Of a stretch of DNA of 64,000 nt, positions 1-64,000 are shown in pieces. The stretch spans positions 3,888,501 through 3,952,500 of the forward strand of contig CP141143.1 of assembly GCA_035235625.1 (NCBI GenBank), written 5' to 3'. The notes under the pieces are model-generated. The model saw nothing but the letters and a program-made list of their open reading frames with translations, was not told the origin of the DNA and ran no database searches. The DNA comes from Saururus chinensis. Taxonomy: Eukaryota > Streptophyta > Magnoliopsida > Piperales > Saururaceae. Position numbers and translations under genes: made by a program. Each line of letters begins with the position of its first letter. Position 1 is the stretch's first letter.

Positions 1-164
1 GTACTTTGTAACCTTAAGAGGAACAACGAATATGCAATCAAGTTCCTTTTATTAGACAAAAGTGCTTGCTTCACTTGATAGAAAATGTTATTTCTACTGG
101 CTAATGTTCTGGTTCTTTATTGAATGCTTTGAGTGTCTATCCTGGCCTTAATTTGGTATTACAG

Positions 165-364
165 ATCCAGAAACAGACCCAAAAATTCATCTAACAGAAA
201 CTAGCACTGACTTGCCAAGCATAAGGGAACCGACTAGTCCTTCTCCCTTTCCAATAAGGAAACCATGCTATGGCTGGATTAGCGATGATGAAGATGAATC
301 AACTGACATGCAGCCTCCGAGAAAGTACAAGAGTCGTTGGGACGTGGGCCCTGCAACATTGTAA
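165..364 (+). CDS. 3' terminal exon of a gene; acidic C-terminus with SRWD motif
   Basis: This is the last exon of a gene that enters from outside the window. A pyrimidine/AT-rich stretch ending in ACAG (161-164) is the acceptor. The reading frame then runs open for 65 complete codons to TAA at 362-364. The peptide is rich in Pro, Ser and Thr, then has an acidic patch (SDDEDEST) and ends in PPRKYKSRWDVGPATL. A basic run followed by SRW[D/N] resembles the UHM-ligand motif of splicing proteins such as SF3B1 and SF1, so a nuclear RNA-processing protein is a reasonable guess. That is inference: the rest of the protein is not in view and I do not recognise the gene. The codon at the splice junction starts in the previous exon. 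The 3' UTR and poly(A) region follow in about 365-700. Confidence 0.72.
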
Positions 365-1904
365 TGTGAACGGCAGCTGGTGACTTTCTGTAGATATGAT
401 ACCTTATTGTGGATCCTTTATATTAAAATCTGAAAATGATTTATGAAAAAGCGTTGTGTTAATGTTTTGTTATTCCCAGCTCGGATGATATATGTTCCCC
501 TGTATCATGGGGTTCCTTTCTTTTTCAGTTGTGGTAAATGCTAATTTTCTAATTGTGTGGTGGCTCTTTCGTAAGACCTTAAAACTTGTATTCTGTCTCG
601 TCATAAGTTCCTTTTATTGGCACTTTGTGTTAAAGAATTATTCCCTATGTCCCATAAATGTTTGGACTTGAACTTTTTTGTCCCAGGTTAATTATCCTAT
701 TTTATTTTATCCTTCTCATATTAATTAGCGGGTGAGGTAAAAAACTTAACAAAAAAGCTTCCTTAAATATTACAATTTTTAAAATGTGAGCGAGTAATTT
801 GGGATGGTGTATGTATTCTTATGGCTCTTGTAAAAAAATATCTAATGTGGGGCTCAAATTGACGTCTTTTGCATTGCAAGAGAGCTAAAGGTCTAAAATC
901 ATGCCAAAGCGACACAAAATGGTTCGATAGCTTTCACCAAAAGCAAGATAGTGTTCCTACCGTGGCATCACAGAAAGTTCGGGCATTTTTCTAGCCGTAT
1001 GTAGGACAGATATGTGCGCTAAGTAGTCCTGAAATGGGCATCTGGTAAAAAAATGTTGAAGCGTAGATCTATTATTACGCTTGAATCTGATGCTTGTATG
1101 TGTAATTATGTTAAAGAAAAAGTTTTAAAAGGCTTATACGCTAATTTCTGGGGAATCACGGTAAATGACTTATCTGAAGAATCTTCCTAGTTGATAATGC
1201 TTGTATGTGTAATCCGATGGTATCTTCCAAGTTGGAGATGTACAGAGTTGAAACCCTCTGCGGGACCTCTCTATAAAACCTAAAGCATCACTAGTCTAAT
1301 GAAGTGAAGCTGTCTCCACTGAGAAGCCTGCTTTGAATGAACTCTTTCAATAGCTGAACTTGTGTCCCTTTCTGGGTTGGATGTGAAAACAAGAAGACTC
1401 GTCGTCTTCGGATTACGTTGGTCATTAATGGACATACTCGCTCTGCTAGTTATCTAAAACATCCAAATGATTAATATAGCATGGGCTTCCATTTCCAGCC
1501 AAAAGATCGTTGGGGGGTGAACTGTACAGAGATATGGAATTGAAGAGAGGTAGTTGGATGAGGAGGATGAAATAAAGCTGGTTGTTGAGGAGGTAATGCA
1601 TGCAGCGCGAGAAAACCAATTTGAGGATCATGACGGTGATGTAAGGGCAGCCAATTTTTACCCAACGGAATATTGAATGTGGACTCAACCCCACAATCTA
1701 TGGATGGGTTTCCATACTCTCCTTTGATAATGAGCCCAGAATCCAAAATGCATGGGAGCATCATGCATTCTGGATTCAGTATTTTTTTCAGGCTAAAACT
1801 CGGTCAGGACACTCTCCTTAGTCCAATCTTGATTTTCCTCGTGGAGACAATTACGAACTTGCAAAGCTATAGCCATGGCAATGCTCTGGCTATGGTAGAG
1901 CCCC
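365..1904. other. 3' UTR then intergenic DNA, no gene seen
   Basis: The first few hundred bases look like the 3' UTR and downstream region of the preceding gene. The rest has only short overlapping open frames on both strands (for example 1471-1764 minus, 1673-1960 plus) with no recognisable protein sequence. The copia element inserted at the right edge of this stretch. Confidence 0.5.
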
Positions 1905-2508
1905 TGTTGGGTCTGAGTTTGTACCCACGTAAACTGAAATGGGAAAAGAGTCCCGGTTGAGAAAAATATACGTGGGCCCAAATTCTATTTCAATTAGGAT
2001 ATCTATGTGGGCCCAAATTCTATTTCAATTAAGATATCTACGTGGGCTAAGGTAGTTATAAAAATTGCTTCTTTTTTATTAAGGACGTGCAAAATATTGG
2101 GGCCTCTTCAACACACAACGCAAAACACAGAGAAGAAAGAAGATAATAAAGCTTCAATTATCTCCTCTTTCTCTAACGGGTTCATTGAATTGCGCTGAAT
2201 TAAGAATTAAGAAAAACCTTATTCAAGCTAACAATTCCCAGCAAATTAGTAAGAGGAAGAAAGGCTTTCTCTCTTGATTTTCAAGAGAATGATTCATCAC
2301 AAGAGATAATTTTAATTCCCGATATAATAAAGAGGTCATGCAGGGTGATTAGCCACGTCTTTGGGGCTCAACCTCTAAAGGTCAATAATATTTAGTCCTT
2401 ATTTTAATTTATATTAATTCAAAGTAATTTGAGAGGGACATAAAGGTAACATTTTTGCACATCCACAAGGCCGGGCTCACCACGAAGCTTTCGCTGCGCC
2501 ACCCAACA
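1905..2508 (+). repeat. 5' LTR of the copia element
   Basis: It starts TGTTGGGTCTG and ends CACCCAACA, and it matches 7779-8408 along its whole length. It contains a short tandem duplication of about 35 bp near its start (a GTGGGCCCAAATTC unit twice, around 1966-2040) that the 3' LTR does not have. Confidence 0.94.
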
Positions 2509-2509
2509 G

Positions 2510-2526
2510 TGGTATTGGAGCTTTGG
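2510..2526 (+). other. Primer-binding site of the copia element
   Basis: TGGTATTGGAGCTTTGG begins one base after the 5' LTR. Plant copia elements usually carry TGGTATCAGAGC here, complementary to the 3' end of initiator methionine tRNA. This copy differs at a few bases. Confidence 0.8.
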
Positions 2527-3441
2527 TTCATGGATTGGGTGCTGTAAATGACCTTTTTGCCCCTTGCCATCCCTAATAAGGCTAGGGCTAGGGCTAGGGC
2601 TTACTATATCTCTCTCATAAAGATAGTAATTTAAATTCCGTTTGAATAGGATTTTTATTTACTGTCTAAAGTAGGCCCCTACCAAATTTGAGCTTAATTA
2701 GATTTCAGGAAGCATGCCAAACGCTGCCATCAAGATCAGGGGTATTTTGGTCAATTTGGACCAAATTCGCCTGAATTCGAATTGAATTTTTTCAGTATTT
2801 TTAATGGGTTCTTTAGGACCTAATTGGCTGAAATTATCATTGATTTGGTGAATTTGGATTATAGATTTATTCTATAAATAGATTTTTCCTAAAAGAGACT
2901 TGTTTTGTAAGACTTGATTTCAAGGGCATCATAGGAAATTCACCTTCCTGAATTTTATTGTTGAAGCTTATTTTATATGCTATTTAGAGGTGATTATATA
3001 CATAATCTCATGTGTGAAGTAATTGATGCATGTTATAAAGTGCACAATTGTTATATGTGATTGATTGTACTTAACTAGCCCAAGGGTAGTTTAGTAACTT
3101 CACATAATTAACACTTTTATTTTCTAGACAGAAGTGTATATTATCTTTATTTATAAATTTCACTCATTTCCATTGCTTGTTTAGCATAGTAAGTACACAT
3201 ACATTGCTTACTTGATTAGTTCAGTGGATTATTGTTATAAATAACCCTGTATAAGGGTAAAATAGTAATTTACTTTATTTTCACCCACACACACCAGGAT
3301 CATCCTTGGGAGTGAACTTGCTTGCTGCTGAGATTAGATAGAGTCCTACTCCTTTTATATCTATCTAAATAAGTTAGCATTATTATTTATTTGCTTATTT
3401 ATTTCCCTTGTTTACCTTTGTAGACAATTTTTGTTTATTCC

Positions 3442-4280
3442 ATGGCGTCCCGTATGGTTGCTAGTGAGCTAAGCAAAACTAAAAAACTCAACTCCACCAA
3501 CTACCAAACCTGGAAGAGGAGGATCATACATATTCTTTTCCTAGATAACCTAGCCCATGTTTTGGACCAGTGTGTGGACCCACTTACAGATTCTTCCACT
3601 GAAGCTCAGAAGATAGCTTATGAAAAGTTTAAGGAGGAAGATGTCAAAGCAAGGACAACCCTCCTTATATTCATGGAGCCAAGCATTGAAATGTTTTTTA
3701 AAAAGCATAAGACTGCCAAGGAAATGATGGAGGCAGTAACTAGGCGGTATGGAGAGCACACAGAGGCTTATATTATGATATTGCAAACCCGTTATCATAA
3801 CATTAGCATGAGGGAAGAAGATAATGTGCTTGAGCACATTAACTCCATGTCCATCATTGCAAATGATCTGGAGATCCTTAAGAACCCCACAAATGAGGGG
3901 ATCCAAGTTTTAACCGTTCTGAATAGCCTCCCTAGGTCTTGGGAGAGTGTGGTTGTTGCATTAAACATCTCTAATAAGAAACTCACACTGGATGATCTCA
4001 CTGTCAAGCTTAGCTTAGAGCAAGAGAGGAGGAACCATGTGAGTGTTCTGAGTGCATCTGCCAACATTGCCCAGCATGGTGGCTCTAAGAAAGGTGGAGG
4101 AGGTGGTGGTTAAGGTCAGAGGAAGAAGAACTTCAAGAAAAAGGGCAAGAAACCCTAAGGTGGTGGAAAGGGAAACAATGGCAACAAACCCAAAGGGGCT
4201 TGTTTTAAATGTGGCCAGATGGGTCATTTTAAAAACAACTACCCTAATGGGGATCAGGGAGCTGGAAACAAGGCAAATTA
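3442..4280 (+). pseudogene. copia gag remnant with zinc knuckle
   Basis: The region begins at ATG 3442 (MASRMVASELSKTKKLNSTN) and has the usual copia gag layout: a UBN2-like middle part with NYQTWK near the start, then Gly/Lys-rich sequence, then a CCHC-type zinc knuckle starting CFKCGQMGHF near 4200. It lies about 930 bp downstream of the 5' LTR, the normal leader position. It is a fossil and is broken. Confidence 0.9.
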
Positions 4281-7200
4281 GAAAAGGAAATATATCACTT
4301 GCATGATCTCAGAGGTTATGACTGTTGACTTCAATGAGAAGAGTTGGTGGCTGGATTCTGCAGCCACCAAGCATGTGGCTATGACTAGGGGTGACAGGAT
4401 GACTGATTTGTCTCCAGGGCAACACAAGATCTACATGGGGAATAACACACTTTGGGATGTGACTGCTATAGGCACCTACAGGATCCCTCTTCCTCAGGGG
4501 ATTAACTTGGTGCTGACAGATATCCTCTTTGCCCCTACCATCAGAAGGAATCTTATCTCAATTCCTTTCCTCATTAGCAAGGGGTTTGAGATTAGGTTTA
4601 AGGGTCAAAGGCAACAGTTGGCAAGAATAATAAGATTTTATTTACTGTTTCTTTTTGTGATGATTTATTTAAGTTAAATGTAGCATATGACTCTTCAATT
4701 AATGCAGTAGTTAAGTTTGAGTATGTGGTGTGTTTGTTTGATGTTGATTCTTTGATGTGACACTGGAGGCTTTGTCATGTACATATTAACAAATTACATA
4801 TAATGTCTAACATTAGACTCCTCCCTAAGTTATCTAGGGATATGCGTGTGTGTGAAGACTGCTTGGCAAACAAAATGAGTAGGTAGCCCTTCCCAAAGGG
4901 TAAGTGTGCCACAGACCTTTTAGAGGTCATTCACTCTAACATATGTGGGCCTATGAATATACAAACCCATAGAGAGATGATGTATTTTATTACATTCATA
5001 GATGATTACTCTAGGTTTGGTTATATATACCTCCTAAAGCGAAAGTTTAAAGCCTTTGAGAAATTCAAATAATTCAAAGCTGAAGTAGAGACTATATTAG
5101 GTCGGTTAATTAAAGTCCTAAGAACGGACAGTGGTGGAGAATACACCTCTGATGAGTTTAAAGACTATTTCACCAACCTAAGAATTATACACCCTACCCT
5201 ATACTCCTCAGAAAAATAAAGTTGTTAAAAGGAGAAACAAAACTCTCTTAGATATGGTTAGATCAATGCTGAACCACTCAGAGCTAGGAGTAAATTTTTG
5301 GGGTGAGGCATTAGACACTGCTGTATATGTGCTTAACCGTGTATCCACTAAGGCTGTTAAGAGAACACTTTATGAGTTATTGATAGGTAGATGTCTTGAC
5401 TTAGGTCATCTTAGAGTGTGAGGGTTTAAAACACATGTAAAAGTGCATGACCAACATAGAAGCAAACTAGACCCTAAAACAATAAAGTGTAACTTTATAG
5501 GGTACAATGGGTACATGTTTGTAGTGCACCATACTGATGGGATAGTGGGGGTCATTGAATCTAGGGATGCTTATTTCCTAAAAGAAGACTTAGACCTTAA
5601 AATTCTTAGTAAAAGAGTAGAATTATTTGAAGTAGAGAAAGAGCAAAATACTACTACTTCTACAGAGGTAGTTATAGGATCTGAACCTAGGGGAGTGTCT
5701 GAAGTAAGGGAAGGGAGAGATAGAAGACCCATGACTTTGATACGGGACTTCTATGCCATGTTAGGATATGATGAAGTAATAATAGTTAAACCTTTATCTG
5801 AAGATAAGGAAACCTATGAGAAGGCAATGGATAGTCCAGAATCTAAGGAATGACAATTAGCTATTGAAGAGGAAATTGATTCCATTATGAAGAACAAAGT
5901 CTGGGAAGTTGTTGACTTGCCCAGTGAAAGAAAACCTATTGGCTGTAAGTAGATCTTCAAGAAAAAACACAAGACATATGGGTCTATAGATAAATATAAA
6001 ACAAGACTGGTAGCTAAAGGTTTCAACCAAGTCAAGAGAATTGACTTTAAGGAAACCTATTCACCTGTGACTATATTTACATCTATTAGGTGTTTATTGG
6101 CTATAGTGGCACAATTATACTTAGAGTTGCACGAAATGAATGTAAAAACTACCTTCCTAAATGATGATTTAGAGGAGGAGATTTACATGGAATAACCTGA
6201 GGGTTTTGTTATTCCCGGAGAGGAACATAAGGTGTGCAAACTCATAAAGTCTTTATATGGCCTTAAACAGTCTCTTAGGCTATGATACTTCACTTTTCAC
6301 AAGGTGATTAGTGCGCATGGGTTCATAGCAAATGAATGTTATCATTGTGTCTACTCTTTTAAGGATGAAAATAGATTTATGTTACTCTCTCTCTATGTAG
6401 ATGATAACCTTTTGATGAGAAATGACTTAAGCTTAATAGTTAGTCTAAAGGAGTGCCTCAAGGCCCAGTTTGAAATGAAAGACATGGGTGAGGCCTCCTA
6501 CATACTCGGTATGAAGATTGACAGAGATAGAAAAGTAAGGTTGTTTAGTATATCTCAAGAATTATGCATGAAAAATATTTTGAAACGCTTCGGTGTGATT
6601 GGTTGGAAAACAATAGAGTCTCATATCTATAAAGGTATAACATTATTTAAAAGTCAAGGCACCATCCTCTAACGAGGATAGACTCAAAATGGAGTCAATA
6701 CCTTATGCACGGGCTATTGGCAGCTTAATGTATGCCATGACTTGTACTCGACCTGATTTGAGCTATGTTGTAGGGCTCTTGAGTTGATACTAGGCAAATT
6801 CAGGTATGGCTCATTGGTAAGTAGTGAAACGAGTTTTTAGGTACTTTTTGGGAACCAAAGGTGTGAAACTCACCTATCAAGCTGAAGAACTGGGTATAGT
6901 CATTTAGACTATGTTGGGGTCCCAGATGATAGGAAATCCACTGTTAGTTATGTCTTCATGTTTGGAGGCGATGCTATAGCTTGGGTTAGTAAGAAGCAAA
7001 AGAGCGTAGCAAAGTCAACCATGAAAACTGAATTTTATGCATACAGTTTAACAGCTTCAGTAGCAGTGTGGATTAAAGACTTTCTATCCAGGCTTAGGCT
7101 AGAGAGCTGGGTTGATTCTCTTGTCTAGATGTTTTGTGATAATCTAGCTATTGTGTCGTCACTTAAAAATAGAGAAATCAACGCTAAAAGTAAACACATT

Positions 7201-7360
7201 GAAGTAAATTACTATTTTATGTTTGACATGTTACAGAAAGGAAAGTTAGTAGTAAATCATCTTTCTACTTCTGAGATGTTGGCAGATCCGTTAACTAAGG
7301 CCTTAACAACGGATCACTTTGTACGTCATGTTCATAGTATAGGACTTCGACAGGGCTAGG
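4281..7360 (+). pseudogene. copia pol remnant (protease, integrase, RT, RNase H)
   Basis: Recognisable blocks follow gag in copia order. The protease has WWLDSAATKHV near 4345. Integrase sequence runs from about 4750 to 5450. Reverse transcriptase covers about 5850-6650 and includes the YVDD box near 6390. RNase H runs from about 6900 to 7356 and includes SKHIEVNYY and ADPLTKAL. The order protease-integrase-RT-RNase H separates copia from Ty3/gypsy elements. The region is a fossil with many breaks and cannot encode a full polyprotein. Confidence 0.92.
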
Positions 7361-7447
7361 GCGCCAGCTCCTATGAAGTTCAATATGAACATTTTTGCAT
7401 ACAGGTTGGACTAAGATAAAACTAGATGCACAAGTTGTTGTCTGGTT

Positions 7448-7744
7448 TAGGGATGCCATTCGGGTCGAGTAAATGGTAAACCCGACCCTTGGTTTTTAAA
7501 AATTAACCCAAATAGGAGGTTTGGGTTTTAGGTGATCTAACCTGATCCGACCCAAATATAAATATAAAATTTAATTTTTTTAATATTTTGTAATATTATT
7601 TTTAAAAAAATTAAAAAAATAAAAAATAATTAAAATTTTATTTTATTTTATTCGGGTCAAACGGGTCGTGTTGGGTTCGGGTCACAGTTTTCTTATGTGG
7701 TATCAGGTTAAAGTTTGACAAAAACCGACCCAGTGGCATCACTA
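7448..7744. mobile_element. hAT-type MITE nested in the copia element
   Basis: A 297-bp non-autonomous element with ends TAGGGATGCCATTCGGGT and CCCAGTGGCATCACTA, which are imperfect terminal inverted repeats. It is flanked by a perfect 8-bp target duplication, GTCTGGTT (7440-7447 and 7745-7752), diagnostic of hAT insertions. The interior has many CCCGACC/GGGTCGG motifs near both ends and an AT-rich centre. A second, closely related copy lies at 58861-59156. It entered after the copia element. Confidence 0.93.
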
Positions 7745-7768
7745 GTCTGGTTCTTGGGCACTTCACCC

Positions 7769-7778
7769 AAGTGAGGGA
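7769..7778 (+). other. Polypurine tract of the copia element
   Basis: AAGTGAGGGA lies directly before the 3' LTR, the position of the plus-strand primer. It is just downstream of the nested MITE. Confidence 0.7.
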
Positions 7779-8408
7779 TGTTAGGTCTGGGTTTGTACCC
7801 ACGTAAACTAAAACCAGGAAGAGAGTCCTAATTGAAAGAAACGTAAGTGGGCCCAAATTCTATTTCAATTAGGATATCTATGTGGGCTAAGGCAGTTATA
7901 AAAACTCCTTCCTCTTTATTGAGGATGTACAAAAAATTGGGGCTTCTTCTTAAACACACAACGCAAAACAGAGAAGAAAGAAGAGAACAAAGCTTCAATT
8001 ATCTTCTCTCTCTTTCTCATGGGTTCATTGAATTGCACTGAATCAGGAAAAACCCTATTTAAGTTAACAATTCCCAACAGATTAGCAAAAGGAAGAAATA
8101 CTTTCTCTCTTTATTTTCAAGAGAATGATTCATCACAAGAAGTAATTCTAATTCCTCATTATTTTACTTGATATAACAAAGAGGTCATGCAAGATGATTA
8201 GCCACGTCCTTGGTGCTCAGCCCCTAAAGGTCAGTAGTATTTAATTCTTATTTTAATTTATATTAATTCAAAGTAATTTAAATTTACTACTGCTCATTTG
8301 TGTTTATATGTGTATACATGTAATTTATTTGAGAGGGATATAAAAGTAATATTTTTGCACATCTACAAGGCCGGGCTCACCATGAAGCTTTCGCTGTGCT
8401 ACCCAACA
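7779..8408 (+). repeat. 3' LTR of the copia element
   Basis: It starts TGTTAGGTCTG and ends ACCCAACA, and aligns with 1905-2508. It is somewhat longer than the 5' LTR. Scattered base differences between the two copies indicate an old insertion. Confidence 0.94.
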
Positions 8409-9800
8409 CCACCTTGACTTTCCCTAGCCAATGGCTCATCATAGGAGCATGGGATTTCCTCCGACGTTCTTTCGGTTTTAGCGGCGGTAGAGGCCGCCTC
8501 ACAACTACCCTCCTCTCCCGAAAACTCTCTACACCATCAGCGGCCTCTTGTTACAACAAGCTTCTGGTCACTGCATCTGATTCTTGTGAAAATCCCTCGC
8601 TATGGGACTATTTAGGCAGCAACCCTAGACCCCCGACAACTCCAACTGACCCCACTTCTCCTCCGGTGGGTGGGTCGCATAAAAAATGGGGCCTTGCTGC
8701 CTTTCTTCACTTGCCATAAACATCCCTGGCCAGTTATGTCACCCTCTCTCCCTTATCAGCTAATTCCTCTGGCATCAAATCAGCTACCAAGGTATTTCTC
8801 GACTCAAAAGCATGGAGCTTTCTCCCCTTTCCACACACATGGCCGCTGGCCAACGTGCATGATCAGGACACCCATTGAAAATTAACATTCTCAGTTTCAT
8901 CGAGTTTAGGTTTGACTTCGTACCTCACCGAAACACCTATCTTTGACCACTTTTCCTTGACTCGGTCGCCGGCTATCCTTCGTTAGTTCCCTTCTTCCAA
9001 AGGCTCTCACCCTAAAAAAGTCCTATTTAACCTTTTTATAATTATAAAAATTAAAGTTCATAATCTTCCTAGAAGTTAGACCAAATACCCCCTAAGTTAC
9101 CTATTTTAAATATTTTTTTATTAATTTTTGACACCTATTTGTATATTTAAATTAGGTAAAAGAGTTATTTGTGAGTAATTTAACTTTGTAAAGTTATAAT
9201 TCCTGAACTCCAACTCGTACGTTTTTATTGTTGTTTTGAAACTCTTTCATTTACTTTCTAGCCACGCTGTCTCAACCCTAAACTCTATCTACCTAAAAAT
9301 TTATTTTTTTAAGAAGATCATGAGGTTAAATACATTTTTTTCTACGTGGCTCACTTCATAAATTTAAAAAATTCTTAAATATTTTAAGAAGAGTGCCGCT
9401 TTACATTGTTCATGGCCTTGAGGCTTGCAGCTACAAGATTAAACCGCTGCATGCGTCGTCTTTGTCACTAGTTAGAATGGAGTAGCATGATCAATATCCA
9501 GAATTAGCAACATGAACATATCTCTGAACTGTCCAGGATGAAATTGGAAATAAATCATGCCATCATCTTTGCTTTACATGGGCATTTTGATTTTTTTGAA
9601 GACAAAGGGTCTTTTCTATGAGAACACATCTATACGTACCCTAATAAACTTTTTAATACCCCATCTTGCCCATAAATTCATGAGAAGATTTACAACGTTA
9701 AAGGGATAGTGAGGAGATTATTGATTGAGGTGCTACACATTCTTTCCATAAAGTTCTGAACGTCTCATTCCCATTTGGAGATTAATATGTAAATTGTTCT
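8409..9800. other. Intergenic stretch, no recognised gene
   Basis: Right of the copia element lies about 500 bp of more GC-balanced sequence with a 107-codon open frame (8396-8719, plus). That frame starts inside the LTR end and matches nothing I recognise. The remainder is AT-rich. It could be relic of a gene hit by the copia insertion, but there is no positive evidence. Confidence 0.4.
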
Positions 9801-10790
9801 TTATGTTTTCAGCACAACATAATATGGAATGTTCTTAAAGACGGTCTAACCAACAAATGCAAATTCTCTCCACTTGCCCGTTGACTGTAAATTCCCCAAC
9901 CGCAGCATTCATCCCCGCCTTTCACCGGAAAAAGAGAGGTTACTAACGAGGATGATATGGTACGGTCTGTTTTGTTTCTAGTTCCCCTTCCCCAACCTGC
10001 TCGACCCCCGAGATCCCCGTCCCCTCGGCCACGGCCTCCTCCTTCAACTCTGACCACGCTTCCTTAGCTCCAGTCCCGGATCCCACGCGCGATCGACCCT
10101 AACCCCTGCAAAGTACGGGGTGGCTTTCCTCCCCCGTCTCTCTCGGCTCGAACCCACGCTTCTGGGAAGGTATAGCGTTCTCTCCTCTCACATACGCCGG
10201 CAGAGCTCTTGAAATTGTCGCGGCACTTCTGCACAATCACCTTGAACGTGCTGGAAGACATCATCTGCAACAGAGGTGGGTGGAAGCTTTGTAGACGACC
10301 TCGCTCACCCAGGCGTCGATCTTGTGGAGGAGCTGGTAGTGGTAGGCTTCCGGGTCTGTGGGAAATGAAATGGCCAGTGGTGGGAGGGTTTGATCCAGTT
10401 GGGAGTCGTAGTAGCAACAGTTGCGGCTGCTAGTTATTGAACCAGTTCAGTCCATGGGTTTCAGAAATGGAGGAGGCAACGATGGATCAGAAACTTCCTA
10501 AGTGTGTGGGCAATGAAAAAGGTGTTTTTTGCAGAGATGAGGACTGCGTCACAGGAGTGTAAGGCGGAGCAAGGCTAATAAGGGACGTGTGCCGGGTGGA
10601 GCAGGGGCTCCTCTCCGATGAATCGCCCTTTCCCAGGAGGCGGAGGATGGTTGAGATAGCCGGAGGGAAGACCACAGAGTGCGTAGTCTGCTGCTCCAAG
10701 CTGGCTGCTGAACTACATAGCTGCCTTTGACCGGGAGAAAAAACTATTGAGTGGAATCGTTTTACGGGCACGTGGTAAATATGTAAATGA
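9801..10790. other. GC-rich island, possible decayed gene on minus strand
   Basis: This kilobase is much richer in G and C than its AT-rich surroundings. It has open frames on the minus strand (9809-10057, 10064-10417, 10487-10771), and short stretches in other minus frames look protein-like, such as DPEAYHYQLLHKIDAW near 10340. I do not recognise a family. A decayed or captured gene exon set is possible; a promoter-type CpG-rich segment is an alternative. Confidence 0.3.
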
Positions 10791-10888
10791 TGACACGTTT
10801 TGTCAATGTTTACTTGTTTTAAATTGAGTAATATGAGACATAAATTTTAGTTTACATGTTTAAAAATAAATAGATATAGAGTAATACT

Positions 10889-10912
10889 ATTTTGAGGTGA
10901 AAACCTCAAAAT
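10889..10912. repeat. Perfect 10-bp hairpin with GAAA loop
   Basis: ATTTTGAGGT and ACCTCAAAAT form a perfect 10-bp inverted repeat around a four-base GAAA loop. No transcript or gene context is visible. It may be part of a degenerate transposon end. Confidence 0.55.
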
Positions 10913-12099
10913 GTTACTTCATTGTTTTGGCACTATTAACGTGTGACGCCTATTTTTGTGGGCCCCGTTCATAATGTGGTGTAGGCATTATGACGTAATA
11001 TTTTAACGTGTAAATCTTAACGTCACAAAAACATTTTTGATTGACATATACACAGTCACGTAGCACAGCTACTAGATACTTTCTAGATTGGGAGGAAGAA
11101 TAGTGGAAGGGGGCTTATTCGCGGGAAGAAAATGAAGGAGGAGGGTCTGACTCGTGCGCCAGCCGCGCAGCCAGCCCACGTGCCATGCGTGGCCCACACG
11201 ATGTAAGTGGCTAGTCACTTACTTCCTGCCACTAATACTCCCTCCAACCTTTATTAATTTTCACAAGAAAAACCGTCTATCCTCACCAGATAATTTGTAT
11301 AGGCCCCCAACTTATAAAGCTTTTTATTGGTATCTTTAATTTGTAGGTGTTTTATATTATTAGAATTTTTTTTCCTTTGTAATGTTATATGAAAATTTAG
11401 GCCCTATTACACTTACGACCTATCTGGCCATATTGAGACCTTATTTATCTTTTTTTTTTATCTTTTTTCTATATAAACAAACTTATCCTTCCCCTCTATA
11501 CAAGTGATTGGCACTCCTCATTGACTCATGACCCAAGTCTATATGAGTAGAAGCCAAAAATATTTTCCTTGGAGATGACTCCAACTTTATAATAAAAGCA
11601 ACTGAAGTAGTATGAAAGAGGTTTTTAAAATTAATATCAATTAAAAAAAGAAGAGAAAGAGGTATTATTTAATTTTTATTGCATCTTTTAGGTTTTTATC
11701 ATTTTATTATATGATATGGGCTTGAACACTAAAGCCCAAAAAAAGACAAAAGTTGAACAAGGAGGATGAAAGAACTGAGATCTTTAACCAAGTGGTAAAA
11801 TTTTCTTTCTATTACCATTCTCATTGATCCATATCAGTGCCCATAGATCTTAAAATTTGGGGGCCCCTGCAAAACTGAGTTGGAGAATATGAGTACTTCT
11901 AATAATAAAATTTAGACAAAAATTTAAAAACTTACCAACAAAAATTAAGAATTTGGGGCCCTAACAAACTTGTTGGATATCAGGATAACCGGCCAAATTT
12001 ATGTATGAGTTTTGAATGGCATGAATAAGTGAGCTCTTATGAACTTTGTGTGGAGCCGGCTTGTTAAGACTAATCAAAATTTATGTGTATTTTTTATTG
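10913..12099. other. AT-rich intergenic DNA, nothing recognised
   Basis: Short open frames only (for example 11154-11339, plus). No protein, RNA or repeat structure that I can name. Confidence 0.45.
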
Positions 12100-12291
12100 T
12101 GGGAATATCACTATCTTTTATTAACAGTTACATTTAGAAAAATAATTATTTTTATTTAAGGGTAAAACTCATAAAGAAAATATGCTTATGATACTCTTAG
12201 TGCCCAATCACTTCATAACAAAATGAAGCTATATATTAATATTGAACAAACTTTTTTGCCAAATAAAACTATTAATATCGGACGGAGGGAG
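12100..12291 (-). mobile_element. Stowaway-like MITE, degenerate
   Basis: The right end, TATTAATATCGGACGGAGGG followed by AG then TA, is the classic Stowaway (Tc1/mariner) terminal repeat. The interior phrase GAACAAACTTTTTTGCCAAA matches the reverse complement of the copy at 25616-25812. The left end is diverged, so its start is approximate. Confidence 0.72.
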
Positions 12292-12299
12292 TACTTTTT

Positions 12300-12389
12300 T
12301 AAGTGTCTAACTCCTTAAATTGATTCAAATTGAGCTATTAATATAGGATTTTTTTCTCTAAACGGAGCTATTGATATGGGACAGAGGGA
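12300..12389 (-). mobile_element. Fragment of a second Stowaway-like end
   Basis: GGAGCTATTGATATGGGACA followed by GAGGGAA repeats the terminal motif of the neighbouring MITE, and GAGCTATTAATATAGGA occurs 40 bp before. This looks like a truncated copy or a duplicated terminus next to 12100-12291. Confidence 0.5.
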
Positions 12390-14335
12390 ATATTTATTTA
12401 GACTTGTCTAGACTGACTAGTTTCCATGACTAGGGCTTGACTAGACTACACTAGACTGACTAGTTTCTATGACCAAGATCATGGAAATTGTGAGAGAGAA
12501 ACTTGAGATCTATGTTTTTCCCATCCACATGTCTATTGGTCATGCAATTTGGACATGGTCAGTAGTAAAAAAAATATTTATTTATTTATACATATTTTTA
12601 TATAGAAAATTTTTTATATAAGCCTGATTTCACATGCTTTTCATGCATCATGAACAATCGGATCTCAATTGGATGGTGAAGGGACAAAAACTAATCTGCC
12701 TCATGAGTCATTTGTATTGTCGATTTGAAATCCGAAACATGTGATTCTCAAGCTCATATAAGTAGGTTCTTTTTATATTATAATACTATTTTAATCTTTT
12801 GAACTTTTAATTTATTTTTTTAATTTATAGCAATTGTAATTTTTTTCTAGAACTCAAACTTACACATTCTTGGTATAGTTACATTTATATCAATGAGCTC
12901 TATTAAATGAAATCCTACAAAGTTAGGTTATTTTTAATTTTTTAAGTAGGGCCTACCTATATAACATGGTCATAATTTATATTTATGATATATATTTTTT
13001 ATTCTTGGGCTTGTTACGCTCATTTCTTACTCCTTATAACTCTAACAACAGGCAAAAGTTTTCCCATTTCTTTTATTTTTTAAAATGGATTTTTTACTAA
13101 TAAAGTAGAATCTTATTCAACCCACTTGCCTAAAGTAGAATATTTTCATATTAACTTCGAAATTGAGGTTGTTACAAAAACACTCTAAATAAATAACATA
13201 CAAGAATATGATTGTTACATGCACTATAGAGCGACCCCCGTTTATCAAGTGACGAACTAGAAAACCTACTTACAACGTCAATTAATCACAACCGACCTCA
13301 GTATCTCCATTAGGTGACCGCTATCACTCCACTCCTTAAACGTCTCGTCTCATCAATTGCACACTTGCACCTACTTCTTGGAATGTACTGATTGGGGAGA
13401 GGGCATAGCAACAGTGGATCACACGATATAGGAACTATAGAAGGAAGGAGTAACGCGGGGAAGAAAATACGAGGCTCTATAGAGAGATGGGCATATCCAC
13501 ATACAATGCTGGAGGGACAGTTGCCCCTCCCAGCATTTTAGAGACCCTTTAACAGGGATAAGCCAAGCTCCCCTTAAAAAAATTTGCATTGCCCCTTCAC
13601 CCTCTCCTCTCTCGATTTCAAGAAACAATGACCTCTTTGTTGCATCAATCCCAACTTCAAGTTCTTCAATAAATGCCGCAAAAGACATTTGGGCAAAATT
13701 CTTGTTAATTTTTTAGAACATGAATTTATTACCGTTTTGGGTTTGTTCCGTGACTTTTTTTTATTTTAAAAAAGCCAATTTAGGCGGGTTTTCCGGATAG
13801 AATGAGGTTTCATTAATGATTTAATTTTGGGCCTTACAATCAAAACTGAAGCTCTTAGCAAGTTTCCTTCGACGCCTTTGAAGATTCGTGTTTTCCTGCT
13901 GCCCTTCTTAGAGCCCTATAAGCTGTATTTTTATATTTTTTTAATTTGTCTTAACCGAACGAATATGACCACCTACCGAATGGAAGAAGTCTCGAAACTT
14001 GTTATTATCATAGTGAAGGCTCTCTGGAATTTGCCTTGTCTCGTAAGTATGCCAAAATTGACTTTGGGCAAAAATTTTGCCGATATTTTTTATCCATAAT
14101 TTATTGTCATTTTGGGTTCACCCCAAGACTCCCAACTATTTTTTTTAAGCCATTTCAAAGGGATTTTTAAAATAATGTTTCCATCAACATTACTACGTGT
14201 ATTTTTCTGATACACGCAGCTTGTTTCGATATGCCCAAAGATGTGGACAGAGGGTGTGGAAAGACAACCAAGCCGTCAACTTCGAAGCCTCGTGGATAGA
14301 AAGAGAACTAACATCATTGTTGCAGTTAAGTAATA
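12390..14335. other. AT-rich intergenic DNA, nothing recognised
   Basis: About 1.9 kb without a supportable gene. Open frames at 13419-13688 (minus) and 13827-14099 (plus) are short and match no family I know. A near-repeat is visible: GGCAAAATTCTTG near 13693 and GGCAAAAATTTTGCCG near 14066, each followed by a TTTTGGGTT phrase. Confidence 0.45.
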
Positions 14336-14599
14336 TAGAGGTGTTAATGAACTAAGTTGAGTTGAGTTTTGAGTTACTTTAGCTCAAACTCATAATTTTG
14401 GAGATTGGCTCGAGCTCGGCTCAAATTCGATCGAGCTACTAATTATCCAGCTCGAACTCGAGCTTGGCTCAAGAAGGAAATTAAAAATTTGACTCGTGGT
14501 CAAGCTTGAACTCAGTATACATACTACATAACTTAGCTTAAATTTGGTTCGATTTTAAATTTGATTATGTGCAAGTTTGGCTCATATTAAATTTGGCTA

Positions 14600-14706
14600 A
14601 GTAGGCCAATTAAAATTCAAAAAAATTCCCGGGATTTAAACTTGTAACATTGCCAAAAGCACACAAACTCCTTAACCACTTTGCTTACACCTTTTGCGTC
14701 AAGCAT
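14600..14706 (-). repeat. Possible tRNA-derived SINE head
   Basis: On the minus strand a box-A-like TGGTTAAGGAGT is followed by a box-B-like GTTTAAATCCC at tRNA-like spacing. The acceptor stem and anticodon arm are not tRNA-like, so this is better read as a SINE fragment than a tRNA gene. Confidence 0.35.
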
Positions 14707-14945
14707 TCCATTAAATAAATATAAGGTTCTCATCATTTAAATATATTTCTTTATCAAATATAATTTTATCACTCCGCCATTAAAGTTATAGGCTTGGCCC
14801 ATGCTATTTTAAATAATATTTGTACTTATTTATATTGATTATATATTTTAATGCACAACAATGAGTGCAAAAACTTAATTAATATTTATACCTCATTATA
14901 CCAATATATTCTAATTGCTTGGTAAAAAAATAATATTATCAAATA

Positions 14946-15049
14946 CTCCATTTGTTTTAAATTAATAGCTCCATTTAGCTTTTTACAATGAATTAATTTT
15001 AATTTATTTTTAAAAACTAAATAAAATTATTAATGTAGGACAAATGGAG
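14946..15049. mobile_element. Short Stowaway-like MITE nested in the hAT element
   Basis: A 104-bp element beginning CTCCATTTGTTTTAAATTAA and ending ATGTAGGACAAATGGAG, terminal inverted repeats, flanked by TA on both sides (14944-14945, 15050-15051). It shares the ATTAATAGCTCCATTT phrase with the Stowaway copy in the anthranilate synthase gene. It inserted into the larger hAT element. Confidence 0.8.
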
Positions 15050-16192
15050 TATTTATAGATACAATCCTCTACAAAATTTCTATCATTTACTAAAAGCTCT
15101 TAAATTTATAAATAGACAACCAAAGTATAAATAATATTCTTTACTTATTTATTAACTTTATTTTCTAATATTTTCATTTGTTGTTACGCTATATCTTGTG
15201 TTTGTATGTTTAACTATATATGCATCTTTTAGTAGTCTTCTATAAATATGTCACTATTATTAGCACATATTTACTTCTTTTGTATTATTAAAGTATTTAT
15301 ATATTTGTATTATATGTATTTTTTAGTAGTTTTGTATGAATATGTGAATATTATTAGCACATATATACTATATATATTACACTGTAACTTCTTCTACATA
15401 CCTTCTTTTGGTTGTATGAAATGTATTTATTATTTGATAACCTAAATTTTTTAAATCTTTATAGTAACTTCTTACTTCAAGTGTCATCTTATAACCACCA
15501 AAAAGAAAAAATTAGTGCCTTTGTAGTTAACTACATTTGTGTATGATATATCGTATATAAATGTATGTCATTTATTTATATTATACATAAATATAAATTT
15601 TATTAAATATTACATATATAACATATGTATATTATGTCTGTTTAAAATATTTATTTCTAAATAATTTATATCATGTGTAATGTGTAGGGGTGGTCGAGTT
15701 TTAGTATTGTGGGAACACGAAACTTGATATCTTCTCATCTTGGACCCATCTCAAATAAATATAACTTACCCTAATGTTATGAAGAAAAAAGAGACTTCAT
15801 GAGTTAATGCTAAAAAAATATTTAAAAAATTATTGTAGAATTTGAATTTATAAAGATTCCAACAATAGTCTCCAAAAAATTTGAAAAGACATATAATAAT
15901 TTGTTTGACATGTAGAGATAGTAAATAATATTATCATAATATATCGTCCAATGATTGACATATTGTTTAATATGTAGTACAATATATCCCATTTTTTTAC
16001 GTAGTTGTACTATATATGTATATACTTTATTCAATTTAATTTCTATAATATATCTAAATTTTAATACGTATCACATGTGGACATGTGTATAATGTGTCTT
16101 TAAATGTTTACCTCTAAAAAATAAATATCATGTGTGATATAAGCAAATACTAAATATATAGACATAATACATTCATTAATAATATATAAATT

Positions 16193-16197
<5 letters not shown>

Positions 16198-16232
<35 letters not shown>
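16198..16232. repeat. (TA)n microsatellite
   Basis: An uninterrupted 35-bp run of alternating T and A inside the hAT-like element. Confidence 0.95.
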
Positions 16233-16238
<6 letters not shown>

Positions 16239-16514
16239 GTTATAAATGTCAATTGTGATTGATAATTGTGCATATGTATATATAAGTGTCAATATGTATT
16301 TAAATATATTATAAAATGTATTTACAAATTTCATTCGAGTTCAAATCGAGTACGGGCCAAATTTGAGCCAAGTCGAGATAGGGTATGCTCAAACTCAATT
16401 CGAAAATATTCGAGTTTGAGCTAAGCCACTTCGAGTCGAGCCATATTCAAGTCGAGTCAAGTTGAGTTGAGGTATCTTTGCTCGACGAGCTATCTCGGCT
16501 CATTAGCACCCCTA

Positions 16515-17874
16515 AGTGTGTGGGGTTTCTAGGAGCAGGATGGGTAGGCTAAGCCGGGAGGATATTAGCTCGTGGGAGGGGGCAGTAAACAAACCCAGCG
16601 GTGGGGAAGAAATTGATAATTGTGGAGTAGAGAAAAGCATCGGCGTAGAGATGGAAGGTAACCCTAGCCAATCATCTCTGTTGAATCAGAAATCTGCCAA
16701 ACGAAGATAGACCCCCCTCAGAAGTCGAAAGGTAGCAACCAACAGGCGAGGCAATGGTGGGAAGGCGGGGAAAATGGGTTTCCAACTAAAATTTGGCACA
16801 AATTTGGTTGTCTTGGATGGAGAGAAGGGATCTTTTCTGAATTCCTGGAGACTTGATTAAGCTGAGGAGGACTAGTCTCCTTCCTCTCCTCAGCCCCTCC
16901 CCACACACTCCACCTTTGTTATGCTAGGCTTCTCCCTTTTGGTGGGTGGGCATGCTTACATAATCTTAATCTAAGATAACTCCTACAATTCCCGTGCTTA
17001 CGACTATTCACAAGTTGAGCCGATTTATTGAGCATGTTCACTTCAGCTCAACTTGTGCAATGCTCCATTTTTTCCATTACGTCTCACTCAAGGAGTTAGG
17101 GGTAATTATATATTTTTGGATAAGATTTAGGGGGTTTTGAGGGATAAAATTCATAAACCATAAATCCCCGTATATGTATAGAGCTCAAAGTAACGAGCGT
17201 AAGAATCAATTAATGTGTGAAATAGAGGTCGGGAGCTAAAGTTATGACCTCGGGAAGTATACTATATAGGTGGGACCTACTTAAAAAGTGCAAGATAACC
17301 TACCCATGTATAGTCTAGTTACAAAGGGCTCATCAATACAAGTTTATCGGTACCAAGAATGTGTGATTCTAACTTTAGGGTAAGAAGATATCACGTTTTG
17401 AAGTTGGAATAATATAAAAAATAAAATAATTAAGAAAATGACAAATTAGCTAGCGTCATCAGGCGTGCAAGCAGTGCTGTGTGTATGCGGGACATCTATG
17501 CAACACATGGCAAGATGAGTGTGCCTGCCATGTCTCCACCTCATGGGTACACGATGCGTGTCGCGCGTGCTTGATTTTGTTTGCTCATGAGTTTTTCCTC
17601 TATAAATAGGAAACTCGTATGATTTTTTAGAAAAAGTTTTTTGGCCAATTTGAGTCCCATTTCGCCCGTTCAAGAGGCATTCTTAAATAATTTGAGGGTG
17701 ATTTACACAATGAAAATGTCCACTCATCGAGTTGGCAACTTTAAGAGAGGGGAGGTTGCGCCTACCACTCCTAAGCCTGGGAACGAGATAAGGCACCTAC
17801 CGCCTGCCGTTATTTTGATCGATTTCAAGAAAGAAGAGTAGGTGGTCTTAAATTCTAATTATGTGCTACGAGTA
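16515..17874. other. Intergenic stretch, no recognised gene
   Basis: A more GC-balanced 400 bp (16515-16920) has open frames on both strands (16516-16710 plus, 16718-16906 minus) of unknown nature. The rest shows nothing I can name. Open frames at 17446-17673 and 17641-17841 overlap on opposite strands and look like chance. Confidence 0.4.
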
Positions 17875-18740
17875 TGTTACGCCCCAACTTTTATGTTAAC
17901 TTAAAAGTCAGCGTTTTATAAAATTTGTAAGCTAAGAGGGCCCAGATTGACAGTGTATAAACAAGAAACCTATAATAATATTAAAATGCATAAGTACAAA
18001 ATTACAGAAGTTAGAACTATACACACCATAAAATTATGTCAGCATACATATACAATGCATACAAAAATCTAATTAAACAAAATCCGGCGTATTAGCCCTT
18101 TTTCCATTAACCGATCAGCTACAGCCCTAAACTGGTATCTACACTTGCAATATCTTAGGGTGGGTGAGTATAAGACTTTATACCCAGTAGGTAGCATTAA
18201 ATTCTATTAACATGCGGAGGTAAGATAAATCATACAACAAATTCATAACTTAGAATTTAAAATCAAAACAATTACATGGCTTAAAACAAATTCTTTTTAT
18301 TCACAAAATGTTGCCGATACTAAAACAACATACACCTATGCTCATGGGGCAATGGGATCAGAAGAAGAGGGGTTTTCTCATGATACCCCAACTTCTGAGC
18401 GCTCTAAAAGCCTCATTAGGCAGTATCTAGGAGTAATAAACTCCGATAGTTCTTAGGGTTGTGTGCCGAAGAACTACCCTTCAAATTTCGAATATTTAAA
18501 TTAAACAGAATAATCAAATAATATTCAAATAATTGGTACTAAAATAATCTCGTAAGGACGGACCTTTGTCCATACCCTAACGATATTTTAAACAATTTAA
18601 AAGTATGATTTTAGTAAAAAAAATGAGTTTGACCTTAATATGAAAATAAGATTTAAAACCACCTACCTTCGTGAAGCCTACATTTGCAGTCAGCTTAAAA
18701 GCGGTGGGCGGCACCTCCCCTTGTGCGGAGATACTTTCCG

Positions 18741-18902
18741 TGTCCGGTTCAGGTGAGGCAGACAGAATCTCCCCTAGCGTCAAGACAGTCTCCTCGTCTG
18801 ACTCGGGTGAGGCGGAAAAAACCTCCCCTAGCATTAGGATAGTCTCCTCGTCCAGATCTGGTGAAATGGATAGAACCTCCCCTAGCGTTGGGATAGTTTT
18901 TG
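18741..18902 (+). repeat. 54-bp minisatellite, 3 units
   Basis: Three diverged units of about 54 bp (18741-18794, 18795-18848, 18849-18902), each with GGTGA..CGGA/GGCAGA and CCTCCCCTAGC. Because 54 is a multiple of three, it creates a repetitive open frame (18671-19021) that need not be a gene. Confidence 0.8.
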
Positions 18903-19223
18903 TTCCCAGCCCAAGGGTGGTGGACAGAGCCTCCTCTTTCCTTGGGTCATTTCTACCTTTTAGAGGGGTTATCTCAAGAAATGGACCCTCTCACGACACA
19001 AAACACCCTCAAATTAGGTAAGTTTGGTTTTTGAATGGGAAAAAATGGGTGAAGGACGGTGAAGGAATGCACGTTTAAAGTTTATAAATGGCGTAGTGCA
19101 AAGAAAAAGAGAGGAAAATGAGAAGGGGCGAGTTGAGCACCCCCTCCTCCCCTCCTTAAATAGGGGAACACCACCATTGGATGCACGCCACGTGGCATGC
19201 ATCCAACCAATTACCAAAATATG

Positions 19224-19311
19224 CTAGCGGCAGGGCTAGCCTGCGCTATTCAGGCTAGCCGCACGGCTAGCTTGCGGTGTTCAGGCTAGCCGCAAGGCTA
19301 GCCTGCAGCTA
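19224..19311. repeat. GCTAGC palindrome cluster
   Basis: The six-base palindrome GCTAGC or its core occurs repeatedly in about 90 bp, as AGGCTAGCCGCA- and GGGCTAGCCTGC-like phrases. The segment can fold on itself in several ways. It lies inside the solo LTR. Confidence 0.75.
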
Positions 19312-19551
19312 GCCAGGGAAGGGCTTGCGGACCTACCGCATTGCGGCAGGGGAGCTAACACAAAGGCATCACCTGATCTGACGCCAGGCATCAGGGCATC
19401 GGCACAGGTTGACGCCAAATATATATATATATATATTATTTACCACACAATAGCAGGTTTTCTTACAAAAATAATGTGGGTCCCACCCATGACACGCTTA
19501 ACAAGGTTGTAGTCAACGATCTCGGTGTCCAAAATAATGTGGGGTGTAACA

Positions 19552-20255
19552 GACTATACGTACGATTTCGTATTTTTTTCATAAAAGATTATTTCAAAAA
19601 AAGATGATATTTAAGGGGTTGTTGTAAACGCTAAAATAATAGAGTATTGTACACCTCTAAGATGGATTTAATCATAATATGGACTTTAAAATATTAGTAT
19701 TATTTGAATGATATTACAATTGATTTTGATCGAATTTGAATGGTAGTTATTTGGTAACTATCATTTGTTTTGAATGGTAGCTATTTGGCATAAAGCACAA
19801 AAGTTACCGGAGTTATGACTCTTAAGTATTGCCTATTAAGGCATATGGCGCACTCATGAAATGAGATATCGTGAGAAGATCTCTTTTATTTTGATCTCGT
19901 TGCCCTGCGAGCACAGGTGTATGTTGTTCTGGTATCGGCAACATTTTGTGAATGATTATTTATCTGATTTTAAGTTGTTTATCGGATTCTACTTACAAAT
20001 GATTTATCCAAGTTTACTAGATTTTGTGAATAACTATTTTATCTGACTTTTTGTATAAAAAGTGCACTGGATTTCGTCAGTTGATAATATTATTTTAAGT
20101 CAAATTTTGAATATGAATTGATGACACTCTGACTTCTAAGTTATTTTAAAAAGTCAGGGCACTACACATACGTTAGTTGGGAAGGAAGAGCATCGCTCTA
20201 ACACTATTGGCTGGCATGTAGCTTTGACAATGGCCGAAAGAGGTGCTCAATCACA
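19552..20255. other. AT-rich intergenic DNA, nothing recognised
   Basis: No supportable gene. The phrase TGTGAATGATTATTTATCTG has a degenerate echo at 20023 (TTGTGAATAACTATTTTATC), suggesting a weak local duplication. Confidence 0.4.
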
Positions 20256-20372
20256 CTTTGTTGATTGCCATTGTTGGCTAATAAACTCTTCTACTCATTG
20301 ACTTGACTTTGTTGATTGTCATTGTTGGCTAATAAACACGTTATTCGAACTTTGTTGATTGTCGGTGCGGCT
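20256..20372 (+). repeat. Short tandem duplication
   Basis: The phrase ACTTTGTTGATTGYCATTGT followed by TGGCTAATAAAC occurs twice about 50 bp apart, and ACTTTGTTGATTGTC starts a third, truncated copy. Confidence 0.8.
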
Positions 20373-20465
20373 GAAAGACGGAGGCCTGAAGCAGAGTGAA
20401 TATCAGTTGAGAAGGATGATTGTTTGCATCACCACAACACTGATGTTGGTTGGGAGGATCGTCAG

Positions 20466-21569
20466 TAAGCTAATGAGCTGAGTCGAACCGAAATTTGGGT
20501 TTTTTTTACTCGACCTCGATTTTTTAAAACTGACTCAAGCTCAACTTGAGTTTAATTGAACACTTACACTCTCAGCTTGAGCTCCGTTCAGCCATAGAAC
20601 TCAAAACTCGGATTAATCTTGAGCTTAAAAATATAGTAAAAGAGTTTGAACCTATGTTTGAATTGGGCTCGAATGCCATTTACAACCCAAGTATATTTCC
20701 CCAAAAAAACCATATTAATTTGGAGAATCACTTCAACATTATAAAAATAAAATGATTGTAACAACTACGATTCCACTCTATTAAAGTTGTAAGCATCACT
20801 TCAAAATGTAGGGTTAAAATAATATTAGTCTACACTTAGTTCACTTGATATACTTGTAGGCAAAAAAAGATGTAAAAATTTTAAATTAATAGATAAAAAA
20901 CTAAACTTGGTTCACTAGATATATTTGTAGGTAAATTTTAGATATGGTTCACTAAATCTCCAATTCTTAACCAATATAATTGGTTGAATTAAGAATATTT
21001 ATTATGCAAGTACAATTACATATTTATTTTTATTAGGATTGGGATGATTAAGATAATTAAAGGTAGTATTTAAAAAATAAATAATATTATATAGATGAAT
21101 AAGGGTAGAATATGAATAAATTTTTTTTATCATACCTACATTTTCAATTTTATTAGTAGTAGGATTTATATTTATTTGAAATACAATAGCATAATATGGG
21201 TATTATATCCCATATTATATAGTATAATATACCATGCATTAATATATATAGAATATATATAGATATCTTTATAAAATAACAGAATATTATGAACACATGA
21301 AAGGTGAAAGTTAAGAAATTCATATAATATGAGTATAATATGTAAGTAGTAATATATAACAAATTGAGCTGAGTTTGAGCCGAGCTTTGAGTTGATCTTA
21401 AGTCGAACTGATTTGGTTTTGAGTTGTTGTTTCGATTCGATCTTACCCTTGTTTGAGCTCGGCTCCCTTACTTTCGTATTTTAATTGAGCCCGAGTCGAG
21501 CCCTCTTCGAGCCAAACCGAGTTGAACCTGTTCAACTCGTCGAGTTGGCTCGACTTGTTAGTAGCCTTA
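20466..21569. mobile_element. Non-autonomous hAT-like element, perfect 8-bp TSD
   Basis: The 1104-bp element begins TAAGCTAATGAGCTGAGTCG and ends CTCGACTTGTTAGTAGCCTTA; the termini are imperfect inverted repeats. A perfect 8-bp duplication ATCGTCAG flanks it (20458-20465, 21570-21577), the hAT signature. Both subterminal regions are packed with GAGCTNGAG / CTCGACTNGGCTCGA motifs and the centre is AT-rich and non-coding. The design is the same as at 14336-16514. The clean duplication says this copy is the younger of the two. Confidence 0.88.
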
Positions 21570-21577
21570 ATCGTCAG

Positions 21578-22548
21578 TGTTGCACAATTGTTGAATGAAG
21601 GCTTGAGCTTGTGAGCAAGGGTGAACATTGTTCGAGATTCAGATAGAAAGAGCGTTGCCACAACGCCGATGGCTGGCCAAGAGGGAAGAGTGTCACCATT
21701 AACAGGATGAGGCACGTTGGTTGCACTGCTGCCATGTGGGATGAGGGAGGAGCTAGGGTTCAATTTGACATTTGGGGTTTTGTTCTCTTGAAAATCACAT
21801 AACCCAAACCAAAAACAAATGATATCACATAGTATTGTCGATAGGCTATTTTCTATGGTTCAATGGGACTTTATAATTATTTGGTCAAATTATTGTGAGT
21901 GTACAATTTGTCGAACCCATTGGGGGTCAATGGATTTTTACATGGGGGCCCTTAAGATAATTTATTTCTTTTCTTGGTCTAACACAAAAAACATATATAA
22001 GAGGGGCATTAGTAAAAATAAAAAATCAAGGGGGTCATTTGACCCCAACTCAATAATGTAGATCCATCCCTGGAGGGGGAGGAGGATGAGGTGGTGGCAT
22101 AGGAGGGGAAGAGGAGAAGGCGACAATAGTGGAGGAGGTGAAGGTGTATGAAGTGGAGACAGTAAAGTTGGTGGCAAAGGTAATAGAGGTGGTGGAGCTA
22201 GTGGCAAAGGTGGCAAGGGTAGTAGAGCCAATGGCTGAGTTGAAGCTAGAGCTACTAGCAAAGGGAATCATAGAGTTGGTAAAGTTAAAAGAAGAAAATA
22301 AGAAAAAAGTACTTTATATAATTTATACTATGAACATGACTATTTTTTTTTGTATTGAACATAAATATATGACATTTTGTAAATATGAGCTCGAGCACAC
22401 ATATGCTAGCGGGAGCCCGGGCTTTGAAAGTCATCAAATCAAGATGCCCTTTGAGTTATGTACATCATCTGATTGAAATCCAAAGGCCCAAAGAGCCCGG
22501 GCTCATACTGGTATATGTGAGCCCAGACATAAACAAGATTATATTTTA
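21578..22548. other. Intergenic stretch with purine-rich low complexity
   Basis: 21578-22050 shows nothing I recognise. 22060-22270 is a G/A-rich low-complexity run (GGTGG, GAGG, GGCAAAGGTGG repeats) that opens frames on both strands without protein character. 22385-22520 has GAGCCCGGGCT palindromes. Confidence 0.5.
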
Positions 22549-22680
22549 TTATATTTTTTTGATAGGTAAGACTCACGTACCCTTAAACACTGTATGCCAC
22601 TGGGATTTGATCCTTAGACCTCTCCCACAACCGGGAGAGACCCAACAAACCCAACTAAGGCTGGCTTGGCAAAATCTATT
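22549..22680 (-). mobile_element. tRNA-type SINE, minus orientation
   Basis: Read on the minus strand it contains AGCCTTAGTTGGG (box-A-like), GGATCAAATCC (box B), GTGGCATACAGTGT, and ends TCTTACCTATCAAAAAAA. The same landmarks in the same order occur on the plus strand at 41850-41968. The shared A-tail and Pol III-like boxes make a SINE family the best call. Confidence 0.72.
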
Positions 22681-22914
22681 TTAATATATTATAGGGCCAT
22701 TTTTTACAAATCTATCTATTTGTCACCATAGGATGTTGTATTAGTCGATATGGGTGTATATCAACGATGTGTACCCAATGTTTTAAAAATCGGCCCGATC
22801 GTCAACCAGGAATGGTCGCTCGGCCGGGTCAATTAGGTTCAAGTTTGGGTCGACTCGGGTTGACCCGTTTTCATATATATTATATTAAATATAATGTTAC
22901 ATAAAAACTTCACA

Positions 22915-23145
22915 CAAAACCCTTTGTAACTCAGGTGGTAGAGGCTGAAGAGCAGTGTAATGTTTTGGGTTCAAATCCTGCATTGGAAGAAATGTTTTTG
23001 GTAGCGTTACAAGTACATAAGAATGCATTAAAAAAATGCCTTTTGAAGAAATATTTTTGGTAGCATTACAAAGTATATAAGAATGCATTAAATAAAATAG
23101 TTGCGTAACAAACATAAAGTAAAACTGACCAGTGGTTAGTCTACG
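22915..23145 (+). mobile_element. Second tRNA-derived SINE-like repeat
   Basis: TAACTCAGGTGGTAGAGG (box A) and GGGTTCAAATCCTGC (box B) have tRNA spacing, but there is no acceptor stem to close the tRNA. Downstream a 45-60-bp unit (GAAGAAATGTTTTTGGTAGC ... AAGAATGCATTAAA) is present twice in tandem, from about 22987 and 23045. Probable SINE with an internal duplication. Confidence 0.6.
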
Positions 23146-24030
23146 CAACCTTAAAAAAATAACAAAATTTGCGTAAAATTTCTTGGCCAGAATTTAAACC
23201 CAACTTCTTAGTGGGTTTGAATTTGAACCAATTAATTAGACTACATTGTATTAACATCAACTAGGTATTTTTTTTTACAATGACATGAGATCAATAAAGG
23301 TGTCTTCTTATAATTTAGATAAAATTCTTTTGTTCTAAATATAGTGCTATATGGGTCAGCATCTAAGAATTCTATACCATTCCCCATTAAAATGAATGCA
23401 TGTTACTAATTTTAATAGTTTGTGTTAGTTATTAATGTTAGTAATCTTTTGTTCTAAATTATTATAATATATATAATAATATTAATAATTTTTAATTTAT
23501 ATTGGAGGTTATGATTATTTCTATGCGTACTAAGCCTATTATCCATGCGTACTCTGTATGTATAATCATTAATACCAATACAGCCATCCATATTTTAACC
23601 ATTTCTAATTGAATCCCGAACTTTTACCACGGACCCAGGGTCACCATGGCTTCCTAATTCCACTCGACAGTGCCCCTAGGCCCTGGCTCCTCGCCTCCTG
23701 CTCGAGAGTCGAGTGAGAGCATCTCCGCCACCACATTTCTTCCTCAGCCAGCCGGCCGGCCCGCCACCACAGACCATCTATTTTCGGGATCGATGCGTAA
23801 ATTCTAGTGGGCCATTAGGCTAATGAATTTGGGGTTTTTAAAATGGTGGGCAAAGGGGAGAACTTTGCAAGCCGCCTAAGAGGAAAGGACTCCGCAGCCG
23901 AAGCATTAGGCTCACGCATCTTGGGGTATTAAAATACTGGGAAAAGGGAGGGAATTGAGGTTCCCAGTATGGGACTCCGCCGCCGAAGAGGGAAGGCGGC
24001 CCTTCCTAGCCGTCTCTATCATCTCTCTCA
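23146..24030. other. Upstream region of the anthranilate synthase gene
   Basis: AT-rich until about 23600, then GC-rich. 23860-23990 contains two related phrases, GGACTCCGCAGCCGAAG and GGACTCCGCCGCCGAAG, about 85 bp apart, each preceded by a TTAAAA..TGGG motif. These could be promoter elements or a local duplication; nothing here codes for protein. Confidence 0.45.
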
Positions 24031-24036
24031 TTCCTC

Positions 24037-24044
24037 TATTTAAA
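24037..24044 (+). promoter_or_regulatory. Probable TATA box of the anthranilate synthase gene
   Basis: TATTTAAA lies about 95 bp before the chosen ATG, preceded by a CT-rich stretch (ATCATCTCTCTCATTCCTC) of the kind common in plant core promoters. Confidence 0.55.
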
Positions 24045-24137
24045 CAGCAGCAGCCCCCCATTCACTCTGCACCAACTTCGCAGCGGCAGTAGCCCCCCCC
24101 CCCACCCACCTGAGGAACATCCTTGCTTCGCCTCTGG

Positions 24138-27100
24138 ATGGAGACCTTGGCCGTGTCTCACCGTCTGCCTCCATCGTCGACTGCACGTACGTTTCCGGTT
24201 AGAGACGTCGCCTGGAATGAGAGGGGTAGCGTCTCCTTTTCCCGCCATCGTGCCTTGGCCATTCCTGCCAAGTGTATTCCTGCCAAGTGTTCTGCTGTTG
24301 CGGCCTCTACTTCTACTGGTAACCATTTGCTCTCTTCTTCGCTCTTCCTATTCATGATTTGCTTTGGTTCTCTGCGTGTCTGGATTTAAGAGCTCGGATG
24401 CTTCCCAAACGAGAGAGGCCCCTCGCAATGGGGGAGCAAATTACTATAGCTCCTTTTTGTTAAAAATAATAATTAATGGTGTGTATTGGCTGGGAACCCT
24501 ATTTGACACGTTATTTGGTGCTTTCGTCTCGATTGAGGGAAGGGAGGTTTTATATTTTTGCAATTAGCAAAATTTGAACGAGGAATTTCTCTATGTTTGT
24601 TATGTTAATTGTGACGTGGAACATAAAATGAAAAAAATCAGAGGTTGACCACTTTGATGGCCAGCGAATAGCTGAATATTTTGGGCTGCAGTGGTTCTTG
24701 TCATTTTTTATTTATCTTGGGGGTCCCCTTTGTAAGCTAAAATGCACTCCTCATTCTGATTATTTTATTCTGAAGAATATTTTACACTTATATTTCTCTA
24801 TTGGCTTTTCAATGACGGTTCTATTTTTATAATATGCATAATTTTTTCTTTTCATACTATTTTCACCTTCTTCCAGCGGACAACGCCCTTAAATTTGTCG
24901 AAGCAGCAAAGAAAGGGAACCTGATTCCACTTTACAAATGCATATTTAGTGACCATCTGACTCCGCTTCTTGCATATCGTTGCCTTGTCAAAGAAGATGA
25001 CCGGGAGACTCCAAGCTTTTTGTTTGAGTCAGTTGAGCAAGGTTTTCATGCATCAAATGTTGTAAGCACCTACCACTTGTTGTTGTTAATACCGTTTTGC
25101 AATTATTTGTATGTCTTTACTCAGTTCTAGATATGTTCTACTAGGGGCGATATAGTGTGGTTGGTGCTGAGCCTACAATGGAGATTGTTGCTAGGGAGAA
25201 TATGGTTACTATAATGGATCACGAAGAGCGGAAAAGAACTGAAGAGTTTGTTGAGGACCCGATGGGAATCCCGAGGCAAATTATGGAAAAATGGAACCCG
25301 CAACTTGTTGATGAGCTTCCAGAGGCTTTTTGTGGTTAGATGATTTGTTTCTAATTGAGTAATGTTTGTCTACGAATGTAGAACTTCACACTTAGTCTGA
25401 AATATTTGAAACTGATTTCTCAAGCTGCCTTTTGCTGATTGCAGATTAAATTATTATGATATGAGGATTTAATTGTTGACACATTTGATTTGATTGGCCC
25501 TGTGCTTATTAGAAATGAACCAGATGATTATGTAATGGGCTTATGAGTTGCAATCACATGTGATACCATGTGAATTCTAATTTATTATGTGCTCAAGATT
25601 TGTTGGTGTCAAATACTTCCTCCGTCCTAAATTAATAGCTCCATTTGGCAAAAAAGTTTGTTCCCTATTAATAGCTCCATTTTATTTAATTTAAGTGGTT
25701 GAGTATTAATAAAAAGAGTATCGTAAGCTTATCTTCCCTTCTCTTAGAAGTTCACCATCCAATAAAAACCACTATTTTTCTGAACGTAGCTATTAATATA
25801 GGATGAAGGGAGTATCAATATGCAATCTTCTGTACTTCTTTGAGAATGCTGTTAAAAGCTTATGAGGCATTGTTTTACGTGATCTTGGGATCAAATTTAA
25901 AGTTATAGGCTTATCTAAAGGGCTCTTGTGTTGCCTCCTAGCTACCCACATACTTTTATTACCTGTTGGGTATTCTTGGTGGATTTAAATAATTTGTTTT
26001 AATATCATGTTTGCTCTTTTATTTTAAAACCATTTTTGTTTAAGTTATAGATGCTGGCATGGTTTAATGCTATGTTATTCTGTGAGCAGGTGGGTGGGTA
26101 GGCTATTTTTCCTATGACACTGTGCGTTATGTTGAGAAGAAAAAACTTCCATTTTCTAGTGCTCCGGAGGACGATAGAAACCTTCCAGATGTCCACTTAG
26201 GACTCTATGATGATGTAATAGTTTTTGATCACGTGGAGAAGGTAGAAGTATTTAACTTGTTTGAGCTGCCAATGGTCATTCCATGTTGTGTCTACGATTT
26301 TATTAACCTAGTGGACATCCGACCCTCTCTTTTGCCTCAGAAAGCTTATGTAATTCATTGGGTGCGATTAGAACGCTACTCTTCAGTTGAGATGGCTTAT
26401 GATGATGGAATGAAGCGTCTGGACTTCTTAGTGTCTCGGGTGCAAAATAATGACACGTGAGTTGCCATAAAATCTTCAAGTTTTTCTTTTGATTGTTTTG
26501 CTTCATTTGTTAAATATAATTCTCAATTTTCAGACCACGACTGGCTGCTGGTTCTATAAAATTACATACAAGTGCTTTTGGTCCTTCATTGAAGACGTCG
26601 TCCATGACAAGTGAGGCATATAAAGAGGCTGTTATGCTGGCAAAGGAACATATTCTGGCTGGGGATATTTTCCAGATTGTTTTGAGCCAGCGTTTTGAAC
26701 GTCGAACTTTTGCTGATCCATTCGAAGTATATAGAGCTTTAAGAATTGTCAACCCAAGTCCATATATGACATATTTGCAGGTATTACTGTATCACATGTT
26801 CTTAGTTTTTGTTTTGGAATGTGGTCATTAATAGTTAAGATTTTATAATGTGAGATCTCTTGATTTCTCAGGCCAGAGGATGTATTCTGGTTGCTTCGAG
26901 CCCAGAGATTCTTACGAGTGTAAAAAGGGTAGGCATAACTATATATTTTAGAGCATTTTACAATTATATAATTTTCTGGTTTAAGTTTCTTTTGTTTCCA
27001 CTGTCATATCTTTTACTTGTATGTGGCAAATAATACTTTAGCAAAAAAAAGTGACAAATACCTGAACAACTTTACCTATCCATTTGCATGGAAGTTGACT

Positions 27101-29881
27101 GGGCAAAACGAGGTCTGAAAGTTGATAAAAGAGCGTTTCTGATAACTATTTGTCTTTTCTTCTCAACAGAAGAAGATTTTAAACCGACCCCTTGCTGGTA
27201 CTACAAGAAGGGGCAAGACAGAGGAGGAGGATGGCAAGCTAGAGAAAGAACTATTGAATGACGAAAAGCAATGCGCTGAACACATTATGCTTGTGGATTT
27301 AGGTCGAAACGATGTCGGAAAGGTTATCTTCCATTTCTTGTTATTCTTAATGACACACATAGGCAGCATCTTATACTTATTTTTTCATTACGTCACTGGT
27401 TTTTTCTAAACTGGAGCCTTCAAAGTGGATAACAATGTATAATCCAAGAGTTAATTGCATAGGTATTTCATTTTTCAGATGAGCATTTAAGTGATGGTGC
27501 TCTTAGTTGTGATTGCTGACTCACCTGGTTGACCAGGATGCTTCCTAGGCCAATTACCTGGTTATGTGTCATGAAAACCCGCTTGAGAGCAAGTTTTGTA
27601 CTAATTTAATGTTGACCCAGCGAATCATTGTCTGACACAGCCTAACTAGCCAGGGTCAAGCTGAGTTGTCTACTGTGGATATATACTATGCATTCTTAAA
27701 ATATTTACACGTTAAATGTGTATCACAATATGTTTTTTAACTAAAATTTTATATTTATTTGAATAATATGTTTAAACACTAACAGACTATGAACTCTTCA
27801 TTTATCTGTTTAAGTTTACATATTTTAATATAAGTACACTTCAACCTGACCTTATTAGTAGTTGTTGTGAAAGGGGAGCTATATGTAAGCCATTACTATT
27901 CTCATCTCCAACACAAAGCCAGCATGAATATAATGAGTTTGCTTTACATTGATGCATCGTGATCTATTACAAATTATAATCTGATTTTGAGAAACAGTGG
28001 TGCTGAATGTTACCAATAGTAATTCTATATTTAAAGAACATGGTGTCTTGAAAAATATTCACATTTTATGTTTACAAGTACATTACATTGGCAGAACAAA
28101 ATGGCAGGAAGATTTTATTGGAAAGAAGGCAGTGTGAAAAAACAAGGGGGATGTGATAACATGAAATGATTAAATATGACTGTTTGTCTAAGCATTGGAA
28201 CTCCTCGTTTTAAATGACCATACCTTACTGTCTTGGATATAAGGTTGAATAATTGATATCTGATAGGCTTCTATTGATTAATTGGGATAACCCAGTTTAT
28301 GCATATGGTTTTTTTTACTGTTTTGTATTGACAAATTCTGCAATCAAAAGTACATGGTTGACATATTAAGAGACTTTGTTTTTTAGATTAACTTTTTTTG
28401 TGAAATTAAGTAATGAGCTATTGGCGCCTGATTCATTGCAGGTCTCAAAATTTGGCTCTGTGAAGGTGGAGAAGCTCATGAATATTGAACGGTACTCCCA
28501 TGTGATGCACATCAGCTCTACAGTAAGAGGCCCTTTTTGAACATCTCTTGCATGCGTTGTGTACTTGTATTAAGAGTAGCATGCTATGTCTAACTGATCA
28601 AATGCAGTTAATTGGAAGAGATTTCACTGCAGTTATTGTTGTTGTAGAGCAGTGTTAAAGATCTTAAGAACTGGGCAAATTATTTTATGTTAACCATCTA
28701 TTGCTCTTATAAAGCCAACACCAAGTAATTGAAAATGGCATATGATGAATCTTCATCCCATTATCCCCTGTTAGAGGGTTGCATCAGAGAGGCAATCTGG
28801 CATAATATCTAGCGATGGATTTTGCATATTATAGCCAGAATCGAATGCTGATATAGATCTATGTCGGCCAACCTAATTTAGCTGGGATGAGGCATAGATG
28901 ATGATGAGATCTCAAATTTCAAATACTTTTATCATATGATACTGTCGCTCTAGTTGTAGTTTTGCTTCAATAGACTCCTGAGGTATGTTTTCTTTCTTAT
29001 GCTAGCAATTTGGTGAACCCTTTCCTTTTTATTGCTTTTTGTCAGGTCACAGGAGAGCTTTTGGATCATCTTAATTGTTGGGATGCTCTCCGTGCTGCAT
29101 TACCTGTTGGAACAGTCAGCGGAGCACCCAAGGTGGGCCCACTTTTATCCCTACTATTTTTTATTGTTTCTTAGATTGCTTCTCAGATTTGAGGTACATA
29201 GCCAGTAAACAGTGTCTGGATTAGAAAATAAAAATGAACTGATTTCAGTTCCTTTTGGCTTTCTAATGCGGGCACTCTTTATGGGACGAAGAGAGTATAT
29301 CTCATGCCTTGACATGATCTTGACCAAGTTCGCATGCTATTATTTGGTGACCTTTTAGATAAGCAAGTCAATTCCGTAATTTTATGACCATTTTCCTTTT
29401 TTTTTTGCATAGATTTTATGTTTAGTTCCACTGTTAAATTAGTCGTTCAACCGTGGGTTCTTGCACTATGATCTACATTAGTGGACATGGGAACATGCGT
29501 AACAGTAAAAATTCGAACCTAGATTGGTGATTGTGATGAATAGTGTATTGTGCAAAGCAGGTGAAAGCCATGGAGTTGATAGATAAGTTGGAAGTCACTA
29601 GGCGGGGCCCATACAGTGGTGGGTTTGGAGGGGTTTCATTCACCGGTGACATGGATATTGCACTTGCCCTTAGAACCATTGTCTTTGCTACTGGTGGACG
29701 CTTTGACACAATGTACTCGTACAAGGATGCGAGCAGGCGGCAGGAATGGGTGGCTCACCTACAGGCCGGAGCTGGCATTGTGGCCAACAGTGACCCGGAC
29801 GACGAGCAGAGGGAATGTGAGAACAAGGCAGCTGGACTTGCTCGTGCTATTGATCTTGCTGAATCCACATTCATTAGCTAG
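24138..29881 (+). CDS. ASA: Anthranilate synthase alpha subunit, chloroplastic (10 exons)
   Basis: Converts chorismate to anthranilate in the plastid, the first committed step of tryptophan synthesis, using ammonia supplied by the beta (glutaminase) subunit. Exons: 24138-24318, 24877-25061, 25145-25334, 26090-26456, 26534-26780, 26872-26928, 27170-27322, 28442-28522, 29046-29132, 29561-29881. All junctions are GT-AG, phases agree, and the total is 1869 bp, 622 residues, the usual plant length. Exon 1 encodes a Ser/Arg-rich transit peptide. LFESVE at residues 109-114 is the tryptophan-feedback motif (LLESxE family). The chorismate-binding core includes [69 protein letters not shown] and [18 protein letters not shown] cannot say whether it is the ASA1 or ASA2 type. 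A 15-bp tandem duplication in exon 1 repeats IPAKC. Confidence 0.97.
24261..24290 (+). repeat. 15-bp in-frame tandem duplication in the transit peptide
   Basis: ATTCCTGCCAAGTGT occurs twice back to back, adding one IPAKC copy to the anthranilate synthase presequence. It keeps the frame and lies in a region that tolerates length change. Confidence 0.95.
25616..25812 (+). mobile_element. Stowaway MITE in intron 3 of ASA
   Basis: A 197-bp element that starts CTTCCTCCGTCCTAAATTAA and ends TATTAATATAGGATGAAGGG followed by AG, flanked by TA (25614-25615, 25813-25814). Terminal inverted repeats and TA duplication are those of Stowaway (Tc1/mariner). It sits within intron 3 (25335-26089) and is removed by splicing. 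Confidence 0.9.
28840..28905 (+). mobile_element. RTE-clade LINE 3' tail in intron 8 of ASA
   Basis: TCGGCCAACCTAATTTAGCT followed by GGGATGAGGC and a short (GAT)n run is the typical 3' end of plant RTE LINEs (CCGACCCCA..TTGTTTGGGA..AAGGC plus trinucleotide repeats). Only the terminal part is clear; weaker LINE sequence may extend left to about 28780. Confidence 0.6.
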
Positions 29882-30243
29882 TTTGTCTCTCCCCATTGAA
29901 GTTTGAGGGTGAGCTGCAAAATTTAGGAAAGAAGAATCAATCCATATATATATATATTAGTTGGTTAGCTGAACTATTTGGATTGATTAATAACAAGGAC
30001 CCAAATAGGTCCAATTTTGTTGTTATATAAGTTATTTTGTTTGTATAAAGGAAATCTAGTCTGCGTTCAATATATTTTTTTCCCAAAATTCTAAAATAGA
30101 TGTGGGTGGCACAAAGCACAAATTTCATATTCAGGGAAGCCAAACCTAGAGAAGAACAATGCAACAATTTCAGTGTTGCATTCCACCGCATTTTGTTAGC
30201 AGGGAACAAGTTCTTCAATTTATCCACGGACAATTTTATCTTA
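29882..30243 (+). other. 3' UTR and downstream of ASA
   Basis: No gene. Probable 3' UTR of anthranilate synthase followed by AT-rich sequence; candidate poly(A) signals are not distinctive enough to call. Confidence 0.5.
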
Positions 30244-30580
30244 GGGCTTGTTTGGCTTGAATTTTAAAGTAAAAAAATATATAGATTTTTATTATATCGA
30301 TTTTTAGTAAGAAAAACAAAAGTGGAAGATATTTAATTAGAGGTTATTTGATTTTAAAGAGAATATATTTTAGCTTACTTATGATTTTTGTGTGTAAAAT
30401 AATAAAAATATCCTCTAACATAACTATTACAGAAAAGAAATAATGAGCACAAGAAAGAGTCAAATGTAATTTTTAGCTAAAAAAAATATTTCAAATTAAA
30501 ATATGTCATCCAAATAATTTTCTCCCATTAAGTACTTTCTAATGTCTACCACAGTAAAAAAATACCTCCCAAACGACCCC
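30244..30580. mobile_element. MITE with GGGCTTGTTTGG ends
   Basis: The 337-bp AT-rich block begins GGGCTTGTTTGGCTTG and ends CCTCCCAAACGACCCC, an imperfect inverted repeat of about 15 bp. Flanking triplets TTA and TTG suggest a 3-bp duplication of PIF/Harbinger type with one change. GGGCYTGTTTGG ends are common to several plant MITE families, so the superfamily is provisional. Confidence 0.6.
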
Positions 30581-30880
30581 TTGGAAGACTCGGTTTACAA
30601 ACCAACCGCGTGAATATTTACCCATCTGCCTACCGTCGCCTATTCATCACCCAGTGGGCCTGGGCTAGTTGACAAGAGAACCTTAGGCTTCATGAGCCAT
30701 CCGTGCTCTCCAGTTTTAATCCCAGACGGCCCACGGATGAGCTCCCCAACCCCCGATCCTAACTATCTTACGGACTGCAGCGTCTTCATCCTCAGTCGTC
30801 AGCGTTCCCACGTTTCTGGATAAGCTGTGCACACACCTTCCTGTTCATGTCAGGCGTCCTTCGCTCTTCCAGTCCTTCCC

Positions 30881-31210
30881 ATGGCCGCTGCCTGGCCCCT
30901 GAACCCCTCACCCGGCGTCTCCTTTTCTCGCTCCGTCTTCTTTGGCCGCTCGCACTCCGTCTTGACGAGCCAATCCGAAGATAGATATTATGTCTACTTG
31001 AGAACATACTATTATTCGGCGATTTTGCTTTCCAAAATCCATAGCGCATTAGGGCCATTATATCGGACTCTCTCATGTTTCTTTTATCGGGAACTTCTTC
31101 AGTCTTCTGCGGCAGAGGGGATCGGAAGACTGCGAAATGAAAACGCTTCAACCATTCCTTCGGGAACGTATGATTTCTTATCCCTCTGTTTGACAGTAAA
31201 ACGAAAATAA
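30881..31210 (+). CDS. Unrecognised open frame, possible first exon of a lost gene
   Basis: A 110-codon frame (MAAAWPLNPSPGVSFSRSVF...) follows about 150 bp of GC-rich, UTR-like sequence. Its N-terminus is rich in Ala, Ser, Arg and hydroxyl residues, as in organelle presequences. The middle (30965-31100) is Tyr-rich and less convincing and may be intron-like. SSAAEGIGRLRNENASTIPS near the end again looks like coding sequence, and a possible donor GTATGA follows at about 31168. I find no convincing downstream exons before 32.9 kb. It may be a truncated gene or chance; I do not recognise the product. Confidence 0.3.
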   Translation: MAAAWPLNPSPGVSFSRSVFFGRSHSVLTSQSEDRYYVYLRTYYYSAILLSKIHSALGPLYRTLSCFFYRELLQSSAAEGIGRLRNENASTIPSGTYDFLSLCLTVKRK

Positions 31211-32984
31211 AGTTTAGCCAATTTCTTTCTTATGCCGTTTACGTTTTGATTTATGAGGCAAGACCTCGGAACATGAAGAAGAGAAGAGGTCCGCCTCGGC
31301 TAGCAGTGCCCCCTTTGCTGCCGAGGAAAGACAAATGTGACGATGGATAAATTGTCAAGATTGAGATCGATGAGTCTCTCTTCTCCAGTTAATGACAGAA
31401 CAATACAATGAGTATCCTACAGAATGCGATATCTGAGCCTTATTTGTGAATTTTGACACTATTGTTCGCCAATGTCTTACTCTGTTTTACCTTGCCTCAA
31501 CTTGGATTACTGATCTTTTGGTTGTTACAAAGTTCTTAACTCAAATCAACTCTATGTTCTGAGCTTGCTCAGCATATAGGAAATGGGCAGATGGCTATAT
31601 TTGCCTGAAAATTGATTGATCATTGGTACGATTTCATGTGATTGTGAACGAGGAGGCAAGGCAAAACCGTTGCGTGAGCGTTTTCGGTGTGATTGAATGC
31701 GTCATTGTATGTGTTTGTCTTATAATTTATTACGGCAACACCGAAATTTTCTCAAATCTTAGAAAAAATTTAAATCCTAGTGAGGTTTACTTGTTGGAAT
31801 GCTCAAATCTTAGAAAAAATTTAAATCCTTGTGAGGTTTACTTGTTGAAATGCGACTCATAAGCATTTTGGAACTTATCTGGGACAGAATGGGATGCTGC
31901 AAATCGAATGTTTTTCCAACAATAGTGAAAAAAATTTCACGGCAGGACTAAGAATCCATAGTCTAGGCTTTGGGGTAAGAGAATTACTCCGTATTATCGT
32001 TTTGACAAATTCTACGCATTATCACGACCTTACAATTTGCAATTATTGGCGCAGATAGGAACAAATTTAGAAGTAAGTTAGCATGAAACTTGTTTCCTTT
32101 ACTAAAAATTGGAAACCTTGTGAAAACTAAAATCTTGTATTGCTTATGAATACTTTAAAGAAAAAGTTGCTTGCGCTATTGTCTTGGGGAACTTCCTCTA
32201 CTCCGGATTTGCCCTAGCATCACTTTCTATTTTCGTTTACAAGGTAACAAAAGGAAAAAAAGCTTTTTACACTGGATAATTGTCAACCAATTCCTTGACG
32301 CGGGTGATTATCATTAGCGCTCTCTAACATGGAGGAGAAAGGACGATCATCCACGTTAATAAGTGATGAAAAAAAGTGATGCAAGGAGGTGGGGAAACTA
32401 GATGATGTAGATGGCATGAATAAATTCAGACACAAGTGGTCAGGTAGTGTAGATGGCATTACTGAAGTCTGCCCATGGTCCAACACTATCTATATGCACA
32501 GTTTGCCATCTGCCAACTTGTTCTCCCTCCTTGCTTTCCCACAAAAACCAGCTTAAATGATTTGAGTCATAATATAATGAGTAAGCATCCTCATGAAGGA
32601 CACGCAGAAGTATAGTTTGAGGATTGACAAGCCAACGACAAGAGTAATCAACTAAAACAAAATTGGCTAAAATATCAGCTGCGTAATTACTGTCCTTGTT
32701 CTCCTTAGAAATGGGTAGAAGGGCAAGCTATGATAAAAGATCGCCAGACCAATTTTATTTCATAGCCAGTGAGAATAACAGGCCCAAGTTTGCAAGAACA
32801 TTCCCGACTTCAGTTTATGGAGATGCATTGGCTTCGATCTTGGGAACAGAAGGTAGTAAAGATATGATATGTAAGAAAACTTGTGTTAGATATATGAATT
32901 AGCATGATCATCACATAGGAACATAGCATTCGGTAAACAACACAAAATTTAGAGACAAGAGGCATATGACTTCAATATTATATA
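31211..32984. other. Intergenic DNA, one tandem duplication
   Basis: No supportable gene. Apart from the 51-bp duplication listed separately, only short overlapping open frames are present (31623-31862, 32283-32486, 32696-32902). Confidence 0.45.
31751..31852 (+). repeat. 51-bp tandem duplication
   Basis: CTCAAATCTTAGAAAAAATT ... CTTGTTGRAATG is present twice in direct succession (31751-31801, 31802-31852) with very few differences, so the duplication is recent. Confidence 0.92.
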
Positions 32985-33166
32985 TTTCCTTCATCTTAAA
33001 TTAATAGTTTCATTTGACAAAAAAATTGTCCATAATAGTAGCTCCATTTTGTTCAATTTAAATCATTGGGTACTAAGAAAGAGCATCATATGATTATTTT
33101 TCGGGTTTCACCATTTTATAAAAAATATTTTTTTAAAATATAGCTATTAATATGGAATGAAGGGAA
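32985..33166 (+). mobile_element. Stowaway MITE
   Basis: A 182-bp element from TTTCCTTCATCTTAAATTAA to TATTAATATGGAATGAAGGG followed by AA, flanked by TA (32983-32984, 33167-33168). The interior (CAAAAAAATTGTCCATAATA, TTTGTTCAATTTAAATCATT) parallels the copy at 25616-25812. Confidence 0.87.
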
Positions 33167-33168
33167 TA

Positions 33169-33906
33169 TAGGAGAAAATACACTAAATATAAATAATAAC
33201 AAGATTTCTTCACTCTCCTCGTTAAAAATAAATAAGGAACCTTAGAAATTAACGAATAAAATGACTAAGCATATTAATACCTTTGTCATCAAAGGGACAC
33301 GAAAACTTCAAATCTCTAAATGACTTTTCATTTTTTCCATAACTTTTAGGTTTTTAATAGGGTTCATGAGTGGGAACATACCAACATCCTCCCAGTTATT
33401 CATACATATAGGGACATGTAATCATGATATATAATCCCACTTGAACCCACAAAAGTTGAAGAAAATAAATAATACAAAAATTTTAAACTATAAATATTCA
33501 GAGTTTGTACATCACATGTGCTCACAACTAAAACCATCATGATTGTACAAGGGGTAATATGGATAAGTCGATATAACAATGATTACTAATAAGGATCAAA
33601 ACAAAACAGTCAGAGCACTCGTTTATGGAGTACTAGGACTAACATAGTCACTATATTGAGAACCTCATTAACATAACCTGTGAATGAAGAATACCAAAAT
33701 AACTATATTTAATTATGTTTATTTAACTAAATAAAACATAATGTAGTCTTCTATTCAGAATCTTTATTACAAAATGAGTCCAATTTATATGAGCCCGGGC
33801 TCATATACCCTTACATGAGCCTGACCTCATATAAACTTATTCCTTACAAAATATTTGCATATAAACATAAAAGCACTATGACTTAAAACATTAAAAAAAA
33901 CTCTTA
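33169..33906. other. AT-rich DNA, perhaps LTR remnant of the adjoining copia fragment
   Basis: No gene. The minus-strand phrase GTTCAAGTGGGATTATATA near 33445 resembles the purine-rich tract that precedes a copia 3' LTR, so part of this stretch could be LTR remnant of the fragment at 34450-35010. GAGCCCGGGCTCATATA near 33792 is a local palindrome. Confidence 0.35.
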
Positions 33907-34429
33907 GAGTATCTCCAATGTGGGAAGCGTTTTCTATACTCAATGCTGAGCGTGAGCCGAGTGTAAGGAACGCCTGAGAGCCGTCGATTTTCAAAATCGA
34001 CGGCGCACACGATAGCGTAAGTAAGCTACCATGTGCACCATCAATTTTCAAAATCAATGACTCCCAGACATTCTTTACACTTGGCTCATACTTTGTAGGG
34101 AGCATAAAAAACACTTCCCTCCAATGTGGGGCACCATTTCCAAATGACATTATGTGAAGAAAATGATGACTCAATTTTGGGGCCACCGGGGTCCAAGCTA
34201 GCTCGCCATTTATGGCGTCTTCACTTTTTTTCTATTTTTTTATTATTTTTAACCTTTCTTTTCACTTCTCTTTCAAATTAAAATAAATATAATATTAAAA
34301 TATAATATTTGACATTTATGGTTGAAGTTTACATGTTATCAAATTATCGCATAGGCAAATAGAGACATCAAATTGAGCCACTTGTACATCTCTAACGGCT
34401 GAATTTGACATGTCCCATTGGAGATGCTT
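33907..34429. mobile_element. Tourist-like (PIF/Harbinger) MITE
   Basis: Starts GAGTATCTCCAATGTGGGA and ends TCCCATTGGAGATGCTT, near-perfect inverted repeats, with TTA on both sides (33904-33906, 34430-34432). The 3-bp TTA duplication and the GAGCATCTCCAATG terminus are typical of Tourist elements. Inside, an inverted repeat around CGTCGATTTTCAAAATCGACG is visible. Confidence 0.83.
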
Positions 34430-34449
34430 TTACGCTCATACCATATGAG

Positions 34450-35010
34450 TATTCTTTAAACACTTTAAAGAGTAAACCTTTGGTCAAAAAATTAACTAAT
34501 ATCTTCTTAGTGCTAATGTGTTCAACAAAAATTTAATAATTCTATACTTTCTTTAAGAGCTATATACTTGATGTCTATGTACTTTGGTCTAGTTGAACTC
34601 TTATTATCTTTTAAAGAATAATATAACTGCAGAGTTATCACAATGAACTCTTAGTATCTTTTGAAGCTAACAACCCTAAGCCTTAAAATAAAGTTTTTAA
34701 GCCAAATAGCCTCCTTACTGGTCTCATAATAAGCTACAAATTCTGCCTCTATAGTAAAAAATCCTAAGTATTTGTTTGGGATTCGATGAAATAACCCTTC
34801 ATGTCATAATAAAGACATTATCTGAATTAAATTTCTTACTATAAAGACAACCAACATAATCAGAGAAAATATCCCTCAACTAAGTAAGGACTCTGATCTC
34901 CTAAATGTATATATGAAATCTTTATGACCTTAAAGATATCCTAAAACTTTCTTTAGAGCCTTCTCACCATCACAAGATTATGCTAATAACAACAAAGTAT
35001 ACCTACAACA
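34450..35010 (-). mobile_element. Copia pol fragment (RNase H end), fossil
   Basis: The minus strand shows the C-terminal region of a copia polyprotein: a TIEAEFVAYYE block followed by WLKNF, then a KYIDIKYIALKE block and a final FLTKGL block. It is broken several times and no intact LTR pair encloses it. It is separate from the element at 1905-8408 by position and sequence. Confidence 0.82.
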
Positions 35011-35681
35011 AAAATAATGTCTAGGCGAGTACAAACTTCGAACATACACATTCATAAATGAGTACACATAAGAACAAGATCAGCTCTTGTGTGTTCAAGA
35101 ATCAAGTCCAATATTTGTCGCAACAATAAGGATCAAAAGCCCCAAGACTTACTTTAGCTGATCAAGCCACATCTTTATTGGGCACAGTTCTGCTCCTTCA
35201 AAAACCATACAAAGACAATTCTCTCAATTCTAGTTTCTTTCAAGCATAAGTACAAGTGGCTACCTCCATTTCCTCTTTTTGAAATAAAAAAAAGACCTAA
35301 AAGATTTTCCTTATTTTCCAAATGGCTCTCTCATCCCTCCAAATAATTTAAAACCGTCACAAACAAAGTAACAATTAGTTTGTCTATAATTGCAGTAATG
35401 TAAACAATGAGAGGCAGACACCATGTGAGGATTATACAAGTGGAGCCGGTCAACAAGATTCTATCTTTAGGATTTATAACGCTTCACCCTGTTACTTGGT
35501 CCCCCTATAGGGACAATTAGTCCAGCCCCTGAACAACAGCATTTACATTGAGGCAGTGACCAAAAAAATAATGAACAATAAAATTTATGACGGTAAGTGT
35601 GAGCTAAGACCTGCTTTCTTTACCTCCGTTACCAATAGGCAGGTGAGGTGAAGATGTACCGCCATTACCTAACATCTGAAA
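35011..35681. other. Region downstream of the RNase H gene
   Basis: No gene recognised. Includes the presumed 3' UTR of the minus-strand RNase H gene close to 35681. Confidence 0.5.
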
Positions 35682-38600
35682 CTAGTTCTCGTGGCCTTCT
35701 TCTCTGGTTTCACCATCTGTAGAACAAGTGATTAGAAAAATGTTTCAGCCTAAAAATAGAAAAGTATATAACAAAATACTATTTACCAGTGAGATTGATG
35801 GCTACGTTTGCTAATGCATCAGCTTCAGAGTTAAATTCCTACAGTTAAATTATGAAAAAAAATTGTTAGCTTTGTCTGGAGAAATTTAGAGACATAATGT
35901 TATCAAAAGAAACATGAATCAAATGGAAAAAAAATCAAACTTTTCCTAACAAAAAAAGAAAATACATTCGACCTACATGAAAGAAATTAATTTATATTGC
36001 CATGAAAATTTGATCAATATACCTGGACAAACAATTATAATAATTATAGCAGAAACTAAAGAGATTCAGTAGGAAAAACGAAAATATGGAAAAGAGGATG
36101 AGTTTCTTTTGAAACGATTGAAAGTTATTCATTAATCCAAAAACCGTACTGGTCATACACCCAAAATCTGCCCCTAAAAGTTTGACATAACCCGAACGTT
36201 GATGTTTTGGACATAAATACCTTATCTGCAATTGGTGAATATGTTAAAGACAAATTGCTTTTGGCAGTTAAAATTGCATTGACTAAAAACTTCAATAGAA
36301 ATTTATAAGAAAAGGGGACGATGGTTTACTGAAATACTAAATCAAAACAACTTAAAGCAATATGGAAAAATCTAAATAAATACGTCATGGAAGTAAAATA
36401 AACTAGTTTTAGCTGGGTCGTGGTCAAACTGAATCATATTATAGCACATGGTTAAATGAACTGCTACTGAAACATTAAGTCAATAACATTATGGGTGTTG
36501 GATAAATTAATTTCTTCGTGAGGTCCAGAATTGGGTCCAAAGGGGCTAATTCAAATCTGCATGGTAGAAGGAATGAAGGAGGTGAGACAGAGGCAGGAGG
36601 TCCCAAATTGCACAATACCCAAACACAATCCAGCAAAAGAAGTTACATCTGCCTGTTATAAATCAACAGCAGGATAGAGAGATTGGAAAACAAATCTGAA
36701 GGGGCGCTGTGGATTGGTAATAAAAAATTGAAAATTTGCAATACAAAAAAATAAACAATGACTTCCACAATCTATGATTCATGCACTGCCACAAACAATT
36801 AAGAAGAGTGAAACTTACACAACCAATATAACTTTAATGGCGATATAATTAATGAATGTCAATGAAGGATGGGATCTCTTACCCTATCAAAATGATTAAT
36901 CTCAAATGAAAGAAACTGGTCTTTGAGCTTCTTGGCTTCCTTGCATAAGTCCACCATATTTTGGTTTCTGGTTCGCCATAATCCTTTCATCTATTTTGAC
37001 AGCACATACCATCAACCGCAGCAGAGGATCCATAAAAATGAAACAAACAATGAATATGATGTGCATACTTACTCTCGATCAAAGTTGTCAGCACTTTAAT
37101 CTACCAATTAGATAGTACTATTTCAAAAATTTAATACTGGCACTTGAAAATATATATAATCCTAAAACCAGGAAATTCTAACATAAATAAACCTTTTTTT
37201 TGGCACACGAGAATAAATAGACTTGTGGAAGCACTAGCTGCTATTGTCTAAAATCTACAAGAGAATTCTCTCTTCCAGATAGCGAGCTGGTAGCCCCAGA
37301 AAGCTGCTTGTGTATACCGACATGTCACACACTTTGATCACCATATACCCTCTAACAACTCTGATTGAGCATATAAACATTTTCGCTCCTTAATGCCGTA
37401 TGTCCATACACAAACATTGTGCCATATATATATTTTAGAACTATCAGTAGCACCAATTCAGGTTACACATACAAATGATGAAACGCATTTAAGCCAAGCT
37501 ACCTTGTGTGACAATTCCTATTTTTTTTTCACACGATATGTCTTTAAATAGATATAAAATCACGTTCTCTTTTTGACATACATAGGGAGCTAGAAACTTT
37601 AGAAGCAGGTTCCACTGCTTCCCAAAAGGCAATAACATATGTAGTAAAAGGAAGTCAATCTCGTTCATAGGAACCTAGGGAATTCAGCAATACTTAAGAC
37701 TTGCATATTTGGAAATTATAAAGTCAATATTAACAAAACCACATGAAGTAAAAGGAAGTCAACTATCCACCTGCATACAAACTAGCTTGGAGTCACCTTG
37801 CACATGAATTTTCTTAAAGCCATTCTTAAGAGCACATTTCAGTCCCAAAATCAGAGCTCGATATTCAGCAACATTATTGGTGGCAAGTCCCAGGCCTTCA
37901 CATAGCTTCCACACCTTCACACACACAAAAGAGAAAAGCGTCATGGGCTATGGTTCATCTATAAATAATTTTGTACTGCTATTAGTCAAATTAGGGGCTG
38001 ATGCTCTGACAATCTGGTGAATTAGCATGTAAATGTGCGGAATAAAAAAACCAGTAATAGAAAAGCTGCAAAAGCATGTACTGATTCATACTTGACTTCC
38101 ATCTTCCGAACACAGTATTGCTCCAGCACCAGCCCTCCCAGGATTTCCTTTTGAAGCACCATCGAACTTAAGAACACAAGATAGCTGTTGTTTGGATATT
38201 GCATCCAAAAGGCAGAAAAGAAACACCGTGAGATCAATAACATAGATTTTCTAATGTTTATTAGTCTTAATTCAGAGTATTTCGAAAGCAATATGTCATG
38301 AAATTTGGATCAGAATATTTCAAAAGCAATAATCATATATACCCCTATCCAAATGCCCATATGATCCGATTGTACTTTGTCATTCACTTTACTTATGCAA
38401 CCTCTTCTACTAAATATGGATCGTCTATTTTACGAAGCAACAGACTATTAAGATAAAAGAAACAGCCAAAGGATATTCTGAATGCATTATGAGGCAAATC
38501 AGAAGGTCATAGGAAATACTTCCTTATCAACTAAAAAAGGCATATGCAATAGTAAATAACTTTTGAAGCAAAATAAATTACATTACTCTTATCCAACTCC

Positions 38601-39646
38601 AGCATTACCGAAGAACTATTCATTCCTGGTGCCCTTTCAGATGCAATGCTAACGGAGGAAACAGGTCCATCTGGTTGCTGAAGCCACAAGGTAAAAAATA
38701 GCATTTATAAGAAATGATATTCTCTGAAAATAAGCGCTTTTGAAGAATAAGTAGCGACAGATATAGAAAATTTCACGGTTATCACAAGTATAGGCATCAT
38801 TAAACTTCCCTAAAGACGAAAAAAAACACGAGGAAATTTTGTATTCGTATAAAAAGGATTTAAAAACACATTTCCAAATAAGACATGGAGGAATTTAAGA
38901 GAACGCGATGAAGGAGGTGAGAATTATCCAAATAAACAAGGAAGCACCGGAAACAAGAGCCGGACAGATAATGGAAAATAGGCTAGAGATTCTCACCTGA
39001 AAAGGGCAAGGTAAAAGTTTGCCGAAGAGACTATCCTTTATATGTGCAGCATTAATCACATAGCTAGCATTCCTGAGACCGTGCGAAGAGAGATGTTCCA
39101 CTGCTTCTTCGTGCAATGAGTACCCCTTATACACACTAACAGGAGGATCGCATACCTATTAAAGACAAAACAAACAATATATACGCGACAAACCAAGCAT
39201 CTAACTGATAATAATGGTATATGCTATTGCTGAAGAGCTAAAAAGTTAAAAAAAGACACAAGATTGGCCAATGCGGGTGGAGTAATTACCGAGCTAATTT
39301 GAGCTTGACATTCCGTCAAACTCCTGAAAACGCCAACCAAGTCCCCTTTCCGGACGACATAGAACGCATTGTTCTCGTCGTTAACCGTTAGAGGAGGAGG
39401 AGAAGGCGGCGGCGGTGGAGCAGTGAGGTCCACCTTCGGGGACGTGCGACTACTGGGGGGCTTGCGGCGAGTTGAATAGCACTGGATAGGAAGTCTGGTC
39501 AGGGCGAGTTCGAGCTTAATCAGACGAATGCCAGAGTGCCAAATGCTTCTTCTGAGCGACGGATTGGAGCGCCCGAAGAGCGAACTCCTCATCACAAAGC
39601 GGCCAGTCTGCGAGAGCACAGCTGTCGTTGGAACACACACCACCAT
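35682..39646 (-). CDS. RNH1: RNase H1 with viroplasmin-type N-terminus, organellar (8 exons)
   Basis: Cuts RNA in RNA-DNA hybrids (R-loops). Exons, minus strand: 39290-39646, 38997-39155, 38582-38677, 38092-38184, 37771-37914, 36883-36990, 35787-35838, 35682-35716. All junctions are GT-AG with consistent phases; total 1044 bp, 347 residues. Residues 1-65 are Arg/Ser-rich without acidic patches and read QCYSTRR near the end, a mitochondrial or plastid presequence. A viroplasmin-like hybrid-binding domain follows (FYVVRKGDLVGVFRSLTECQ ... VYKGYSLHEEAVEHL). The RNase H domain keeps its four acidic residues: FDGASKGNPG, NNVAEYRAL, VQGDSKLV and NSEADALANVA. It belongs to the plant family of Arabidopsis RNH1A/B/C; the presequence favours an organellar member. 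It is divergent with the EMB506-type gene 515 bp away. Confidence 0.94.
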
Positions 39647-40161
39647 GCAGTTGGGCTTGGCCCGACTGCGTTCTTCTTCCTCTTTTTCTTCTTACTGCTA
39701 CTAAATTAGCCGAAACAATCGCAAGCTTCGATTTGGCTGCTCTGCTCCACGGGCCCGTCCGTGCCGGAGCAGGACGACAAAACCAGACCAAGAGGGGAAA
39801 TGGGAATGGCCGATGGAAGGGAAGGCTATTCCATGGGCTATATGGGCACCCGATATTTGACGCTTCGTTATGCTTCAGAATAGGAGCCCGTGGGCTATAA
39901 ACCAACTGGGAAATGATGGGTCGTCACCGGTGGGAAGAGTCGCAGATCTTCAAAATAAAAGCACACAGGCCATTTATCTTCACTTGTTGGGCTTGGTCAA
40001 ATCCGAAAGATGGCCCACCAGAGCAGAAAATTTTCGTGACAAAATTAAGGGGCGAAAGTGTAAATTACCCCAAAAAATAGAGAAGAAAGTTTACGGTTTC
40101 TACTTCTTCTCTCAGGTTTCAGGCCCTGCCTGCGGCTGCGGATGCGGATTGAGAAGAGAAG
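39647..40161. promoter_or_regulatory. Shared promoter between RNH1 and EMB506
   Basis: Only 515 bp separate the start codons of two divergently oriented, organelle-targeted genes, so this interval must hold both 5' UTRs and both promoters. It is GC-balanced to GC-rich, unlike the AT-rich intergenic DNA elsewhere. GGCCCA / TGGGCC-type motifs occur several times (for example TTGGGCTTGGCCCGACTG, CACGGGCCCGTCC, TTGGGCTTGG); such TGGGCC/T elements are known in plant promoters of housekeeping genes. Open frames here overlap on both strands and are probably not genes. Confidence 0.7.
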
Positions 40162-43100
40162 ATGACAGGAGCTTCCCCTGTTGCTTGCCATATATCCCGG
40201 CGTATTCTCTCTTTGTTTGCTTCTGAAACCTCTCACAACATTGTGCAGCAACCTCTGGGTGGACCTGGGCCCATTTCCCGGGTCAGTTTTCCCATTGTTC
40301 TTCCAGTCTCTGTCAAGCTCCAGAATTCAGTGACCAAGTTTGCCTCCAAATGGGTTTCTGCGCAAACCCGTGAAGCCGTTTGGGAGGATCCGGACGACGG
40401 GAGCGGAAGCGACTACGAAGATGATGACGATGGTGAGAACGAGCTTGAGTGGAGCTCGGAAAGTAATAGTGGAGGAGAAAGTGACTCGGGGTTTACTTCT
40501 TCTCGTGAAGCGAGAAGCTTAGATACCCATTACCCTGAATTCATTGAAGGTTATTAACTCTCCTTTCCAATATTTGGCTTGAGAAGTAAGAACCACCGGG
40601 GAATTTATTTCCTTATTTGATTGGTGACATTATTGGGTACTTACAGCACAGAAAAGTAGGGCGCTTGAGCTTTTAGTTACCGTATGATATGAAGATATAG
40701 GGTATTTGATGTGTTTGTGACTGCAGTTTGCGAAAAATTAGTAGCTTATTAGGTGACTAGATTCAGAAAATAACGAAGATCAGCTATCTCGAACTATGGG
40801 GAAATCCAAGATATGCAATCGTTATTTGTATTTAACCAAGTTACATGTCGGCAAACTTGCCAAATGAGAGACAGAATAGGTAATGATCAGGATCATCAAA
40901 TTAGGTTGTAATAAGAACGAGGAGCAGAAAATTTTTGGTAAAGATGGAAAGATTAGAGAGATTTGGAAAGAATAATTCTAGAAGTTGTTCTATGAAAATA
41001 TTGGGAATAACCAAACTGTTAGTTCCGCAGCAAGATGGTAGATAGTAATAATCATGTGGAAACTAGTGATATTACTTATTAACATATCAGATTTACATAA
41101 AGGGAAAAATCTTTAAAAAAGATGAAAAAGAAAAGCAGTAGTTGACAAGTTTCTGAAGGTATTCCTATTGGAATATGTGCTTTAGTGTTGCTACTAAGTT
41201 ATTTAATAATATTCTGAAGTCAAAGAAAAAGCATAACGAATGGAGGAGTGTGGTGGTACTTCGGATTAAATATATAGGTGATATGCATAGTTGCAATAAT
41301 TGCAGGGAGATCAAACTAAACTCATAAGATAGAACCATGGGAAAATTATAAAAGTAAATTAAGAGTAGCGGCTAGACTAACTGAAAACGAATTTGGCTTC
41401 AAGCCTGAAAGATCTACAGCTGAAGCTGTATAATTACGTGTGCCAAAAAACATTTATGTAGTTTAGGGAGTAAAAAGAGAATCTTTAAATGTTTTTTATT
41501 TATTTGAAGAAAGCATATGATAGGTAACTGTTATACCCTTAGGCGCTGGATAGGTGAAGGGACAGAGATTGTCCCCGTAACAGTAACCAAGGGTTATTAT
41601 TTGGAAGTTTCTAGAAAGGAAAGTAATACAACGGTTTATCTGGATTTTATTGACATGTATGAAGGTTTTATGACTAGTTTAAGGACTATTGGTGGGGAGA
41701 CTTAAGAATTTCCGGTAACAATCAGTTTTGATCAAGGATCGGCTGTATGCCCGTCTCTCTGCATTAGTAATGGATCAACAAACAAGTCATATTTCTGGAA
41801 CATTGTATTGGTGATATATCGAAATTGGTTGTACGACCAATAAAAGATTGGTGTAAGAGAAAATCCAGCCTTAGTCGGGCTGGCAGGATCTTACCCTGTT
41901 GTTGGAGAGGTCTCATGGCCAGTTCCCGTTGGCATACAATGTGTGTGAATCTTACCTATCAAAAAAAAGATACGGTGTATTATTTTATCGATTGAGATAT
42001 TTAGGTTTTATAATCAATGCCAAAGGATAAATAGATGAAGATGTTGCTCATAAGATTAGGGCTGGGTGGTTGAAATGGAGAGCACTTCAGGGGTATCCTG
42101 TGATAAGCGCACACCTAGTATATTATAAGTTAAAACTTATAGGACAATAATGAGATATGCAAGATTACATCAAGTTGAACGCTAGGCAACAATGAAAAAT
42201 TATATACATAAACCAGTAATAAATTTACATAAATAAGATGTGTGTCTCAGTGATGGGAATGCTAAAATAAATGAGCAGGAAAACTATTAGGGATAATTTT
42301 AGAAATGATCATATAGTGGGGAACTTAGGAGTAGTCCCAACTTGTTCTAATTTGAGAGAAAACCATTTGAGATGGCTCAGATGTTCATAGGAGACCATAA
42401 ACAGCTCCGGCAAAGAGAGGATCAATGGCTTATAGAACCGTAGAAGAAAAAGGGAATGACCCAAGATGACTTGGAATGGATTACCAAGAAAAGATATGGC
42501 TATGTATGTCTTAGATGAATAATAGGGCAGAATGTCAGAGTAGTAGTATTCATGTTGAACAAACGGATGATGATGATAAATATGTCATTTTTCAAAAACA
42601 GGATGTAGTTAGAATTACAAGTGTTCTGGTTTATTGCATTCTTGTATGTATTTTGTTCAAATAGGAACATGTGTAACAAATTTGTAGAGAAATTTTGGTG
42701 TAATGAAGAATATGAAGCATCTGTTACATCTTGATGTCTTCTATAGTTGGGGATCTGTGTTCGTTCTTTTCTTCATTTACTGTGTCATGCTAGCCAATAC
42801 AGATTCTCACACTGTTATTATAATCACCTGTACATGCTCTTCAATGGATTCTGTTTGTGTGAAGCAATTGTTGAAGTAAATTTGATGTTTAGTGTTGGTT
42901 ATGGTGGAGGGATCCATGTGGCATAATCTGTGGCTCTATATAACTGCAGTAAGTTTTTGTTGTCCTTGATTTTTTTGCAAGCAAATAGGAGAAATCACTT
43001 TATAAACAAATTTTAACTAATTTGTGAATGTATGGACTTACATTGTAATTTTTTTGAATCATGGTATAAAACCATCTTGAAACACCAGGAAGTCAAAAAA

Positions 43101-45455
43101 GCACAATTTATTGAACCCATTTTGAATCCAATACCTTTGTTGGATTCTCTTCATATACCAACGGGTCAAGTATCTAGTAAATGCATCTTAAAGAATCTAT
43201 TTGATTTTTTATTATTTTAAAAATAATAAAATAATTATGCCAACCCCAAATTGTTAGGAAAAGGCACTACTTGATTATGATTATGAAATTTCTCATGCAT
43301 CTGGTAATTATTTTATACAAAATATTCTGTTAATGATTATCTGACACATGACTAACTTTCCCCCTATTCTTGCAGAAGTTGAGCTTGTGTTGGATCCAGA
43401 AGAAAAGGTTATCTTACAACAAAATGAGTCACCAGATCTCAGCAAAATATCAACCGTTAGGTTCCTTGTCTTTTATTGCATAACAAAGAAGTATTAGCTA
43501 AGCCTTTACTGATTTTGCAGTGGGCCATAGGTTTTTTTTTCCTGGGTCGCAGTAGGCCATAGATTAACTTGTGTAATTTTCGTCAAGATCAAATTCTGAC
43601 ATATAGAGCTCTTTCCTGATACAGAGGAAATGGTCACCATTTCATACTCTTGCATTATCAGGGCAGATCCCCTTTATGGACATGTTAGTGGAACATGGAG
43701 TTGATATAAATGATGTTGACAAAGTAGGTTATCTCCTTTTTCATTCTGGAATATTTACATCCTTATGCATTTGATATTTTCCTGAAACAGTAGAATTTGA
43801 GTAGGGTTGATAACACAGGATGGTTACACTGCTCTGCACAAGGCTGTGATGGGCAAAAAGGAAGCTGTTATCAGCCACCTCTTGAGGAAAGGTGCAAATC
43901 CTCATGCTCGAGATTATGTGAGGAAGACTCCTGCATTCTGGTGTTCATCTTTTAATCTGTTTGTTTAATTTTTACTTTTTATTGGAAGGCCTACATATAC
44001 AGGTATTCACTTGGAGAAAATTATGGCATTAGTGATAAGGAGTAATTGATTTTTTTTATCTTTCTGCTAGAATGGTGTGACACCACTACATTATGCTGTG
44101 CAAGTAGGAGCTATTCAAACAGTGAAGTTACTGATTAAATATGGAGTTGACGTAAATGTTGCAGATGATGTGAGTAGTTATCAGATGATTAGATCTTGTA
44201 ATAATGGTTGAATAATAGTAAGAATCTAACAGGTTCATAAACTTAGTGTTTTCTGTTGTTTGCTGTAGGAGGGATGGACCCCACTGCATGTGGCAATGCA
44301 AAGCAGGTCTAGAGATATTGCTAAAGTTTTGTTGGTCAATGGTGCAGACAGGACAAGAAGAAACAAGGTAATGGTCAATTTGATTCTGTTACAAGTTCTG
44401 CTCTGAATGGATCATGCCCTGGCTTCAAGTGTGCGTTTTCAAGATGTTACCTACCTAATCAACCTTTCATCTCAACTATTCTGTGTTGTGTGTTTCATTA
44501 TTCTCAATGTTTTCTTCCATTGCGACCCCATCTTGGACATTTTTAGTTCATTATACTGCCTGCGAGTGTCTATTCCTAAGTTTGTTCTACTAATTCATTC
44601 CTGATTATGTCCATAAAATATTCATATACTCCTTCGGATCCACATCTTAGCCACATTCAGTTTGTCAGTGCAGTCATGCACGGCCCAGCTGAGTGCACAA
44701 AAAAAGCACAGCCCACTGGGCAACTTATGCAGCCATGTTCTCGAGCTTCCTCTGCAATTTTTCCCTTCCTTTTTGATGAAATAATTGCTGAAACTCCTTG
44801 AGTTGCTGATTGATGTCTCCTTGATCTCTCTTATAACATTTCATAATCATAACATAATCATAATCAAGTAGCGTTTTTTTTAACAATCTAGGGTTGGCGA
44901 CAAGGATCTTACACCTCCATTCCAGCCTATTTTGTGCCAACTTTTTTTTGTAAGAGATAGCAAAGTCATATCCTTTCTTATTAATTTCGTCCAAGTTTTT
45001 TTGGGTCTCCCTTTCCCACTTTTGGTATCATTTGCATACAACCCTTTTAACCTTTTTATTGGGGCATCCATTAGTCTTTTCTGTACATTTGGAGTCAAAT
45101 AATTTTCTATTTAACAACTCAGTGTATGTTCTCTAGGTCCCTTTTTTTTAAGCTTGATCTAACCTAATTTTGTGAAACATGTATGTGTCAATTATGTATA
45201 AATTCAGAATTTTACAGTTGAAAATATAACCACAGAGTTGGCTGTTGAATAACTTGTTTTTTGCCCATCAGGAAAATACAGTGGGGTGTAGTTGTATTCT
45301 GCTTAATCAAAAGAGATTTATTGCATTTTCCTTTTCTTGGTGTCTTTCAGGTTGGCAAAACGCCTCTGGACCTGAGCTTATGTTTTGGTAAAGATTTCAA
45401 GTCATATGAGCTTGCTAAGCTTGTTAAATTAGTTCCTGAAAATAGGGAGCTTTGA
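40162..45455 (+). CDS. EMB506: EMB506-type chloroplast ankyrin-repeat protein (7 exons)
   Basis: A plastid ankyrin protein; in Arabidopsis EMB506 is essential for embryo development and pairs with the ankyrin protein AKRP. Exons: 40162-40549, 43376-43455, 43625-43723, 43819-43917, 44071-44169, 44269-44367, 45351-45455; GT-AG junctions, phases agree, 969 bp, 322 residues (Arabidopsis protein about 315). Exon 1 holds a Ser/Arg-rich presequence and a strongly acidic linker ([14 protein letters not shown]). Exons 3-6 are each exactly 99 bp and each encode one 33-residue ankyrin repeat. Diagnostic strings are [49 protein letters not shown] and [19 protein letters not shown]. Intron 1 (2826 bp) contains a LINE with a SINE in it; intron 6 contains a LINE piece. 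Confidence 0.95.
40780..42590 (+). mobile_element. Decayed RTE-clade LINE in EMB506 intron 1
   Basis: Reverse-transcriptase blocks of an RTE LINE can be read on the plus strand across several frames: [12 protein letters not shown] near 40940, [20 protein letters not shown] near 41365, LKKAYDR near 41503, [15 protein letters not shown] near 41655, [11 protein letters not shown] near 41730, and [21 protein letters not shown] near 42000. A C-terminal REN(H)LRW block near 42357 and a (GAT)n tail at about 42567 follow. Frames change and stops are frequent, so it is dead. The endonuclease domain is missing, as expected for a 5'-truncated copy. A SINE interrupts it at 41850-41968. It has the same orientation as the host gene. 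Confidence 0.85.
41850..41968 (+). mobile_element. tRNA-type SINE nested in the LINE
   Basis: Carries CCAGCCTTAGTCGGG, TTGGAGAGGTCTCATGGCCA, GTTGGCATACAATGTGTG and ends TCTTACCTATCAAAAAAAA. All landmarks match the reverse complement of 22549-22680. LINE coding similarity is visible on both sides, so the SINE inserted into the LINE. Confidence 0.78.
43215..43292 (+). mobile_element. RTE LINE 3' tail in EMB506 intron 1
   Basis: GCCAACCCCAAATTGTTAGG followed by AAAAGGCACTACTTGATTATGATTATGA is the standard 3' end of plant RTE LINEs (positions 43239-43288). The same tail, in the opposite orientation, ends the fragment at 44785-45100. It lies about 85 bp before exon 2. Confidence 0.75.
44785..45100 (-). 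mobile_element. RTE LINE C-terminal fragment in EMB506 intron 6
   Basis: On the minus strand the terminal part of an RTE polyprotein is readable: [27 protein letters not shown], then in another frame [20 protein letters not shown], then a (TTATGA)n-like tail. The KGRPKKTW block followed by NRLEWR is typical. 5' truncated and frameshifted. Confidence 0.82.
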
Positions 45456-49293
<3,838 letters not shown>

Positions 49294-49583
49294 CAGGGTA
49301 GTATTACAGTTTTCACTTTAAAAAATGAATTGGCAGAAGCATCAAAAGACGTGGAATGTATCTATATATATATCCAATTAAATCTAAAAGAGGTTTTATC
49401 TTCTTTCCAAGTGACTATCACGGTATGAACTACTGTATTCTGGCAAAAGAAAGAAAGAAAAGATCATTATGGTTGTATTCGTATGTATATCCAAATCACC
49501 AGCATCCAGTTACACAGCTAGCATTCAGACGCCCCACTCCTCCATCTCAAGCACACATCTTCCCGCTGGCTAATTATTTTACC

Positions 49584-49592
49584 ATATTTAAG
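49584..49592 (+). promoter_or_regulatory. Possible TATA box of CYCD1
   Basis: ATATTTAAG about 90-95 bp before the cyclin start codon is a plausible TATA box. No other core element is clear. Confidence 0.4.
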
Positions 49593-49680
49593 CGGAGAGA
49601 ATATCAGATATCCCAAACCATTTACTGGTGGGTGCTGGTTCGAGATGGGGAGACGATGAGAGGATTCGACCAAAGCGGCC

Positions 49681-51281
49681 ATGTCTCTTCCCTGTCAGGA
49701 CTGCATCTCCAACCTTCTCTGCGGCGAGGACTCGACCGGGCTCCTCGCCGAAGAGGAGCCGGAGGAGTACTATCCGGGGGATATTGTCTTGGCAGCCGAC
49801 GTCGAGGAGCTAATGGAGGAGCTCGTGGCGGAGGAGAGGGACTACTGCCCGGCGTCCGACTACCCGAGTAGATTCAGCTCGAGGCTGCTCGACGCCTCCG
49901 CTAGAGAAGGCGCCATCGCCTGGATTCTCAAGGTAAACGCCGTTTGCTTTGACGTCCACCCCACCCTGATTAACACGAATATTCCAACTGTCGTCAGCCA
50001 ACTTTAAACTTTTCCATATAAATGGAAAAGCGGAACTGGTTCATTATCGTGGTTCTGATGTTTCACTCTCAGGTGCATGCCTACTACCATTTCCAACCTT
50101 TGACGGCGTATCTCTCCGTCAACTACATGGATCGCTTCCTGGCTTCTCATTGTCTGCCGGTATGGTTTTTGGCTTAAGTACCTCTTGTTTTTGTGTACAC
50201 CAATATAGGTTTTAGATGCTGAACAGGTTTCTTTCTACTCCAACTTCCGCCTTAATCAATTGTCGTTACAGCAAGCCAACAACGGGTGGCCTTTGCAACT
50301 CCTGAGTGTTGCTTCCTTGTCTTTGGCGGCCAAAATGGAGGAGAAACTCGTCCCATCTCTTCTAGATCTCCAGGTATTGATCAGATGAAAATCTCTTTAG
50401 CACCAATTATTTCCTAGTAAATGATTTACTCCGTTAACGATAATACTGTAGTCCGCATTTTATACGATGCTGGTTCATGTAAGGAAGGTTCTAGTTTGTT
50501 CAGGCAGAGGGCGCTCGATTCATCTTTGAACCCAGAACGATTCGTAGGATGGAGCTTCTAGTCCTCAATGCGCTGAATTGGAGGCTCCGGTCTGTAACTC
50601 CCTTTGATTTTATTGATTTCTTCGCATTTAAGATCGACCCAAGCGGAGCCTGTGCTGGGTTTTTGGTTTCACGTGCCACTCAGATTATCCTCGCCACCAT
50701 CCATGGTAATTCTACCCTAGCATTCGTTTACTGTTTTGTTTTTTTCCTTTTCTCCCTGAGAGTTGCACGTTTTCATAGACATGTGTATAAACCACACTTT
50801 CTCTGAAACTGTCTAACAGAGACTAAGTTCTTGGATCACTGGCCGTCCTCAGTTGCTGCGGCCGCCATTATCTGCGCTGCAGATTCGTTGCCGAATCTCC
50901 CTCTGCTCTATCCTGGAGATGCCGTATCGTGGTGCGTTGGATTGAACAGGGTAAGGGAACCTGATACCGTACAAATTCTACAAGTGACATGATTGGCCAA
51001 CTGATTTTTCTTTAAATTTTATTTTTTTACAGGAGAAGATTGTGAGTTGCCATGAATTACTGCAACAAGTTGTGCTTAGTAACAGTAACGAAAAAAATAA
51101 TAAACTTAATAAGATTCCAAAGGTTGTACCCCAGCTCAGAGTAAGGACTCGGACCGAATTGGGATCTGGTGATTCCTCTACCTCTTCTGGTTCCACTTCG
51201 CAGAAGAAGAGGAAACTGAACAGTTTATTATGGGTGTATGATGATATTGGTAGTCGTGAGGACTCTGGGGATGGTCATTAA
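49681..51281 (+). CDS. CYCD1: D-type cyclin, CYCD1 class; exon 2 one base short
   Basis: Regulatory partner of CDKA at G1/S. Exons: 49681-49932, 50074-50159, 50272-50373, 50504-50705, 50820-50950, 51033-51281. LLCGE at residues 12-16 is the LxCxE retinoblastoma-binding motif. The cyclin box runs from SRLLDASAREGAIAWIL through NYMDRFL, SLAAKMEEKLVPSLLD and RRMELLVLNALNWRLRSVTP; the tail SGSTSQKKRKLNSLLWVYDD is CYCD1-like. Every exon fits the family phase except exon 2, which is 86 bp where 87 is expected. After FQP the sequence CCTTGACG should by homology read CCTTTGACG; as given, it makes TGA in frame at about 50101. Either a single-base sequence error or a real one-base loss truncating the protein. 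With the base restored by family expectation the length would be 340 residues, normal for CYCD1. Confidence 0.9.
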
Positions 51282-53257
51282 GGAGGGAGAGTGGACTTCT
51301 AAAACAGAAAAAAAAAACAATAGAAATAAGAGTTGTGACCAATAAGACTGCTTAGACATGGGTTTGGCAGAAGCCTCGTTTTTTTAGAGGGTTTCAGAAT
51401 TGGATTAACATCGCCAGGTTAGGCTCTATATTAGTATTCTAAAGTGTTGTGGAGTTGTGCCTGGTTCTTTCATTCATCACTGAATTGTTTTCCTTAAGAA
51501 GTTGGTATTGATATTTATTGATGTCTTGATGATGAGGAGGGAGGGAACGGATTGCAGATTCCCAAGGGAGTGACATTGGTTGATTACTTGATTATTTTTA
51601 TCTGTGAGAAAGTAAGGTAAGAGCCCGAGAGATGGATATGTGGTGTTGATCGCAGATAAGAATTCAAAGGGAGCATTGATTGTGGAATAAAAGGGTGAGT
51701 AGCGGGTGGGCCAAGTTGGGCAAAAGAAGACGGCAGACATTGCAGGGTAAAAATAAAGGTGAGATAAAGAGGCACTCAAATTATCATCTTGTCAAGTTTC
51801 TTGCTAGCTCCAACATCATTGCTCCGCGGGCACTACAGTCTATTTATAGTATTTGTTTCAGTCACAATTCCTTCGTATCGGAGATTCAAGACGGAGACAT
51901 AAGGCTCAAACACAAATGTTTTCGAGCTGAATTAATTATATTGTATATGGCGGGTTATGTGTAGACGCTGGTTGTATGTTTGTTTTGAAGACTAAAAAGA
52001 AGAGGCAAAGAGAAAGCTTTTTCGGAGTGACATGAAAGTTTGAGATATTTGTATTTAAAAATCATTTTGATGGCAGTTCATTGCTGTTGATATATATGCG
52101 GTCATCTGCATGCTTTATGCATTCAAAGATAAGTGAAAGCTGCAGTGAAACAAGGCATCGCTAGTCCCTAGATTTCTCCGTCTCCTTGGATTGAGTGGAA
52201 GTGAGATGTGAACCTCAAAGGACCTGAGTGAGAACTTCCCCACATTTCTTCTTCTTTTGCATGCATGGCATGTGCCTGGCACTCAGTTTTTAGCATTGTC
52301 TCTTTGTTTGGTTTCGGGGCTCTGCATAAGAGTGCCAAAAACAACGTTGGGATGTAGCATGGAAGTCGGACCCATAACGAACCGACAGTATTATACACTG
52401 AAAATGACCTTCTTTCGTAGCTCCCGTGACCTAACGAGCACTTTAATCAGCCCAGTATATGTTTTCACATTTACTGTTGACTATTCTTCCCTTCTATCTT
52501 CTGCAACTCTGCAACTACACCTCTTCCTTGCATTATTTCCTTTCTTTCTGCGCTCCATCTTAAACTTGGACCAACCCACCACGATCACACTGCCTGTCTC
52601 TCCTGCAAACGTTCAGAGATTGACTCTTTGACTGTCTCTACCTTCTAACTACTTCACGTGCCCACTGTCACTAATTAATTCACACCACTGACCAAACTTA
52701 TTTCTATTCTTAATTGGAAGGGTCAGAGGCTCTCAGCTTAAGTGTTAACAAGGTAATTAATTTGGATATCATGTACGGTATTATCATTCAGAAAACTTAT
52801 GATTTATTTGATTTTTCTCCTCGCTTGATGAGGATGAGGAATACCATGCAATTTGTGTTAGCCGGGCTGTAGCGAAACTAATTGAGAACGATTATTAGAG
52901 GCTCTAATCTAGCCTCCTCCGTCCCTCGGGACCAGCAAGAGGTAGTACATGAATCCAGTATCCTCAGCCTATTTAGCGAGTAATAAGTTTGGTTTAGGGT
53001 TATCAACAAAAAAAAGTTTGGCCTAGGATTGATAGCAAATCGATTGACCAAAGTGGAGCTTTCCCAACTTCACTCGAACCTGATCTAATTTCACGCCGAG
53101 TACGGCTTCGTTCATTTTATTCTGTATCAAGCCTAGTCAAGCCAAGTCTATTTTTTCTTAGAATGGCAAGTTTCCTACCCCAAGCTATAGCCAGCCCACC
53201 TCATTTTGTTTAAGTAAGTAACTTAAAGGTTTTTTTTTTCTTTCCCATGCATCCATT
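51282..53257. other. Intergenic stretch, no recognised gene
   Basis: Begins with the cyclin 3' UTR. Open frames at 51477-51779, 51680-51964 and 52257-52631 overlap on opposite strands or lack family character. Nothing else I can support. Confidence 0.5.
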
Positions 53258-53310
53258 GTGACACCCACCCCTCTATTAAATTACCCACCCCCAACTTACC
53301 CACCCCATGA
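53258..53310 (+). repeat. Candidate left terminal repeat of the MULE
   Basis: GTGACACCCACCCCTC and two further CCCACCCC copies within 50 bp. The inverted window end (64000 backwards) reads GAGTCGCCCACCCCCACTCT and also has a second GCCCACCCCACTG about 60 bp in. Similarity is clear at motif level but not along the whole length. Confidence 0.45.
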
Positions 53311-53586
53311 GAGTGTAACCCATTTGACTCTCTACCTCGCCGGAGACCTCGCCAGAGCCCTCACCGAAACCCTTGCCTAAACCGTCACCAGCGACCACTG
53401 TCCACAAGGGTGGCCACCGTCCATTCCTCATTTCCTCCTTCCTTTGTTCTTTCTTTTCTTAAAACTTTTTTACTTTTGGCACCCTCTTTTTGGAGTTCTC
53501 ACCGGCAACCTTATCGGATATTGATCTTCTTCTTAGTAGATCTCCCCTTCAAAGAATAGTTTGTGGGCAATCATTTTTTGTCTAAT

Positions 53587-56540
53587 ATGGATGCATTTGA
53601 CAAGTTATCAATTGAAAAGGTAGAAGAATATGATTTTTGTCCTAATGAACTAATACCCACACAAGATAGTGAGACAAAGGTACATTCCTATCACCTAACT
53701 ACCATCATTTAAGAAAAAAGATGTTTTTTACATTCATTTATTTTTGCATTCCTTTTGTTTAATTATTAGTAAGATGTATACCAAGTAGTGCATACCATAT
53801 GTTTGACAAAATGCATATGAGTGGTAATGGTTTCTAAGAAGACTATATTCAATTTTTTTTATTAGTTTGAATAATATTTGACACATTCAATGCCATCAAA
53901 TGATCATTCCGAAGATATTTTACTCAACACTTCTCCATTAAAGGTACTTTTTGTTACAATATATTTTGTATATGTAGTGTATTTGAATAAACATGTGTAA
54001 CATAGAATAGTCTCCAAAATTATTGTTTGACTTTTGGAATAGGTTGAAGAGAATGTAGTCGTTTCATCCTCATTGTATGGCCATTCCGAAATTCCTTACA
54101 TGGTTCAAAGTTCAAAGGTATAAGTTCAAATATTTGAACATTGTATATTATGTTGTTGAAAAATGCATTTATTTGATATAGTTTGTAATAATGACATTTT
54201 AATATCTTTAATAGATTGAAGAAAATGAAGTTTCCTTATCATTATCAAATTTCATTTCTAATGACATTTCATTAGCCCTTCAAACCTCAAAGGTACAACC
54301 TTATTCAAAATATATGATCATGTTATCTAGTTAGAATTTTAGATGTAGATTTTAACTTCAATTTTTGTTGAAATGTAGGTATTTGGTACTCGCGATGAAT
54401 TATTAGATTGGGCGAGGAGTGTATGTTTGAAGCATGGAACGGTTATTGTAATACTAAGATATGATGGACCTTATTCTTGACGAACACCTCGTCTTCTTCT
54501 TGGTTGTGAGAGATCTCTTAAATATATTCCAAGGAAACAATCTACAACAAAATCTTCGACAATAAAATGTGAGTGTCCATTTCGGTTAAAAGGAACTCAA
54601 GTTACTACAAATGATATTGTTGGGTGGAAATTAGAGTTTTATGTGGTTGGCATAACCATAAAAAATTTGAATATGGTGAGAGTCATTCAGTGGCGGGAAG
54701 ATTGAAGCCAAATGAGAAAATGATTGTCCAAGAAATGTCTACTGTGGGGGTAAAACCAAGTGCTATTTTGAGGAGGCTAAAGGAAAAAGACCCAAATAAT
54801 TATTCCACATTATGCAGTATTTATAGTGCAAGGAAAAGGATGAGGTTAAAGTCTTGTGAAGGTCGAACTCAAATGCAAGAGTTGATGAAATGCCTTGAAG
54901 AAGCTAAATATGTCACTTACTATAGGAGGGATGAAAAAACGCAAATGGTGTCTGATTTATTTTTTGCACATCCACAGTCCATGCATTTGGTGAATCTCTT
55001 CTCAAAGGTTTTTGTGATTGATTGCACATACAAGACAAATAGATTCTCTTTGCCTATGTTTTGTATTGTCGGAATTGCCTCAACAACCCAAAACTTCTAT
55101 GCTTGCTTCTCTTTTTTGTCATCTGAGAAGAAGAGTAGTTTCACATGGGCACTAGAGAAATTCAAGTCTTTGCTAAACCCAAATGAATTGCCACTAGTTT
55201 TTGTTTCAAATAGAGACCAAGCATTAATTAAAGCATTGAGGAAAGTGTTCCTACAATCAAAGAATATGATTTGTGTGTGGCATATTGCTAAATGTATTTT
55301 CACAAATTGTCGAAAAGAATTTAGGGATGGTGAAGTTGCATGGGATACATTTTTGAATAGTTGGAAGACTTTGGTTTACTCAGAGAATGTTGATCAATTT
55401 GAAGCATTAATGAAGAAATTCAAGGAGGACTACAAGGCCTACACTAAAGTGTTGAAGTATTTGGATCAAACATGGCTTATTCCATATAAAGAGTGTTTTA
55501 TATCAGCATGGACAGACAAATATATGCACTTTGGGAACAAGGCATCAAACAGGGTTGAGTGTGCACATGCTCAAATTAAGAAATAGCTTAGGTCAATAGA
55601 TGTATCTTTACTTGAATCCTGGCGGGTGATACATAATGTTGTTTTATCACAAATTGATAAAATAAAAGCTTCTTTCGAAGATAGTAGAATAAGAGTTAGA
55701 CATATGCTTAACATTTCATTTTATAAAGAATTGATTGGAAATGTGTCAAAGGCAGCATTGGAGCTAATTGAGATTGAAAAAATAAAAAGTAATGGGATGG
55801 GCATCATTGAAGTTTCTTGTGATCACAAGTTAAGGATTACCCATGACTTGCCATATGCTCATCAATTATCACAATGGATTCTTGAAGGTCAAAGTGTTCC
55901 CTTATATGAAGTTGACATGCATTGGAGGAAACTATCTTTTGAAGGATCATTTGATTGAACTACGGAGATTGATTTTGTGTCAAATTTGGAGAAGTTACTT
56001 CAAAAGTTTATGAATTCTAATGATTTGATGAAAATACAAATGAATGAACAAGTAATTGAGATGATTAATCCCAAATCTACATCTTTGCGTGACCCACCAT
56101 TGTTATCCAGGAAGCGTGGAAGACCTAAGGGTGTTTCAAAAAAATAAGATAAATGTTGAGCATCCTCAAGGAGGGACCCTTTTGGATTTGAATATGTTGA
56201 GGCTGATGTAAAGAGTCAAAACAGTGTACGAAAGCCCACTATAGCCAAGTTGCAGCCAAAGAGGCCAAAAAAGGGGGAAGTCATGCAACCAATGCAATCA
56301 AATATTACATCATTGCTTCAAGAACTTCCCAAAGCAATCATACCATATGTAGACAATATTGTGAATGTTCCATCTGACGTACATTGTGGTTTCAGAGTTA
56401 TAGCTGCTTCACTTGGAATGGGAGAAGATGGATGGAAGAAAGTGAGAAGTGATCTAATCGATGAGTTGTTGCTACATCGTCTTGAATATGAAAAGTTGTT
56501 TGCAAGTAAAGAAAGAGTAAATGAATTGGAGCTAATGTAG
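53587..56540 (+). pseudogene. MULE transposase with WRKY-GCM1-like finger, SWIM region and OTU-like tail
   Basis: Candidate exons begin at ATG 53587 (53587-53679), followed by three short similar exons (about 53884-53943, 54043-54117, 54214-54292), each ending before GTA. A long exon then starts after ATGTAG at about 54379 (VFGTRDELLDWARSV). A C-x-C ... C ... H-x-H finger (KCECPFRLKG, LCGWHNH), the MULE domain with its acidic triad (VIDCTYKTN, SNRDQALI, NRVECAHAQ), a SWIM-like SCDHKLRITH, and an OTU-like DVHCGFRVIAASLGMGEDGW follow; the OTU Asp and Cys are kept. It is decayed: in-frame stops at about 54478, 55584, 55957, 56145 and 56155, and a frame change near 54640. Best intact stretch 54624-55583. 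The host is not expected to make active transposase from it. Confidence 0.85.
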
Positions 56541-57545
56541 TTACATATCAGTGTACAAAAATGAAACTACATAACTGCTCAAAATAAAATTTTCCTTCCC
56601 TGCCACTCGAAAAACATAACTGCTCCAAAAAACAAGAGTTCAAAGGACAACTACATATCACATCTACACATCTACACTATGTCTTCTTTTTTCCCTTCCC
56701 TTTCGTTCGTGACTTCAGGGTTACTCTTTCCTTTCTCCTTGGATACAATGTCTTCTCTAATTCATCAGACTCATTAGCTTCAATAACATCACCATCAAGA
56801 AGTGTAGCCAATACAGCTCGCTGATTCTCCCTAAGGGATTGCACCCCTACATCCTCATCATCAAGAGCTAATGTGTCACGCCCCGGAGATGGCTGACCCG
56901 AGCCGAACCCGGTCCAGGGGCCTGTCAAGCGCGCGGGGGCGACGAAGGGGAATTTGAGAAACGATCTAGCGAAAGACTTAACCCTAACCACGGGCGATTA
57001 ACAGAAATTACGGAGTATGCACAATCCTTTGAGCAAGAGTAAATAAAGAGGGGAAAAAAGGTGTTGCTTATCACAAAGTAAACAACAATCTCAAACCCAC
57101 AAGCTTAGTTTAAGTAAAGCCCACACCAGCTCAAAATAAGTCATAAGCATCACAACTGTAAAATGTGACATAAATCCAAAACAAGAACCTTACACAAAGG
57201 TTCAAAACAACAGCATAACCAAGGAAAATAAACAACACAAAGATATCCACGATCACATCTAAGCCATCTCCGACCTTTCCTCAAAGAGGAGATCCTGTCC
57301 GTCTGTGTATCGTACCACGCAACCCCAAATCAAAACACAAGAAAGAGGGGTGAGTTTAACAAACTCAGCAATGGTTTTTAATATCATTAACAACATCAAA
57401 AATACGATAGCATAGTGATAAAATCATTCAAATCAAAGATTTACATGGTGCATCATTTTCTAATCACATATACACATCACCTAAAACTGCATCATAATGC
57501 ATCATAATCCACATAATTTCATTCTCATCATAACATCTTGCATGA

Positions 57546-57826
57546 AATGTATCTCTAACATACATATTCCATCAAGCATCATATCAAAATCAACCTACAT
57601 GGATGTATCTCTAACATACATATTCCCACATGCAACATCTCATAATCAACCTGCATGGATGTATCTCTAACATATATATTCCCACATGCATTCACATCAA
57701 AGTCAACCTGCATGGATGTATCTCTAACATATATATTCCCACATGCATTCACATTAAAGTCAACCTACATGGATGTATCTCTAACATACATATTCCATCA
57801 TGCATCATATCATAACAACCTCCATC
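57546..57826 (+). repeat. 56-57-bp tandem repeat, about 5 units
   Basis: TGTATCTCTAACATAYATAT starts units at about 57548, 57604, 57660, 57717 and 57774; each continues CCCACATGCA..TCA and CAACCTRCATGGA. It lies in the solo LTR and creates a repetitive open frame (57630-57815) that is not a gene. Confidence 0.93.
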
Positions 57827-58860
57827 AAGGAGTAGTCACACATTGGTGCCACGAAGGCGTGTAAAGGTCCAAAATTTTACACAAGAATTCAAGAAAGATC
57901 GGGGTTGTCAATCCCTAATACTGCTCGCCCTGGACGATTCTAGCCAAGGATGTCCCATTCTCACACAGAGAATCTAAAGCAAGGGTGTTCGCCCAGGGAC
58001 ATCTCTTGCAGAGGGAAGAGCCCGAGTTCTTACACAAAGAACCCTAGAACACGTGGTAGCAGGGTGCACACGGCATACCACACTGGATTCTCAGGGTCCA
58101 GATGACACACATAATAACATTCTCATAATCCGCAAGACAAGTACACAACTCGTCCCCACATCATTCCATTTAACTAGACTCAACCCGGGGAGTGCACTCG
58201 TTCCACACAGGAACTTCAAATCAAAAACATGTCCTTTTGGACCAACCAACTTTCGATTAATCCACAACTGATCAATCCGGCACACAATTTTACCACATTG
58301 CATCCAATCGATCAAATTCGATTAACCTCAATGAAGCCTCAATTGGAAATCCATTTTCATAATGCATGCAGCATGGTACATACGTGGGTAAAGCATACAT
58401 GAATCCTAATCCATGATAAGTGCTCTCATCAGCCCCTAATGCATCATTCATAATCACAATATCAAGCTTCAACATCATCATTTAACCCCACATGTGTGTA
58501 TGTATCTAGTAGAAGTATTTCACATAATGCATGCCAACATGCTTGAAATTAAACTCACTATCACACTACAAATGTGAATTTCTATCTAAACATGAATTCC
58601 AGCGGAAATCATAGGAGAAGAATCGTTGAAATCGTATCCCAATTCAAAACTCAACCACAAAGGCTAAACCCATATAACATCACTCATTTCATCATTGAGT
58701 CATGACATTCACCAACATCCACACACAACTAACCACAATCTATCATGACAAATCAGTCCAATAATAGATTATAGTTCTACTGAAAATATGCTTAACAATG
58801 AGAAACCAACCATTCATAATTTAAAGATGACGATTCCAACATCATGCCACAAAACATAAG

Positions 58861-59156
58861 TAGGGATGCCACTCGGGTTGGGTAAATGGTAAACCCGACC
58901 TGACCCGACCCTAATGGGTCGGGTCGGGTTTTAGTGATCCAACCCGACCCGACCCAAATATAAATATAAATATAAATTTATATATTTTTTAATATTATTT
59001 TTTAAAAAAAATTGAAATAATAATAATATATATATATATAATATTTTTTTAATCTATTCGGGTTAAACGGGTTGGGTTCGGGTCATTGCTTTGTGATGTG
59101 GGTTCGGGTTCGGGTTTGGCAAAACCCGACCCGAACCCGACCCAGTGGCCTCACTA
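58861..59156. mobile_element. hAT-type MITE nested in the solo LTR
   Basis: A 296-bp element with ends TAGGGATGCCACTCGGGT and CCCAGTGGCCTCACTA, flanked by a perfect 8-bp duplication AACATAAG (58853-58860, 59157-59164). It is the same family as 7448-7744, with GGGTCGGGTCGGGTT-type arrays at both ends. This copy keeps its CCCGACC arrays better, so it is probably younger. Confidence 0.95.
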
Positions 59157-62100
59157 AACATAAGTCATTCCACAAATTCCTAAGCATATATCTCAATTCC
59201 ATAACCTTAATAGCATGCCTTTTCAGTAGCATAACATAGCTTAAAACACACCACATTCATATGAAATTGGCAATCTAAAGTGGAATCATCAAAATAAACA
59301 TCATGTATTATAAAATCAATCTGTTGTGTAGCCGTTCGAATGCCCTTTAGGCCGTTTGATCGGTTAAATGCAAAATTTTAAATTTTACAGTTTGGCCATT
59401 CGAACGCCTAGCAGGCCGTTCGATCGGCTGAACTGGAAAATTACCGATCCGACAGTGTTGCTGTTCGAACGCCCAGAAGGGTCGTTGGAACGCCAACAAG
59501 GCAGAACTGGTCATCTTCTTTCTTTCACAAATCCAAACCGAAACACCATTGATAACACTTCAAATCCACATCTAACACCCTAATCATCATCAAAAGTCCT
59601 CATTGACTTCCAGAACATCAAACCATATCATAATAATGTAAAACCCTAAGAAATCGGGATTAAATAATTTTATTTTTTAATCTTACCATTAACACACCAA
59701 ATCAAGCAAACTCCATTCGAAATAAGCTAAAAATGAAGAGTTTTACCATGGATAACCAGAGATTTTGAAGACCCATTACCTCAGCACTTGATTAAGCTCG
59801 GATGAAAGAGTAACCCTTCTTGAAATCCTTGAAAACACAATGAGTTTGAATTAAACTCTAATAGAAATCGATTTACCCAAGAAATCCCTAATTAAATCTT
59901 AGATCTAGGGTTTGTTGGTAGTAAAAATCGAATTTTGAATGTTAGGGTTTGTAATAAAACACAAATTAGTAGTTTTTGATGCCCAAAAATGAATTGAATC
60001 AAGGGGAAAATGGTAGATTTGGAAAAGCTTAAGAAGAAAGTCATGGATTAGTGTTTAATTAAAGTAAGCTTACCTTAAAACGCTTCTAATTCGGGCCTAA
60101 TTAGGGATTAGGCCTGCCTCCCTCCTTAGCCTATTCCCAAAAATGAAAATGGCTCTGGTTTGCCCTTTTATAGTAAGGGTTGGGGTATGCATGGGTAAGT
60201 TTTGGGGTGTAAATAGGAAAAGTAGGCTAAAAATGGGTATTTTACAAATTTAAGCTCTAATTAAGCCTAATAAAATTTTAAAAATTTTTGTATAATCTTA
60301 GGTAGATATCTAGGTTCATTTGACCCAAAAATAAAATTTTCGAATGCCAATTGAGGTCCGCCAAAACCCTAATTTTTGGGAAAATAGTAAAAATTCTAAA
60401 AAATCTCAAAAATTCACATTTGGTTTAAAATTACTTAAAATCACTAATGTAATAGTTGATTTTGGTTAAAACCATTACAAACACTATTTATTCATGAAAT
60501 CACTGAATAAGATCAGAAAACACGTTAATCTCACGATAACCAATAATTAAAGAAAACCAAAACCGGTTTAGAGATGAGGGTCCTTACATAATGACTTCTC
60601 TAACAAGGCAATGACATCATTTATGCGAACATGCTACACAAGATAAATAAAGATGTTAGAGACCTAATTACTTAAATTAAACAAAACACTTTGAAGTAAA
60701 GAAGTACCTATTGTTCATCTTTTGATATGACGTAATGACAATTTGATTTATCTGTGCGCTTTGCGGGGTTTTGAACAATTTTATGTGTAATAGAATTGTA
60801 CCACTTTGCATATCTTGCTGCACAATCCCAAGGCTTTTTCACATGTTCTAATTCTTCCAACGACACCTGTTGTATTTCACTACGATTCCATGTCGATGGA
60901 TCTCCATCATAGTGCAGAATATAACTTTTTGCATTGGCACCCCTATTGGAATCTGTTGTTGGATGAGGTGGTGGAGGTGGGATAGTTTGGATAAAACCAA
61001 ACTGTCTTAGTACTCGCTCAGGGTTGTATGCCTCATTAACATGAAAAGAGAATAATATCCCAGAGTACATTGCATTTTGAGGTAGCATGTACACGCTTCT
61101 TTCTTCACAACAAGGATTCCAAATCACCTATAATATGCAAATAAATTTGAGCAAGTAACTCTATATCTATTATTATATACAATTACCTATAATAACATTT
61201 TACCTCATGAGCCTTCAAATCATCCAATGCCTCCCTAAAATATTCCAATTTCGGTTTTGGGTGTGTGGGTTGCCGCTTCACTTGTTTCCACCGCAATGCA
61301 CGCTCTTCCCCTGCTTCAAAGTCGGGGTTAATAGCTGGTCTATCAATTCGAAAGTGTTCATACGACCATGCCTATAAGAGTAGACACCACATGTTAGTAT
61401 ATAATATGCAATTTATATATATGATATAAAATATCCAGTAATTTGACGCACCTCTAGTAGAGTCAAATATCCAGTAATTTGATGCACTTCTAATCTTGAA
61501 GCAACTCCCAACTGGCGGTATAAATATGTTAGTGTGGCTGCTCCCCAAGCATATTTTGAGACTGCATCAAGCTCCACAAGTAAATTTAAATACTTTGCTG
61601 GTACCATGCTTCTGGACTTATCACAAAAAATAGTACAACCCAACAAGTATAACAAGTAAGCTCTAGCGGCACATTCCAAATCCATGGCAGATGCATCCTT
61701 GGGTAATTTACTAAACTTAGTGTGAAGCCAACCCAAATTAAGATATTTTCCTTTGCATTCAGCTAGCTCAGCTTTAATTTCTTTTAAACTTACCCCTAAA
61801 ACACTGCTACACAAATTAGCCAGTCCCTCACCTTTGAATTCAAGGGTTGTCACTGCTCTTCCCACCACAAGGATATTAATCAATTGATGGACATCATCTA
61901 AAGTGATCGTCAACTCTCCAAATGGCAAATGAAATGTGTTCGTTTCAGGATGCCATCTCTCAACTAAGGCAGATATCCAAACTTTATTACAAGTATTGTA
62001 TAATACCTTTGCTAAAGAAAGTAATCCAGTTTTCCTTACCAAAGGTTCTATCCGCTGGCCATTGATATTACACTCGTTTAGCTTATGAGTATGTTGAAGG

Positions 62101-62459
62101 CATCGCAAGCTATTACGTCCCTAAAAAAAATTAAGATATTTATGTAGGATATTGCATAATGATTGAAAATATATTGTCAAAAATGTTAGTTAACAAAAAA
62201 TTACCTTACTTGTCCATATCTCATGGGCAATATGTGTTTTAAAACTTTTTAACACACTTGAGTCAATTGGCCCTCCTGGAAATTGTTCGGCTTCTTCCCC
62301 ACCTTCGTGTACATTTTATTTCTCCTATTTGATCAAGTTCTTCATTAATGTCTCCTTCCACTTATCTCCATAAATTTGACTTTAAAATTTCATTGGCAGC
62401 ACTTTTTGATCTCCTATATGAAGCCGTTTGTCGTTTCCTTTTCATCTTGGGAAAACCTA

Positions 62460-63596
62460 CATATTATATAACATTTCAGCAATTAGCCGTCACTGTAATT
62501 TAACTAACTGAGATAATTCAGTTTGTCAGTTGCCAATTCAATGTGTCAGTGAGAATTTAGTTCAACAACTAACAATTGACAAAAACATTATAATTGTTGG
62601 AGGGTAAAGTAGCAACTAAGAATAAAACTGTAATTTATAAGCAGATGAGAATAAAACCATAGCTTATAAGCACTAAGAATTTCAATTGTTGGAGGATAAA
62701 GTAGCAAAAATTGAAATGTGAATCATGAAAATCGTTAGAACAAAGAAATAAATGAATTTCAGTCACAGTTTTACAAATTTACCGTAGTTATCAAATCATT
62801 AGAACAAAGAACATGAATTTCACTCACTCGTATCAAATCATTAGATCAAATACATAAGGAAAGCAATTAAGCTAGTTGCACAATCAAAACATGGTGTAAG
62901 CCTCAAAACAGAAAGATGCAACCATGGAACTCTTACAATTTGACCGGCTACGACCAGGTCCTGCCACTTCCACAACCTAATTGACTGACATGTATGCAAA
63001 TCTCCAAGTGAGTTCCTACTACCGTATACAACCTAAATGACTGTTAGCCTAGATGGTAGAACTGCTTCAACTTTTCTTTGAAATGAGCAACCACAGAAAT
63101 TTTAAACAAATGGCAAAAGCAATTTATGAAACAAGTGAAAAAAGTAGAAGAAGAAGAAATGGATGAAGTGAAGAGAGAAGAAACTGAGCAATGGGAGGAA
63201 TAGAGATGCAAACAATTTTGTCTGCTGCAAGTGTAATAGATAGTATACGAATTTGTACTATCTATTACACTTGCTGCAAAAAAAACCACAGGCAGCACGA
63301 TTTGGTTTCAATTGTTATCATAGTCATGAATAATTTGGAGCAAAATAGATATTAAATAAGCAAATAGCATGTCCTTACTCTGATATGCTTCAATAACAGA
63401 ACCGGTGTATCATAAAAGCAGATTGACAACTACAGTATCAAGAGAGACGAATAACATGTTAAACTCATAATAGTTGAAATTTGAATTGTATTGACATTTA
63501 GATTTGATAAATGTAGGTGGCTTCTGGTACACATATGGCATTTCAACCATTCAACACTAGGCTGACCAAAATTTCTGCTCAACTGCTAAAAAAAAT
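62460..63596. other. AT-rich stretch between the PMD gene and the right end of the MULE
   Basis: No gene. Repeated weak phrases are visible (AACAAAGAA, ATCAAATCATTAGA at about 62790 and 62830; AAACTGTAATTTATAAGCA at about 62625). Contains the hairpin at 63227-63274. Confidence 0.45.
63227..63274. repeat. Perfect 19-bp hairpin
   Basis: GCAAGTGTAATAGATAGTA and its exact reverse complement flank a 10-base loop (63246-63255). Perfect pairing over 19 bp in decayed DNA suggests a recent foldback duplication. Confidence 0.92.
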
Positions 63597-63692
63597 AAGT
63601 GATTTAGGGCTTGGCCGGAGAAGTGATTTAGTGCTTTGCTAGAGAAGTGATTTAGGGCCTTGCCGGAGAAGTGATTTAAGGCTTCGCCGGAG
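63597..63692 (+). repeat. 24-bp tandem repeat, 4 units
   Basis: AAGTGATTTAGGGCTTGGCC followed by GGAG is repeated four times with few changes (63597, 63621, 63645, 63669). The period is a multiple of three and yields NHFSGKAL repeats on the minus strand. It lies about 300 bp inside the presumed right end of the MULE, a position typical of subterminal repeats. Confidence 0.92.
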
Positions 63693-63699
63693 AAGTTTA

Positions 63700-64000
63700 G
63701 GGAAAAGAAAATGACTAACCTGATGGGCTCAAACTGGGGGGCTCGATAGCGGAAGAAATGATTAACAAGAGGGGCTTTGTGGCGGAAGTTCAACGGCTCA
63801 ACCGAATGGGCTTGGCGGCGGAAGTTCTGCGGCGGTGACTAACAAGAGGGGCTCAACCCAATGAGATCGGCGGCGGAAGTACAGTGGTGGAGTTGGGTGT
63901 CAAGGACAGAGATGGAGAGGCATCACAGTGGGGTGGGCATTCCTTTTCCGTCGGGCAGGTGAGAGGGAAAATTAAAACCCAGAGTGGGGGTGGGCGACTC
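63700..64000 (-). repeat. Candidate right end of the MULE with GGCGG repeats
   Basis: GGCGGAAGT recurs at intervals (near 63782, 63809, 63871) with AACAAGAGGGGCT (63765, 63841), an imperfect repeat of about 75 bp. The last 40 bases carry GTGGGGGTGGGCGACTC, the candidate inverted terminus. The true end may lie beyond the window. Confidence 0.4.

Follow-up and report, generated by a model that had tools for sequence, protein, structure and literature searches.

A decayed MULE of Saururus chinensis belongs to families in which a transposase with an OTU-like tail meets a convergent plant mobile domain gene

Few plant silencing factors are as poorly understood as plant mobile domain (PMD) proteins, and the relatives of these proteins in transposons offer an obvious place to learn the role of the domain. 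A PMD open reading frame, often antisense, is tabulated in PMC6446971 for MUDR, MUDRAVI2, MDR, MULE-Monocots, and MULE-Solanaceae_1 (groups 42 and 47-50 of its tree), and "PMD and/or DUF" is listed there for half of the VANDAL members; the association of PMD with plant transposons that was invoked in the initial annotation of the locus described here is thus already in print, in antisense orientation within MULEs. PMDs encoded by transposable elements have been proposed to act in counter-silencing (PMC5418596, PMC8616336), and in MuDR the promoters lie in the terminal inverted repeats (TIRs) and transcription is convergent (PMC3276141).

The window analyzed here, 64,000 nucleotides of Saururus chinensis (assembly GCA_035235625.1, contig CP141143.1, positions 3,888,501-3,952,500, forward strand), holds a MULE copy that runs past its right edge. 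The initial annotation had pointed to the sequence right of 64000 for the missing end, and it was located there, at 64064. The limits of the element, in window coordinates, are:

53152..53160, + strand: left target-site duplication (TSD), TTTTTCTTA; right copy at 64065-64073
53161..64064, no strand, past the window end: whole MULE copy, 10,904 bp including a 3,715-bp LTR insertion
53161..53202, + strand: left TIR, outer ~42 bp, from comparison of the ends in copy C5:25.75M
53262..53310, + strand: subterminal CCCACCCC repeats, from sequence and a local inverted alignment to the right end

The ends read GAATGGC/GCCATTC, the 9-bp TSD is perfect on both sides, and in C5:25.75M the first 42 bases of both ends align as an inverted repeat; the TIRs and 8-11 bp TSD that characterize MULEs are therefore both present. 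The CCCACCCC repeats, previously taken for the inverted ends, are indeed a repeated subterminal motif but not the very ends of the element, which lie at 53161 and 64064.

Comparison with other copies strengthens this delimitation. The window MULE aligns from end to end with copy C6:18.67M, in four pieces at 96-99% (minimum alignment length 40 bases in one set of copy-to-copy comparisons and 60 bases in the others). TSDs accompany seven of the eight family-1 copies with both end candidates, matching at 9 of 9 positions in the window copy, C5:25.75M, C2:46.77M, and C6:37.29M and at 8 of 9 in C6:18.67M, C9:0.70M, and C7:0.43M; none was found at the end candidates of family-1 copy C9:7.78M. In the sister family 2, C5:4.44M has a 9/9 TSD and C9:7.08M no TSD match at its ends. 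Both genes recur tail-to-tail at no fewer than nine further family-1 loci, as the initial annotation had proposed to check, and its central claim of a single transposon carrying both genes is borne out by the common ends and the perfect TSD. Two separate, adjoining transposons are ruled out because the ends are shared, the TSD brackets both genes, and the arrangement recurs. We conclude, with very little room for doubt, that the locus is a decayed TIR MULE whose fuller copies contain two inward-facing genes meeting tail-to-tail.

The same two-gene layout is found at dozens of loci in the genome. Among the matches listed, each of the 58 PMD loci that have an OTU locus no more than 12 kb away is convergent with the nearest one, as are the two genes in the window; random placement gives an expected 0.77 neighbors at this distance and a maximum of 5 in 200 runs; when all OTU/PMD combinations within 12 kb are counted (59, again among the matches listed), one is divergent, and it falls between two neighboring pairs. 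The PMD search scored 150 of 1,652 candidates, and the neighbor count used the 150 of 152 PMD matches that were listed. In keeping with the pairing, none of the 55 listed PMD loci at or below 43% identity has an OTU neighbor. The association has its limits: 34 of the 92 listed PMD loci of at least 44% identity are without a listed OTU neighbor, and 44 of 93 distant OTU loci have no PMD within 12 kb among the 150 of 1,652 candidates scored. The layout is common to clades 41-47% identical in the tail, and its repetition at dozens of loci makes the PMD gene look like a functional component of the transposon and not mere cargo.

The genes of the window copy and the lesions within them are:

53587..56540, + strand: transposase-OTU pseudogene; ATG at 53587, main exon from 54379, with stops and frameshifts
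about 53865-53944, 54044-54117, and 54216-54292, + strand: putative transposase mini-exons, limits by eye
55008..55292, + strand: MULE (DDE) domain, PF10551 (Pfam)
56340..56528, + strand: remaining OTU-like domain; Asp at 56376-56378, Cys at 56385-56387, His part missing
56524..56529, no strand: deletion junction with shared AATTGG; ~1.56 kb lost relative to C6:18.67M
56677..62445, - strand: PMD pseudogene, PF10536, of five exons
about 62445-62217, 62120-61451, 61371-61205, and 61130-60708, - strand: PMD exons, splice-like sites by eye
about 60633-60589 and 56873-56677, - strand: last PMD exon, in two pieces
56874..60588, no strand: solo-LTR-like insertion TG...CA, 3,715 bp, TSD TAATG, splitting the last PMD exon

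Pfam places PF10551 in the window transposase over cut-off (E 1.7e-23). The sister family supports a DNA-binding N-terminus for the transposase, in which a SWIM-like motif was seen by eye only. PF10536 is matched at E 5.9e-44 in one exon of the window PMD gene and at E 2.6e-8 in a second (33.9 bits, below the cut-off of 34.9), and at E 4.2e-47 in the family-2 PMD; the second gene encodes a stand-alone PMD protein, related to proteins that plants use for transposon silencing. Between its premature stops, its frameshifts, and the two rearrangements, the window copy is dead, full-length proteins being beyond its capacity. The deletion (C6:18.67M position 3670 aligns to window 56529, and 5226 to 56524) took the remainder of the OTU-like domain, including the His, together with the spacer and its palindrome array, and therefore left 136 bp between the ends of the tail and PMD reading frames (56540 and 56677). 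The 136-bp spacing reported in the initial annotation is accordingly real in this copy but is not the native layout, since in C6:18.67M the two stop codons (at about 4057 and 5379) are ~1.3 kb apart; a functional overlap across the gap is ruled out by its origin in the deletion.

The two genes have descended together. In family 1 the Mantel r is 0.96 (39 pairs, 10 copies, permutation p 0.0002), and in family 2 the dS values of the two genes correlate at 0.98 (21 pairs, 7 copies). Most family-1 copies are dead, with an overall dN/dS median of 0.62 in PMD exon 4 and of 0.55 in the OTU-like tail (excluding copies covering less than half the segment, pairs under 50 codons or with dS ≤0.05, and codons with gaps or stops). 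The family-2 PMD has a median dN/dS of 0.09 in 12 deep pairs, all across its deepest split (4 versus 3 copies); the corresponding value for the family-2 tail is 0.20 (59 deep pairs). In shallow pairs the ratio is 0.34 for PMD (6 pairs), and the tail reaches 0.57 (42 pairs). These family-2 ratios (16 of 21 tail sequences and 7 of 7 PMD exons, pairs with dS ≤0.03 excluded) are biased downward because the copies were chosen for being paired and, for the most part, free of stops. Judging from the ratios, purifying selection acts on the family-2 PMD.

The spacer between the genes contains tandem units bearing 16-bp palindromes of the form CGG-N10-CCG, the sequence of which differs by family, and tandem units are present in all spacers examined from three clades. 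CGGTGGAYRTCCACCG occurs at 11 genome sites, 8 of them in the family-1 copies examined, and the family-2 palindrome CGGGGGGTACCCCCCG at 165; the reversed control gave 0 for each. Among the 50 CGGGGGGTACCCCCCG sites listed, 19 lie inside OTU-PMD intervals (222 kb in total) and 21 are not near any listed OTU/PMD match, and the two of these 21 that were read (L072 and L073) resemble another repeat. In counts of perfect palindromes of at least 14 bases, made in one spacer each, family 1 (2) and clade 2b (2) stayed at or below the highest count in 200 shuffles (2 and 3, respectively).

The tail of the transposase is OTU-like by motif, and OTU membership is meant in that sense. The Asp and Cys noted in the initial annotation are present in the window, and all three of Asp, Cys, and His are kept in 15 of the 20 tail sequences covering the three sites, from an alignment whose rows were selected for open frames. 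Might the tail instead be a structural domain, its Cys/His pattern a relic or due to chance, rather than an active ubiquitin protease? One of the three residues is missing in the other 5 sequences; Pfam finds no OTU match in the C6:18.67M tail or in a 604-codon family-2 frame; PF02338 does not exceed its cut-off in any of 23 tail members and appears below threshold in one (E 0.039); and AlphaFold models of the tail are of low confidence (mean pLDDT 41 and 49) and uninformative in Foldseek (best E 0.91, no match below 0.9). The D-G-H-C and N-x-H-F motifs, however, are conserved between the 41-47% identical clades, and the top three PDB profile matches, although weak (E 0.19 to 0.32), all fall on VCPIP1, an OTU enzyme, at the DGHC motif. 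An inactive tail seems to us an unlikely reading, if one to be taken seriously.

Our best overall explanation, for and against which we find the case about evenly balanced, is a two-gene MULE with inward transcription whose PMD acts for the element on chromatin. Each gene would be transcribed inward from its own TIR, as in maize MuDR; the transposase would act on the element ends; the PMD protein would work on behalf of the element at the level of chromatin, most probably by weakening the host PMD silencing pathway of the MAIN/MAIL1-PP7L type, or else by acting at the spacer palindromes; and the OTU-like tail may remove ubiquitin-type modifications from chromatin or from the transposase itself. 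An anti-silencing role for the transposon PMD is in itself somewhat less likely than not. Integration targeting, evasion of silencing, and ubiquitin removal, the functions suggested in the initial annotation, are conjectural. More speculative still, and improbable as matters stand, PMD or the transposase-OTU could be a sequence-specific self-recognition factor that binds the CGG-N10-CCG arrays and opens the silenced chromatin of its own family; if so, MULEs would have evolved an anti-silencing system a second time, independently, with protein and motif changing together between families and a host PMD silencing module turned against the host.

Other roles for PMD and the arrays deserve comparison with action on chromatin. 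The arrays might be two-way transcription stops or insulators that separate convergent transcripts and avoid double-stranded RNA, PMD being uninvolved: tandem units are found in every spacer examined, and the C6:18.67M array (4387-5025) lies between the stop codons, where on the transposase strand one AATAAA precedes it and another falls inside it, but the PMD strand of that spacer showed no AATAAA, and palindromes that lack a central spacer would be more readily explained by a dimeric protein than by an RNA hairpin; we consider this unlikely, though a genuine contender. Somewhat more doubtful is a transposition cofactor concerned with insertion or target choice, like maize mudrB, which is apparently required for integration (PMC6446971). 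A two-gene element like MuDR would suit such a cofactor, and constraint on PMD is compatible with either role; yet host MAIN and MAIL1 have functions in silencing and in the expression of genes (PMC5418596, PMC7156037), and in the PMD exons no recombination domain exceeds the Pfam cut-off (the nearest is DDE_Tnp_IS66_C, E 0.13). Finally, PMD could be a passenger of the Pack-MULE kind, a fragment captured from a host gene. Capture of host genes is common among MULEs, and this genome is rich in PMD (2,740 candidates at a first look), but the single orientation of the nearest pairs among the matches listed and the purifying selection on the family-2 PMD rule out passenger cargo for practical purposes, the co-descent of the two genes also speaks against it, and we give it hardly any credence.

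We wish to emphasize that the genome supplies dozens of copies of fixed layout, a constrained PMD, a possible ubiquitin-protease tail, and discrete palindromic sites that differ between families, and that the proposed action of PMD against silencing is therefore testable by DNA-binding and methylation assays. In layout the element is like the PMC6446971 groups, with a MULE transposase, TIRs, a 9-bp TSD, and an opposite-strand PMD open reading frame; "OTU" and "tandem repeat" have 0 occurrences in the main text of that paper. The OTU-like tail on a MULE transposase is apparently new, as are apparently the tandem arrays of 16-bp palindromes between the genes, arrays not having been looked up by name in the literature. 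The closest relatives of each part differ in instructive ways: i) the MULE-PMDs of grasses and Amborella also carry PMD on a MULE, with anti-silencing suggested by the authors, but with PMD fused to the transposase, in contrast to the separate convergent gene of the present element (PMC5418596); ii) maize MuDR likewise has two genes (mudrA/mudrB), but the second gene here is PMD, and mudrB is reported only in Zea (PMC3276141); iii) Ulp1-bearing MULEs (KIU) also have a protease domain of the ubiquitin-like-protein type, in a separate gene rather than as an OTU-like transposase tail (PMC13317346); iv) Helentrons, which are not MULEs but rolling-circle elements found in animals and in some fungi, also have an OTU-like domain, there a cysteine protease, on a DNA transposon protein (PMC6431247); and v) VANDAL/VANC of Arabidopsis resembles our element in combining an accessory gene with noncoding tandem repeats of a family-specific motif (PMC5735166, PMC10398659). 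Repeats of that kind are present here, with the 2a palindrome also found in another repeat and its core common to 2a and 2b; the arrays resemble the targets of VANC anti-silencing proteins, except that a 16-bp palindrome takes the place of YAGTATTAY and PMD that of the accessory protein.

The window covers C4:3888501-3952500 of a genome of 516 Mb and 11 contigs. The transposase gene and the plant mobile domain (PMD) gene that faces it tail to tail belong to a single MULE copy, which runs past the right edge of the window:

53161-64064, whole MULE copy, ends GAATGGC / GCCATTC, right end read in L001, a fetched locus extending past the window
+ strand, MULE transposase with OTU-like tail (PF10551, E 1.7e-23)
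minus strand, PMD gene of several exons (PF10536, E 5.9e-44 and 2.6e-8)
56874-60588, solo-LTR-like insertion of 3.7 kb within the copy, TG...CA

TTTTTCTTA flanks the copy on either side as a target duplication. The CCCACCCC repeats that the initial annotation took for its ends are present and lie interior to the outer 42-base terminal repeats; in copy C5:25.75M the outer 42 bases of both ends align as inverted repeats. The start of the transposase gene (53587-54292) apparently consists of several short exons resembling each other, and in other copies portions of it give more than one alignment. Elsewhere in the window are two open frames (3442-4677) that we take, by eye, to resemble copia-type retrotransposon gag and pre-integrase, and frames (49681-50806) presumably resembling a D-type cyclin gene, also by eye.

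The window copy is damaged: i) its transposase contains frameshifts and in-frame stops; ii) relative to C6:18.67M, a fuller copy of the same family (family 1; 96-99% identity), about 1.56 kb is absent at 56524-56529, with AATTGG common to the break, removing the latter half of the OTU-like domain, including the His, together with the intergenic spacer; and iii) its last PMD exon is split by the 3,715-bp insertion, with target duplication TAATG. Relatives of this insertion, about 76-90% identical, occur inside the fetched loci of four other family-1 copies (C9:7.78M, C9:7.04M, C8:25.82M, and C5:15.21M). Of the arrangement originally described, the tail-to-tail order therefore stands, whereas the short gap between the genes is an accident of the 1.56-kb loss.

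The initial annotation had also proposed that the pair travels as a unit, and this is borne out elsewhere in the genome. DNA searches with the window transposase (46 matches, 40 of 58 candidates scored) and PMD (50 matches, 40 of 115 candidates scored) found both genes together, in unchanged relative orientation, at no fewer than nine further loci (C5:25.75M, C6:18.67M, C1:28.89M, C7:0.44M, C9:7.78M, C2:21.56M, C3:10.84M, C6:15.07M, and C9:0.70M). Target duplications were found in seven of the eight family-1 copies with both end candidates located, matching 9/9 in the window copy, C5:25.75M, C2:46.77M, and C6:37.29M (the last two being shortened derivatives without the transposase core), and 8/9 in C6:18.67M, C9:0.70M, and C7:0.43M; none was found at C9:7.78M. 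Transposase and PMD distances between copies are correlated (r 0.96, p 0.0002; 39 pairs, 10 copies).

The tail protein of C6:18.67M has 149 genomic matches, many at only about 40-47% identity yet with long open frames, and a PMD exon protein search gave 152 (150 listed; 150 of 1,652 candidates scored). Pairing 114 OTU with 147 PMD loci, we found an OTU neighbour no more than 12 kb away for 58 of the latter, the nearest being convergent in 58/58, where random placement gave a mean of 0.77 neighbours and a maximum of 5 (200 runs); counting every OTU/PMD combination within 12 kb, 58/59 are convergent and 1/59 divergent. No OTU neighbour was found within 12 kb, among the matches listed, for the 55 PMD loci whose identity is 43% or lower, which may be mainly of retrotransposon type, nor for 34 of the 92 at 44% or more. 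PMD is very abundant genome-wide, with 2,740 first-look candidates; scoring 117 of them gave 186 matches, many of which lie in open frames 214-262 codons long and are followed by another match downstream.

In the larger sister family (family 2, clades 2a and 2b), the copy at C5:4.433-4.446M is bounded by ends of its own, GAAGCTGGCTATTTAAACCCC..., with a perfect target duplication, ATATTGATA; no matching duplication was found at a second copy, C9:7.08M. The C-terminal half of the C5 transposase-OTU is open over 604 codons and the N-terminal part sits in other frames, so this copy may be damaged too. The N-terminal piece matches PF08731 (AFT DNA-binding domain) over the cut-off and FAR1 below it.

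We call the tail OTU-like, not OTU, judging from its sequence. A D-G-H-C ... N-x-H-F pattern recurs over 23 tail sequences, and Asp, Cys, and His are all kept in 15 of the 20 rows covering those sites. The top PDB matches of the tail profile are three sequences of VCPIP1, an OTU enzyme, aligned at the D-G-H-C motif (E 0.19 to 0.32); Pfam OTU appears over the tail only below threshold, in 1 of 23 sequences, and structure predictions are of low confidence (pLDDT 41 and 49).

PMD is constrained within the transposon lineage, as judged from low dN/dS, foremost in the sister family. There, deep pairs (dS above 0.4) give 0.20 for the tail (59 pairs, 16 copies) and 0.09 for PMD (12 pairs, 7 copies, all crossing a single split of 4 versus 3 copies), values biased low by the choice of paired, mostly stop-free copies; shallow pairs are higher (PMD 0.34, 6 pairs; tail 0.57, 42 pairs). 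Family 1 consists of decayed copies, and its overall medians are 0.59 and 0.41 (two transposase segments), 0.55 (tail), 0.47 (PMD exon 2), and 0.62 (PMD exon 4); the deepest bins are lower (0.31 and 0.20, 0.42, and 0.38, respectively) except for exon 4, which shows no drop (0.63). We conclude that this is one unit of two genes in fixed order, with PMD constrained.

In relatives, the intergenic spacer is occupied by tandem arrays with units of 159 bp (C6:18.67M), 158 bp (C5:25.75M), 138 bp (clade 2a, L067), and 147 bp (clade 2b, L100), all carrying palindromes. The family-1 palindrome, CGGTGGAYRTCCACCG, has 11 sites in the 516 Mb genome (reversed control 0): eight within fetched family-1 copies, two 159 bp apart at C1:8.89M, and one single at C6:37.71M. 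Around the C1 pair (C1:8891068 and C1:8891227), perhaps another derivative, there is no transposase or PMD among the matches listed. The sister-family palindrome, CGGGGGGTACCCCCCG, has 165 sites (control 0), of which 50 were listed: 19 in OTU-PMD intervals (222 kb in total), 10 no more than 5 kb from a match, and 21 elsewhere. Two isolated sites among these 21, near position 600 of L072 (C1:7.217M) and of L073 (C2:38.655M), lie in loci that are piecewise 67-85% alike and, beyond the palindrome, show no likeness to the sister family (a common stretch of only 22-23 bases in L072, no match in L073); a second, different repeat therefore appears to bear CGGGGGGTACCCCCCG as well. Both 16-mers match CGG-N10-CCG, and clade 2b carries a shorter form with the same core. 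Within single spacers, perfect palindromes of at least 14 bases are no more numerous in family 1 (2) or 2b (2) than in the top one of 200 shuffles; support comes from the genome-wide counts and from repetition among copies.

The PMD-MULE pairing is not new, since a table in PMC6446971 gives PMD "in antisense for most of them" in MUDR and lists it in several further plant MULE groups. PMC5418596 describes PMD-MULE transposase fusions in grasses and Amborella, for which its authors suggest anti-silencing, and OTU-like proteases are described in Helentrons (PMC6431247). In the openly accessible literature searched, we found no MULE transposase described as having an OTU-like tail; the palindrome arrays are new only in that the cited passages do not mention them.

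By analogy with MuDR, transcription would run inward from the element ends. By analogy with host PMD proteins, which function in silencing (PMC5418596, PMC7156037), the element's PMD might have a chromatin role. The spacer arrays are reminiscent of the targets of VANC, tandem repeats whose motifs are short and change fast (PMC5735166, PMC10398659), but they could equally halt the two facing transcripts.
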